Shown one piece after another: positions 1 through 64,000 of a stretch of DNA of 64,000 nucleotides. This stretch comes from Fistulifera solaris (lineage: Eukaryota > Bacillariophyta > Bacillariophyceae > Naviculales > Stauroneidaceae), in assembly GCA_030295235.1 (NCBI GenBank), contig AP026124.1:2409221-2473220 (forward strand), written 5' to 3'. Made by a program: the position numbers and the translations under genes. Numbering within the stretch: position 1 is the first letter of the stretch; every line of letters begins with the position of its first letter. The notes below the pieces were generated by a model. The model worked only from the letters and a program-made list of their open reading frames with translations. It was not told the origin of the DNA and ran no database searches.

Positions 1-809
1 ACCGGATGGGACATGACATTCGAAAGTCATAGTCATTCCACACCCCCACCCATCGTGAGCTTTGTGCGACGGTCCATTGGGTTGGAGAGTTGCGCGCCAT
101 TCTTGTACCCTTAACTCAGTTCGGGGTGCATGGTGTAATTTGCGTAGGTTCAAGCGGCCTTACAAGCGATGCACAGGGCCCGGAGAAGTTCTAAGGATGC
201 TTCAAAGAAAACTGACTTACTTTTACAGCAACAGCACTTGTTGAATGATCCCGGTATGAGAGAAATGATTGTCAAGTTGCAAGGAGAGCAATTTTGTGCA
301 TGCACCGCGAGGGCCCCAACAATCACAACAAGAGAGATATGGTAAGAATCTTGGTCCTTTTGTGATGATTTTGTACCTCTACCTCGAAACTGTTTGAGAC
401 ATGAATGCTGAGAATCAAAAACACATATACTAATGCTGACGCCACATCAGTTGTGCTTGCCGAGGGCAAGGAGAACAATCGTGCGCTCTGCGAGGTGTGG
501 GCCTAACAAGCAAAAGAGATATGGTGAGAAAAAACCGAAACATATGGTGAGAAGTTTTGTCCTTTTCGACAAAAACTAAAAACCTCGACCTCGAAAACAT
601 AGCCTGCCCTTGGTCTGGCCTACATACGGTTTCCGACACGTATAATGTCGTAAAGTCGTCGCATAGCGGATTATGTGTTGATTATTGCCATCTATTGATT
701 ATTGCCATCTATTTGCGACGGCCCTTCTCCGTCAACAATAAAGCGACAATACGTCGCGCATGTAAAATTGTTGATATCAAATTTTCAGCCTTTTGCAGAA
801 AAGAGAGCC
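1..809. other. Left-edge region, no confirmed gene
   Basis: No family is recognised here. On the + strand a short open frame from an ATG at 169 to a stop near 345 reads as a Lys/Gln-rich stretch that could be the end of an exon, but there is nothing to anchor it. The last 100-150 bases before 810 should hold the PCF11 promoter and 5' UTR. Confidence 0.3.
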
Positions 810-2606
810 ATGGCAACCACCGCGCAGCGTGCAGGGGAAGCGAGCAAGCCCATAGAAGTAGACGACGATGAAAATTCCCTCGACGAAGATCAGCTGATGG
901 AGTATCGCGAAGAGCTTGAAATGCTAGGAAGTTTCCCCGTACGTTGAATGTTTTTATGTCTATGTTTTGAAAGAAATTGATGTATCTCATCGAATTGGTA
1001 AAGGATAAAGTCAAGATTAACAGCTTGACGATGATAGCTGGAGATTACGCCGAGTCGAAAAGTTCGGCCGCATCGATCTATCAGGTCATTCGAGACCGCC
1101 TTTTGGCAACAAATCGCGACAATATGCTTCCTCTTGTCTACTTGCTGGATTCTATTCTGAAAAACGTGAGAGGATTTTACATTGATATCGTTCAAGATGA
1201 TGCTGCAAACTGGATTCCGAAAGTTTACTATAAGTTGCAAGATGTGCAGCAAGCCAAGTTGAAAAAAGTGTGGGTTACATGGGAGGAATTCAATCTCTTT
1301 CCACAGATGCGTGGAAAGCGATGGGAAGCTGTTTCGGTAGCCAGAGTGGATCAATTCTCAACTCTTCTCTTTCCGATGTCGCTGGCATTGCAAGAACGGT
1401 ACGCACCTATTACTATCTGAAATTCGTTGTATGTCGGTAGTCTCACACGGCGTTTGCTTGGCTCACATTATCCATCAATAGAAAGATGGAAGTTTGATAC
1501 TGTCGACTGTTATGAGAACGGAAATGCAGAATATTTTGGACGAGCTGCAAAATGATGTAGCGAATGAACTGGAAAAGGTTTCGCTGGAACGGCTGGCCGA
1601 TATGAACCCGGATTTACTGTCAAACATCAAAAGAGCCGCAGAGGAAAATATGAAAGGAAAAGCCGGCAATTTGGGCGGTTCGCACTCGGATCGTAACGAT
1701 TCCGTCCCTTCTTTCTTCACGGAGACACGCCCTGCGGAAATGTTGAAAAGGTCTGCTGCTTGGAAGGACTTGAAATGGGATCATCTATCACAAACCCACG
1801 AGGTTGTTTCTAAACTTCAGACAATTGTGCGACAGAAATCAACCTCGGATGAAAGGTATTCACAAAAAGACGCCATGGAGACAATTCATTTTCTGGCTGC
1901 TGCCTCGGTTACGTCATCGCTTTTGACAGAATATCTTCAAGAGTGGAAGAACCAACAAGATCGTAAAGATCACAAAAACGTTTATCCTTTCCCGGAGCGT
2001 CCAACTTGGGAATGACAGGAAGTGGAGCTTTCCTGGTAGAGAAGAAGAATTTTACGAATGAAGGCATCCGGACGAAAAATCCAGCTATCATCGGTCTACT
2101 TTACGAAATCGGTCTCCCTTTCTTCAGCTCGGCAGATGGTCAACGATTTCGTTCCGAAATCGAACTTTCCAATCACCTCGATGCGCTTTTTTAAAAAGAA
2201 TAAGTTAGACAAGTCGATGGCTACTACTGAAGAGCGGGGTTGGTACGTCGTTGAAAGTATGTGGACACAGGAGTCCAAGGAAGTAGAGACTGGCGCAACT
2301 GGGGCAACTACAGAATCTGCTTGGCAAGAAGACAGTGATGGTTACGATCCTGAAACTAGCACTATGCCTGCCGATGAATACAGAGATTGTTGTGTTGTCT
2401 GCGGCATAAACTTTCAGATGTTTTTTGACAACGACGATGGAATGTATAAATATCGTAATTGCCGCGAGATTGAGGTGTTAAATGACGATGCTAGCGAGAA
2501 GGAGTCGGAGAGCATGCTACTTCACGTATCGTGTTGGCGTGGACTGGGGTCTCCGGAAATCCTGACAATAGACCAGACGCTGCAAGAAACGATGCGGCTT
2601 GACTAA
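810..2606 (+). CDS. PCF11: PCF11-like cleavage and polyadenylation factor subunit (frame-broken)
   Basis: Predicted CFII component that binds the RNA polymerase II CTD and promotes 3'-end cleavage and termination. An acidic N-terminus (ATG at 810) is followed by a CTD-interacting domain at about 1000-1240, recognisable by its ...LPLVYLLDSILKNV core. The C-terminus (about 2380-2580) carries a CxxC ... HVSCW zinc-finger pattern typical of PCF11, preceded by the HLDALF...RGWY linker. Introns are proposed at about 939-973 (unusually short) and 1399-1481 (GTACGC...AATAG). To stay in frame the gene needs single-base corrections near 1300, near 1990 (CCTTTCCC) and at 2187-2198 (a T6A5 run). The surrounding protein stays well conserved on both sides of each break, so consensus error is likelier than decay. 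The family call is firm; the exact exon edges are not. Confidence 0.8.
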
Positions 2607-2959
2607 GTGATATAATTAATTATATGCCACTATAATAGCGTCGTCAAGAGCGTTTTCATTTCGATATTTACATAGAATATTATTTGATATTGGTGCTAAA
2701 CAACGAGTTATTTCGGCCAGATTTCGGCCGACAACAATAGCGGTCTGGCTGTGTGTCCATCACTGACCGCGTTTCTCCGCCTCTTAACCACCGCACAAAA
2801 AAGCATGCGAGCTTTTGTTGTTATCGATTGCAACGTTTCCTTTATTCTTTCTGTCAATGATCATCCATGTGATGCGCTAGCAGTGAGGAAATTGAAGCGA
2901 GCCTTATTTACAATGAGGACCGGATGAAATAAGGGTGTGGTGGGCGTTTTTAAGGCACA
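2607..2959. other. Intergenic region between PCF11-like and ALKBH7-like genes
   Basis: AT-rich after the PCF11 stop, with no supported gene. It contains the presumed PCF11 3' UTR and the ALKBH7 promoter. A short repeated 'tttcggcc' motif is seen near 2710-2730. Confidence 0.5.
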
Positions 2960-3901
2960 ATGTTCGCTTCGAAAGTTTCTCGACATGTTCGATTTTGTAC
3001 GTCGCCTTGTCATCGACGCTTTCTTGCTTTATTATGTGAAACATTCATGGTGGACAATTCACACGCTCCAGACAACTTTGATCAGCAGTCAGCCGTAGTT
3101 TTTCCGGATGTGATTACCGTGTCCGAGCACGACGCCTTGGTAGCACATGTCGAGCCCTTGTTGAAAAGGTACGCGTTATGCTTTGTCCTATTCCTTGTTA
3201 AAATGACGATTCAGTATAACTGACAACTCCCATCAATAGACGGCGGTACGAGAAAGGTCACTGGGACTCGGTCATTCTTCAATACAAAGAAGTTGAGCTA
3301 GCAGAAGAAGCGTCGGCTGTAAATGATGTTTTCGAACGAATTCGAAAAGAGCTGGAGCCGTACAAACGCATGGAAGCTCCATGGCTCCCTTGTCACGCTA
3401 TTGATTTACGCAAGGATGGAGAACTTAACGAACACGTTGACTCGGTGCGGTTCTCGGGGGATTTGGTAGCAGGCTTGTCGCTGTTGTCGTCCAGTATCAT
3501 GCGATTGAAACCCGATGCTTCGACGAATCCGGACGAGTCCGTCAAAGGGCATGTCGACCTGTATCTTCCTAGTCGTTCTCTCTATGTACTCTCAGGAGTG
3601 TCGCGTTACAGCTATACGCACGAACTTTTACCCGGTCGGTCGCTATTTAAAGGCAATGCGGTTGATCGAGATCGGCGAATATCTATTATTTTTCGTGATG
3701 CCAAGGTAGGTTAACCTGCTCGAATATCCTTTTTTCGCTGTCGCTGATGATTAATGCATATCATTGGAATTACCGTCTGACTCACATGAAGAGAACTCTG
3801 CGGCTTGAATGAAGCGTAATAATTTGTCACGCGTGTCTTCTTCTTTGTCGCCAAAATTTTCTCATCGCAATCGTTTTGTCTAGGTTTTGGACGACACTTA
3901 G
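2960..3901 (+). CDS. ALKBH7: ALKBH7-like Fe(II)/2-oxoglutarate dioxygenase, probably mitochondrial
   Basis: AlkB-fold dioxygenase of the ALKBH7 branch, whose animal member is mitochondrial and linked to programmed necrosis. The first 30 residues are Arg/Ser/Cys-rich and nearly free of acids, like a mitochondrial presequence. The core shows HVD (the HxD iron ligand pair), then the SVRFSG...AGLSLLS block, a YSYTHELL stretch with the distal His, and an R..R.S.IFR segment that would bind 2-oxoglutarate. Intron 1 is 3169-3239 (AAAAG/GTACGC...AATAG). The frame can stop at 3714. Alternatively a GTAGGT donor at 3706 joins an 18-nt terminal exon at 3884-3901 after a TTTTGTCTAG acceptor; I favour the latter. 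About 220 residues, normal for the family. Confidence 0.82.
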
Positions 3902-4081
3902 AGATCGCGGAGCATTGACTCAGCTGTTCATCCTCTTCCCGATGAGCAGAGGGGTCGAAAGTATGTTGTAAGCGTCGTTATTTTTCAAGCTATCGACGGC
4001 ATTTACAATTCAATCTCTACCGCTACTCAGTAGGGACTTTTGTAAGAACGGATAAATCATTTTGGCTAGCACTTTAGCACT

Positions 4082-4778
4082 CTAGACAGTGCATGCAACA
4101 CAAAACTTGTTGTCCGTTGGAGTGTCAAGATGAGGGCAACTGGTTCCTGTGAACATGTTAGTGGTCACGGCTTTAACGTCCTTCCATGTGCACAAGTCTT
4201 GATTAAAAGCTACAGCACCATCGAACATGCTCTCCATGTTTGTGACCTTTGCCGTATTCTACTCGCTAATGTTTTGGATGAAAGACAAAGCAAATTGAAA
4301 CACAAATCTCATGTCAGTGACCTCACCCGTATCCCAGCCACCAATATCTTGATTGAACGCTTCAGCATTGCCTGGTGACTTTGGATGTACTGATGTCTTG
4401 GTTAAACGCTGCAGCAAAGATAAACATGTCAGTCATGTCAGTCACAGCTGATGTGTCCCAATCACTTATGTCTTGGTTGAATACTGTTGCACCTTTGAAC
4501 ATTCCTCTCATACTTGTAACACCTGACGTGTCCCAATTGCCGATGGCTTCATTGAAAGTACCACGTCCCCTGAACAGATCAGTAAAATTGTCCACTTTGG
4601 TAACATCCCAACAGTTCGGTTCCGGCCCCGATGAGGAATCGGAGTAATCTTGAATGGCATTGCGAAGAACGTTTCGGTTAACAAATTTCCTGCATCCCGT
4701 AGGACAACTTTGAGGACACGGAGGACGATTTCGACAACCCAATAGGTCCTCGCGCGCGAAAAGAGAAGCTGTTGTCAT
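4082..4778 (-). pseudogene. DUF285/BspA-like repeat protein, nonsense-interrupted (copy A)
   Basis: Tandem ~25-residue repeats of the type F.Q.I..WDTS.VT.M..MF, characteristic of DUF285 (PF03382) proteins. The N-terminal cap is Cys/Pro-rich and followed by NCWDV; the C-terminal cap is AWKD...SCPH..TPT.N.FCV.C, as in the intact relative at 50.7-51.7 kb. One repeat has TAG where the family Trp codon (TGG, NIS.W) belongs, and there is also a frame break near 4370. A nonsense codon at a conserved Trp is not a homopolymer artefact, so this copy looks truly inactivated. Confidence 0.75.
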
Positions 4779-5297
4779 AACCAGGAATATTTCTTATAAA
4801 TAGAAGAAAGTTATAAGACAAAATGTTTCCTGTGTGTGGGTTGTGGTCCACTCTTTTTTGTGAGGATGTTTTTGCCTCATATTTTTTGGTTGATTGAAAA
4901 CTACATAGCAAGTCGACTAAACATAATCTTCCTCCCACTCCCGCCCAGTGGCACCGTCCGTCGTCCGTCATGCGTAGGCGTCCATATTGCTCGTCCGTCC
5001 TTGTTGCGATCAAAAGATACCAGTACTGAGTACTGGTAATGATCTTCGTTCATCGCAAACCATGAGAAACTGCGGCTACATTATTTATTGTAGACGATTA
5101 CTTTGTAAACAAATTGTATAATCAAAGAAGCGCTGTATACGTGTTTGATTAAACGATAGATTATCAGAATTGTAGCTCGCGCAGCCTCTTTCGATACAAC
5201 TACAACAAGTTTTTCTAAAAAGCGGACAAGATAAAGGCCGTCGACCTCGAACGTTGACAAAATATAAACAGAAACACACATAAACAAAACAAGCAAC
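4779..5297. other. Intergenic region with a perfect palindrome at 5018-5038
   Basis: No gene supported. It holds the divergent upstream regions of DUF285 copy A and BRR2. A perfect inverted repeat with 10-base arms (TACCAGTACT / AGTACTGGTA) around a single G lies at 5018-5038, about 260 bases upstream of the BRR2 start. Confidence 0.6.
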
Positions 5298-8200
5298 ATG
5301 GCGGACCGCGAAGAACTACAAAAGCGCTATGCGTATCATGAAATGTCGAACAAAGTCGAGACGACGCGTCGTTCGCGTCCTCGCGGGGAACCAACGGGCG
5401 AGGTCGAAGCGATTCAGGGAGGACGCATGGGAGATCGGGTCGCCAACACGGAACAACCCAAAGCCAAGAAGGCCAAAACTAATACCGCCGCAGTAGCACC
5501 TCTCAAGACGAAACCTTCCATTGCGGTGCCGGGGGAAACTATACTTGATCTCGGATCGACGGTGGGATACCAACCAACCCAAGAACATACTCGGGCGGCG
5601 TACGAAGCCATTTTGCATCAATTGTCGTCGTTATTGGGCAAACACCAGGCTCCCCAGGTATTGAAAGATGCCGCCGAAGAAGTATTGCTGATATTGAAAA
5701 ATCCTGATTTGCGGGATCCCGAACGACACGAACAATTGTCGCAGCTGTTGGTGGGAAATGCGAAAGGGCTCAGCCAAGTGCAATTTACTTCCCTAGTGCA
5801 GCTGGCCAAACAACTTGATGATTATCACAATAAGAATGATGAAGACGAGACACCCTCACAAGAAATGGATGATGAAGGTGTTGCGGTGGTATTCGATGAA
5901 TCCGAAGAGGATGACAACAAAGATAATGATGATAGTGATGTCGATCTACAAGTGGTGGCCGATTCGTCGTCCTCGTCTTCCGAAGATGAAGGCGGTGATA
6001 AGGAAGATGAAGTGGCTGACTCGGATGATGATGAAGAAAAAGTTGTCATGGCTGATACGCAGCGCAAAAGCAAGCAACCTCGTACTTTATCAACGATTGA
6101 AATTGATGCGCATTTTTTGCAACGCCAGCTGGCGATGGACGATGCGCAAGCCTCCCAAGAAATGGCCCAGCAAATTCTGGAAGTCCTCACGGCAGAGGAT
6201 CCTCGCGAATGCGAGAATCGTCTCCTCATATTAATGGGACTGGATCGCTTCGAGACGATTCAATTGCTTTTGCACAATCGGCTCAAAATCTGGGCTTGTG
6301 TTTCCTTTCACCGAGCGCAAACGCCTGAAGAGAGGACCAACTTGGAAGCAACCTTGAATCAGACGGAACAAGGTCAGGCTATTTGGAAGGAGCTACACTC
6401 CAAGGGACAAGCACAAGATTGGACGACACGTGAACGTCGTCAAGGAACCGACGTTTCACAGGTGCTGGACGCTGTGAAAAGTGCCGACACACCGGAGAAA
6501 GAAGATGATAAAATGCTGATTGATGATGCGGCCCCACCTTCCCACGAATTAGACTTAGAGACATTGGCGTTGAGAGACAATCGGAGCGCCAAAGCGTGCG
6601 TCTTGCCTGATACATCGTGGCGGGCCACCAAGCCCGGATATGAAGAAGTCCATGTACCCGCTACGCGGAGCGTGGTACCACCGGATGAGAAACTAGTGCA
6701 CATTGCTGACTTGCCTGCCTGGACGCAAGCTGGATTCAAAGGTAAGCTGCAGCGGCGGTTACGTACAAGGAATGGCCGTATATTTTTCTCACGTTCTCCT
6801 TCAATCTGTATCAGGCATGGAGAAATTGAATAGGGTTCAATCGAAAATGTGTGACATCGCCTTGCGATCGTCGGAAAATTTGTTGTTGTGTGCTCCTACC
6901 GGCGCGGGAAAAACGAATGTGGCATGTTTGACGATAATGAATATCCTAGGTCAATACAAGCGAGATGTGACTTCTGAAGGAGATGGAGAAGTGAACAAAG
7001 GCATGTTCGACCTTTCAGCTTTTAAGATTGTGTACGTTGCTCCAATGAAAGCATTGGTTCAAGAAGTCGTAAAAAACTTTGGGGAACGCTTAAAAGATTA
7101 CGGCGTTATGGTCCGCGAACTGTCTGGAGACTCCAGTCTGACAAGACAACAAATTGCTGAAACACAAATGTTAGTGACGACGCCCGAGAAATGGGACATT
7201 GTCACTCGTCAAGGCGAAGGACGCGCTTATACGCAGCTGGTAAAACTGGTGATATTAGATGAAATTCATTTGTTACACGACGACCGCGGACCGGTTCTGG
7301 AAAGCATCGTGGCCAGAGTTATTCGACAAGTCGAAGCTACGGCCGAGCCGATTCGTTTGGTTGGCTTATCCGCCACGCTTCCCAATTACGCCGACGTGGC
7401 AACTTTTTTGCGTGTCAAACCAGACAAGGGCCTTTTCTTTTTGATCACTCCTATCGACCGGTTCCGCTGCAAATGCAGTACGTTGGCATTACAGAACGCA
7501 GTGCATTTAAACGCATCAAGCTACAGAACGAGATATGTTACGAAAAAGCCATGGATCAGAGACGGAACAACAATCAGATTTTGATTTTTGCTCATAGCCG
7601 AGCAGAGACCGGGAAAACTGTCAAGGCGCTTCGCGACATGGCGCTGGAGCGCGACGAGACATCGTTTTTTGTCCGTGAAGGTGGTGCCACACAGGAGATT
7701 CTTCGAGAAGAGTCAGCGGCGGCAAAGAACCCAGATCTTAAAGACGTGTTGCCCTATGGTTTTGCTTTTCATCATGCAGGAATGGCGAGAGAAGATCGTG
7801 AATTGGTCGAAGACTTGTTTGCCGATAGGCATATAAGTGTCTTGTGTTCAACCGCAACACTTGCTTGGGGTGTCAATTTGCCTGCACACGCTGTCATCAT
7901 TCGCGGAACTCAAATATATGATCCAGCAAAAGGACGTTGGGCGGAGTTAAGTCCCCTTGACATCCTTCAGATGCTTGGACGTGCAGGTCGTCCTCAGTAC
8001 GACAGTGAAGGAGAAGGTATAATTTTAACACAGCACTCGGAGCTGCAGTACTACCTTTCATTAACCAACCTTCAATTACCGGTTGAGAGCCAGCTGATTA
8101 AGAATCTGCCGGATCATATGAATGCAGAGATTGTATTGGGGACAATTCAAAACATTGAGGAAGCTGTGGACTGGTTGAGCTATACTTTTCTTTACGTCCG

Positions 8201-11200
8201 CATGTTGCAGAATCCCACTCTTTACGGCTTATCCGAAGCTGCACTAAAAGATGATCCCACTTTACTGCAGCGACGAAGCGACCTGGCGCACACTGCGGCA
8301 ACGATGCTTGAAAAAAGTCATTTGATACGATATGATCGCAAAACAGGCACGCTTCATCCAACCCCTCTTGGTCGAGTGTCCAGTCAATACTACATATCGC
8401 ACACGTCAATGGCAGTGTACACTCGAAACATGAGGCCGAACATGTCAGACATCGAACTTCTTCGTCTTTTTTCGATGAGCGGCGAATTTGCACACATAAC
8501 AGTCAGAGAAGATGAAAAGCTTGAAATCAACAAACTCGCCGGTCGCGTTCCCATCCCAATCAAGGAAAGTCCTACAGAGCCGCTTGCGAAAATTAACGTT
8601 CTCTTGCAAGCTTATATTTCTAGGATGAAATTAGAAGGCTTCGCGCTTTCAGCTGACATGGCATTTATCCAACAGTCTGCCGCTCGTATTATGCGCGCAC
8701 TTTTTGAGATCGCTTTACGACGCAATTGGGCTTCACTGGCGACGCTTTGCCTCGACTTCTCAAACATGGTTTCTTCCCGGGTATGGAGGAGCCAGTCGCC
8801 TCTACGTCAATTTCGAAACGTGCCCGAAGTTGTCGCTCGCAAGCTGGAGCGAAAGAGTGACATAGAATGGGCTAGATATATTGATCTAACACCCGCCGAT
8901 ATCGGTGAACTTGTTGGAGTCCCTAAAATGGGAAGAGCCCTACATAAGCTAGTACAGCAGTTTCCACGAATGGAGCTTTCTGCGCAAATTCAACCGATAT
9001 CGAGGTCCATGCTCCGCGTGGAGTTGACATTGGTCCCAGCGTTTCAGTTCGACACGACTATTCATGGATACTCACAACTGTTCCATATTTTAGTGGAGGA
9101 TGTGAACGGTGAAACCATTCTTCATCATGAAACGTTCGCACTCGAGAGCAGGGTAGCAGAAAGCGAGCATATTCTTGTCATTTCCGTTCCGATCATGGAG
9201 CCGTTGCCCCCGGCTTATTATATCAGAGTTTTGTCAGATCGCTGGCTTCATTCGTCGTCCGTTCTCCCAATCTCTTTCCAATCGATGATATTGCCAGCGA
9301 AATTTCATCCCCCAACGGAGTTATTGGACTTGCAACCTTTACTACCGAGTGCGCTTGGCGAGCGGTCTTTTCAAAAGCTGTTTCCTTTTGGTGAATTCAA
9401 CCCTATACAAACGCAAACATTTCACGAACTGTACAAGAGCTCCAAGAACTGTCTTGTATGTTCCGCGTCTGGGACAGGAAAGAGCATTTGCGGAATATTT
9501 GCAGTTCTCCGAATGTTAACAACGGATGCTGATGGAAAGTGTGTCTACGTTGCGCCAACTGATGAGATAGCCGACTTCACATTTGACGAATGGGTTCGGT
9601 GTCTCGGATCCATCCTACCGAAGTCATCAATTACTCGATTAACGGGGGAAACCACCCCGGATCTTGTACTTCTGCATGCATGCAAGGTCGCAATTTGCTC
9701 AGTGCGTCAGTGGGATATTTTAAGTCGACGCTGGAGGCAACGCAAAGATGTACAAGCAGTTACTCTTTACATTTTCGACGAGATTCATTTTCTCGGAGGT
9801 GAAATTGGGCCCACAATGGAAGTGGTTATCTCTCGCACTCGGTACATTAGTAGCCAGCTTCAAGAAAAAGACAATAATAATAAGATCCGCATTGTAGGAC
9901 TTGGTGCATCGCTGGCCAATGCAAGAGATATTGGGGAGTGGATGGGCGTACCTGCTAAAAGTTTGTTTAATTTTTCGCCAAAGGCAAGACCGTTTCCTCT
10001 GGAAATTTATTTTCAATCATTTGAGCAAGCAAATTTCTCAAGCCGTTTGATGGCAATGGCAAAGCCAGTTTACAACGCAGTGGAGAGACATCACGCTGGA
10101 CGCTCATCTATTGTATACGTCCCGAGCAAGCGTCAGGCCCAGCTAACGGCGATCGATCTTATGACCTACGGTGAAAGTCAAGGAGAGCGCGTGTTTGCAG
10201 CGCCAAATCTCGGAGAATACGCAGTACGCATTGAGAGTGTGCGTGAAGCTGCGCTGCGTCAAGTGCTGGAAGCTGGTATTGGTTTTGTGCACAATGGAAT
10301 GGTCGAATCCGATACGTCGACTGTAGTAGATTTGTACCAGGCAGGAGCGATCAAAGTTCTCGTCTGCCCGGCAGACTTATGCTGGCGCATCAGGTGCGTT
10401 GCACACTTGATTGTCATAATGGGAACTGAATACTACGACGGTCGTGAGGGAAGACACGTTGACTATCCGATCACTGATATGCTGCACATGATGGGTAGAC
10501 AAGAAAGTACATCTAGTGGGAAATGCGTGATTCTTTGCCACGCCCCCAAGAAGGAATATCTCAAAAAGTTACTTTATGATCCTTTGCCCATTGAAAGCCA
10601 CCTTGACTCATACCTTCATGATCCACTGAACTCTGAAGTTGTGACGAAAACGATTACGTCAATGCAGGACGCGATTGACTACTTGACGTGGTCATTTCTC
10701 TATCGCCGTCTGACAAAGAATCCAACCTACTATGGCATGCAAGGGACGTCGAATGCATATCTGAGTGAGCATTTAAGCGAAATGGTCGAAGCTGTCATCG
10801 GCGACCTTGAGGAAAGCAAGTGTTGTAGTGTTTCTGAGGACGGAAATGTGACGGCTTTAAACTTGGGCATGATCGCGTCATATTATTATGTTCAATACAG
10901 AACGCTTGAATTGATCGCGTCATCCGTCACCGCCAAGACAAAAATCCGTGGAGTTCTTGAAATTCTATCCGCTTCATGGGAATTTTCTGCCTTACCGATT
11001 CGGTTTGGCGAAGAAAAGACAATGAAGATAATTGCAAGAACTTTGACCCATAAACTTCCTGATGACTCCACTTACGATTCCAATACAAAGGCGTTGATTC
11101 TTTTGCAAAGCCATTTCAGTCGAACCGTACTATCTGCAGATATGCACATGGACCAGAAGACTGTTTTGAAAGAATCAATCAATTTGGTGCAGGCGATTGT

Positions 11201-11881
11201 CGATGTAATCAGCAGCAATGGCTGGCTAAAACCAGCGCTGGCAGCCATGGAATTGAGTCAAATGCTTGTGCAGGGATTATGGAACAAAGACCATGTACTC
11301 CGCCAGATCCCTCATTTCACAGAAGAAATTGTTCAGCGCTGTCTGAAATACAAAGGCGAGGAGGCTATCGAAACCGTGTTTGACATATTGTCTCTAGAAG
11401 ACGACGTTCGCAATAACTTACTTCAGTTACCCGATGATAAAATGGCCGACGTTGCGACTTTCTGCAACACTTATCCGAACATTGAAGTTACTTATACCGT
11501 AGAGGATGCCGACGAAATCACAGCAGGAGACGCCGTGAAGATGGTGGTGACACTTGAGCGTGAAATAGACGAGGGGGAAGAAGTGGATGAGCAAGAACTA
11601 GGGAAAGTTGTCGCTCCTCTTTTCCCAGGCGAAAAGAAAGAGGCCTGGTGGGTCGTCATTGGTGATTTGGCTAACAGCACGCTTTTTCAATAAAACGAGT
11701 CAATTTGCAACGCCGTAAACAGCTCACATTGGAGTTTTTGGCCCCCGAGTCGGCTGGAGACTACGACCTCACGCTATTTTGCATGAGTGACAGCTACCTT
11801 GGATGCGACCAAGAGTATTCGGTGTCATTGAATGTTGGAGCAGCTGAGTCGGAAAATGAAAGCGAAAGTGAAGACGAATAA
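5298..11881 (+). CDS. BRR2: BRR2-like U5 snRNP Ski2-type RNA helicase
   Basis: ATP-dependent helicase that unwinds U4/U6 during spliceosome activation. About 2,170 residues, the usual BRR2 size. The N-terminus has the RMGD motif and a long acidic Ser/Asp tract (about residues 175-250). The first helicase cassette has Walker A APTGAGKT (near 6900), DEIH (near 7258) and SAT, then a Sec63 unit. The second cassette keeps GTGKS and DEIH but is degenerate in its later motifs, as is normal for BRR2. The protein ends with WWVVIGD...CDQEY and an acidic tail. Intron: 6742-6814 (GTAAGC...TATCAG). The frame breaks twice, both in T5 runs (7438-7442 and 11683-11687). One extra T at each restores family-like sequence, and the stop is then TAA at 11879-11881. 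Given how essential BRR2 is, consensus errors are the simplest reading. Confidence 0.93.
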
Positions 11882-11936
11882 GACTATCCTTATACATTTA
11901 ACTTGAACCACAAAGCAAAAATATTACAACGAGTTC

Positions 11937-13035
11937 TCATCCGAAATATTTCGAGGTCGAGCGCTCATTGCCGCCATGGCTGGAGTAGTCGCACGCTTGG
12001 TGCGTTCCACTGTCCGAAGAGTAGGAACCATGGTCCTCTTGAAGCAAACGAATTGTTAGTGAAGTCGGGGCGCAACCAATCCTATATCCTGTCATGATAC
12101 TTACCACGATAATACAAAGGGTAGTAAGGGGCATAATACGGAGGCTGCGGTCCGTAACGTTCCACTGGACGATACATCTCCCGGTGCTCTTCTGCTCTCG
12201 TGTACGGGTGGGGTCGAAAGACTCCCTCCGGAATACTCGCTCGGGACAAACCTAAGACCAAGGGCTCATACATATCAGGATCAACGGACGGTGGCTCCGG
12301 AGCGTCCATAGGATGCAGCTGTCGAATGCCTGCATTTTGCTGAGCTTGTTCCACGCGCCATGCGGCAATGTCTTCCTTGTACTGAGCCCGTTCACGCTCT
12401 TCTTCTTCCACATACGGCGCTCGCTCGGCCGGCGTGGCATTGCGCCACATTTCTCCCAACAAACGCGAGACGTCCGTATTGCTCATGTCGGGATTTTCGT
12501 GCTTGACTTTGGTCCGACGCTTTTGCGAGTATTTCAAAAAGGCCGACATGGGTCGTTTGGGTGCAAGGGGGTGTTTCTTGGCGCGTCGTTTGGGAATGTT
12601 CCACGGCCCCTTGTATTCGGCTTTCTCGCGCACATAGCGGACCTTGTCGTTGCGCGCTTCTTCGTCCCAAAAGGCGCGTTGGTGGTCCGTAAGACTTCTC
12701 CACTCATCCGCAACGTACTTCAAAAAGTCCTGATGCGTTGTTTGTCCCGATTTCTCCTTCTTTTTGGCATCCGAGAAACAAATAAAGGCAGATCGTGGAG
12801 GCTTGGGAGGACTGACGTTCTCTTCACCCTCCACAACAATCTGGTCTTTTTGCTCGCGGAAGGAAAGCTCTGAAAAAAAGGGATGCAGTGTTGAGTGTTA
12901 TCTGTTGAGAATCTTTAAAGAGGGGTCTCACTCAAACGTACCGCACGGATAGGAGAAGGCATTATTCAAGCGATCGATTGTGTTTTTGAGGCGAATACTA
13001 ATTATGAAGGTATCGCTTGACACGGGAAATACGAA
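11937..13035 (-). CDS. Protein with two HMG boxes (5' exon unresolved)
   Basis: Chromatin-type DNA-bending protein. Two HMG boxes sit in tandem in the large exon 12105-12869: box 1 (PRSAFICFSD...W..L....R..W...A) and box 2 (PKRPMSAFLKYSQ...W.....AER.PY). A Pro/Tyr-rich tail follows. Introns on the minus strand are supported by frame: 12038-12104 (GTAAGT...TTCAAG), giving a last exon rich in Ser, Gly and His, and 12870-12941 (GTACGT...TTTTCAG). An upstream exon 12942-13035 follows a TTTTTTGCAG acceptor. The initiator exon is not resolved; a candidate ATG near 13255 joins in phase through a weak donor. A Mutator-like element is inserted at 13398, only a few hundred bases upstream, and may affect the promoter or first exon. 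Confidence 0.75.
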
Positions 13036-13146
13036 CTGCAAAAAAGGAACATATTGAGCAAAGAGGGAAAAGTTTTGAAGCACAAGCGTTGCGTGACTCT
13101 TGCACTCAATACTCAATAAGAACTTGCTTGATTATGGAAACACACG

Positions 13147-13388
13147 CTATTTTGATGGGATTTGTGAGAGTTGAAAATCCTTGAGACTGCATCGTGGGGG
13201 ACTGGTTTTCGCAACGGAGTTGTCGTCACAAAATAAATCACGCTTAGTACAATCGTCATAGACTCCTCCGTTACGGTCGAATACTATCACATTAGATTTT
13301 GAATGTGTCCGTGGATGATAATAACTGAAACCGTAGCTAAACCGCTGTGTCGCAACGGAGTTAGAAGATGATCTCGACAATGCGTTGT
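13147..13388 (-). other. Open frame interrupted by the MULE insertion
   Basis: An 80-codon minus-strand frame runs from the left target-site copy to a stop at 13147. If the element and one 9-bp target copy are ignored, this frame continues without a stop into the right flank, up to an ATG at 19306-19304, for about 97 codons in all. No family is recognised. It may be a small gene, an upstream exon of the HMG-box gene, or chance. Confidence 0.35.
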
Positions 13389-13397
13389 ATCTTGTAT
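13389..13397. repeat. Left target-site duplication of the MULE (9 bp)
   Basis: ATCTTGTAT directly abuts the left terminal inverted repeat and is repeated exactly at 19255-19263 outside the right one. Nine bases is the hallmark length for Mutator-like elements. Confidence 0.9.
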
Positions 13398-13527
13398 GGG
13401 AGACTTCCGTTAGGTCTCCAACCAGGGTGAACCTCTTCCGATAGCTCTCCCGTTAGGAGAGACGTTAACTGACTACATTCAACTTTACAGTAGAGTACGC
13501 GCCATTGGATGTGGTACTAATTACTTA
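13398..13527 (+). repeat. Left terminal inverted repeat of the MULE
   Basis: 130 bases, matching the reverse complement of 19125-19254 essentially base for base by eye. It contains an internal pair of related segments around TTCCGTTAGG and CTCCCGTTAGG. Confidence 0.92.
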
Positions 13528-13619
13528 GAATCTACTTAGGTTGCTCGATAAAGTAACAAAGCCTTATGAATGACAGTCCCGGATGATTCATGAATCACCC
13601 CTCTAAGATAACCAAATCC

Positions 13620-13800
13620 TCAATAAACAATAGTCAGCGAGCGCGACCGCTCTTGATAAAGAAAAGTCAGCGAGCGCGACCGCTCTCAATTGTCAATAAA
13701 GAAAAACCAGCCTACGTGACCCTGATGCAGCGAGCGCGACCTTCCAATAAAGAAAAACCCAGCCTACGTGACCTTCCACCGATCAAGGCTTTCGTCGAAA
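13620..13800 (+). repeat. Subterminal minisatellite inside the MULE
   Basis: Imperfect direct repeats built from CAGCGAGCGCGACC and AATAAAGAAAAACC / CAGCCTACGTGACC units, each used two to four times. Subterminal repeats of this kind can be transposase-binding sites, but that is inference. Confidence 0.75.
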
Positions 13801-13892
13801 ACTACTTCGTGTAAATAATCAAAACCCAATCTACACAATTTCAGTTTCAAACTAGACTTGGTTGATTAATATCACACATTACTCTATACGTG

Positions 13893-14549
13893 TCATTCAG
13901 CCAATTGAAACATAACATCAAATACAAAAGGTCGGAGATCATCTCCGACTCCAATCTCCGAAATAGAGTCAAGGAACCATGTCCTCTCATTGAGGGCACG
14001 TCGACCATGTTTCAGAATTGTCGCCGCATAAAAACATACATATGGTCCGCAACTATGGCCATCATGTTGCAATAGTTTATTGGGAAGACGCATTTCTTGG
14101 TATTCCCACGGAGCCGTAAATCGGGTAATGTTGATTCCTGCTGCTCGCTTGTTGACGCGATTCTAATTGCTGCCTCACCGCGCGAATTTAAATAAACCTG
14201 AAAGCCAGACAGCATTAGAGTAGTGATCGTCCGGATCTTCGAGGGAGTCGAGCGAATAAATAACTCGATTATCGGCATCAACCACCATCAACCACCAGTG
14301 CCTCTCCTTGCACATAGGGAATAAATGAATGCCCAAATTGTTCGATTTTGTCATAGAATTCAATGCCACAAACGCTGAACTAAGCTGCAGTCTACCCTCT
14401 CTCTTAATATTTTGGTTGGCGGAATCCCACAGATTACTCATGACATACGACGGGTGTGCAATAACTCCCTCATCCGTTACGGTCTTGCTTGTTATGCTTT
14501 CAAGGAAACTGTTCACAATCGCGTCATTGAAATAACATTGCGAGTTCAT
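13893..14549 (-). CDS. Ulp1/C48-like cysteine protease domain of the MULE
   Basis: C-terminal part of the MULE product. Reading toward lower coordinates it shows a FNDAIVNSFL entry helix, then HWWLMVVD (catalytic His region) followed by a YSLDS Asp region, and finally QHDGHSCGPYVC (oxyanion Gln and catalytic Cys). That order matches SUMO/Ulp1-type C48 peptidases. Frames change between about 14090 and 14280 and near 14560. Ulp1 domains in plant MULEs are thought to have been captured from host genes. The role in transposition is unknown. Confidence 0.72.
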
Positions 14550-14562
14550 AATTTCAAGGCAT

Positions 14563-16935
14563 TCACTGGTTATGGATGCCGTGGCACCACTCTAGCACCT
14601 TGATATGATGCTTCTTTCCCTCTTCAGGTCGTGACGACTCAGCGACCTTTATCAACGCCCTTTGCACTGGATTGCAAAAAGGAGTGACCGAAGAGATCCC
14701 CTGGCATCTTCTTTGTTGTAAATCAGATCGTTTCCATTCTTTCTTGTCCCTACAGTGATAAATGATTCTATTCCACTTCTTTCCTTTTGCTGTCTCTGCA
14801 AGAGTATTCCGGCGCACGTGGATTGCAATATTGTTCTCACTCACAAGTCCTCGCTGGTTTGCGCCCTTGGCGTTTTCGGGTTGAAGCCCTTCTTTTCATC
14901 GTTAAATCATTTGTTTCCGTTTTCCGTGAAATGATTCTGGAATATCAAACTCGTGTTCTTGAACCAAACAATTTAATTGCTCAATGGTTCCCACAAATGG
15001 ATAAGCTGTGTCGTAAAAATAGGATACGATCTTTGATGGTTCATCAGTAATGACTGGGGGTTGCAAAGGGGCTACTCCAATTTGCCTTACTTGTTGTCGA
15101 CGTAATGAAAATTGATTTTCATTTCTGGGATCTACAATCTTACGTCTCAGGTCGAAGGGTGTTCTCAAGAATTGTGATGAGGTCCCACTAGTGGCAGTAG
15201 CGGGACTTGTTATAGCTCTACGAGTTCTTCTGGTTTTCGGAATACCCACTGAAAATGAACTTGAGAGCGCTTCATTTTGTGCCAAGTTCTTTCTTCGCAG
15301 ATCTAGCGGCATTTTCAGGAAATGCGACGAATCGTCACTGAGATTACCGGATTTGGCGGGACTTGCATTCTTCTTTTGGATGTCTAATCGCCTTTTAAAT
15401 ACATGTGATGAATCGTCACTAGCAGACGTGGCGGGACTTGCATTAGTGGGTTCTGTCTTCGGTATCTTTATAATCATATCTTCAGGAATCGTGATACTTC
15501 GGTTGTTGGACTGTTTCGAATGAGATCTTGGCAGTGCTCTCAGATTACCCCTCTTCATAGTTGGCATCTCAACTATGGAAGAAACTGCTGTGGCGGGACT
15601 TCCTGCTTTTGCTTCTGCAATCGGTGGCGGTTTCAACTTCTTTTTACGGGCATGAGTCGGGCCTTTGGCTCTGGAATTTGCTGTCAGTTTCGATCTTTTC
15701 CTTTTTGTGTTGTATTCTCATTCATTGAAGACTCGATAGTCAAGGCATGAGCTCTGATATCAGGTGGTGGCTTCAGATTTTGACTCTTCATGGTCGGCCT
15801 CTCAAAGATTGACGAATCAGTTGTGGCGGGACTTGTTCCTTCAGCTTTTTGATTTGGTGGCTGTTTCGGCCGTTTCCTCTTCTCGTTGCCATTTTGACTA
15901 ATGAAAAATCTGTTGTTGCTGGACTGGAAGCACAAGCTGTTGTGGTCGGCGGTGGTTTCAAATTCGGTCTGGATGCGGTCGCTGTCTTCAATATCGATGA
16001 CTTTGCGGTAGATGGACTTGCCTTCTGCGCTTTTAAATTCGTTACTTGTTTGGATCTCCTCTTTGTTCTAGTTGTTGGCATTTCATTTACTGAATATTCT
16101 GTTGTTGCGGGACTTGAGGCAAAAGCATTATGTGCGGTGCTTGGTTCCACATCTTCATCCTCTAGAATTGTCGACAGATGACCCGAGTGTGCACTGTTCA
16201 GACGGGAATCGTCATGGATGCCTACCTCGACATCATCAACCATGGTCAATTCTTGTTCGTGACTTCTTCTTTCCGTGTAATCCTTGTCACGAATAATTAC
16301 TACAATATCTCGGTTACTACCTGACGGAGCAAGGTCCATATCCAGAAGATAGTTATTTTCGTTGTCGTCTTCAGCGTGAATTTCTGCAGCGTCTTCTCCA
16401 GTAAGCTTTAAAATCCGTGACTGGACAATGGCATTGGCTGCATCAGAGTCTTCTACTAAGCCAATCTTGTCAATATTGTGAAGGCCATGTCCTCCGGAGG
16501 TATCATCGTTGTCCAAATCTTCAGAAGTAATTCCTGCATCCATGTCAATGACGCATGTTGGGAAATGGTTGACCAGAATTGCGCCAGTTTCAAGTAATGC
16601 AGGATCCATGTACCTTCGATCATCTTTGAGGTAGTCCAGACACTGTCGAATTGTGTGATTCGGTGATCTGCAGTGAAAGCAGTGCCGAGGTAAGGGCTTG
16701 CCGCCTCTACGCTGGCGTCCAAGAGTTGATTCTAGCTGTTGCATGTGTTCCGCCTTTGGTTTGGTCCCAAAATCAAACAGACCATCGGCGGCAATCGCTT
16801 CTGCTATTGCATCGTTATTTCGACTGAGCTTGTTCTTTGAACTTGGCTCATACTCCTTTGTCATTCGTGCTGATTCCAGCGCCGATTGCTTCTTTTTCTT
16901 TGACTTACGTGGTCCCGGTTCACCATTACTGATTA
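14563..16935 (-). CDS. MULE polyprotein middle region: CCHC zinc knuckle and SPAT repeats
   Basis: A CFHC-x4-H-x4-C knuckle (CFHCRSPNHTIRQC) lies near 16660-16700, suggesting nucleic-acid binding. Downstream is a low-complexity region with about ten recurring (S/A/T)SPAT motifs separated by basic Lys/Arg-rich blocks (about 14900-16200), then a basic stretch leading into the Ulp1 domain. The longest uninterrupted frame is 15788-16864 (about 358 codons). It appears to continue the transposase reading upstream through a Lys-rich linker, so a single polyprotein is possible. No catalytic motif is seen in this part. Confidence 0.6.
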
Positions 16936-19059
16936 TTCTGTTCCCCGAGTTAAGCTTGTCAGTGTAAGTTGGTGATGGATAAATGTTTTCTGATTGATAA
17001 GCAAGCTTGATATCCCCAAATCCCGGGACGTCAAGTCGCTCGGATAGTTGTTAAGAAACTCTGTAAGGAAGCCGGCGATCACCACTTGTCGGAACTTTTC
17101 CAAACTCTTCGTGAGAATTGCGAAAACACAGAGGGTGGGATTGAGGGCCAAGTTGAGGATCTTGTACGTGAAACAAGGTTGATGTGGCCGCAGTAGATTT
17201 CCCGCATCGCTGTTCTACTGCAGGAGCAGTACAGGGACGGAGTGCTCGTGGGTTCATAAGTAACATACTCCGTCTTCTTGTGCTTTTCAGCGTACAATTT
17301 GAATTTCAAACTGCCATCGGGCATCCTTCAGCATCCTCTATTACAAAATCTAGATCTTCATTGCCTGTATCTTGCAAGCTTCGAAAGTATATGGTGAGGA
17401 ACCTAGCAGATTTGGTTGTTATTTCATCTCGAAATTGTCGAAGAGATTCGGCAGCCGCCATCAAAAAGTTAGAAATGGCTAGTGGAGGGGTATTAGTCCT
17501 CACTTCATGATGTAGAAGCCACTGCTGGGCCGATTCGACATGATTTGTTGAACAGAAACCATATAAAGGGAACTTGTTTCCAACTGGCACGTGATCGTTG
17601 AGCAACCACCTCCATTCGCCGACGTCTCCACTTATCTCTGTGAAGCCATTCACTTCAGCTAGATAGGTAAAATATAGGGGCTCCCACATAGATTCATGTT
17701 GACTCGGTGTATTTCCAAACACAGTCCAATGAGTAGGATGAATTGTCCCAAGAACATAGATAACAATTCAGCACCGGTACTAAGAGTTTCGTTTTCTTCA
17801 ATTTGTGGAAGCGCTTTGACAAGCTTCTTCGCAGCATCCAAGAAGGCGTTAACATCTGAGCTTTGCATCTCGGCCATGATAAACCAAGCGACCGCTCTGC
17901 CCTCTCAGCGATCGTTGATTGATATTGAATAGATGGTAAATGTTTCAAGAATATGAATCAAGCAATACTTCACGGAAACAACCAGTCCATAATGTTCTGC
18001 CAACGCTCGGACAGCGTAGAATGTGTCCTCGGTCAGTGAATACTGGAAACTCTTCGAAATTGAACCCAGCTTGATACATCATGAGAAGGATATATATCAT
18101 CCCTTGCTTGTTTTCCGAGGGAATCAACCCAAAACCAAGTGGAATGTTACTTCCATTTCCATCGACCCCTATGATCGGGACTCCAATTCCATCGTGTTCG
18201 GGTATACGGATGTGTGTTCCGTCTAAAAGATTGCAGGAATGCAGGCATTTCTAAAGAAGTGCGCGGCATTCTCAATGAACACAGTTGACCGAAAAAAGCA
18301 TGAGTTCTGGTCAGTTTCTAAATTGACGGAGGCATTTGGATTTAGCTCGACATATTTCCGAAGATACTGGGCCAACAGCTCATTGTACATCAACAAATCC
18401 TTTCGGTAGACCTCACGGAAGTGTTTCTTGAGATTTGAATGCATTGTCGGGCCAACTTCGATGTCGAAACCCTCTTTCCTGAGGACGGCGTTGAGATTCT
18501 TGCGAGTAGCATGACTGTCGAAGTTTGGTGCCTGGAAGCATGTTTTGAAGAAGTCTTGAACAGCAGGAATGTTCTGCACTATCATTGATTTTCTGCGGCA
18601 GTCCTTTGGGAGGTCGTTTTGTTGGAGTGCAAAACAAACTGTGCCTGAAGTTAGTACTAGGATGGTCGTGTAGCAATCGAAGTTCGCCGTTTTCTTCCTT
18701 GAACTTAAGTGAGAACGTTTTGCAGCAAGTGCACACGTAGCAAGGGCTTTCTCCGTGCTTGCTGACATCTCGTAAGAGCTTTCGATCGCATTACACAAAA
18801 GCGATGCTGCGGAGAAGCTCCTCGTGATCATCCTCAGGGATCGGTTTGTCATAGAGAAACTTTTCAAAATCATACGGACCGGTTGGAGGAAGTGCCCCAT
18901 ATTTTTGCATAATCGTGACGAATGATCGCCGCCCTTCGCTTCAATGATCGACATGTTAATGTTGTAAAAGAGCAACAGTAGGAACGGAAGGGCAACTATG
19001 ACAATAAGGAATGCAGCGTTCTGATCATCTTGTCGGCAGTCGGAGCGGAACAAACGCAC
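16936..19059 (-). CDS. MULE DDE transposase with SWIM zinc finger (frame-broken)
   Basis: The MULE core is visible as LDGTHI (first catalytic Asp, near 18220) followed by GVPIIGVDGNGSNIPLGFG, then FTDRGH (second Asp, near 18010). A SWIM finger CxC...CGH lies near 17190-17240. The N-terminal part has a Cys/His-containing region and a Lys/Arg-rich helix. Frame changes are needed at an A4 run at 18225-18228 (T4 in coding sense), near 18010, near 17910, near 17710 and near 17310. The catalytic Glu cannot be placed with certainty. It would cut and join element ends in the nucleus. Confidence 0.8.
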
Positions 19060-19124
19060 AACGCGAACGATTGTGCGGTTATTGTGCGTGACCTAAGTAG
19101 AACTAATGATGGATGGAAGGCCTT

Positions 19125-19254
19125 TAAGTAATTAGTACCACATCCAATGGCGCGTACTCTACTGTAAAGTTGAATGTAGTCAGTTAACGTCTCTCCTAAC
19201 GGGAGAGCTATCGGAAGAGGTTCACCCTGGTTGGAGACCTAACGGAAGTCTCCC
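19125..19254 (-). repeat. Right terminal inverted repeat of the MULE
   Basis: Inverted partner of 13398-13527, also 130 bases. The transposase start lies about 65 bases inside it, so this TIR probably carries the promoter. Confidence 0.92.
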
Positions 19255-19263
19255 ATCTTGTAT
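19255..19263. repeat. Right target-site duplication of the MULE (9 bp)
   Basis: Exact second copy of ATCTTGTAT immediately outside the right inverted repeat. Confidence 0.9.
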
Positions 19264-19407
19264 ACAAAGGATCGCGACAACAAACTTCGACCATGAAACA
19301 TACCATGAGAAGAATAAACCAAGTGGACGATCATCCTATAAGCCGAGGAGGATTACAGTAGGTCTAATAGAAATGGTTTTCTCGCTTCAGTCACCCTCTA
19401 GCATTCC

Positions 19408-20799
19408 ATGTTGCTACGATTAATCGTCAGCATTATTTTCTTGCCAATCGCGCTCGCAATCAATACAATACACTTACTGGATCCAAAAGACACAAATGTT
19501 GATGCATCAGAATGTCAGCAACAAAGCACAGCGCAAGCCATTTGGCTTCCTGAAACGGGAATTATGCAAGATCTAGGTAAAGGTCAAAGTCCCGATCATA
19601 TTCAATCACAACTCGTGGAAACGATTTGTGAAATGAATGCTTATTATCGCACTATTGTGCGAAAAGATGAGTGTCAACTGGCAGCGCCGCGGTGTCAGAA
19701 TCGACAGCCTTTGTGTGCCTTTTGGGTTCTCCAAGGACAATGTACGAATACAAATTATCGGAAATACATGGAAACCAATTGTCCGGTCGCGTGTCGTCTC
19801 TGTCACACGGAACTATTTCGTGCCCGGGCTTGGCTGGATCTGTTACAAGAATTACATCGGGTGTATTCAACGGATGAAGCTAGTGTTGATGTTGTGACAA
19901 GACGTCAGCGTGTGTTAGAAGAGCTTATGAGTCATTTAGGGATGTCAACGAATCAGTCAAATTATTTTGCCGAAGAATTAGTGCGACGCATCCATGCCGT
20001 GATTCCTCGATTTCTCGCCAAGCTGTATTCCACCAAAGAACCTCTTACCGAACAAGAAATGAGTCTTATGTGTCAATTGCACGGCCTGGATCCAAATCTA
20101 CCGGCGGATCAAGTCAAATTGGCTGTTCTGGTACAATACCGGGAACGCGGTCACATAGTTGCCTGGATGGAATTAACCGATGCTCTCATTGTACGACCGA
20201 TCCAACTCTCAGTAGCTTTTGCGATTCCGAATGAAGAAGCTTTGCAGACGATTCGTGATCTTCATATACCTATTTTGGAAATGGGGGCAGGGTCTGGTTA
20301 CTGGACGGCGCATTTACAGAGTATGGGAATTTCGGTCGTGGCCTACGATGCTGCTCGAGGAGCGGGCAATGCGTTTTTCAACGTCTGGTACACGGATGAC
20401 ATTCAACAAGGCAACTGTGAACAAGTCATGCAAGCACAACCAGAACTGGCTCCAACACACGCCCTTGTTACTCATCTGGCCCAACGACCCCGATCCCATC
20501 GATCATCCGCAATTCTGTCACGGCGACGTGTGTGATGACTCGGAACCCGTGTGGGATGCAGCCTGTCTACAGGCTTACATGAAGAACGGTGGATCGACCG
20601 TGATTTTTGTCGGAGAACGACAGCGGATGTTACAGGAACGTTACGGCACGAATGAAAGTGGCATGTCGGCCACATTGCAATTTCAGCGACTTTTGGAAGA
20701 CTCGTTTGATTTGCAAAAGTTGTGTCGATTCCCCAATTGTGGCTGAATGACGATGATATGACAGTATGGACACGCAAGGTAGGGACAGACGAATTGTAA
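19408..20799 (+). CDS. Secretory ShKT-domain protein fused to a SAM-dependent methyltransferase-like domain
   Basis: The N-terminus is a clear signal peptide (hydrophobic residues 2-17, ALA cleavage site). A ShKT/SXC-type six-cysteine module follows (C.....PLCAFWVLQGQC...M..NCPVACRLC, about residues 95-132). A helical region leads to ILEMGAGSGYW, a methyltransferase motif I glycine loop, and a downstream acidic YDAA. The C-terminus should end in a VWTRK-like strand at 20799 (TAA). Two frame corrections are needed, near 20465 (extra C in CGCCC) and near 20720. ShKT here is a small disulfide domain common in secreted enzymes and is not evidence of a toxin. The substrate is unknown. Confidence 0.7.
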
Positions 20800-21209
20800 G
20801 CGGAGTGGGTGGGTGCCCCAATTCGAATCAACGAGAGACGACTACATCATAGATCGCCGACATACGATCGTGACTGGGCCATGCGATACAAGCCAACGGA
20901 GCACATTCGTGTTTGAGGATCTATTTGTCTCCGTTTTTCTCTTTGGTGGAAAAGAAACGAAGCACACGGTAGATTCTCTGCTAGACGGAGTAGTGAAATA
21001 GTTACGAGACTATTTCTTCTAAACTCTTGCTTCATTGTGGTGTTCCTTAGATTTTTGTACTCTATCTCTTACAGTACTGCGCTGGGTTTATTTTGGTGAC
21101 AGTTCTCATTGTTCTTGTTGCTGCTCGTATCTTCGATTCTATAATTCCTTCACTCATACTACGGAGTATTTACTATTGCAACTAATACATACGAAAGAAA
21201 GCCGCTAAA
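20800..21209. other. Intergenic region upstream of the CD2BP2/LIN1 gene
   Basis: No gene supported. A TACGGAGTA motif occurs at about 21162, some 45 bases before the LIN1 start. Confidence 0.5.
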
Positions 21210-22244
21210 ATGCCGCAAGGGAATAGCAATAAATCATCATCAGTTCGGTTTGCCGAGGACACCAAGCCCGACGAACCGCATGATGACAATCACGCCAAAC
21301 GCAAATCCGAACGACCGAACGCCTACGAAGAAGATGATATTGATGAATGGTCGGGTAATGATGATGACGAGCCAGATATTTATTCAAAAGAAATACAACA
21401 GGCCCAAAAGAAACGTCGGTATCAAGACGATGAGGAGGATACTATTACCAATATCAATGCAACGACCTCGTTAGCTTCCGAAGGCATTGCTGTCGAACCC
21501 TTTCATATGAAACAAGAAGAATCGGATGGAACGGGATTTTTTGATGGTGATACGTATATATTTCGACGTGACAATAAAGAAGAACCGGATGCTTGGTTGG
21601 ATGGTTTAGAGAATAATAATAGTAGTAATGAAGAACCCGCCGTCCGGTCCGTTTCGCGACCCCGTGAAAAGCCCCGTGCAGAATCCGAGAATTGGGACAG
21701 CATGGAACCTGCCGTATTGTATGCCCGAATGATACCTTTGGTGAGTGAATCGGAGACCGTACTCAAAGCCATTGCGCGGTACGGAAACTCTATGAAACGT
21801 ACCCCGCAAGGGGAAACCAATCAACTGGCACAAGATGCGCTCAATTTGTTGACGAGTGCTTCGAATTCGTTACTGTTACGGGGTCAAGTGGATATTTATG
21901 AAAAGACACAAAAGGATTTATTGCAACTGTTGCCGGAGGAGAAGCACTCACGAGATAGTAGTACCAGCACGGTGCAATGGGAATACGAAGGACGTCAAGA
22001 TGGAAAGATACACGGTCCTTATTCAACAGCCGATATGTTGAGTTGGATTCAAGCCGGATACTTTGTAGGGGAATCGGCCGTGAATGTACGAACGGTACAG
22101 AAAAAAGTGAAATCAATGCAAGACGATCTAATGGGCGATTTGCTGGAAGACGACGACGACGACGAAAACCAGAACTACGAGGACGAGTACGAGCGCGGCG
22201 AATGGGTCTTATCCGATCAGGTGAATTTTGCAAAGTATCAATAG
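21210..22244 (+). CDS. LIN1: CD2BP2/LIN1-like U5 snRNP protein with GYF domain
   Basis: A 344-residue uninterrupted frame. The N-terminus has the VRFAED and acidic EEDDIDEWSG stretches typical of CD2BP2/Snu40. A helical middle with WLDGL and PAVLYARMIPL...ET follows. The C-terminal GYF domain (about residues 262-325) shows W.Y....DGKIHGPYST.DML.W...GYF, the Pro-rich-ligand fold, and an acidic tail. The human relative is the 52K U5 snRNP protein, which binds PRPF6 and is absent from the mature tri-snRNP, so it acts in U5 or tri-snRNP assembly. No frame breaks. Confidence 0.9.
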   Translation: MPQGNSNKSSSVRFAEDTKPDEPHDDNHAKRKSERPNAYEEDDIDEWSGNDDDEPDIYSKEIQQAQKKRRYQDDEEDTITNINATTSLASEGIAVEPFHMKQEESDGTGFFDGDTYIFRRDNKEEPDAWLDGLENNNSSNEEPAVRSVSRPREKPRAESENWDSMEPAVLYARMIPLVSESETVLKAIARYGNSMKRTPQGETNQLAQDALNLLTSASNSLLLRGQVDIYEKTQKDLLQLLPEEKHSRDSSTSTVQWEYEGRQDGKIHGPYSTADMLSWIQAGYFVGESAVNVRTVQKKVKSMQDDLMGDLLEDDDDDENQNYEDEYERGEWVLSDQVNFAKYQ

Positions 22245-23152
22245 TCTATGCGAAGAATGCCGAAAATAAGCTGTGATACTTCCCGTTGTGCCGCTTACGG
22301 TGTCTACTCAATCGGACACAAAGGACGCTTTATTTAAAGAACGATGCCCACCTGGATGAGTGGGTAAACATCTACGAAGTCGAGACTCAGCCTACGCACA
22401 CCCTCTATTTGTCAAAAGCATTCATCATCCATCGTGCTCATTGGATATAGCAGTGCGGCTATAAAACTAAAAGGGGATACGTTGTTGCAATCAATTCCTT
22501 TGTACTTCCAGCCATCAATCGAAGGATGTCAAGCATCAGTCACCCTTTGCGCTTGGGGCCCTTGTCACGCTCGGCTCTTGCTGCGGATGCAGAACCGAGC
22601 GGAAAATTTGTACTTTTTTGATTTGCGGCAATCTCCGTATCGTCCGCTTCACAGACGCGGGTTCCCTCAAGTATCGAAACGTCAATAGAAATAGCCCCTG
22701 CTCCGTTTTGGTTAAATGATTTGACTCGAGTTCAACGGAAGGAACTAAACCAAATAATAAAGTTGTCTTGCTTCTGGATGAATCATTGTTAGGAATCTTC
22801 TTGCTTATCTTCATCCACCTTTGTTATTCCTACGTTGCTGGTATCGATGATAAGATGCGATGCGGTGAATGAATAAACGCGGCGCGGGAACGGCATATAT
22901 CATGATGCATGTCGTACAGGTATTTCATAAGCGAGATTATGTTGTAGTGCGACGTCCGAAACGCGTTTTTACCGGTCCGTTTCCTAGTGTGATTCAAAGT
23001 GTAGACGACGTAACTTCCCTCTCTTGCTCCGGCAAAAGAAAATATCCTGTCACTTTTCTTCCGTCGTTTTTCGTTTCCCAAAGAACGCTCTCCTTCTCTT
23101 GTTGCGAACCAGACTCAGCTTGCACTCATTCATCACCAAAAACAGTATCAAC
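22245..23152. other. Intergenic region, no supported gene
   Basis: About 900 bases. Open frames of 80-90 codons occur on both strands, but none has a domain, signal peptide or family resemblance I recognise. No tRNA-like cloverleaf was seen. Confidence 0.4.
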
Positions 23153-23807
23153 ATGCTGTTTCAATGCTGTGTCACCGCCAATGCACCTTGGCCGCGTCCT
23201 CCCAAAGCCAATGAACAGTGCTTTGTGGTCAGCATCAGTACAACTCGTCGGTTGTGTGGCATGTCCTTACAGATTTTGCACAAATCGCACGACGATGGCA
23301 CCTGCTTACCATTGCCTTTGAGGGACGTCGTGGGATTCACGAAAGAGGACTACGATTTTCGTATGCAGCAAATGGAACGTCGTCTGGCGGAATGGAAGGG
23401 TGGTTTTGCCGATACCGTCTTGACGACGTGGGCGTTTCTGGTCATTGTGATGTTTATAGTGGCTTACATGACACCATCGTTTTGGTTGACGAGCTTTCAC
23501 GATCATCCCTTTTGGATCTTTTTTACTCATGGTCGGTCATGTCGGTGGATTTTATGGTCTTTATAAGTACATTGGTTCCGAAAATCGTCGGTTAATCGAC
23601 AAAGTCGAACACGATATGCAATTGTGGCACGGCATTCGAGTCACCATGAAACGTGTGGCGTGTTTGCCACAGTCTACCACTCAAAGTGGCATGTATTGTT
23701 TTTGTGTGACACTGCAAACGAATGATGATGACGGCGATGCGGTCACTGTGGCCATCTCGGACGTTCATGAGGAAGAAATAGCGTGTACACACGAGACGTC
23801 CGTGTAG
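23153..23807 (+). CDS. Small predicted membrane protein of unknown family
   Basis: Starts at MLFQCC (23153), with an N-terminal Cys pair and a Pro-rich segment. An amphipathic DYDFRMQQMERRLAEW helix precedes a strong membrane segment (TTWAFLVIVMFIVAYMTP, about residues 92-109), probably with a second hydrophobic segment after it. The frame shifts at a T6 run near 23520 (ATCTTTTTTACTC) and continues as VGGFYGLYKY...HDMQLWHGIRV to the stop at 23807. About 215 residues in total. No family recognised. Convergent with MED7, 93 bases away. Confidence 0.55.
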
Positions 23808-23900
23808 TTTATTTTTTCTAAGATTTTCAAAATTATAATTTTGCAACAAGAGGACTGTACACGCAAGTGTCGTTGTATTTTACAAAGCAACGAATGATGA

Positions 23901-24695
23901 TCATTCTGTATCCATGGCTTCTACGATTATCGACCCCGCATGCTTTTCTACAGATTCCATTTGCGACCGCAATTCTCGTACCAACTGTTTCCGATGCGCC
24001 AGTTGCTTTTCTAATAATTCAATGAGTGTTTCGTGGGCTTGATGTTCTCGAAATTTATTGCATTCTTGTAACATTAAAAAGACATTGTGCAATAACTCGT
24101 CTCGTGTTTTTCTGTACGAAAGGAAAGAAAGAAGATTAGCGTACCGCACACAAAGCAAAAATCCACTCAAAAACTCAACAAATGCAGCAATACTCTATAC
24201 GTGCTTGTTTTCCAGTGGCCGGTGCACGAGATCGTGTGCCAATTGCGCAAAGAGTTGCAAGACGGTCGCATTCAATCGTTTCACTTCCTCCCGGACCACG
24301 GTCGGATCTTCACACAAATCCAAAGGTTGTACCAGCCAAGGATCTTCTACTACTTCCCCAAAGACTGCCACCACATTCTCATTGTCTTCTTCTTGGGATG
24401 AGATGGTACCGCCCAAAATGGCGTTGGTGTCACCGAGTCGTTGTCGTTCGGCTTCCGCACGGGCTTCGGCCAAGACACGTGCGGCACGTTCGGTACCATT
24501 CTTTAAAGCTTCTGTAGGTATCGGTGGTGGTTCCAGTTGGTCCGCGAGATGATAATAGAACGGAGGAGGAGGGAATTCACTAACTAAGAGTGTCGCTTCA
24601 CCGGGGGCGACGTGCGGAAGTTCATTGTTGTCGTCGTCGTCTTCTTTTTTGCTAATTGTTGTCGTTCGTGACACTTCCGCAGCGGCCTCTGTCAT
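23901..24695 (-). CDS. MED7: Mediator complex subunit 7 (MED7)
   Basis: Middle-module Mediator subunit that bridges activators and RNA polymerase II. Exon 1 (24201-24695) has the conserved SEFPPPPFYYHL motif near residue 40 and the LDLCEDP segment. It ends in a helix with L..LFAQLAHDLVHRPLE, corresponding to the MED7 region that pairs with MED21. Exon 2 (23901-24120) continues KTRDELLHNVFLMLQECN.FR.HQAHETLIELLE, matching the conserved MED7 C-terminal coiled coil. Intron 24121-24200 (GTATAG...CGTACAG). The splice joins in frame only if the A run at 24116-24120 (coding sense) is one base longer, another homopolymer break. Confidence 0.85.
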
Positions 24696-25180
24696 TCTTG
24701 TAATGATGAGTGCTATGAAAGTTGACGTTTGGGTATAAGATTCTCTGGCTTTTGTTTTATTTTCGTAATCTTCCTTTGATTATTTATGAATATTATTGCT
24801 CCGAATTATTTTGAGACGCTGACGGTTTGGAGATGCGGGCAAACGAGCCGTCACGATGATGTTCTCGACATAGCTAAAAATGTGCATGGTACGACGCGCA
24901 CGTCGTACAGTAAAAGACAAGAGCGAGATCATGATGTCTCGACAAATGTGTCGTTTTGATAAGACAAGAAGTCGAAGAAGGGGCTGGACGACCTGAAGCT
25001 GGGAAAAGGAGTGAGCTACCAACAGAGAGAGAAATGCGTATTTATTTCTTTCGTCTCATATAGTTTGCTTCTACTACCTGGTATTATACTGTATTATTTA
25101 TTCTCTTTTGCGGCTGTCTATTATCCAATCTTGTTATTGTGTGCTGCTGTCGTCCCTCATATTATATATTCTCTCCAACG
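24696..25180. promoter_or_regulatory. Divergent intergenic region between MED7 and the PTPS-like gene
   Basis: It carries both upstream regions. An 80-codon minus-strand frame at 24780-25022 shows no recognisable features. No other gene supported. Confidence 0.4.
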
Positions 25181-25753
25181 ATGATGCGGAAACTTCTATT
25201 TTTTGGCGTTCCTCATCGGTGTCGATGGCTTTTCCTTCTTTACCAGTATTCTCTTTTTCTCCTCCTCCTCCTCCTCCTCCTTGTACCAACAACGCTAGCG
25301 ACTTATACACTCGGCATTCGCGATTCGATCATGATTGCTCACAGTTTTCATCATCATCCGGCCTTTGGACCCGCCGGTGGTTTGCATGGTGCCACTTATA
25401 CGTGCGATGTTGAATTTCATTGTGCGCAATTACAACCGGACGTCAATTGGGTGCTGGATATTGGACAAGCTTCCACTCTCTTGAAGCGCGTTTTACAAAC
25501 CTACAATTATCAAAATCTTGATACAATATTTCCATCGACGACATTGACAACGACCGAATTCATGTGTCGACAAATTCATGCCGATTTGTGTCGCGCCTTA
25601 CAAGAAGAACACATTCCATTTCAAGGAGAATTGACCGTGAAATTGTGGGAATCGCATCATGCGTGGGCGAGTTACCGTGGAGCTGTTGAAAAGATCAACA
25701 GAACAAAGAGGAGGAATAGAGTACATGCGAATGAACTACAACGTTCTAGTTGA
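25181..25753 (+). CDS. 6-pyruvoyl-tetrahydropterin synthase/QueD-like protein with N-terminal signal anchor
   Basis: Member of the PTPS/QueD family (COG0720). The pattern is AHSFHHHPAF..AGGLHGATYTCDVEF (zinc-binding His residues with the HG.TY strand), then VLDIG..., the TTTEFMCRQIHADL helix, and LWES...ASY containing the conserved Glu. The usual metal-site His trio is partly rearranged, so activity is not assured. The ATG at 25181 starts a strongly hydrophobic Leu-rich stretch (about residues 18-38), ending in TTLA. That predicts targeting to the ER, the plastid (through the ER) or the membrane, unusual for this normally cytosolic enzyme. Convergent with the ERA gene, 56 bases away. Confidence 0.65.
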   Translation: MMRKLLFFGVPHRCRWLFLLYQYSLFLLLLLLLLVPTTLATYTLGIRDSIMIAHSFHHHPAFGPAGGLHGATYTCDVEFHCAQLQPDVNWVLDIGQASTLLKRVLQTYNYQNLDTIFPSTTLTTTEFMCRQIHADLCRALQEEHIPFQGELTVKLWESHHAWASYRGAVEKINRTKRRNRVHANELQRSS

Positions 25754-25809
25754 CAATGATAGTAGAACGCTTTTTCAGTTCGCTCGTTATATATTCACCC
25801 TTACACTTA

Positions 25810-27111
25810 CTACTCGATACTCCAATCCCGACTCCGTCGTTGTTGTTTCGATTTGGGCAACTTGACGTGCAATTGTAAATCCACTACCGTACATTGAAAC
25901 AATTTTTGTAGTTCTTTCGTAGCACGCCGACGAATGTGTTCCAACGTACGTCCTTGATGACCCCGGACAATATCCCGATGACTTGCGGTCATGACGAGAA
26001 TATCTTGCCAAATTTGGATTCTGCGTGGTAATCCTGTGTTCGGGTCGGTATCAATGTACCAAAACCGATTTTTTTGTCGCAATTGGTACGGCAATTCTTG
26101 ATGCAAGGCTCGATACAATTGTTCTCGAACAATTTCGGTCACCCGTTCTTCTGGTGACAAATTCGTTTGCTCAGACGAGTCCAATTCCCATTCGTCACAG
26201 TCGGTCGCTTCGTCCAACAAAAACTGTAACAAATCTTGCATACCGGGATCTTTGTCACGGGCTAGTGCGGAAACATAGAAAAACATGGGCATTTGGGGAA
26301 GTATGATAGTGTCGTGTTGTTGGGGTGTTCTGTGTGACAGCGACAACGACGACGACGACGACGACGATACTATTTGTTCCATTGATGGACGTTTCGGCAA
26401 AGAAATAGCATTTCTTTCTTCTGCTTCTTGTTGTTGTTGTTGCTCGAGATAATGATACCAAATGCATTCTTCCGCCAAGGAACCAATTTCCATTGCAACA
26501 TCGAGTAATTCGACTTTTGGGTATACCAAGTCGACTTTATTGAGTACGACGGCAAATTTCGGTTTCATTATCGAAGTTGCTTCTGCAATAGTTAAACTGT
26601 CATCGTTTTCGAATACTACTTCGAAACGTCCTTCAGTTTGTAAGGCTAGTAACATGAGCCGCACGAGTGATTCTTGCACGTCCGTGGTCAATCGTCGCGC
26701 TGCATCGACCACTAACAACGTAAAATCCACTTGACTCACTTGTGCAGTACTAGTCATGAGATCGCGATCGACGGCATCATCGTGTCGTAAAAATCCCGGT
26801 GTATCGACAAACAACAATTGGGTGTTTTGCAAAGTTCGTGCCCCTAAAACGGTTTGAACGGTTGTATGACGTTTCGGTGACACGGCCGAAATCCGACTTT
26901 TCGTTAAAACATTCAAAATTTGACTTTTCCCAGCATTCGGTAATCCAACAATGGCAATGTCGAGTCGTCGTCGTCGTCGTCGTCGTCGTTTCTTGTCGTC
27001 GTTGGTCGAAAACGATCGACAAAGAATAGGACGACATTTTGGTGATTGCTGTGTGCTCTTTCGTGTGCGAACGATCCACAACGGCCAAGTAGTAGTACGT
27101 GTTGCATTCAT
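25810..27111 (-). CDS. ERAL1: ERA-like GTPase with KH domain (organellar rRNA-binding)
   Basis: An intact 433-residue frame. Motifs run G1 GLPNAGKS, a switch I region with SPKRHTTVQT, G3 DTPG, G4 NKVD and G5 SALARD, in the order of Era/TrmE-family GTPases. The C-terminal KH domain is seen as EQLYRALHQELPY...I..D..V....HR.IVRG.QG.TLE.IRR.A...L. Era binds the 3' end of small-subunit rRNA during ribosome assembly. The basic Ser/Thr/Arg-rich N-terminus is consistent with mitochondrial import. Insertions of poly-Arg, poly-Gln and poly-Ser come from CGT/CAA/TCG microsatellites and are absent from bacterial Era. Confidence 0.93.
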   Translation of the reverse strand: MNATRTTTWPLWIVRTRKSTQQSPKCRPILCRSFSTNDDKKRRRRRRRRLDIAIVGLPNAGKSQILNVLTKSRISAVSPKRHTTVQTVLGARTLQNTQLLFVDTPGFLRHDDAVDRDLMTSTAQVSQVDFTLLVVDAARRLTTDVQESLVRLMLLALQTEGRFEVVFENDDSLTIAEATSIMKPKFAVVLNKVDLVYPKVELLDVAMEIGSLAEECIWYHYLEQQQQQEAEERNAISLPKRPSMEQIVSSSSSSSLSLSHRTPQQHDTIILPQMPMFFYVSALARDKDPGMQDLLQFLLDEATDCDEWELDSSEQTNLSPEERVTEIVREQLYRALHQELPYQLRQKNRFWYIDTDPNTGLPRRIQIWQDILVMTASHRDIVRGHQGRTLEHIRRRATKELQKLFQCTVVDLQLHVKLPKSKQQRRSRDWSIE

Positions 27112-27844
27112 AATTCTGATTTCGTTCGTTTCTTGTTAATAGTACTTCGTCATTCAATCATTCCTTTCGGAACAAAATAAAGGAAAATACTAGAATGAAA
27201 TGTAATATGCGGTGCGGAGAAGAAAAGGCGTGCTTGCAAAACATCTACGGATCATACGGACAGACGTAAAGAATTAGGACATGCTACGTAATAATAATAT
27301 AATCAGGACACACCATACTGGCTCTAGCTAGAGTGCTAGTAGAGAAATCTCTGAGTAAAATGCTTGAAACAACCACAAGAGCCAACCGCACATTGCACAT
27401 CTACCATCTACGAACGAAGTCGCAAACATGTTCCTGTTCCTGGCGGCTCACTCCTTCCATCACGACATGAGCCAATGGGACACGGGCCCGCGTCACCAGC
27501 ATGGCGTTGTTGTTTAACGATGCGTGGGTCTTCTATCAAGACAGTAGCGCTTAGAACACGGCCAAAATTACATCGTTTTCGTACATGTTGAACAACGCCA
27601 AACCATTGAGTCATGACTTGTGTGCATGGAAGATGTAGATTGCCCCCAAAACGGATATCGTTACGGGGACGCAATGTCTCTTTTCGGCTTCTCCGACAAT
27701 GACTCAGTTTTATGTTTCCTCTACCAATTCATGATTGTATAGTTTTATATTTCTATCGGCGGCAAACACGATACGAGGGATAACGCAACACAGCTCCCTA
27801 TAATAGACGCATTGCTTTGACTCGGCTGGTGCCAAAATGTCCTT
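27112..27844. other. Intergenic region with an unassigned minus-strand frame at 27408-27674
   Basis: The frame at 27408-27674 (89 codons) is Cys/Gly/Arg-rich near its end and has no recognised domain. It could be an exon of an unidentified gene. Otherwise nothing is supported. Confidence 0.3.
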
Positions 27845-28826
27845 TACAAATCCAAATCACCATCTGGATCTTCGTCTTCTTCATCCGAATAATAATATAC
27901 ATTGTCACTTTTATGTTCCGGATCATTCTCTTGTAGAAAGATACGGGGCATTTTTTGTCGTCGTCGTTTTCAAAATGCAATGACACCTTCTTTTTGCCTC
28001 GTTGCTGCAACGATATCGTAGCTTCTGGTGGAGTGTTGTCATTGTCATCATTGTCATTATCATTCTCATCATCCTTATTTGACACGAGTTGTAACTGCAA
28101 CCCTTCTCCACTCGGACACTTCCTTACACGATACGGTATGGTTTGACGCAACACATTGGATGATTCACGGATTCCTTTTCTGAGAAAGACCGCCGGATTT
28201 TGTTGCGTACACAAGACACCCCACGCCGCATCTTCCAACATCCGATGTTGGGTGTCCGTCAATCCTCCTGTTCTTCTTAGTACGGGAAGTACTACCGTAC
28301 CGGGCCATTGTTGCAACAAGTGCCACGTCTTGTGAAAACCGTGCAGTACTAGTAACGGTTGCAAGGATTCGATAAACAACCAAGAAGATGCTAGTTGTTG
28401 TTGTTGTTGTTGTTGTTGAAAATAGTGGAGACATTGTGACAAATCGTGCAACGGCAACAACGTGGATGACGATGATGATGAGGTTGTTTCTTCCCATTGA
28501 AATGGATCTCGACCGGCTCGTATGACTAGTACCGATGGTGGCATTTGTACCTCTCGACGTCCGGTTGTCATCGTCGTCGTCGTCGTCGTCGTCGTCGACC
28601 AATACGTAATCCGTGGTGCTGTTGTTGTTGTTGTATGTTGCAACAACAACAGTTGTTGTATCATGTATTGAAACCACAATATCGGAGAGGTGGCTTGCCA
28701 TTGCCATTCGTCGATGCGTCGGCTTTCGTGTTGCAGCAACCACAATCGACAATGACTACTACTATTCGATGAGGAAATCGCCAAACGCTGTACAATGTGA
28801 GCGAAGCTTTCGTTTTCATTCTTCAT
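27845..28826 (-). CDS. ELP5: Elongator complex subunit 5-like protein
   Basis: The middle has a RecA-like core of the ELP4-6 subcomplex type: SWLFIESLQPLLVLHGF (degenerate Walker B strand) followed by a strand-rich region with VLRRTGGL. Near the end is KVSLHFE..., then an acidic DEEDEDPDGDLDL terminus. That matches the conserved acidic C-terminus of ELP5, the best evidence for this subunit over ELP6. Elongator modifies wobble uridines of tRNA. The frame breaks once, at the run 27952-27957 (A6 in coding sense); one more A reaches the acidic tail and the TAA at 27845-27847. Poly-Gln and poly-Thr insertions come from microsatellites. Confidence 0.68.
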
Positions 28827-29213
28827 ATTATTATTGTGTGGTGTGATGTGATAGTAGTAAAGAGTGAAGAAAGGATAAACAAAAGAGAGAAAGTGTACCT
28901 GGTAATATTAATATCTCTCTAGTAATTTGGAAAACGAAAAATCAAAGACTAGTAATCATGTTATAAAAAAGATGCGATGATATTATTTGGTGTTTTTTGG
29001 CGTCGGTCGTCGTCGGTCGTCGGTTTCCTGTTACCCGTATGGAGGACAGACGCTTGTTTTCAATCCCACTTGCATTCACGAATTCTTCGTACGTCTGCGT
29101 CAGTCAAATCCGCCACACACGTCGCAGAGAAAAACGAAAACCGAAAGGAGAGGAGAAGAGAAGGAGAAGTCGTTGTTGTATTACGTCACACATCATTCGT
29201 CGCAATAATAAGC

Positions 29214-29257
<44 letters not shown>

Positions 29258-29431
29258 AAAGACACAATAAGAATAACAGCGCATTCAATGAGTATTGAAA
29301 GAAAAGAAGCAAAAATCTCTAATTTCAAAGTCAAAGAACATAAAATAATGATGTATGAAAATGAGGCGCAATCGACAAACAACAACAATTACAACAATAT
29401 ACGCGGCAAACGGCGACGAACGGTGACGGTT
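28827..29431. promoter_or_regulatory. Divergent region between ELP5 and the sigma factor, with a GA microsatellite
   Basis: Contains a long GA dinucleotide run at about 29217-29255 and repeated GGTCGTCGGTCGTC near 29003-29020. The frame upstream of the sigma start is open but low-complexity; I take it as 5' UTR. Confidence 0.5.
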
Positions 29432-30901
29432 ATGGCTCCTTTAATGCGGCCGTCCTTCCTTATCGTAGGCCTACTAATACTAGCCATGGCAACGACGTCG
29501 GCATTTACACGGTTTCCTACAATATCAACGACTCCTCCTTCTGCTACTAAGAATATTAATATTCTACGATCATCGACGAGTATACAAGTACCAGAGATCT
29601 ACCCTTCTCTGGAAGAACGAATCTATCATCAACGAACCAACGAGCTGCGCTATATCTTTCCAACGAGTCAAGATCAACGCTACAAAAAAACCAACAAAAT
29701 CAAAACCACCACCACCACCAAAGATGAAGAACTGTTCACAGAGCCAGCCAACAAACCGATTCTGACGAGTCGTCGTCGTTCGACGACCATGCCCGGGTTT
29801 CATTCTCCACAACGACGAACCAGACAAAGAAGAAAAACGACAACAACGACAACGACAACAACCACAACCACAACCACAACAACAACATCAACTTCTCAAC
29901 CCCATCCGACCCACACCTTGTACATGCAATCCCCCAATGTGCCCGATTCCATGATTCAATTGACCGATGCCATTCATGCGACGACTACTCGTATTACACA
30001 CGAAAAAGAAGTTGAATTGGGTTACAAAACACAAGCCGCGGTGCGTCTCCAAAGACAATACGACTTTTTATTACAAAAATTGCAACGTGAACCAACCGAT
30101 GAAGAATGGTGTGCGGCGGCGGGGAAAATCAATATGGCGGCCATTCGTGAAACTTTGGAAGAAGGCAAGGCCGCCAAGGAACAATTGGTCACATCGAATT
30201 TGCGGCTCGTGCAATCGGTCGTCAATACGTATTTGCGCAATGGATTATCAGTACAATACAATGCCGGTGATTTGATGCAAGAAGGGATTGTGGCCCTCAT
30301 ACGAGCAGCCGAAAAATTTGAACCACAACGGGGATGGAAATTCAGTACGTACGCCATGTATTGGGTCCGATCATCCGTCAAACACAATCAATTGCAACAA
30401 GCCGATGTCATATGGGTGCCCCAACGCATCCAAGAACAATACAAAAAGATGAAGGCGAAAGAACAGGAATTGACTACTCAATTACAAAGAAAACCGACGC
30501 GAGAAGAATTGGCCGAAGTGATGCAGTGTTCGGTGGAACAATTGGAACATTGTCGTGTCTCGGTGGAACGAACCACGATTTCCTTGGATGCACCCTTACC
30601 CAACAGTAAACAACCATGGAAAGATGGGGCTTCGGTGGCGTTGCAAGAATTGGTGGACATTCCGGATGCAGGCTCGTTGCGACAAGATCTATGGGATACT
30701 TTGCATCGTTATTTGGATTCTCATCAAGTCGAATTACTACTACTAAGATATTGTGTCACACCGACGCAAAGCATTGCCGAGATTGCCCGACAAGTCGACA
30801 TGACACCCGACAAGGTACGACGGACGCTGCACAAGAGTTTGAAAATCTTGCGGAATGTGGAAGAAATGAAATACTTTCAGCAAGCTTTTTTGCATTATTG
30901 A
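29432..30901 (+). CDS. Plastid-targeted sigma-70 family RNA polymerase sigma factor
   Basis: Nuclear-encoded sigma factor for the plastid-encoded RNA polymerase. A start at 29432 gives a signal peptide (RPSFLIVGLLILAMATTSAF) with the TSAF/T junction used by diatoms for plastid import across four membranes. A Thr-rich low-complexity linker follows (poly-Thr near 29840-29885). Region 2 is plain: SNLRLVQSVVNTYL, GDLMQEGIVALIRAAEKFEP, W.FSTYAMYWVRSSV. Region 3 (WVPQRIQE...) and region 4 (LLLLRYC...SIAEIARQVDMTPDKVRRTLHKSLKIL) complete it. About 490 residues without a break. Upstream in-frame ATGs at 29288 and 29351 would spoil the signal peptide. Confidence 0.92.
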   Translation: MAPLMRPSFLIVGLLILAMATTSAFTRFPTISTTPPSATKNINILRSSTSIQVPEIYPSLEERIYHQRTNELRYIFPTSQDQRYKKTNKIKTTTTTKDEELFTEPANKPILTSRRRSTTMPGFHSPQRRTRQRRKTTTTTTTTTTTTTTTTTSTSQPHPTHTLYMQSPNVPDSMIQLTDAIHATTTRITHEKEVELGYKTQAAVRLQRQYDFLLQKLQREPTDEEWCAAAGKINMAAIRETLEEGKAAKEQLVTSNLRLVQSVVNTYLRNGLSVQYNAGDLMQEGIVALIRAAEKFEPQRGWKFSTYAMYWVRSSVKHNQLQQADVIWVPQRIQEQYKKMKAKEQELTTQLQRKPTREELAEVMQCSVEQLEHCRVSVERTTISLDAPLPNSKQPWKDGASVALQELVDIPDAGSLRQDLWDTLHRYLDSHQVELLLLRYCVTPTQSIAEIARQVDMTPDKVRRTLHKSLKILRNVEEMKYFQQAFLHY

Positions 30902-30915
30902 AGACTCATGTAATA
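30880..30915 (+). repeat. Sigma-gene 3' tail, parent copy of a duplicated segment
   Basis: Last codons and early 3' UTR of the sigma gene. An almost identical ~35-base stretch (TTTTTTGCATTATTGAAGAC core) recurs at 33895-33930, again just before a minus-strand DDE gene. Confidence 0.8.
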
Positions 30916-31076
30916 AAATCAGATCAACATTTCTAAAACGCTTATTTGTTTTGAACTACTGGCGACGATCCGTTCATTTCGTTTGCCCTCAAGTTTATCA
31001 AGCGAATCGCCCAGCAGCATCCAACTGTGATTGTCGGGCACGTAACACGTCATTATCCTATGACAATCGTCGACGC

Positions 31077-32370
31077 TTAAATACTCACTCCATTGCTCTT
31101 GGAACGAGAACGTGTCTTCGACTCTGTCGATAGTCTTCCTGTTTCATTGCTCGTATTTGCTCTACATCCTGCAACAGTTTCCGCGTGGGAGGATACCAAC
31201 CACGCTGTGCCAAGGCTTGGCGATTGGTTTGCGACTGCGCCAACGACTGTGCCCAGGCTTTCTGGATGAGCGGCATGAGATCCGTCGGTTCGACTTTCGG
31301 TTCCCAACCCATGTCGCATTGGAATTCCAGCAACTGGAGTGTTTTTCTCCGCAAAGGCACGACGGAATGCCGTCGTTGCTTCATTCGCATCGACTCCGGC
31401 GGCGAGTTGCGGTACCCCCAATGTGATATTCCATTTGTGAGCCGAATCGTTACAGTACTGCAACAAATCCTCGTTGAATGACAGACGGCTACGAAACCCA
31501 TCCAAGAGGCAACACGGTTCCGGAAGGCCCGGACCACGTTCGTAAACACCCAGTTCATCCAAAGTTTTCAAGACATTGCGAAGAATATCCGAAGTCAGAT
31601 ATCCGCTAGGAGATTGGTACACCAACGTGGGAATGGTAGTCCCACGAAACTGACACACGGGGCCCGATGGAAAATACTTTCCGGGACCATAATTGGCTAT
31701 ATTTAAAAAGTCGACTTGATCGTCGCGACAAATGGGATCGACGGTCACATCCAAGCCCGAATGCCATAGTGCCAATATTTTTTTGCCGGCACCGGCAAAC
31801 ACTACCACACACAACGGGGTCCCCCGAAAAGGAAAGTAACGGCAAGATGGTTGTCTTTTTCGGCATTCGATCCATGCGAGGGAGCTGGCTGGAATTCTTC
31901 ACGTAAGCGGGATCAATGTCAAGGACGAATTCTTCACCATATAGAATATATTCCGGATGCGTCACTTGAATCGAAGAAGAAAGCCCGAACGTCGACGATT
32001 TTTGATTGACGATCCTTCCTTCTTCATCGTAATAGACGTCGTTCGGTAATTTACGAGCGACACCGGCTTGGCACCAAGTCGTAAAGTTGTTTTGAAACAT
32101 TGTTTTTAATCGATCGGGATGCATCGCTTTGTGTTGGTAATGCATCATGGCCGCACGAGACCAACGACTATTACGCTCGATATGATGATTACTATCATCT
32201 CGGATTATAGGATCATCGGTGGCCATTCTCACGTCTGCGGGAGTAATCTTTCGTTCTTTTTCTTCTTCTTCTTCGTTGTCGAACTAAAGTGTGAAAGAAA
32301 GAAACGAGTAAAAACCTTCCAAGCACACGGGAGCGCAATGCGTTTCGTCGGAAAAAGCGCGCCATAACGC
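31077..32370 (-). pseudogene. Diatom-type DDE transposase/endonuclease-like gene, copy 1 (degraded)
   Basis: Resembles the CENP-B/DDE_1-like transposase family abundant in diatoms. Signals in order: ERKITP..V.MATDDPIIRD at the N-terminus, VTHPEYILY, VVVFAGAGK..LALWHSG, CQFRGTTIPTL, LLDGFRSRL (Asp region near 31500), W.I.LGVPQ..., and LAQRGWYPPTRKLL near the C-terminus. The first acidic site reads GEE where VDE is usual, and several frame changes are present. Likely inactive. It sits directly after the sigma gene in opposite orientation. Confidence 0.6.
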
Positions 32371-32839
32371 GGGTCATTCCTATAAGCTCTATGTATTTGT
32401 CTCAACGGAATTATCCCTTCCAGCACAGAACAAGAGTTAGTTAAGACACTTGTGCTCGGCAAAATACTGTACAGTTACTGGTGGTGCTGGTGCGTACCGG
32501 TACCCGGTACCGTACAAGAAAAATACGGTTACTTAAAGATGTTTGTCACTACAATACTTTGAAGTAGTGAAGATTAAACAAGCGCGCGAGACGGAGATTT
32601 GTTATTATGAACTTACTAGTAGGCCTTCCGATGAGAACAATCAAAGTTCATCTCGATTAATTTTTGCTTCAAACGTTACAAACTACTTTTTTCTATTAAA
32701 AAATAAAATGAACACCGATTCCTCGTTTATCGCACGCAACAACCTGTTTTGTAAGGCCGAGCTGGAATGAATCATCGGCCGTTGCCGTGTACGATGCTTC
32801 GTCGCCAAAAATGAAACTGTTAGGATGTTTCTGGTGTCA
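32371..32839. other. Intergenic region with palindromic GTACCGGTAC motif
   Basis: Upstream of DDE copy 1. GTACCGGTAC is at 32494-32503, followed at once by CCGGTACCGTAC. No gene supported. Confidence 0.5.
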
Positions 32840-33392
32840 CGGACATGGGCTATTTGTTTGCTGGAATGACGGCATTTCATGAAACGATTAATGCTTGGAA
32901 CACGTCGGCGGTCACGAATATGAAATACATGTTTTATAATGCCATCCAGTTTGATCAAAACATTTGGTGACTGAGATACTGGAAAAGTCACCAACATGGC
33001 GTCAATGTTTATCGTTGCTGCGAGTTACAATCAAAATATCAGAGATTGGGATACGGGAACGGTCACCACCATGAACGCCATGTTTTATGGGGCGTCGTCG
33101 TTCCATCAACCGATTCCATCAACCGATTGACAACTGGGATACTTCCGCCGTCATCGACTTTACCAAGGTGTTCGAAGGCGCCTTAGTCTTCAATCAACCT
33201 TTAGCAGACTGGGATATTGCCCAAGTGACCGGTATGCGCCGTATGTTTGCCAATGCCGCCGCCTTCGAACAAAATTTGTGTCCATGGAAGAATAATGCGA
33301 CACTGAACACCAACATGTTTGTGGGAACAAATTGTCCTTTGCGGGCACACCGACTGCCAACGAGTTTTGCGTAGCGTGCCCGGCTTCCTAAC
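32840..33392 (+). pseudogene. DUF285/BspA-like repeat fragment (copy B)
   Basis: Four to five WDT...VT.M..MF repeats in changing frames, then the C-terminal cap CPWKNNA...NMFVGTNCPL. A final frame change reaches a G.PTANEFCVACPAS-type ending with TAA at 33390-33392. In-frame stops occur at repeat positions, and a duplicated CATCAACCGATT stretch lies at about 33106-33128. It lacks the N-terminal cap. Confidence 0.7.
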
Positions 33393-33573
33393 AAATCTAT
33401 CAGCTGCAAGACTGAATGCGAAAGATTTTTTTCAAACGCGTTATTCAAAACCATTTTGCGGCGTCTGGAAAGGCTCGCGCGATTCATAACTGGAACACAA
33501 CGGTTCCTTGTAGCGCAACAAAATCAAGAAATAAAGACTGTGGTATTTCTTATGCTCTAATCAATGAATTAGT

Positions 33574-33891
33574 TCACCAACGACTCTCTTCATTACAAAG
33601 CTGACACATAGAATCGCCTGACGGAGTCCCTTGTTGAGCGCAACTGGTATCCCCAAACATGTTCGTTTTCGTGGCAATCACATCCTTCAGAGCGCACAAG
33701 CTTTGATTGAAGGCCGATGCACCAGAAAACATTTCGTACATGCTGGTCATGATGGTGGTGTTCGAGTCCAATAAGTCTTGATTGAATGATGTAACTTTGT
33801 CCAATATGGCATTCATGGCGGTCACTTTGGACGTGTCCCAGTCTCCGATATATTGATTGATATTCGAAGCTTCGAGAAACATGGTTTCCAT
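33574..33891 (-). pseudogene. DUF285/BspA-like C-terminal fragment (copy C)
   Basis: About 105 codons with two to three repeats and the cap SCAQQGTPSGDSMCQLC. The closest relative in the window is copy D at 42.4-43.0 kb. The N-terminal half is missing: the repeat array ends abruptly at the duplicated sigma tail at 33895. Likely a remnant. Confidence 0.7.
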
Positions 33892-33894
33892 GCA

Positions 33895-33930
33895 GCAAGT
33901 TTTTTTGCATTATTGAAGACTCGTGTAACG
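33895..33930 (+). repeat. Duplicated remnant of the sigma-gene 3' end
   Basis: Near-identical to 30880-30915, including the sigma stop codon context, but with no sigma gene upstream. It marks the left edge of the duplicated block carrying DDE copy 2. Confidence 0.8.
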
Positions 33931-34046
33931 ATACCAAATAATAGAAAAGCAATTACGAAATGTCAAGTAATGTACACGAAAACGGAATAGGGAAGTTTCA
34001 AAACAAAATTCTTTCAAAACAAAAGAATAAGTTCGTTTCAGTAACT

Positions 34047-35230
34047 TCAGGTAGCCCGATTCTCAGAATCCGCGTCCAAGCGTCGTCGCTTCGGACTCGA
34101 ACAGAACCCTGCTTTTCGTGCGACTTCCAGTACATGACGGAGCATGATACGCCCTCCACGACTCTTGCAACGAACGCTCGCCATGAGTCGTTCTTGTTCC
34201 ACTTCCTGCAACAGCTTTCGGGTGGGAAGATACCAACCCCGATGGGCCACGCCGAGACAATTGACGGAAACACAACCCCTCGTCGCCGACCACGCGCGAA
34301 GAAATGAGTGGAAGAAGATCGGTGGGCTTTAGTTGCGCCTGTTGTAACATTTTCAATCAATCAATCAATCAACGGATCGCTTACATCGAGAATGCATTCT
34401 TCGCCGTATAGAATATATTCCGGATAAGTGACTTGAATCGAAGAGGTAAGCCCAAAAGACGACGTCGATTCATTGACGATCATTCCATTTCGATCGTACG
34501 ATACAACGTTTGGCAATTCAAAGGCAACACCCGCTTCACACCAAACTGTAAAGTTGTTGTAAAACATTTTTCTTTTCAATTGATCTGAATGCCTCCATTT
34601 GTGACGATAATAAAGAACGGCCGCGGCTCGGTAGAAAACGCCAACTGAACTCGTTCCTTCCATTTGATCGAACGTACACGGAACATCGAACGATTGAAAG
34701 ATGATGAGTAAAAAGGCACGCAAGGAAGCTTCGTTGAGTAGCTACGACGAATTTTTAGGCTCGGACATTCTCGACAACAATGCGCGCAAAACTATCGACT
34801 ACTTGATAAGAATTTGTAAAAGGTGATGATGATGATGATTCCGTCGTCATATTTCTTGGTGTTGCGAAAGAGAGAAGGACAAAATAAAAATGCCCCGAGA
34901 TGATGATTGGAGGAAGTATAGGATTACTCGGAATAATAATTTGTTTTTTCAAGTTCCCCTAAATGTGCACGCGGGTCTCTCGGACCATCTTAAGTATTTT
35001 TGACAACGGAGACTAGACCTTAATTATCGAGCAAGCAAATGTACACTTTGTAATTTACGAATGTTTTGACATTGCCGCACGAGACAAACTACCAGTACCG
35101 GTACCACAATTTTGTTTCAAGGTAAGTTGACCTATGACCTACCGGGTACCCCCCTACTAGCATCTCGGATTTCGGGATCGTCGGTCGTTATGCTCGCCTC
35201 TTCTGGAGTAGTAAATCTGGGTCTTTGTCT
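34047..35230 (-). pseudogene. Diatom-type DDE transposase-like gene, copy 2 (deleted and interrupted)
   Basis: Paralogue of copy 1. N-terminal signature TPEEASITTDDPEIRD near 35160-35225, then after about 500 unrelated bases YYRHKW..SDQLKRKMFYNNFTVWCEAGVA, VTYPEYILYGEE (34380-34640), and the C-terminal LSRRGWYLPTRKLLQEVE near 34190-34240. The central catalytic segment present in copy 1 is absent between about 34370 and 34350, where an AATC tetranucleotide run lies. Not functional. Confidence 0.65.
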
Positions 35231-35980
35231 TACACGAATGTGAATCAAGAAAAGCGAGTCGTAAAAAGTCTAAATAGATGTGCACATGAAGCGCCATGCA
35301 GTGCACATCCTCCTGTTTCGGCATCCGCCAAAAGCGTGCCATATTAACGCGGGGTCCACCATGGATCTTGGTGATGGGGGACACCGGTGCGATTTTTGGC
35401 ATGGAAAGGCATGTTTTCTCGAGTTAGGTCTTGTCTCCAGAACATTATTGGCGCCGATGGGATACTGCCAAACGTGGAAGGATAGGTAGGACGTAGGACC
35501 TTCCTGTTGTTGGAAGGATCCCCTAAGCTTTTTTCATCGTGACTCGATGGAATACGTCCAGTTGTCATTGGCATGTGAGAGTCATGTTTCTGGATGCGGC
35601 GTCATTCGATAAACAAGACTTGTGTGTGTGTGTCTGTGTGGAAGATGGGGGGCATGCGCCATGCGCCGCCATGCGTTCAACAAGTTCAACCCGCGAGTAA
35701 ACAAAACCGCAATACTCGCGGTCGTCTTGTACATTCTATGAGATAGTACTATTCCGCCAAGACGCGAATCAGCAAATAAGTGTACGATGGACGGTTCCTA
35801 AAACCGTGTTTGATCTATTTCGTATTATTATCGACTGGATACTTTGAACTGCATGCATGCATGCATGTATTTCCAGTATCGTGGCGCGCTCCTTATTCTT
35901 TTTTTTTCTCTCTCTCTTCGTCCTGTGGACTTTATTTTTGTCGTTCGGATCCTCGGATCCTACCCTCGCTCTAGCTAGAG
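35231..35980. other. Intergenic region between DDE copy 2 and the GPCR gene
   Basis: 35231-35400 is probably the decayed 5' end of DDE copy 2. A TG-rich run lies at about 35620-35640. No gene supported. Confidence 0.4.
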
Positions 35981-38446
35981 ATGCGCACTCAAAATATTCT
36001 TTCAAATATTTCAACTATCGCTTCGTTGTTTCTTTTGTTATACAGCTTTTCGAAAACTCATTTAAACATGATATTCGAAGAATCATCATCATCAACGTTC
36101 ATTCGTCGAAAGATGAAAGTGATTTTCGTCGTATCATCAATCGTTCTGTTCTTTTGTTGTTGTTGTTGGGAACGAAAATCCTTCACCGTGTCGTCGGCTT
36201 TATCGCGAAAAGTCGTTCATCATCGATCTCTGCAATCCGATCACCAAAAAAGCAACAGTAATCAGACTACTTCTACTACTACTACTAGTAGTCGCAGTAC
36301 TAGTAGTACTACAACAACAGTGCTGTTTGGAACACGCAATGGCTACGATCAAGGTGGCAATGAAACCATGTGTTGGAAAACGATGTGGAATACTTCTTCT
36401 AGTAAAGAACCATCACAAAAATCCAATCTCATTGAACGCAGCAATGAAGAAATGTTTACATTATCGGAAGAATCACAACTTTTACCGGAATGTTTCCACG
36501 ATACTGCTTTGACTGTGAATTTATACCATCTCGAACAACAACAACAACAACAATCACCACAATTATATCTCGGACGTCCGTATACCATACAAGTGGATTT
36601 GCAAATGGATTTTGCCCAAGTGACGATTGATTTGTTCAATTCAACGTTACCAGACATTTGGGAAATCTATTTTCGGTTGCATTTGTGTGATGCCCTACAA
36701 CAAGGGTGGTGCGATCCGATTCGTGATACTCGACAAGACGATGCGGCTTTGACACGTCAAGAAGCAGATCAACCGTTGCCAGGAGAGGAACCTTCTTTGG
36801 AATTTCCTGAAAATGCCGACAAGTGGGTATACAATCCCAATGTTACCTTGAATGGATTATTGACCAAGGACCAGAAGAAGGAAGACTACAATTATTATTA
36901 TTATTACGGACGATGGTGCAAATGGAAATTGCGACGACAAAATACCACCACATTGTATCGTACGACTATACCGATTACCATTGAATTTCCGTTGCCTTCG
37001 AAAGACGACAATTACACTGATTTGTATACGACCATGGGCGCGCGACCTTTCTTGTTGGTGGGACAAGCAGTCGTTCCGTTGGGACTCACTACCGAAGGAG
37101 AACAAGTACGATTGGATGTGGCACAAACAATACCGTCCAAAGTCGTGTACGTGTCACCGCCACCGGAGATTGCCGTAGTAGGGAATCGCACCAAAATTGT
37201 GCTGGCGGTGGTCATTGCGATCGCCGGAACGTTTGCTTTGGCCTGTTTCGTGGCCATTCTCGTGTACCGACAACACGCCATCATGCGTTTGGCGCAAGCA
37301 CCCTTCTTGGCCGTCATGGCGGCCGCGTGTGTATTGCAAATTGTGTTTTCGTTCACGCATCTGCCTATCAAAGATGGGTATTGTCAATGGCGAGGACCCT
37401 TGGTGCAATTGCCGATGGCAATGGTGGGAGCCGTATTGGTGGGACGCGTGTGGCGAGTGTACGGGACTTTGTCGACCGTACAACGCCTGGGACGTTCTTC
37501 CGAATCCACCACCACCACCACCAAACCATGGCTCGATACGTACGTGGTGGGATGTTTGGATGCCTTGGCACGAATTCCGTATTCCATCTTATCATCGAGG
37601 TGTCGAACCAAAGACACCCAACGCAAAGGCCCCCGGAAATCCATTCGCAGTGCCGTAACGGCCGCAGAAACGTGGTGTTTGATTGGCATGTTGATCGCAC
37701 CACAACTGGCCTTGCAAATCTATGCCGCTTTGCACGAAGATGCTCAATTGATAACGGAACTCAACGAATTGGGCACCGCCGGACGCGTCGTTTGTGGCAA
37801 TGTCGATCACTGGATCACGTTGGTGGGAACCGGTATTTCTTGTTGCTTGTATCTTTTGGCCGTGATTATGGCCTGGTTGTCCCGTGATTTACCCTTTTGT
37901 TTCAATGAAAAAGATCCCATTTTTCATGCGGCCACCATTTCGGCCATTATCACGGCCATGTCGATGGCGGTGGCGCAAGTGATTGATGATCCCAACACCT
38001 CGCCGAGTGCCGTCGTTTTGTTGCAATCCATTGTTTCTATTGGAATTGCCGTGACTGTGTTGATATTATTGGTGTGGCCGAAAATTCATCGGGCTTGGAG
38101 TGGTCAAACTGTGATTATGAGTCAATTATTGTCGTCGGGATCTTCCAATGCTTCGTCGAATGCGGCGCATTCCTCTTCGTCCGAAACCACGACGACGGCA
38201 TCACGATCCAAAGATCCTGAGGAAGGGGCAACTTCACCCACCGTAAATGACACAACGACGACATGGAATGAACATGAAGCATTGCCGTCCCACATTGAAT
38301 CGCAAATCTGGAATTTGCAACTGACGTTTCGGGGTGTCACCGAGAAATGTGGCAACGGATGTACCCTTTCAAAGACGGAATGGCACCAATTGCAAGAAAG
38401 TATACAACAATTGCATACAGATATTCATCAAGTTCATGTGGAGTAA
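35981..38446 (+). CDS. Class C (GABA-B-like, 7tm_3) G-protein-coupled receptor
   Basis: An intact 821-residue frame. The N-terminus is hydrophobic; the likely signal peptide begins at the internal Met of MKVIFVVSSIVLFF. A Ser/Thr-rich linker and a beta-rich ectodomain of about 330 residues follow; this is not a clear periplasmic-binding-type ligand domain. Seven hydrophobic segments run from about residue 405 (IVLAVVIAIAGTFALACFVAILVY) to about 715. Class C hallmarks are the short loop after TM1, the TM3 region ending RVWRVY, and FNEKDPIFHAATISAI leading into TM6. The Ser/Thr-rich C-tail ends in a predicted coiled coil. Ligand unknown. Confidence 0.8.
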   Translation: MRTQNILSNISTIASLFLLLYSFSKTHLNMIFEESSSSTFIRRKMKVIFVVSSIVLFFCCCCWERKSFTVSSALSRKVVHHRSLQSDHQKSNSNQTTSTTTTSSRSTSSTTTTVLFGTRNGYDQGGNETMCWKTMWNTSSSKEPSQKSNLIERSNEEMFTLSEESQLLPECFHDTALTVNLYHLEQQQQQQSPQLYLGRPYTIQVDLQMDFAQVTIDLFNSTLPDIWEIYFRLHLCDALQQGWCDPIRDTRQDDAALTRQEADQPLPGEEPSLEFPENADKWVYNPNVTLNGLLTKDQKKEDYNYYYYYGRWCKWKLRRQNTTTLYRTTIPITIEFPLPSKDDNYTDLYTTMGARPFLLVGQAVVPLGLTTEGEQVRLDVAQTIPSKVVYVSPPPEIAVVGNRTKIVLAVVIAIAGTFALACFVAILVYRQHAIMRLAQAPFLAVMAAACVLQIVFSFTHLPIKDGYCQWRGPLVQLPMAMVGAVLVGRVWRVYGTLSTVQRLGRSSESTTTTTKPWLDTYVVGCLDALARIPYSILSSRCRTKDTQRKGPRKSIRSAVTAAETWCLIGMLIAPQLALQIYAALHEDAQLITELNELGTAGRVVCGNVDHWITLVGTGISCCLYLLAVIMAWLSRDLPFCFNEKDPIFHAATISAIITAMSMAVAQVIDDPNTSPSAVVLLQSIVSIGIAVTVLILLVWPKIHRAWSGQTVIMSQLLSSGSSNASSNAAHSSSSETTTTASRSKDPEEGATSPTVNDTTTTWNEHEALPSHIESQIWNLQLTFRGVTEKCGNGCTLSKTEWHQLQESIQQLHTDIHQVHVE

Positions 38447-38774
38447 AAAATAGGAAAGTGAAGTATAGTGATGTTTCACTGCAATGGGACTGAAAGGAGG
38501 TATTCAGCCGTCTCGGTGCTCATGTCATGGATCCCTAGCCTGGAACGATGAAGCGACGTCATATTATCGCTAACCCTATTTTTCACAAACACAGTCTCTT
38601 GTTTGTCAGTCCGGTATTGTTTTTCTCATTCGTTCGCTCTCCATACACAGTAAACTCAAAATAATCATTTCATGAACAGGAAAATGTGTGTTAAATATTA
38701 AGAGCCTTTTCAATCTCTTCTAAAACAACGTTCTACCACGACTGCAGTTACTAGCACAATAGAAACGAGGGAAA
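38447..38774. other. Intergenic region between the GPCR and LYR-protein genes
   Basis: No gene supported. AT-rich, with the presumed GPCR 3' UTR and LYR-gene promoter. Confidence 0.45.
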
Positions 38775-39169
38775 ATGTCAGCAACATCGACACAACAATC
38801 CTTATTGCATTTGTATCGCAAATTGTTGCGTGCTTGTCAAACGTACGTATGTTCTGGAACGTCTGTTGAATGTGCCGAGATCTCTCTGTATACTCTACTG
38901 CAGTATTCATTTCTTTTCTTCTTGTTTTTTTTTTGTAGAACAGATTTCCATCTCGCAAACGTGATTCGATTCATCAAGCCATTCGGGACGATTTCCGTGC
39001 GCACCAGAACGAAACCGATCCTCACAAAATCGAGCAACACATTTCCGTTGCTATTAAAGGATTAGATCAGTTGCAACAATTCAATGTCAGTCGTATGACC
39101 AAAGGAAATACTAATAGTAGTACATGGAATGTCCACTTGGAACAAAAATCCCATGCCGAAACCCGATGA
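38775..39169 (+). CDS. LYR-motif (LYRM-type) mitochondrial protein
   Basis: Small LYR protein, a family that binds acyl-carrier protein and helps assemble respiratory complexes or Fe-S clusters. Exon 1 (38775-38842) has LLHLYRKLLRAC, the LYR tripeptide in the first helix. The intron is 38843-38943 (ACGTACGT...GTAGAACAG); exon 2 then reads FPSRKRDSIHQAIRDDFR, matching the second helix and the downstream conserved Phe/Arg. The frame stops at 39169. A single extra base in the A5 run near 39142 would instead give a longer basic tail ending near 39223. Which LYRM subtype cannot be decided. Confidence 0.75.
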
Positions 39170-39478
39170 TTATGAAGAACGGAAAAGAAATCGAAAACGT
39201 AGTCAAAGGAGGATAGAGTTGTAGTAGGATAGTAGGATTCATGGAAGAAAGACGAGATGACATCGTACTCTGGTCGGATGCAATGCGTGTTCTATTAGCT
39301 CAGGCGAAACAGATCGCCATCCAACAACAACAATTTAGACAATCTATATTTGTCGCTCTTTCTTTTTTGGTAATGTATCATTCAGCTTTATAAGAGAATT
39401 TTACCTACGTCGCGCCGCCGGGGAGTATTCTATTACAGTGATGGAATGCGAGCAACGTGATCCCGTGTTTGATTTGGT
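39170..39478. other. Intergenic region between the LYR protein and ALB3
   Basis: Convergent 3' regions. No gene supported beyond the possible LYR tail to about 39223. Confidence 0.5.
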
Positions 39479-40860
39479 TTAATTCTTTTTCTTCTTGCCA
39501 CGTTTCTTGCTACTGCTGCTGCTGTTGTTGGGTTCTTCCGTCGTTGCTTCAATACTCTCCTCGCTATTATCGTCGCTATTACTCTTCTCTACCACTTCCG
39601 CATCTACAATGGCTTGTTTCGTCAACGTCTTGATGCCACCAGTGCTGCTGTTTTCGATCGGCGTCCCAAATCCACTCGGTTTTTCACGCGGAGGCGTAAA
39701 GATGGATGCTTTGCTGGTCGTACTACTAGTACTACTACTACTGCCCGTATTGAATTCCATCGCTGCCGGTGGTGGCATGGTACTTCGAATGAACAGCGAC
39801 AAGCCTGTTGTGATGACATTGTTGACGAACCAATACACACACAAGGCGGCCGGGACATTCAAACTGAACCAACCAATCATGAGGGGTAACACCTTCAAAA
39901 TGGCATTGCTTTGTTGTTGGGCCGAGTCCGTCGTTTTGGGTTGCATCAGTTCCATACTGAGATACTGCGAAACAACCAACAGAACAGGCAAAATCAAAAA
40001 CGAAATCGTATCATCCCAACCCAGTGATGGCACTCCGTCGGTCCTGATGACGAAAAAAAAAACGTAAGATAGATAGTGAGTCACCTTATACAATCCAAGA
40101 ACACTGGTGTTTTCTGGATCAGACGCACCATCCTTTAAAGAGCCAATCCGATCCCGATGTCGGATCCGCGCCATACGTCGGACCTTCCAAATTGGGTAAC
40201 CACAAGAAAGGTTCATTCAACTTATTTTCTTGCGCCAAGTCCAAGACGGCCCTGTATAGACCAATAAAGATGGGAATTTGTGCCAAACTTGGCAAACAGC
40301 CCGCCAACGGATTAATATCGTTGGATTGATAAAATTCGGCAATTTTTTGATTCATAACTTCCGGATTGGATTGATATTTCGCTTGCAATTCTTTAATGGC
40401 GGGTTGCATGGCTTGCATCTTGTTGGTGCTTTCGAGTTGTGTCTTTGTGAGTGGAAAGGTCACGGCTTTAATGAGTAGAGTAATGGCAATGATACTGACG
40501 CCCCAAGCATTCGCACTGACTCCGACCGCCACGAGTCCAGCATGAATGAGTTGCAACAAGAACATGATAGGTCCGGTCAAGAAACCGAACCAGCCATTGT
40601 CCGTTTTGGCGACTTCGGTAGCCGCATCCGCTGTCACTTCCATAGCATCGGCTAAGAATGTGGAAGACGACCCGAACGCATCTTGTAGGATACTACTCAT
40701 ATGTTGCGGCAAATCCGAAAAAAGCATCCAAAGGGACCAATGAACGTGCAGTTGTAGATAAAGGAAGATTCACACGTTGCAATGGTGTTGTAAAGGCTTG
40801 TACGCCCGAGAGGAAAAGAAAAAGCCGCCACGGTTACTTTCATCGTATGCTGTGTTGTTG
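39479..40860 (-). CDS. ALB3: Plastid YidC/Oxa1/ALB3-type membrane protein insertase
   Basis: Inserts proteins, such as light-harvesting antennae, into thylakoids. The exon to 40129 has WGVSIIAITLLIKAVTFPLTKTQLEST.KMQAMQP, the cytoplasmic helical pair, and LAGCLPSLAQIPIFIGLYRAV. After an intron at 40044-40128 (GTGCGT...CATCAG) come DGVPSLGWDDTISFLILPVLLVVSQ, LMIGWFSLNVPAALCVYWFVNN, then an acidic and Lys-rich tail. The intron is confirmed by the family's W.DG.PSLGW block. The presequence starts near 40844 with a hydrophobic LFLFLSGVQAF/TTP junction of the diatom plastid type. It reads continuously only with single-base corrections near 40825 and in the A6 run 40718-40723. Confidence 0.88.
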
Positions 40861-41446
40861 AAGGAAATGGAAATCAAATCAATGTAAAATCAGTGAATTG
40901 TGTTTTGAATACGTCGTTCGGCGTGCCCTATTCTAAAAATCAATAGAGACACTATTATAAGCGAGACAAAATGGATTCAACAAGGACAAACAAGACGCGA
41001 CGGTTGTCGACGACCGATAATCCGATATAGCAAGATAATAGGATCGAAGAGGTATGTCACTCCTTACTACCAGTAGTATGAGTATGATGAGATGAGATGA
41101 GATTCTTTTTTTGTTGCCGAAAATCATCGGTCGTCGGTCGTCGTTGAACAACGTACGTACGCGGTCTGACTGTCACCTGCCTGACGTGTCAGTCTCGGGA
41201 CTCAATCAGCTTGACTCAAAAACGGTTGACTATAGAATACGGAGTAGACTATAAAAATTGCGAGGCAAACTCCAAAAGCAACGAATGAAATGAAATGCAT
41301 TCGAGAAATGTATCCGTATCACGAGTCTCTATTTGATAATGTTCCACAAGTACATTTTTTAATGGTTTTACGTGTCATCTGCGTTATCTGTATCGTTTCG
41401 ATCATGTATTTTGCCAACATGTGATGCAAAGTCTCCATTGCATTGA
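40861..41446. other. Intergenic region between ALB3 and the Cys-rich secreted protein
   Basis: A GATGA repeat near 41078-41100, GGTCGTC repeats near 41130, and a TACGGAGTA motif near 41239. No gene supported. Confidence 0.5.
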
Positions 41447-41852
41447 CTACGCTTTCGTATAACAGCTACCGGATCCTTCCGGATCGTCCGGACTATCCAA
41501 CACGCATACTTTACTGAATTCAGAAAGAACACCAGCGGTGAGAAAACAAAAAAAAATCCATTTCGCATACACCTTTTGCGGAAAACCATACTTACTCTCG
41601 AGAGCAAATCAAATCGCTTCGACACGAGAAACTGATAAAATCATCCAACGCACAGACCAAACAATCCTTATTTTGCGATCGGGGAAAACACTGTCCTCCA
41701 TTACTTCCACAAGATTGTCCGAATGACGTGCATTCGGCCGCGCAATCTCGATTCGCACAAAGGCCAAACAATAAAGCCTGCGCAGTCATGCTGCTGCAAG
41801 CTAGAACGATCAAAAAGCGCGTAGTGACAGATACGAATGAATTCATTTTCAT
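41447..41852 (-). CDS. Small secreted cysteine-rich protein
   Basis: A signal peptide (residues 1-26, ending AQA) is followed by a mature part with about twelve cysteines in a compact C..C..C...C..GQC pattern. The intron at 41514-41595 has a consensus GTAAGT donor and GAATTCAG acceptor. The joined second exon adds VCVLDSPDDPEGSG and a final Cys before TAG at 41447-41449, keeping Cys spacing regular. About 107 residues in total. No named family; it resembles generic EGF- or knottin-like secreted peptides. No function is claimed. Confidence 0.72.
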
Positions 41853-42382
41853 GAAGTTGCAAAGAAGGACCGTCGAACGTCAAAAACAAGTAATATTCCG
41901 TATGATGTGATGGCAATCGTCGTTGCGGCTCGTCGTCATGATGTTGTGTTACATTGTGCTGGCGGTGCTTGGTGCGAAGACAAAAAAAAACGAAAGTTCG
42001 ACAGTTTGACTATTCGAAAGGATGTGGTGAAATTTTTCTTGAATTTCGGATACTGACTACTGATTACTGATGTCATGTCTACTCTCTTGTATCACAGAGT
42101 CGCGTCAAGGAGCTTTCTGGATTACTACTCGCGGACAGAACATCAGTCGTGGTAAATCGATGATTCTGATATGATGATTCTTCTCTGAGAATATTTCACA
42201 CGGAAATAACATCTCGCCGCACCACCACCAAAAAATGAGTCCTTGTTCTGGAACACAAACTCATCGAACACTGATACCACTGGCAAGAAGATCATCCACA
42301 AACCAAACAACATCACCAAGTAAACAAATCCGTACAATAATGAACGCTTCCCCGTCTCTCTCTTCTCTCTCTTTGCGCTGTT
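41853..42382. other. Intergenic region, no supported gene
   Basis: A minus-strand frame at 42143-42448 contains one hydrophobic segment (LLYGFVYLVMLFGLWMIFLP) but has no ATG in a sensible place and overlaps DUF285 copy D. Coding status open. Confidence 0.35.
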
Positions 42383-43046
42383 TTGATTGTGATGAATCTT
42401 CCTGTGATGTGGAAGAGTCTTTACCACCCGAACCGATCTGAAGGCCACACTGGACGAATATATTCGGGCACCCCCGGTCCTTCACCCAATTGCTGGGATG
42501 TCTCACAAGTCACCGATACAAATGACTTGAACAAAGATATCAGTGACAAGGCTGATACGTCGGCGGTTACGGATATGCGTTTCCTGTTCTTGGGGAATTC
42601 TGACTTCGATGAAAACATTGGCGATTGGGATACGTACCAAGTCACCAACCATGTTTTCCATGTTTTATTAGGCTACCGCCTTTAATTAAGACGTTGGTGA
42701 CCAGGATTCCGCCAGAGTTATCAGTATGCAAACAATGTTCCTCAAAGCTTCAAATTTCAATCAAGATATCGGAGACTGGGACACGTCCAAAGTGACCACC
42801 ATGAATGCCATATTCGACAAAGCTACATCATTGAATCAAGACTTATCCGACTGGAACACCACCATTGTGACCAGCATGTACGAAATGTTTTCCGCTGCAT
42901 CGGCCTTCAATCAAAACTCGTGGTGTGTGTGGAAGGATCTGATTGCCACGAAAATCTTCATGTTTACGGAGACCAGTTGCGCTCAACAAGGGACTCCGTC
43001 TGGTGATTACATGTGTCAGCTCTGTAATGATGAAAGTAGTTGTTGA
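42383..43046 (+). pseudogene. DUF285/BspA-like repeat protein (copy D, frame-broken)
   Basis: N-terminal cap PSPNCWDVSQVTDTND at about 42475, then four to five repeats, and the C-terminal cap SCAQQGTPSGDYMCQLC ending at 43046. Between about 42655 and 42725 the repeat is out of frame and shortened. Closely related to fragment C, which lies 9 kb away in inverted orientation. Probably non-functional. Confidence 0.7.
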
Positions 43047-43331
43047 CTTATTTTTATCATAGATTTCGAGCTTGAGAACAAAGCTATAAGAGTGTTGGAG
43101 CAAGATGGGAAGAAAATGTGCCGTTACGATGTAGACTGGTTTTCTAGTTACGAAGCGCGCGAGCCTTTCCTGGCGGCGCACCAGTGATCTTTCCACCGCG
43201 CCCTAAGTTTTTATCTTTTTCATCATCTGTTTCATTTATTGTCGTTTTTTCATTCAGTCGTTTCGACTCGAATGAGATACATCCTTCAACTCTCTTTTTC
43301 TTATACCTTATCGCAACTATCACGATCTACA
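43047..43331. promoter_or_regulatory. Upstream region of the POLE3-like gene
   Basis: No gene supported; immediate 5' region of the histone-fold gene. Confidence 0.4.
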
Positions 43332-44031
43332 ATGACCATCACCGACGAAGCAGCGACACCCAGCAAAGACGACAAGAAATTACATTCGGCGGTCGAATTT
43401 GAACCCCCGCTCGCCTGTGTGCGACGCCTCCTCAAACATTCGTTGCCCAGCTCGACGAATGTCGGGAAAGATGCTTCGGCCGCGTTTGCACGTGCCTGTG
43501 GTATTTTTATTATTTATTTAACGGCCTGTGCGAATGATTTTGCCCGTGAACACAAACGACAAACAATTACGGCCAATGATGTGCTCGCGGCCGTGCAAGT
43601 AAGTGTGACGCGAGGAAAGGCTCATCTATGACAGTGTTTCTCTTACCCTTTCTTGTTAGGAACTTGACTTTGATTCATTTACACCCGATATGACGTCCTT
43701 TTTGGAATCGTATCGTCAAACAGAAAAGAAAAAGAAAGATGAGAAAGCAGCCGCCAAGAAGGAAAAACAAGAGGGTCGAGAAGAAGACGACGACGACGAC
43801 GATGATGATGATGAAGAGGATGACGACGAAGAAGAAGAGGAAGTGATAGAAGAGGAGGAAGACGAAGACGAAGAACATGAAATGACACCGGAATTTCGGA
43901 AACGCAAAGACAGCGATGTGGAGAGTCGTATGGTTGAAACGCCACCTTCGTCTCCCAAGAAGTTGAAGCTCTCCGAAGAAGTTGAAGTCGAAGTATCGGT
44001 CGAGGCAGAATCGGCAGCTGGGGAGGACTAG
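43332..44031 (+). CDS. POLE3: POLE3/DPB4-like histone-fold subunit
   Basis: Histone-fold protein of the DNA polymerase epsilon/CHRAC type. The fold is plain: LACVRRLLKHSLP, then KDASAAFARACGIFIIYLTACANDFA.EHKRQTITANDVLAAVQ, with the TI.A.DVL.A motif of this branch. The intron at 43599-43659 (GTAAGT...TTGTTAG) joins to ELDFDSFTPDM, diagnostic for POLE3/Dpb4 over NF-YB. The tail is Lys-rich, then almost purely acidic (Asp/Glu run at 43780-43880), as in other POLE3 proteins. About 213 residues. Confidence 0.88.
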
Positions 44032-44532
44032 AAAGTCATTTGAGGTACAAATATCAGGTATTTCATCGGAACATAAACTATTCGATTAGTTCTTTACAGA
44101 CTTTGCCAAATTGTATGAATAAACTAACATGGTCTCGTACAATCTCACTTTTCAAACAAGACCTTATCTCGTCTCAAGCCTGCATACCTGCAAAAACAAG
44201 CAAACGTGAGACACTGTTTGTTTTCCAGAAATATCCATGCTACGGTTATCTCCCAACACGTAATGGCGCCAGAGCGCTCGTCCAGGAGTGGGAATGTAGC
44301 TCGCCAACCGGAGCTCGCCTAGTCAGTAAAGACCCAGCAAGCTCAACGATGGGAACTTGATCTAGAGCTTTCGGCTATCGCTTGTACCGCAGGAAACTTC
44401 GAAACCGTACAGCTTCGAATCAGCGCGAAAAAGGCCAGTGACACTGCTATCCTGTACACGCCTGTGACAACGTGTACGCGCAGGTCGAGCTCATTGTAAA
44501 AGAAAAAAAGCATTAAATTGACTCACCTTTTA
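44032..44532. other. Intergenic region between POLE3 and the HHE protein
   Basis: Convergent gene ends. Frames on the + strand show no recognised features. Confidence 0.45.
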
Positions 44533-45470
44533 TTACCAGTCACCGGCGACCGGTTCGTATAATAATCGCTTCCACCGCGGAATCATTTTCCGGGCCAGAC
44601 TTGGAATGATTTGCTCAAACAACTTCATTTCGACCGGATCGCCCGAAATCGCTTCGTACATGCCCACCAGATGCAAACGGGAATCCCAAATTCCTAAATT
44701 TCGAATGACTTGATTGTTGAAAGATTTTTGATCCGTTTCCGGAATCAAGCGGGCAATCGTCGGTACCAGATACGTGTTTTCGAGATGCAACATGGAGCGC
44801 GTTTGTTGCGCCACTTGCGCCGAACATTCCGCAATGGATAGAACGGCTGGATCCGATGATGATGCTACGAGCGTGGCGTCTTGGTTCTGTGTAAGAAGAA
44901 AAAGATTGCATGTGTGAGTGTCAACGGAGGCATAGTGATAATTGTGATCGGAGACACATTCGGTCGATACGCACCATCTGCGACCCCAATATTTGTACGG
45001 ATTGCCGCAATTCCTCCAATTCCTCCAGTATGACATGGATGGCCGACCCTACAACAGGATTCTTTGCCGAAATTTGTTTCCGTACCCAAGGAAAGAACAA
45101 GTCGGTTTCAATCTGATGCAAGGCCTTCATGTTGAAGCCGACAACATGGTTTACGGCCCGCTGTATCAACGCAGTGTCGTGCGGTCGACGCAACGCCAAT
45201 TGCTGCAATCGTTCCGCTTGTCTCGCGAGAGACATGGTATGCCAGCGCCATCCTTGAATTTGGAACGTCGCGCTTGCGTCAGTCTCTTGCAAAAACGTTT
45301 CTAACTGCTCGTAGGCTTCGGCCCGTGACAAACACGAGTGGCTATTCCATTCCGTCTTACTACTCGCAGCAGTATTGCGAGCAAACAGAGAAAATCCTCG
45401 ACTCGTCACCAATCCCATCAAGACTTGAAAACAGAGCCACAGACGGCCCAACTGTGTCGTGCACTTCATT
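44533..45470 (-). CDS. Hemerythrin/HHE-like helical protein, probably plastid or secretory
   Basis: Two exons, 44975-45470 and 44533-44886, joined across a GTGCGT...TTACACAG intron (44887-44974). Helices carry regularly placed acids and histidines (NMKALHQIETDLFFPWV; later HLENTYLVPTIARLIPE), the H...E/HxxxE spacing expected of a hemerythrin-type four-helix bundle binding di-iron. The N-terminus has a hydrophobic stretch followed by TSRGF/SLFA, close to the ASAF-type diatom plastid junction. About 280 residues, no frame break. The HHE assignment is moderate. Confidence 0.6.
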
Positions 45471-45968
45471 TTCAAACAGCAGCAACACACAAACAAACTA
45501 AACAGTCCACATGCCTTTGCCGCGCCTTTTACTAACTTTTATTCAGTTGACGTGCATGTTTGACAACTAGAACAATTATTGTATAGTAAACCACAAACAA
45601 AACAATAACAACAGCGATACATGGATACGGATCGGCTGCGTCAATGTTGAAGAATGTGCAATGGATGCGACGAATGATCGAAATAAAGGGTTGGCAGTTT
45701 TTGATTGGATGCGGTGATGCGGTGGTCTCTGTTAGTTGTCGGATGCAAGTGCAGACGCGAAGCTAGTGAATGAATCATGTTGCAGTCCCGAATGTGGCCG
45801 GCGTTCGCCGAATTTTCTTTCTGCGACACTTCTTCGAAAAAAGATCGCATCGAACAATAACGACGATGAGATTATTACGCAGGCGACGATGCTGTCAAAG
45901 ACACTTCCTTTTTAGTCTTTTGTTTCATCATTATTTATAATCCTTTTGGCTCAAAAACCTCCGAAAGC
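45471..45968. promoter_or_regulatory. Divergent region between the HHE gene and the plastid-type unknown
   Basis: No gene supported. Both flanking genes begin here with plastid-type leaders, so a shared promoter region is possible. Confidence 0.4.
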
Positions 45969-46486
45969 ATGATGAAGATCAATCAACAGCGCTTTTTCGG
46001 GGTCCTTGCGGTTCTTTTCTTGCATCTGAATTCGTCATGTGACGCCTTTCTTCAGTCTTCGCAACATCACAGCACGCTTCTCTTTGTCGGAGGCAAGGGT
46101 TGGGAAAATAACAATTATTTGGATTCGTTGAGTGGCAATGAACAGGACCGGGAAAAGGCGCAACAGGAGTATCGAGAATTTCACGATTCGCGTCAAGCCT
46201 TTTACAACGACAACAGCAACGCAGTCAAACACCGGAAGGACAGCGATTCTTGCGTGAACAACAACAACAACAGCGAGCGCAGCAGTCTTCCAACAACTTT
46301 GCTGACGACGATGGCACGGGCGACTTTTTTGCCCAATTGGGCGAGAGCAGTGGTGGATCGCGTTTTCGGAAGGTCATGCAACAAGCGCAGCGTCAACAAC
46401 AAAAGAGTCGCACGACGTTTATTGATCCGGCGACGGGCCTGGAAATGAAATTTGCCGTTCCTTTGGACGATGAAGATGGAAAATAG
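45969..46486 (+). CDS. Putative plastid-targeted protein of unknown function
   Basis: A signal peptide ends SSCDAF/LQS, an ASAF-like plastid junction. The mature part is Gln/Arg-rich and reads QQQ... into a well-behaved end (DDGTGDFFAQLGE...RTTFIDPATGLEMKFAVPLDDEDGK). The join needs one more T in the run 46200-46203. The region around CAACAA repeats would then be poly-Gln. About 172 residues. No family recognised. Confidence 0.5.
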
Positions 46487-47208
46487 ATTGGCAATCTATT
46501 GACAGATCGTATGGATGCAGTCTCGTTGTCAATAAAGGGGAACAATTAGTGAAAGTTTTAAGACAGTAATAACTGCTGCATCCGCCGCATATGACTTAAG
46601 AGAAATTGATTTGATCATTAGGCGCTTAGATGAGCGTCGTATTGTTCCTCTTTCTATTTCTCACGCACTTTAAAACGCGATCGACCCTTCTTAGCCGATT
46701 CTAAAAATAATTCGAGCTCTGGATGTGAGACACGTCTCACACACTCGAGCAGCTTCCGCTCTGGGATGGCATCAGGAAATAGCTAGGGCATCAGGATTTA
46801 GACTAGAGCTTTTTTCCTCATCATCAAGATCTGTGTGCTTTAACTTAGACTAAGCCAAATGCCAACGCCTCGCCTCTGCTGGTTCCTTGAGAGCGTCCCG
46901 AATTTTTCACGTTCCAAAATGGAATTAGTAGACTAGTTAGGCAGCTAGGTCTACTTGTTTCGCCGGATTGCGTAGTTTATTCACCTCAAAGACATCAGCA
47001 GCTCAAGCAGCTTTGAATGCTTCAGCATTTTGGAACAATTTATTCGCTCTGTCTTTTGTGGCAAAGAGCGTGAGTGGCAGCATGGGACTTATGACCGCAC
47101 GAGAAAATCAGCGAAACTCCGACGCACTTTTCAATTTTTGAAAGACTACACCCTACCGTTGTCACAAATTTCTCAATGAAGCAAAAATTACCACCGAAAG
47201 TAAACACC
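46487..47208. other. Intergenic region, no supported gene
   Basis: About 720 bases. No open frame of interest; both 3' and 5' UTR candidates only. Confidence 0.45.
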
Positions 47209-48174
47209 ATGATGCTCATGAAACTCCTCACCCCTCTCCTGTTGCTCTTGTCGTCATTTTCTCTTCAAGTCTCGGCCGCTCCGTCATGCGATCGCAAAGA
47301 CCGATGCGGCTTTCGTCGAAGCACGGTTTGCCGTAACGGTGTCGAAAGTTGTGCGTTCTTTCTCAGGGGGAGGGACCTGCGGGCCCTGTCCCACTACTCC
47401 AAAGGGACCCCGTTATCTCTATTGGGTCAAGGGTGACACACAAGACCCGGTTGGAGAGGGGAACGGGTCGATTGGCAGAATTAACTTGGATAATCCGTCG
47501 GAAACATTGGTGTTGTCAGGCTTACCATTGATCACTGCGGCACTGGCAGTGGACTCTTCAACCGGCGATGTCTTTGTCGGCATGGAAAGTAAAGTTTACC
47601 GTTTCAAGGCGGATCTTACCCAGGGAATCGTGATTGCGGACGAAACAGCCCATGGCCTTGCTGTTGACAACGTGAACAAGAAGTTGTATTGGACCACCTT
47701 GGGAAACCAAATTCGTCGATCGAATCTCGACGGTACTGAAGATGAGTCAATCAGTACAAAAAACGCCGAGTTCATTGCCATTGCTTTGGATTTGGTGAAT
47801 GAGCGACTCTACGCCGTGGAGTGCCAATCGTACGAGGCGTACGTTTGCAGCATCAACGAACCGAGTTGCACACCCCTGGGTCTCAGTGCTGACTGTACCT
47901 CCTGCATCGCTGTTGATGTGCCGGCGGGGAAAATCTATACCCCGCAGCCGGACAATTTTTGATGCGAGCCGACTTGGATGGCGCTAATGCCGAAGAATTC
48001 TCATTCGGAGAGTTGCTTACCGGTGTGGCGGTGTCACCTTCCGACAAAGTAATCTATTGGTCCGAAAGAAACGCCATTAAAATGAAGCCCACGGATAGGA
48101 ACGCGGAAGCCACCAACCTTTTGACATGGACCGATGATTTGGCGATCTACAGTGTAGCTCTCAGTCAGCCGTGA
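47209..48174 (+). CDS. Secreted YWTD-type (LDL-receptor-like) beta-propeller protein
   Basis: A signal peptide (MMLMKLLTPLLLLL...VSA) and Cys-rich start are followed by repeats of the LDL-receptor class B kind: YLYWV...I.R..LD, LYWTT..NQIRRSNLDGT, IYWSE...I..... The strands recur about every 40-45 residues, giving roughly five or six blades. Frames must be joined at the G5 run near 47367 and at the C4 run near 47941. The stop is at 48174. Likely an extracellular or cell-wall protein; ligand unknown. Identification rests on the YWT.../IRR.NLDG pattern. Confidence 0.6.
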
Positions 48175-49652
48175 TCTCACACGAAGTAGATAATAACTCT
48201 ACTAGAAAAGTAAATAAACTCCGAGTCCTGTCGTCCTTGTTTTTTTAATATTCAAGAAAGATGTAGTCAAAACAACACTTCGTTGTTGGTTTCTATTATT
48301 TATTATTATTTGTTGTTCATTGTCGGCGTCCTTATTTTCTCGTCGTTTTGCGGTTTCATCGCGTTTATTTCTTTCTGTTATCGTACTGCATATGAGGTCA
48401 CAACTTCGTGATTCAACACGGGACTCATCCACAGCGCATCACCAAAAAATACGGAGCATACCAGTACAGTAACGACGCACACAATAAAAATCCCAGTATA
48501 GGTAGGTAAAGTACCGGTACCTAACGGAGTATATTATTCATCTTTTGATGATCTCACTAGCATATAACAAGGCCAGTTGATGATGTTTGCTCAGGAGCTG
48601 CAATCGGACGAACGATGACTATCGAAACGTCACGGAAAGGAAGCAAAACGATTGGATAGGGAATGATTGCACGGCGAACGCATTCTTATTGCTCCGGGTG
48701 TGCTTCGATCGCTCCGCAGCGACGTGCCGCCGACATTTCAACAATCCGAAACGCGAGTGGCTGCACGAAATTCTTGGATTTATGATTTCATGCATGCTGC
48801 ATGACCATAATGCGGCAGAGTTTTCGATGTCAATTTCGTACGTTGTACCGGAACGAATGTCGTGCGAAGGATTGAAAGTTGTTCGAAAAAGCGGCGTCGC
48901 GCAGGCAAAGAGACCCTAGTCTAGTGCGAGTATCCGGTGACCTTTTGACGAAGACCGGTCACTATAACCAAGAAAATACCATGGCGTCGATTACAACAAT
49001 CAAAAAAAACTCATTGGATGGCCACTCTCCCTTTCGGCCCCTAGCGCAACAAAAAAGGCGTAAGACACCGAATGTGAACCCGACAATGAATGAACATTTG
49101 CGGTTTCATTTATTTTCTAGGCGGCTGTCCGAGTATCAATTTATATGAGGCAAAATAATTGCTCGGAGAAGGATATGCAGGGCAAGCATGCGTTCAATAA
49201 AATTGTTCATTCTTTTCGTGTCGACGGTGACGCGAGGCAGTTTCCGAATTATCAATCATGTGAAACTCGATTTGGTGTACGATGTTCGAGTCTTTTCCAT
49301 CTCGTTCTCGCTGAACGGCATGCTTTCGTAGCTTACATTGTAGGAGACAATAATTACTTTGGGAGAAGCCACATTGAGCGGAATCGAAATATCCTATGGC
49401 CGAAGAAGGAACGCGGATAGTTTCGCTATCGGAAAGAATGATTTTTGAAGGATCTTCGATCATCTTTTCAGAAGAACCAGACAAAAGCTGGTCTCTTTTG
49501 CAAGTATCACGTGATCCTTTGTCAAGGACCGGTAACGAAAGCATCAAAACTATGTGGATGCTGATTTTCACAATTAATGAAGCTCCAAATAACAATTTGC
49601 GAGGCCTCCCGCAATTCTGTCACCAGCACCACTCCTTGTACGCATCAGTCTG
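48175..49652. other. Long gene-poor stretch
   Basis: About 1.5 kb without a recognisable gene. GTACCGGTAC lies at 48511-48520. A short imperfect repeat (around GTGACC/GTGATC...GACCGGT) appears near 48935 and again near 49510. Frames of 75-130 codons exist but look random. Confidence 0.45.
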
Positions 49653-50646
49653 TTACACGCATTTCACAAAAAACTCGTTGCCCGTCGGTGTCGTTGGATG
49701 AGGACATTGCGTACTTGTAAACATTTCCGTTATGGTAACTGGACCATCTTTCCACGAACTATGGTTCGTATGGAAGATACCGCACCTTGAAACATGTTCG
49801 TGACCTCTGTAAAACATTCGATACATGTTGGTGACAGCAGACATGTCCCATTCTTCCAGATTTTGGTTGCTTTCGCTAAGCAAAACATACCATTCATGTT
49901 GGTCACCACTGCGGTGTTCCATCCACCAATGGGTTGATTGAACACCGCAGCACCCAAAACATCCCTGACATGTCTATCAACTTGGCCGTCACCTGTTTGG
50001 TATTCCAACCACCAATGTCTTGATCAAACGCAAAGGCATATTTGAACATGCTCGTCATGTCTGTGACTTTGCTGGTTTCCCAAACACCAATCGGTAAATT
50101 GAAGACGTCTGCACCGTTGAACATGGCCAACATACTGGTCACTCGGCAGTGTTCCCTCCGCTAATGTCTTGATTGAAGGCTTCGGCACCCAAAAACATGT
50201 CTTGCATACTGCTCACCTTTTGCAGTATTCCATCCACCAATGTCTTGATTGAAGACACTGAGAAAATAAAACCTTCCACTCATGTCAGTGACTGCGGAAG
50301 CATCCCATTTGCCGATCGGTTCGTTGAAGGTTCCCATTCCCAAAAATAAGTCACTGAAATTGGTGACGCGGGAGACATCCATCGTATTGGGAGGCAGCCC
50401 ACTAAGCGACGCTTGGTAGTTTTGCAACGCTCGGCAAAGGTCGGCCTTTGTTTGAGTCATCACTGCCCGATCACAACAGAAAAGGCAGAATAGGTAAGTG
50501 TTCATTATTTCAATGAACCAACCAACCAACCAAACAACCAACGAGGAACAGCAGGCGCTGAGGTTTTTTTTGTCTTTGGTTGAATGTGTTTGTAAATTTT
50601 TGAACCATACACCAGCATCGACTTTATAAAGCCGGTCTGCTATCAA
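49653..50646 (-). pseudogene. DUF285/BspA-like repeat protein (copy E, frame-broken)
   Basis: Reads from an ADLCRALQNYQ...PPNTMDVSRVTNFSDLF cap near 50370-50460, through five or more [10 protein letters not shown]...VT.M..MF repeats in changing frames, to the C-terminal cap CPHPTTPTGNEFFVKC and TAA at 49653. The changes fall near 50240, 50150, 49960 and 49860. It sits head-to-tail 60 bases downstream of the intact copy F on the same strand, a likely tandem duplicate. Confidence 0.7.
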
Positions 50647-50707
50647 ATAAACTAGTTTCTATAACCTTTTGCATTATTTTTTAAAAGAACAAACAACCAT
50701 ATTCCAG

Positions 50708-51664
50708 CTATGATGCAGGGCATGTCACACAGAACTGATTGCCTGTCGGAGTCCCCGGGTGAGGGCAACTTGTGTCCGTAAACATACCCGTTTTCAAAGC
50801 AGCGGAATTCTTCCACGCACAGAGGTTTTGATTGAAGAGTTCAGCAGTTCGAAACATATCTTCCATTGTGGTGACTCTCGCAATGTCCCAGTTACCGATG
50901 GGCCGGTTGAACGAATCCGCTCCATCAAACATGCTTTGCATTGAGATAACTCTAGATGTGTCCCATCTACTCAAGTCTCGGTTGAATGACTCGGCATTGG
51001 CAAACATGAAACTCATGTCGCTTACCGCCGACGTGTCCCATCCTCCGATGGCTTGATTAAAGGCTCTATCGCCCCCGAACATGGAACCCATGTTTCTGAC
51101 AGCAGAAGTATCCCATTGACTAATATCTCGATTGAAATTAGTATTTGGGAACATGGCGGCCATGGTTGTGACCGCGGCTGTGTTCCAATCACCAATGTAT
51201 TGGTTGAAAGCATAGGCAGCATTGAACATATCAATCATGTCCGTGACTGCCGAAGTATCCCATTTTCCAATCTTTTGGTTGAACACTTCCGCTTGAAAGA
51301 ACATGCCTATCATACTCGTAACAGCGGAAGTATCCCAGTCGCTAATATCCTGGTTAAAGTCTGTTGCTAAAAAGAACATATAGTCCATATTGGTGGCGGC
51401 GGATGTATTCCAACGACCGATGGGTTCATTGAAGGTATAGTCTTCCGAAAAGAGTCGACTAAAATCAGTGATCTTCGAAACATCCCAACAGTTGGGCTGA
51501 GGGACCGAAAGAGGATTGTAGTCTTGTATCGCATTTCGCAGCTCGTCTTTGTCATCAAAGGCCCGGGTTCCATTTGGACACGGAGGCGGAGGCGGAGGTT
51601 GGTTGCCACAACCCGCAAAAAGGTCGTTACGATCCAAAAGAGACGATGCGTAGTAAAGATTCAT
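50708..51664 (-). CDS. Intact DUF285/BspA-like repeat protein (copy F)
   Basis: A 318-residue uninterrupted frame and the reference copy in this window. The N-terminal cap has poly-Pro and Cys, ELRNAIQDYN, PQPNCWDVSKITDFS. Nine repeats follow, with the consensus FN..I..WDTSAVT.M..MF. The C-terminal cap is LCAWKNSAAL...TDTSCPHPGTPTGNQFC. DUF285 (PF03382) repeats form solenoids in bacterial surface proteins and are widely expanded in diatoms; the function there is unknown. No strong signal peptide is seen at this Met, so either export is unconventional or the true start is further upstream. Confidence 0.9.
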   Translation of the reverse strand: MNLYYASSLLDRNDLFAGCGNQPPPPPPCPNGTRAFDDKDELRNAIQDYNPLSVPQPNCWDVSKITDFSRLFSEDYTFNEPIGRWNTSAATNMDYMFFLATDFNQDISDWDTSAVTSMIGMFFQAEVFNQKIGKWDTSAVTDMIDMFNAAYAFNQYIGDWNTAAVTTMAAMFPNTNFNRDISQWDTSAVRNMGSMFGGDRAFNQAIGGWDTSAVSDMSFMFANAESFNRDLSRWDTSRVISMQSMFDGADSFNRPIGNWDIARVTTMEDMFRTAELFNQNLCAWKNSAALKTGMFTDTSCPHPGTPTGNQFCVTCPAS

Positions 51665-52548
51665 TTTGTTTTGATTTTCTTATTGGATGAATGAATGAAT
51701 GAATGAATGAATAATCGAACGAAAGAATGAATGAATGAATGAATGAATGAATGAATGGAGCGGTGATGTCTGGATTAAAAACAGTTTTGTCAAACAAACA
51801 TGAGAAAGAGAAAAAAGATCCAATAACGTGCAAGATGCCAGAGGGGAAATACTGGGTACTTGTCGAAACCTCTTCTTCGCAATTGTGTCATAGCAAACAG
51901 TACCTGGTACCGGTACCTGCACGACATCGAATTTCTTGACAACTACGGAGTAACCTACACAAAGAAATATTGCACGTGTCACTTGTTATGGTGGTACTAC
52001 CTTGAGAACAGAGCCAACATATACTCCTTTGACAGAGCGGTCACCGGTCACCCGACTGATCGAAAAATTTCGCTACTCCGTATCATTAGAAAAAAAGTTC
52101 GTGATCACATCCTCGTCATTTTTGCACATCTTTTTGGGCCGTTCATGAAGGATTGAAATAAGTGGCATCACACGGGATGAACGAACCACCACCGAAACAC
52201 TAAACATTGGAATCATCGATTAACGCATTCTTGGTGAGATGTCATGAAAGCCGGATGGGGCCGTCACGGTGGAAATGGCGTGGCAAGGTCATCAGTGGTG
52301 TGCGCGTACGTTCGATCCAAATTGTATGTGGTTCAATTGCTTGTAATGATCCAGGCGCATCATAGTTTGCCAGCACGCTGGCGCTGATGGCGTATATAGG
52401 TGTTACTCATCTCTCGTTTGGGTCCGGTTTGTTAGTGGATAGGATTGATGCTGCATGTGGGGTGGAACGATGATTCAACACCAAGCGACCGGTTTCGATG
52501 GATTAAGGGCGTCAGGATCAACCGGTGATGGAGGATGGCCAATCGCCC
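51665..52548. other. Intergenic region with ATGA/AATG microsatellite and palindromic motif
   Basis: An AATG tetranucleotide array covers about 51687-51757, just upstream of copy F. GTACCGGTAC is at 51907-51916. TACGGAGTA is near 51945 and its reverse complement near 52075. No gene supported. Confidence 0.6.
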
Positions 52549-53771
52549 CTAAGTCTTTTTGTGTATCACTATCTCATTGGCACGAAGAGATATGAACAAA
52601 GTCGGGTTGGCAGCAATGAAAATAGTATCTACGGAGGCATCAAAAAAATCATCATGCTCCAACGCATTCATCAGAAAGCTTTTGTTGGCCTTGACTCCGC
52701 AAACATGAAAGTCACAAAGCGCTCGTCTCATTTTCGCAGCCGCTTCACGTCAATTGCGAGCATTGGCTGTAATCTTCACTGACAGATTCTGGCGAATCAA
52801 CAACGCGTGATCCAGTCCAGAACGAAACAACAATCAACCAGTGAAACGATCAAAACAAATGGTAGCGACAACAAAAGGATATTAATTGTAACGGAACCGT
52901 ATCGTTGCTTAGCATGCCAACTAAGTCAACTCGCTCTAGCATGCCAACTATTGCTTTACACGGATGAAAACTCGACAAGTCGAAGTCGTTCAATAAATAC
53001 AGTCTTTCAATTAATAAGCTTATTCGCTATCCAGACTACTTCTCTCAACAATCGCCTCAAAACTAAAGACAATAGGTTTTCCTGCAATGGAGTCTTGTAT
53101 CATGTTCTTTTTCTCTTTCTTTTGTCCATGTGCCAATAACATGTTTCATGTGCTTCCTTGAATTCAAATAAAGTGAAGCCGTTGCTCTTTTTCTCAAATC
53201 ATGGCAAGTAGGCAAGGAGACTGGAAATACAACTCCCCGTTCGTCCATGTCATAAATCATCCTCCGATGTCATCCGGTACTCCATCCGTCACTCCCCGTT
53301 CTTCATCCTCTTATCCATCCTACCGGTACCCCAACAGTACTCTATCCTATCTCCAATCTGATATTCACCAGCAGAATATCGTATTGAGGAGAGGAGTGAT
53401 GCGTCCCAGTCCATCATCGAGCCAAATCCCCATACCCGCCGGCCAACGAAACACACTGATTGTTCTGTATCAGCACAAAATTCTTGCGAAGGATCTTCGG
53501 TCTTCACACGGCACTGCGTCGCACAATCTTTCGGATACGGGATAGCATCCTGCGTCAAAACCAACCTCGGCAATGTCTTTCCCGACGCAATCAGAATTTG
53601 TAATTGCACCGTATTGATTCCGACAATCTCTTTCGTCACCGCATGCTCAACCTGCACACGCGGATTAACTTCCATAAAGTAATGATTTCCATTCTTGTCA
53701 ACCAAGTATTCTGAAGTACCTGTGTTGCGATATTTCGCGGCACTGAGCAATCGAACGTCATCATTCAACAC
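52549..53771 (-). pseudogene. Biotin carboxylase (pyruvate carboxylase-type) fragment, interrupted
   Basis: Two separated pieces of a biotin-carboxylase domain. 53289-53771 reads AAKYRNTGTSEYLVDKNGNHYF.EVNPRVQVEH, the ATP-grasp core with its Glu/Asn/Arg site, then TLPRLVLTQD and the Q-C-R-V-x-T-E-D-P motif. A frame change leads to VFRWPAGMGIWLDDG. After about 500 unrelated bases, 52549-52790 reads KITANA, a stop codon, then REAAAKMRRAL.DFHVCGVKANKSFL...FIAANPTLF. No biotinyl or carboxyltransferase domain is present. Truncation, an internal stop and the gap mean it cannot work. Confidence 0.75.
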
Positions 53772-54251
53772 TAGCCAAGTATCTGCTTACTCAAACATGA
53801 CTTACCACTTGCGATTGACGATAATCTCATTGGCTCGATTGCAAATGGTGTGATTTGGGTCTAGGAAAAGGTTGTGAGTTGTGAGAATGTGAGAGTAAAA
53901 ATTTTGTCACGCACGTGTCCTCTTTTCGGCCGCGTATAATGGTCAAATATAGCTTCCTCCGTCTCAACGGAAACGTGTTTCGGTTACTTTGTTGAAAATT
54001 AGATGATGGTTATGTTTGATACACAATTTGTGTCAAGCAACGTTTGAAATTAAACAATCCACGCCTAATTATTTTTGATCAACGGAAAACTGTGCGAATG
54101 GCTGGCATTATTAAAGAAAGAGAAAAAGTGTAGCAGCACGCGACGCTTACGATGTTTTTTTTCAAAACACAAGACGGAATAACAACGCCTAACTCGTTTC
54201 AATCAAGATGACTGTCAATCATCAAGCAATGATAAAACGATGATGTCCTAG
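53772..54251. other. Intergenic region upstream of the biotin-carboxylase fragment
   Basis: A minus-strand RANEIIVN stretch near 53800-53860 echoes RANEIVIH at the far end of the carboxylase fragment near 52570, suggesting a small duplicated segment. Otherwise no gene. Confidence 0.35.
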
Positions 54252-55190
54252 TTGAATACGAACAGCAATGAAAACGACAATACACGCCGTTACCATAATG
54301 TTTCTAATGCGGCCGCATTACAACTGCTTTTAGGTCATGTGCGAGGACGAGAAGAATTATTCATCGGCGACGAGAATGATGAGTCTTTAGAAAAGGGAAT
54401 GTTAAAGGCAAACGACCGACATGATGCATCTATAATTTCTTTGTTTGTCAAAGTGATACGATCGAACAGCGGGCGCTGATTACACGCCACAAAGCATATT
54501 TGCCGACGGAATTATCGCAAGAGAAAGAAGATGACAATAAGATATCCTCGAGAGATGGTTTCGTGCACAATTGACTGAGGAAGACGAAGGCGATTTGAAT
54601 GTCGGGTTTTCCCGAAGGGGTTTGCTATTTTCTCCGGAATTGGAAGAGGAGAGGAGATTGATACGAGAAAAAACCCAGACAGAAGGGGAAGGCTTATTTT
54701 CCGAAGAACCTTCAGATCTTGGTAGTGAAGATCAAGACTCTTTTGAATTTCTGGATTCTCCTGTTATTATCGGCGAGATGGATGACAAGGAGGTGAATTC
54801 AGCCGCAATGAGTCCAGAAAATGATTTTTTTGTCGACCGGCTGCAAGCCTTTCTACCAGTTTTCGGAGACGATGCCTCGGAGAAACAATATCTAATTTTT
54901 TCCAACCGATGATTTACCCGATGAGTCGACAATGGAAGACTCGGACCTTTGCCAACCAGTATATAATCTGGAATAAGACTCGGACCTTTGCCAACCAGTA
55001 TATAATCTGGAATCCGATCCAGACAATGAACAAAATTACAGCGAAATCTTTCTCTCCGTCTTTGGAACACTGTCGCCGAATCGATCGCCGGCACCGACTT
55101 GGCGCCGTAGGGAAGCTCTTCTCTGGTTCCGAGTGCAGAACCGTCTTCTCAAATTGTGGAGGACAAAACTAGTATCAAGAAACATGTCCC
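54252..55190 (+). pseudogene. Acidic protein of unknown family, broken, with 39-bp tandem duplication
   Basis: Frames chain from about 54252 through an Arg/Glu-rich segment to a long acidic frame (54571-54912) and then to a Trp/Arg/Leu-rich end. Breaks lie near 54440, 54550 and 54895. A 39-base unit is duplicated head-to-tail at about 54936-55013; the junction creates an in-frame TAA although the insertion itself is a multiple of three. No family recognised. The 3' end overlaps the opposite-strand DUF285 copy G. Confidence 0.4.
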
Positions 55191-55768
55191 CTTTTTCCGC
55201 TCCAATGGAGACATCCTTCCACGCGCACAGGTCTTGACTGAACGATGCGGCACCGTTAAACACTTGTATCATGACGTCAACTTTTTCCGTAATCTATTTA
55301 CCAATGTCCTGGTTAAATGCAGCGGCAATGGCAAACACACCAATCATGTTGACAACATTCCAGGTACCGGTATCCCAGTCGCCAAGGTCTTGATTGAAGG
55401 ATGTGGCACCAGCAAACATTGCAAACATGTTCGTGACAGCTGACGCGTTCCAATTCGCAGTATTTTGCTTTAAAGATGTAGCAGCACAAAATATTCCGCC
55501 CATGGAAGTGATTCGTGACGTATCCCAATTGCCGATGGGTTTGCTAAAAGCAATTGTATTTTCGAATAGGAGCTTAAATATGTCACTCTCGACACATCTC
55601 ATCAGTTGAGAATCAGGCCCTTCGGCGACGTTTCATCATCTAGGATTGCTTGTCGGAGATCGGCAGTGTCGTCAAAAACTCTTCTTCCGTCTGGACAAGA
55701 TCGATCACGACATGAAGGGAAACAATTCGTCCGCGCAAAAGAGATAACGGGGATTGATAAACGTCCAT
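55160..55768 (-). pseudogene. DUF285/BspA-like repeat protein (copy G, frame-broken)
   Basis: The N-terminal cap is RSCPDGRRVFDDTADLRQAI (about 55640-55710), then a stop after GLILN. Repeats from about 55590 include KPIGNWDTSRIT.M and FNQDLGDWDTGT. The C-terminal part is FSQDLCAWKDV...MFLDTS near 55170-55240. The NCWDV cap motif is missing and at least three frame changes are present, so it is probably dead. Confidence 0.65.
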
Positions 55769-56035
55769 TTTCCCGCAAAAGCGATTTTCAGCTCTCTTGA
55801 GAGTGACGTAAATAATGTGAACAAAGAGAAAGGAAGAATTTATTTGTGTGAAATGCTGGCTTGGATCAGCTCCGTAATTACAAAGACGAAAATTAGATTG
55901 TAAATGGGCTGTTAAAGGCAAGCGTCAAAGCACGACATATATTCTATTGTAGTAATGCTGAAAAATAACCAAAAAAAACATACAAGGCTGACCAGAAATT
56001 GAAAACCTCAGACTCGGGGACACCGTAGGAGGTGT
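55769..56035. other. Short intergenic region
   Basis: No gene supported. Confidence 0.4.
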
Positions 56036-57685
56036 TTAAGGGTCCTGTGCTTCAAGTGGCGTTGATGGAGCCGACTCTGTTTTATCGTTACAAAAGTTTC
56101 CCGGAGCATTGCAATTGATGCGCTGACAGAGTTCTTTTTTCAACGCATCATCACTCAGCAATATACCGGCGTTGGTACCTTCACAACATGCATCACCTTC
56201 GCCGCGCTCTCGACAGAGGCATGCCATGTCAATGAATACATTTTGCTGATTGAAACTCAAGGTTTCCGGGGCGTCTTTGACTTTTGCCTCGCTGTAAGCA
56301 GCCACCAAACGATTGTACTCGGGTCGTAGTAATGAATCATTCCCATCCTCATCAGCAGTGCTGATCAAATCAAAACATTGCTCTGCATCAACCTCCTCAC
56401 TCAATCCAGAAGTTGGCTGAGCAAACGTCACCGTTTGATTGTTAAAATAAGGCCGCAAGTTACGTTCATTCCAGCCCGTCATTCGAAACACGCTCACAAA
56501 GTCGGTTGTATTAAGAGTCTTTCGATTCGGGTCAATGGCAGCCGACATGACAATACCAGGACACACCAAACATCGGTCTGTTTGCAAAGCCAGGCTGGGA
56601 GATTGTAATGAGTGAGTATATCGAATGGTGAACGGGTAAGCTCACGTTATTATTGGCAGCACTCACCCATTGTTTGCAAGAATAGCATCGCCTACTACAC
56701 ACGCATCTTGGAAGCAAAGTTTTCCGTCTTTGTATGTAACCCACAGGTTTCCACACGGAGTTGCCGAAACTACCAAAAATCCTTCACCCAGCAATGTGGT
56801 ATCGTAAATATGAGGCACCATGTTGAATAAAAATACATTATTACGCGTTTGTGACGCGTATTGTGAATTTTGAAACTCTTCAACAAGTACCGAGTCCCCT
56901 TTCAAGTATTCATCCATTCGATTGAAGTCCTCTTCTGTACAGCCAATCCAGCTATACCCGTCGGGTGTTTGTCGTGATAATAGCGAAGAACTGTTGGTGG
57001 CGTCCATTACCGAGACTAAATGGGGATAATAATTCGGAATCAAATCGGCCAGCGACACAGTGTCAAACGACGTTGGCAGCGGACGATCGATGACATGCAA
57101 AACACCGTTTACGACTTGTCGATCCGCCGACAATATAATTGCACCCGCAATGGTTCCGTCAGCTCTGACCGGTAATGTCGCGTTTGCCAGCGATATGAGC
57201 TGGGTGAGTTCCGCCAGCGCATTTTGCAACAGCAATTCATTCGGAATGAAATGATTCCGCAGCGTCTCCTTCAAATGTCGATTCCAATTCCGATTCATCC
57301 ATCGTGAAGAAGTCTTTAGATACTCGTCAGTCGGCGCGAACAATATGTAGGTTACAGTCCGATCCGACAAGAGACTCAACAAATCGGGAAAATAATTTTG
57401 CAGGCTTTGTGAAAGATGGTGCAGTTCTCTTGCTGCTCGAGCCTCGAGCACTGTCTCGAGATTCTGTGCCGTACACAACAGTGGGAGTAAGTAAATAGCA
57501 GGAACGATGGTGTCGGACCATTGTGATGGATTGTAAGTTGTAGAGGAAAAGCAAAAGCAAAATTTTTGGCTTGGGCATTTTTTGTTGAGGTCCTTCAAGA
57601 CGATGATCATGCGGTGAGAATGAAGAACAATTGGGACATAGAGCCAAGTGGCATCACTCTCTCTAATCCAGTAGTCCGGGGCCAC
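56036..57685 (-). CDS. Secreted fasciclin (FAS1) protein with C-terminal EF-hand-like motif
   Basis: Exon 1 carries a FAS1 domain: YFPDLLSLLSD...TYILFAPTDEYL, then LRNHFIPNELLL, and INGVLHVIDRPLP-like closing strands. A Cys-bearing region with FLFNMVPHIYDTTLLGEGFLVVS follows. The intron at about 56589-56665 (GGGTGAGT...TCTCCCAG) joins to LALQTDRCLVCPGIV. The end has ADEDGNDSLLRPEY, a plausible EF-hand loop, and a final Cys cluster. FAS1 proteins mediate adhesion or matrix contact. The start is uncertain: an ATG at 57578 in another frame gives a good signal peptide (PKPKILLLLFLYN), so a frame break near 57500 is likely. Confidence 0.75.
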
Positions 57686-58639
57686 CGATCGATGATCGAT
57701 GTCCGTAAAATGACCCTTTCGAATTAGTTAGCACGTGTGCCAGTCCGACGTCAAACGGTATCTTTTTTCCTTTCTCACTTCCTTCATGACACGATGGTGT
57801 CAGCCGTTTTTCCCCTTTCATCGAGATCGGTGATAATCATCCATAAGGATGAGAAAGTCGCGCTTTTCATTGGCATTAACCACCTTTTCTCCACCATGAA
57901 ATATCTGTTACTTACGATACTTTACTGCTGTCGTTTGCTTCTTTTGCCGGCAATGTCATGCGCTTGGACGACGCGTCCTCTTCCCAGGCCGATAGTCCGA
58001 ACGCCGATTTTCTTGCCTCGACAGAATCAGCTACCGCGTCGTACATTCACATCGTGTCCAGCAAAAACGAATTCCACAAGAGATACGGCACGATCATGGA
58101 TGGGCTTGAGTTTAACGGCCATTCGAGCGACGGCACGGGCTGCTACGGGCATCAGTTTGACGGCAATCTACGCGAGCACTTTGGCAGCGACGAGTCTCTG
58201 GATTCGTCAAACAATGAAATGGATCTTGTCGCTTGTACCCCCGCCGCTGAGATATTTCGCACAACCGTTTCTTGTACTGTATTCGCCCCACTGTTTTGGA
58301 TACGGCAAGTCAGTCACAATGGCGCACGACGGAAACACCAAAAAGGGACGCATGAAGCTCTTCTGGAAGGTTGGAAACAAGCTGTCGCACAAGCAGATAA
58401 AACGGTATCATACTGGCCGATTCATGTTAGTCAAGATGGAGCTCTGGAGTCCGATTTGTCGGAAATGGATGTTTCCGACGCAATTTCGGAATCGATTGAA
58501 CTTACTACGACAAACACAAAGATGCTCCATAATTGCCGAACTTCTTGATGTGTCCCTTTTCAGGGATACTCCTTCCCTATTTTTCTGGGTAATATACGGT
58601 TTGCTTTTTAATTTATCATCTTTATTTGTGTTTCAATGA
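57686..58639 (+). CDS. Possible secreted protein, frame uncertain
   Basis: From 57895 the frame has a good signal peptide (MKYLLLTILYCCRLLLLPAMS.A). Two overlapping + frames remain open for 590-900 bases. The one from 57958 is acidic and Ser-rich and the more protein-like; the other is basic. A single-base shift near 57960 would fuse the signal peptide to the acidic frame. No family recognised. Confidence 0.35.
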
Positions 58640-58993
58640 AATTCGCTAATTTTTCTTTGTGTAGGATCCGTACTGAATAAAGAATCTATGGGACACAAAT
58701 TAGAGTTAGGGTTAGCTCTGGACGTTAGGGTTACGGTTACGGTTAGGGTTAAGAATTTGGAAATTGGGATATGGAACTTGGAACTTGGAAAAAGGAACTT
58801 AGAACTTAGAACTTAGGGTTAGGAATTTGGAAATTGGGATATGGAACTTGGAACTTGGAAAAAGGAACTTAGAACTAGGTAAATAGGAAGTAGGAACCAG
58901 TAACAAGGGAGTAAGGAAGATGGAATAGAAGGAAATGTTGGAAATAAGGGAAAGAAGAAGATTTCATTGGAAATGCAAATCAAACTATCAAAA
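58640..58993 (+). repeat. Subtelomeric repeat block with interstitial TTAGGG and a 70-bp tandem duplication
   Basis: Degenerate telomere repeats at about 58704-58751 (TTAGGG mixed with TTACGG). A 70-base period duplication follows (units starting 58753 and 58823), itself built of 7-mers such as GAACTTG, GAACTTA and GGGTTAG. It looks like decayed telomere-derived sequence marking the start of the subtelomere. Confidence 0.75.
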
Positions 58994-59655
58994 TTATTTT
59001 GTGCAACAAAGACAACTGCAGTTCTGAGTGGGTGCATTTGGATCCATTTCACAGACTTTGATCAATGTTGTACCAATGTGAATGGTGTCCTCTTTGTAGA
59101 ATTGCTGGGTATGATCATAGAGCTTTGTTGTAGTGAGGTGGACAACTGAAGGCGTCATTATGGAAGGCGATTCCTTGCAGTGCATCCAAAACAAGCTTGA
59201 TGCAATTGTCAGCGTCGGGGGCATCGTGACAAACTTGGGTGCATTGCTTTTCAATGGACAGGGTTCTCCTGCGTGCCTCACCAGGAAATGGTGCTTTGGA
59301 CGTGGAAAGTAGAACTTGATGGTAATGGTGCAAGGGTTGCCATTGCAGCGAAAGATTCCAGCAGGGGCTTGCTTCAATGCCTGTTGAAATGCATCACAAA
59401 AGGAGTTCTGATTTGTTTTGCTGGGACTGAACATTTTCACCTTTCCATGTGCTTTGTTTGTTGTTGCAAAATTCACGGTACTGGGGCCGTGGCTTCCCAG
59501 CAATCTGGCAAGTGAAAGAAGCGAAGGTGATCGTTGAACTCAAACTTTGTTGCTGAATTTGGAGGAAAGTAGTACTTTCGCCTGGTGCGGTTCCTGGATG
59601 CTTGGTGCTCTGTTTCCCATGCAAGCCCGGTGCTTACGTCACCTTCCTTTGACAT
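58994..59655 (-). pseudogene. RusA-like Holliday junction resolvase (frame-broken)
   Basis: RusA-family features in order: an N-terminal strand ITFASFTCQIAGKPRPQYR (about 59480-59540), Lys-rich QQNKSE..F and ITIKFYFPRPKHHF strands, then PDADNCIKLVLDALQGIAFHNDA near 59160-59210. That last block matches the RusA D-x-D-N...K...DAL.G......D metal-binding centre. At least two frame changes separate these blocks (near 59450 and 59215). RusA is mostly phage- or prophage-borne in bacteria; a nuclear subtelomeric copy in an alga is unusual. Confidence 0.6.
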
Positions 59656-59789
59656 AGTTGGTTGTTGCTAGACAAATAGTAAGAGAAAGAGTAAGATAAA
59701 ATGCATTGAATAGTTATGTAAAAACCGATTACCTAGAGAAATGCAATGTTGGATGTAATATGAAGGAAATGCAAGAAGGAGAGAACGAA

Positions 59790-60660
59790 TCACGGCTGCT
59801 CAGAGGCGTTGTTGTTGGGCAAGACCATCAATTCATTGTTGTCATTCTTGATGGCAATGATCTGTAAGTCATCCTTGTAAGCCTTTGGAGAAACCAATCA
59901 GGGCAAGATAGGACCTGGGCTGCATGTTAATTGTTGTCAACTGGGCGCCATTGAGGCCAAAGTTTTCTGTTTTCTGCACAAGGAGGTTCTTTGCAGCAAA
60001 AACAGGGAAGAGCCTACATTCGGGCAGCCGCAACAAGGGGACTCTGCATGTTGCGAATAAAGACAGTGACATACTCTTGCTTCAAACTCAAGTAGAACAC
60101 CTGGCCGTTAGGAAAGACAGGCCCATTTTCCGCCATCCAAGTCATTGCCAGCTTATGTTCCTGCATATCCGCCTCAGGAATTGACCACTCAGGAACAAAT
60201 GCACCAATTTCAATGCTGGAAAAGTTCCCTCCGCAGCACGCTTGATACTGGCGTGGTCCTCCCAGAAAGATGGATTGCTGATTTTCTGACCATTCTCGTT
60301 GTAGTAAAACTTCGGTCCCATTCGCGACAGTTCAAGGTGGAAATCTTTTGTCGGTTGCCATGAGTGGAGCGAACAGCATATTGGCCTTGTAGTTTGTGGC
60401 AAAGCTTCTGGAGTTGGGACGGGTCTCATCACGAGGAGCAATGTTTCCAGCATCACGGTGATGGATTCCAATATTTGAAAGTGCCGTCAAGAAGCAGGAT
60501 GCAACAACAGCAGAGAAAAGGTCATTGATGGTAGTGCAAACCGATGCAACATCCATCCCAATACCAGCAAGTTCATTGAGAGCACCATTTGCATAAGCAT
60601 TGGAGATCTGTTGGTTATCGGGAACATCCCACCGTTGGCGACTCTGCAGCATGGGCATTA
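59790..60660 (-). pseudogene. Unknown protein encoded upstream of the RusA-like gene (frame-broken)
   Basis: Minus-strand frames chain from MPMLQSRQRWDVPDN near 60658 through a helical Ala/Asn-rich part (NGALNELAGIGMDVASV) and KFYYNENGQKISNPSFWEDH. They continue into MTWMAENGPVFPNGQVFYLSLKQEYVTVFIRN and end with LQIIAIKNDNNELMVLPNNN near 59790. Breaks lie near 60365, 60200, 60045 and 59885. No family recognised. It shares orientation and spacing with the RusA-like gene, so the two may be one transcription unit or one mobile cassette. Confidence 0.45.
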
Positions 60661-61258
60661 GCCGGCTCCAAAGTGATGTTTTGAATGCGTGTCAGCACGG
60701 ATTAAGGATCGGGCCTACGTTGCCGTTGGCATTTGGCCCATAGTGGCTTATGCCGCGCACAATGCAAGGGGAAGGGTTAGATCACGAACAACATTCACAT
60801 GACGATGAGCCTGGGGTGGATTCTCTTCCCCAGCTGCCTCTGGCACCGAAACAGAGAGCTCCAACAGTACCTGTAGGAGCAACCACGTGATTAGCAGCAG
60901 AAATGCCGCCGGTGAAGCAATCTGTTTTCACGGGGAGGGGAAAGCGAGCACAGAACTGGGGTCTTCCTGCTCCATGAGTCTCTGACAAGCACCACAGAAA
61001 CATGTCGGATCATTTCGACATGGACAGTGATGAAAGGATAAGTTACCTCAAAGGGAAGGGCGCGGAGCAGAGGACGCCGCGTGGTGAGGCGGAAGCTGCT
61101 CGCTGCTTCTTGTATGGATTGCGAAAGGGTAGCATGGTGGGAAGTTTCAAACAAATGGATGTTCCTTACCTGAATGGATGGCCGAATGCAGCGATTCTGT
61201 TTTTTCTTTTGTGGTACCAATGGATGCACAGCACAGTGCAACACTTCTTGGGGGGCAA
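60661..61258 (-). other. Possible further frame of the RusA cassette
   Basis: A minus-strand stretch near 60790-60990 reads Phe/Pro/Gly-rich (FPLPVKTDCFTGGISAANHVV...) and could continue past an AG at 60872 to a stop near 60750. Coding status is weak. Confidence 0.25.
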
Positions 61259-61640
61259 CAAATGAATAACCAGTTAAGAAAATTGCTTGGGCATAATCAC
61301 AAAGAACAAAAATTCTCTATTTGTGAACCAGGTTTTTATGTTAACTGGTAAGTCTGAAATGGATATTATACCAGCCAAGCAGGAAGTTCAATGTTCCAGT
61401 GTTCCTTTGCTTCCCTTTATTTGGCCAACGAATCACCAGTAAAGAAAATTGCTTGGAAGGCAATCAAAAGAACAGAAGATTTACTATTTGTCCACCGGGT
61501 TTTTATTTCTTAAATGGTAAGTCTGAAGCGGATATAATACCAGCCAAGCAGGCATTGCAATGTTGCAGTGTTTTGTTGGTTCTCCTTTTTTTGACAAGCG
61601 AATTACCAGTGAAATTTAATGTCCCGGTGTCCTCTAGCTT
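61259..61640 (+). repeat. Diverged subtelomeric tandem repeat, about 160-bp period
   Basis: Two clearly related units (about 61259-61405 and 61425-61575) share AAGAAAATTGCTTGG, GGTTTTTAT, TGGTAAGTCTGAA and ATACCAGCCAAGCAGG. A third partial unit begins near 61590. Identity by eye is roughly 75-80%. Confidence 0.75.
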
Positions 61641-61650
61641 CTGTTCTTCG

Positions 61651-61677
61651 GGTTAGGGTTAGGGTTAGGGTTAGGGT
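61651..61677 (+). repeat. Interstitial telomeric repeat, four TTAGGG units
   Basis: Perfect GGTTAGGG repeats in the same orientation as the terminal array, located at the 3' boundary of the RT element. Confidence 0.9.
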
Positions 61678-61699
61678 GGAAAAAAGCAGCTATAGGAAG

Positions 61700-63540
61700 A
61701 AATTAAGCTAGAACTACGAAAACCAGCCTGTTGAGACATGTGGGGTGATGGGGAAGATGCAATGAGAATGATGCAGCCAGAAATGCAAGTGGCAGGTTGC
61801 ACAAGAGAAGAATGGACTCCAGATGGGAGAGCAGCAGCTCTAATAGAGCAAAAGACCTGAGCCATCCCAGGTGGGTCTGCTCGCGGAGGGGCTCCATCCC
61901 TCGGTCGCGCAGCAACATGCTGACAGACCCGGACCAGTGAGATACTCAGAGGCGATCGTACAAATCCACACCGCGGTGAAATGCGATCGCCCCCACTTTT
62001 GGACGAAGGCCGAGCCAGGCGTGTGAGACGGCCGTGGCTTGCTTTCGCCCATCAACCATCCACAGAAAAGAGCGAGGGGAGTAAAGTCTGCGTCGGCGTG
62101 CCCTACAGGAGCTCTTCATAGAGGTCCCGCTTCTCACGCTCCTGCTTGGCAAGGACTTTAAAGGGGTCCTGGCCTGAATGGGATGGGGGGCGTCAGTGTC
62201 CGTGACTTTCGGACGTCGAAGATGGTGGTCTTACCCGGGTCCAGAACCCATGGGTAGAGATGTCTCCACGCAACTCCGAAGCTTCTGCGTCTAAGCCAAC
62301 AACCGGTGTGTCGCGATAGGTGTTGATTTTGGGTTCATCGCCCGAACCGCACGGGGCTGAAGAGCCTGTGCACAGAGGACATGACTTCCATTTTCAGGTC
62401 ATCATGTAGCATCGTTACCAGGCCACCCCTTCTTGCACGTTTGGGAGTGCCCGAGAGTGAAGGGTTGCCACACCATCACAGGTGACTGGTAAACGCGGTC
62501 ACTGGGAGACCGATGGGATCTGGGGCGGCTGTCGCGGAACTCATCGCGGGAAAGGTCCGTGCCGTTCAGGGTCTGGGGAAGGACAGAAAGCCAGAGACCT
62601 GTGTGTCTGGCTTTAAGGAGAGCAGCGAGTTTCAGCGGGCCCTCCTACTGACAGATCTGCTGGAGCTGGGCAGCATCTGCAGCCTATCTCTCCCCCCTGC
62701 AGTCGCGAGGCACGCTCCCTCGCATCGCGACTGGTGTGCCGCCAACATTCAAGGGAGCGCTTCGAGAGAAGACTGTCACGAGCGGATTCCGTGATGGAGA
62801 GAGAGCTATGGCGTGATTGTGGGCAGCCGTGGAGGTGGGGTTGAGGATCCCAAGGCCTGCAGACTTAACGCTCAGCTTCGTCAGGAGAGCGCAGTGCATC
62901 TCCTAGCGCTTCATTCTCGCCAAGGAGGGCAGGAATGAACTTCTCCCGGATTTCACGCTCCAATGGGGCGAAGGCTTCACCGCGGTCGGGAAGCACTCTC
63001 TGCAAGTAAAACCACTCAGCCTGGAGTGACTTGCAGAGGCCAGCATATACAGTCTGTGGATACTGCATTGCGGCTTTCGCCAAACCGCGGACCCCGAAGC
63101 ACCACGCATCGATCTGTGGCTTAAGCCACTCCAGCTTGATCAATGGGGCTTCCAATGAATCCTCCAGGTAGCGAGCTCCTGTGGCATACTGAAAGTGAAA
63201 TGCATAAAGTTGTCGCTGGGCCTGAGCCTGGTGTGCTTCGCGGCAGACCAGGATGCTCTTCCGGTTAGGAAGTAACCACGGTGGGGGCCAAAGCGCTGCA
63301 ACAAAAGTGTTGCATTAAAGCAATGCCACGGACACGTTCCATATAACCATATCGTCGAGGCGTACCAGGGCTGAACAACATCCTTGGTAGCGGCGCGAAT
63401 TTGCTGGCGAGTGGTGTAAGAGTGAGACCATACAGGACCATGCTGAGAGGGTCACCTTGGGTGACGCCTTCCGACTCAGTATGGTGCAGCGCAGGGCATA
63501 CGATCGTTGGCGGACAATCAGCACACGCCCGCATGGCATA
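61700..63540 (-). mobile_element. Decayed non-LTR-like reverse transcriptase element between telomere repeats
   Basis: From the telomere side inward: ESEGVTQGDPLSMVLYGLTLTPLA (RT QGDPLS motif, 63430-63480), then a gap where the YxDD block should be. Next come LAKAAMQYPQTVYAGL.KSLQAEW.YLQRV...REKFIPALLG (62890-63100), then GLGILNPT, LNVGGTPVAM, LNGTDLSRDEFRD, and finally RSFLWMVDGR near 62050. This order matches the RT-containing multicopy elements found in diatom genomes. Frames change repeatedly, the 5' part is cut off at the terminal array, and the catalytic centre is deleted, so it is not active. Confidence 0.7.
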
Positions 63541-63554
63541 GCATTGAAAGGCAA

Positions 63555-64000
63555 GGTTAGGGTTAGGGTTAGGGTTAGGGTTAGGGTTAGGGTAGGGTTA
63601 GGGTTAGGGTTAGGGTTAGGGTTAGGGTTAGGGTTAGGGTTAGGGTTAGGGTTAGGGTTAGGGTTAGGGTTAGGGTTAGGGTTAGGGTTAGGGTTAGGGT
63701 TAGGGTTAGGGTTGGGGTTGAGGGTTGGGGTTAGGGTTAGGGTTAGGGTTAGGGTTAGGGTTAGGGTTGGGGTTAGGGTTAGGGTTAGGGTTAGGGTTAG
63801 GGTTAGGGTTAGGGTTAGGGTTGGGGTTGGGGTTAGGGTTAGGGTTAGGGTTAGGGTTAGGGTTAGGGTTAGGGTTAGGGTTAGGGTTAGGGTTAGGGTT
63901 AGGGTTAGGGTTAGGGTTAGGGTTAGGGTTGGGGTTGGGGTTAGGGTTAGGGTTAGGGTTAGGGTTAGGGTTAGGAGTTAGGGTTAGGGTTAGAGGTTAG
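63555..64000 (+). repeat. Terminal telomere array (TTAGGG)n
   Basis: About 446 bases of TTAGGG with occasional TTGGGG, a TAGGG deletion unit near 63590, and a few irregular units near 63720 and 63975-64000. The G-rich strand runs 5' to 3' toward the window end, as expected for a right chromosome end. Confidence 0.96.

Follow-up and report, generated by a model that had tools for sequence, protein, structure and literature searches.

The end of this Fistulifera solaris contig carries a 5′-truncated retroelement, here called element A, embedded in telomere repeats, and the same element recurs at other contig ends with one fixed 3′ end and varied 5′ truncation. The most plausible hypothesis, to which we give a probability of roughly 70%, is that A spreads by reverse transcribing its own RNA onto TTAGGG 3′ ends. 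This is the best explanation of what the copies directly display, namely where they lie and which way they face, the one base at which their 3′ ends are joined, the scatter of truncation points and the TTAGGG outside most of them.

Layout of the contig end

The window analysed here is a stretch of 64,000 nucleotides (C2:2409221-2473220), and since contig C2 ends at 2473220 the end of the window is the contig end. From the inner to the outer side, the last 5.3 kb consist of degenerate telomere-like repeats (about 58701-58751) adjoined by a 64-base piece of a second copy of element B (minus strand, 58743-58806), element B itself (minus strand, 58813-61649), an inner seed of four exact TTAGGG units (plus strand, 61653-61676), element A (minus strand, 61678-63554) and a terminal TTAGGG array running up to the contig end (plus strand, 63557-64000). 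Because A and B are both encoded on the minus strand, their 5′ ends point toward the chromosome end. All 58 exact occurrences of TTAGGGTTAGGG in the window fall in the inner seed and the terminal array, and 100 shuffles yielded none. The seed meets A between 61677 and 61678 (GGGT/GGAAAAA), a join found identically at other ends. The layout bears out the earlier note, which had placed a reverse transcriptase (RT) element between four TTAGGG units and the terminal array, its truncated 5′ side toward that array, with coordinates that prove right within a few bases. A perfect two-copy 39-base tandem repeat in overlapping frames is also present in the window (54936-55013). A conserved GTPase encoded in the window has its closest named match in Fistulifera solaris, at 80% identity.

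The RT and nuclease blocks of A continue in shifting frames on the minus strand from the RT palm block EGVTQGDPLSMVLYG (63427-63471) down to about 61926. The palm blocks span 63359-63471 and include PWYA, the start of the catalytic YADD box, after which the frame shifts (63359-63370). The thumb region lies in a 149-aa frame with 54% identity to P0004 over 124 residues (62865-63314), and two remnants of a restriction-like nuclease, PFTLGHSQTC (62435-62464) and RGDISTHGFW (62241-62270), lie within 62241-62464, in keeping with the family motif. The stretch 61678-61843 is likely the 3′ untranslated region, since similarity to P0004 stops at residue 783 of 785.

Copies of element A across the genome

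A DNA search of the assembly (51.7 Mb, 61 contigs) with 61678-63554 yielded 17 matches, 15 of them at contig ends. The two internal ones, on C5 and C1, are about 83 bases long at 76% identity, and begin at query base 510; their distances to contig ends are about 98 and 113 kb, and the C5 match has an internal RT relative about 1 kb away. A 27-base pattern from the 3′ end of A, allowed up to 3 mismatches across the whole genome, found the same 15 terminal places and none elsewhere (control 0). None of the 15 copies lies farther than 4.3 kb from a contig end, and in all of them the 5′ end points outward. They occupy 14 ends (C2R, C31L, C46R with two copies, C6R, C10L, C41R, C39L, C33L, C20L, C51L, C41L, C35L, C24L and C53L); the contigs of 49 and 47 kb that carry C51L and C53L duplicate C20L and C24L, which leaves 13 insertions at 12 distinct ends. 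Since 4.3 kb at 122 ends amounts to about 1% of the genome, chance placement of the 13 insertions is negligible.

On the inner side, every one of the 15 copies shows the join GGGTGGAAAAA after 2-6 telomere-type units, which are degenerate at C35L, C24L and C53L and include a variant unit in some others. Copies are thus both confined to ends and joined to telomere repeats in 15 of 15 cases, which supports the earlier reading of a telomere-targeting retroelement: the search of other chromosome ends proposed there, for copies abutting TTAGGG, was positive with 15 copies genome-wide, and an even spread of copies lacking telomere boundaries was not seen. Its other suggestion, a one-off RT fragment captured in telomere healing, fails to explain 15 copies with one common 3′ end. 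On the outer side, seven copies pass into the terminal array and six into TTAGGG and element B, so that TTAGGG is the next sequence outward in 13 of 15; at C41R five other bases intervene between A and the array. The remaining two, at C24L and C53L, are followed by a TGCAAGTTGTGCAAG-like unrelated repeat with no intervening TTAGGG.

The copies range from 50 to 2725 bases in length and break off at 13 different points; the two points that occur twice belong to ends assembled twice. The assembly contains neither an intact-frame copy nor one with a complete 5′ end, and only C31L carries the sequence that would lie upstream of the copy in the window. Among the left contig ends read to 10 kb (20 of 61), a TTAGGG array was found at 15, A at 2, B at 8 and neither element at 12; A is a minority occupant of chromosome ends.

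Reverse transcriptase and nuclease class

The class of A is drawn from its relatives. Pfam found no family on pieces of A, and a PDB search with one RT piece of A gave no match. A family profile matched R2 best (E 8.7e-9) and LINE-1 ORF2 next (3.8e-6); in Foldseek the best E was 1.9e-7 and all three matches at E ≤ 0.001 were R2, and the VIA Z scores of R2 (11.0) and LINE-1 (10.6) were tied. With a pattern looser than the published formula, a restriction-like nuclease motif was found in 45 of 103 relatives, in 37 of the 48 whose sequence continues for over 430 aa beyond QGDP and in none of 120 unrelated proteins. The arrangement that marks this non-LTR type, a C-terminal CCHC followed by an RHD/N..E..R/KPD..D/E nuclease, is accordingly present in relatives by the looser pattern, the family of A having RGD where the published formula has R/KPD or RAD, a difference from MoTeR1. 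These motifs and predicted folds suggest that the RT of A is of non-LTR type, R2-like as in its relatives, and that its family bears a putative C-terminal restriction-like endonuclease. Fold matches to spliceosomal Prp8-bearing complexes and to viral cap-snatching nucleases were taken to reflect no more than a common nuclease fold.

SART/TRAS elements belong to the R1 type and carry an APE nuclease ahead of the RT, whereas the nuclease of A's family is predicted to be restriction-like and C-terminal. No Pfam match to an APE endonuclease before the RT was obtained in relatives of 953 and 965 aa; the copies of A end short of this region.

Eighteen internal RT loci are related to A, and none of the 14 that could be checked is terminal. 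They make up a diverse interspersed RT family, detected weakly by Pfam RVT_1, whose relatives, from diatoms to a sponge, carry restriction-like nuclease motifs.

Element B and its RusA-like gene

A search with 58813-61649 gave at least 69 matches to B (40 of 48 candidates scored). In 55 of them the nearest end could be assigned, and each of these is outward in sense and no more than 8 kb from that end; of the remaining 14, one runs the opposite way if a right end is assumed. The match begins within B positions 1-6 in 54 of the 69 cases, and in the window TTAGGGTTAGG occupies 58813-58823 (minus strand), followed by B's own 3′ end. Some copies are close to that of the window, with 4 substitutions in 489 aligned bases at C8L and 2 in 479 at C33L, and at C33L, C41L and C46R copies of A and B follow one another in turn. 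B is thus commoner than A and anchored likewise, and no RT was seen in it, from which it follows that such anatomy can arise with no RT in cis. The fungal element MoTeR2 has ends in common with MoTeR1; unlike that pair, B showed no terminal sequence in common with A.

B contains a remnant of a RusA-like resolvase gene, present as pieces (58994-59539, minus strand), with a KLVLDALQG block in another frame (59172-59198, minus strand). The identification is based on homologues, on a genome search with PF05866 and on a B-type copy at C46R (E 6e-12); Pfam on the frame 58994-59539 itself returned a single sub-threshold unrelated match (E 0.39). Remnants were located in B of the window (58813-61649), at L033:4212-4943 and at C46R 585093-585478, among them a B-type copy that is more distant (about 70% identity). 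No intact RusA frame was seen in terminal copies, and a codon-position test for selection, with one pair past the filter, counted 19, 18 and 19 changes at first, second and third positions in broken frames. Internal RusA frames of 310 aa (C34:84495-84866) and 306 aa (C35:88868-89239) are perhaps a duplicated or homoeologous host pair. Among the matches listed for the literature on RusA and telomeres, no title reported a RusA-bearing telomeric element.

State of the copies

Differences between copies of A, pooled over six pairs of four copies, amount to 15.1% within 4 bases of CpG versus 4.0% elsewhere. The ratio for CpG (3.75) is the highest of the 16 dinucleotides, followed by GpC (2.65), the CpG-linked differences include transversions as well as indels, and B and the twice-assembled ends (C20L/C51L and C24L/C53L) follow the same trend. 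This clustering suggests base-calling error at modified cytosines; the differences may also stem from methylation-driven mutation. The representation of CpG is low in A (0.75) and in B (0.54) versus 1.19 in window positions 1-50000, which likewise points to cytosine methylation. The frameshifts of A, which gather at CpG, may be sequencing errors and are therefore unusable for calling A dead or alive. The reading of A as a dead fossil was withheld because the CpG-clustered differences look like base-calling error.

Telomerase and a model for spread

A telomerase RNA-binding domain was found at two loci (C30:107446-107871 and C31:127823-128248) in frames of 917 and 916 aa, and from its sequence the telomerase gene looks intact. 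The telomerase pair and the RusA pair suggest a duplicated or hybrid genome. HeT-A and TART of Drosophila have their 3′ end joined to the chromosome and stand in for telomerase; the polarity of A is the same, but here telomerase loci and TTAGGG arrays are present.

We infer that a transcript of A would start near the telomere, run inward and finish with a CCCUAA tail templated by the seed. The tail may pair with the TTAGGG strand of a short, broken or nuclease-nicked telomere, the TTAGGG 3′ end of which would prime reverse transcription outward. An early stop of synthesis would produce the 5′ truncation, telomerase could then cap the truncated end with TTAGGG, and repeated addition alternating with B might build the chains at C2R, C33L, C41L and C46R. 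Pairing of a CCCUAA-ended RNA with a TTAGGG 3′ end, followed by outward copying, predicts the polarity that A has, and the terminal arrays start at differing TTAGGG phases, which fits de novo addition. Whether synthesis is primed at an exposed end or at a nick made by the nuclease, the account is in essence the same, and an exposed short end is favoured because the inner tracts hold only 2-6 units. Cutting inside the TTAGGG array, as proposed for SART/TRAS, would make the outer array the old telomere, in keeping with the nuclease of the family and with the outer TTAGGG of 13 copies; this form is possible but doubtful, given that terminal arrays reach about 100 units at the same ends as the short inner tracts, that other bases precede the array at C41R and that outer TTAGGG is lacking at C24L and C53L.

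The main rival needs no active RT: a broken end invades interstitial TTAGGG, break-induced replication copies outward, and erosion with telomerase healing truncates the product, the RT being a relic. Such replication with erosion yields similar maps, and the available part of one source documents break-induced replication at MoTeR ends (PMC7367193). The equal behaviour of B, in which no RT was seen, counts for this passive spread and against telomere priming, as do inner flanks with sequence in common, which could equally arise by recombination: 328 bases are common to C39L and C46R at 92%, and B-type pieces are common to the flanks of several copies. Furthermore, C33L and C41L both carry the composite B[1-727] + B[1380-1550] outside differently truncated copies of A. 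Telomere priming is also weakened by the unrelated repeat, in place of TTAGGG, outside A at C24L and C53L, by the ordinary RNA fold of the 3′ end of A (z −0.31) and by the lack of any intact or 5′-complete copy. However, truncation points differ from one distinct end to the next, the flanks of C2R, C31L, C6R, C41R, C33L and C35L match no other among the 15 compared, and no common donor end is seen where A has no further A outside, so that passive spread is judged unlikely. That noisy-read contig ends were closed with telomere-like sequence is scarcely credible; base quality is doubtful near CpG and two small contigs repeat two ends, but the same join is found at 12 distinct ends. Local misassembly, raised in the earlier note, is likewise unlikely in view of the junction GTTAGGGTTAGGGTTAGGGTGNAAAAA, which recurs at 8 contig ends (≤1 mismatch, 7 of 8 exact; reversed control 0).

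Relation to known telomeric elements

A is probably closer in its working to the fungal MoTeR and FoTeR elements than to SART/TRAS or Athena, the kinship earlier suggested; the C-terminal restriction-like endonuclease and the R2-like fold predicted in relatives prompt this correction. In anatomy, too, MoTeR and FoTeR appear to be the closest systems. As described in the available parts of the sources, MoTeR1 of Magnaporthe/Pyricularia oryzae is a non-LTR element with a restriction-like nuclease, lies inside telomere repeats with its 5′ end always nearest the chromosome end and undergoes 5′ truncation and telomere addition (PMC7367193), all of which resembles A and the nuclease of its family. 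MoTeR and FoTeR have 3′ TAACCC tracts and the polarity of A (PMC7367193, PMC12857005). FoTeRs of Fusarium oxysporum, in the portion of the report available, have 3-7 TAACCC after their 3′ ends, occur at chromosome ends only and have more truncated than full copies (PMC12857005); A is alike in its short tract of telomere units, truncated copies and terminal location. FoTeRs differ in having full-length copies with intact frames, of which A has none in the assembly, and in co-localising with helicase genes, whereas A co-localises with the RusA-bearing B.

From the parts available, SART/TRAS of Bombyx mori are non-LTR elements specific to telomere repeats (PMC10088271), and Athena of bdelloid rotifers, with an endonuclease-deficient Penelope-like RT, is added at chromosome ends, after which telomeric repeats are placed on the truncated 5′ end (PMC3846280). 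A resembles Athena in the latter respect; unlike an RT lacking an endonuclease, its relatives have an R2-like RT with a predicted C-terminal nuclease.

Significance

Telomere-targeting retroelements have so far been reported in few lineages, those named in the available part of one source being insects, Giardia, Chlorella, a blast fungus and a lizard (PMC10088271). In the open-licence literature on diatoms and Fistulifera, no title among the matches listed reported a telomere-targeting RT in a diatom, and the available parts of PMC9266582, PMC8147415 and PMC8329260 describe none.

One may speculate, though this is rather improbable, that A and B form a two-part system beside telomerase, in which the telomere-primed A adds the resolvase-bearing B in trans and a CCCUAA-ended RNA is the sole common address; if true, the Holliday-junction resolvase of B would help settle recombination provoked by nested ends. 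The diatom case would put the restriction-like-nuclease kind of element at the chromosome ends of another distant lineage, beside an intact-looking telomerase gene, and makes it a testable question whether a TTAGGG 3′ end and a CCCUAA-tailed RNA are all that such elements require.
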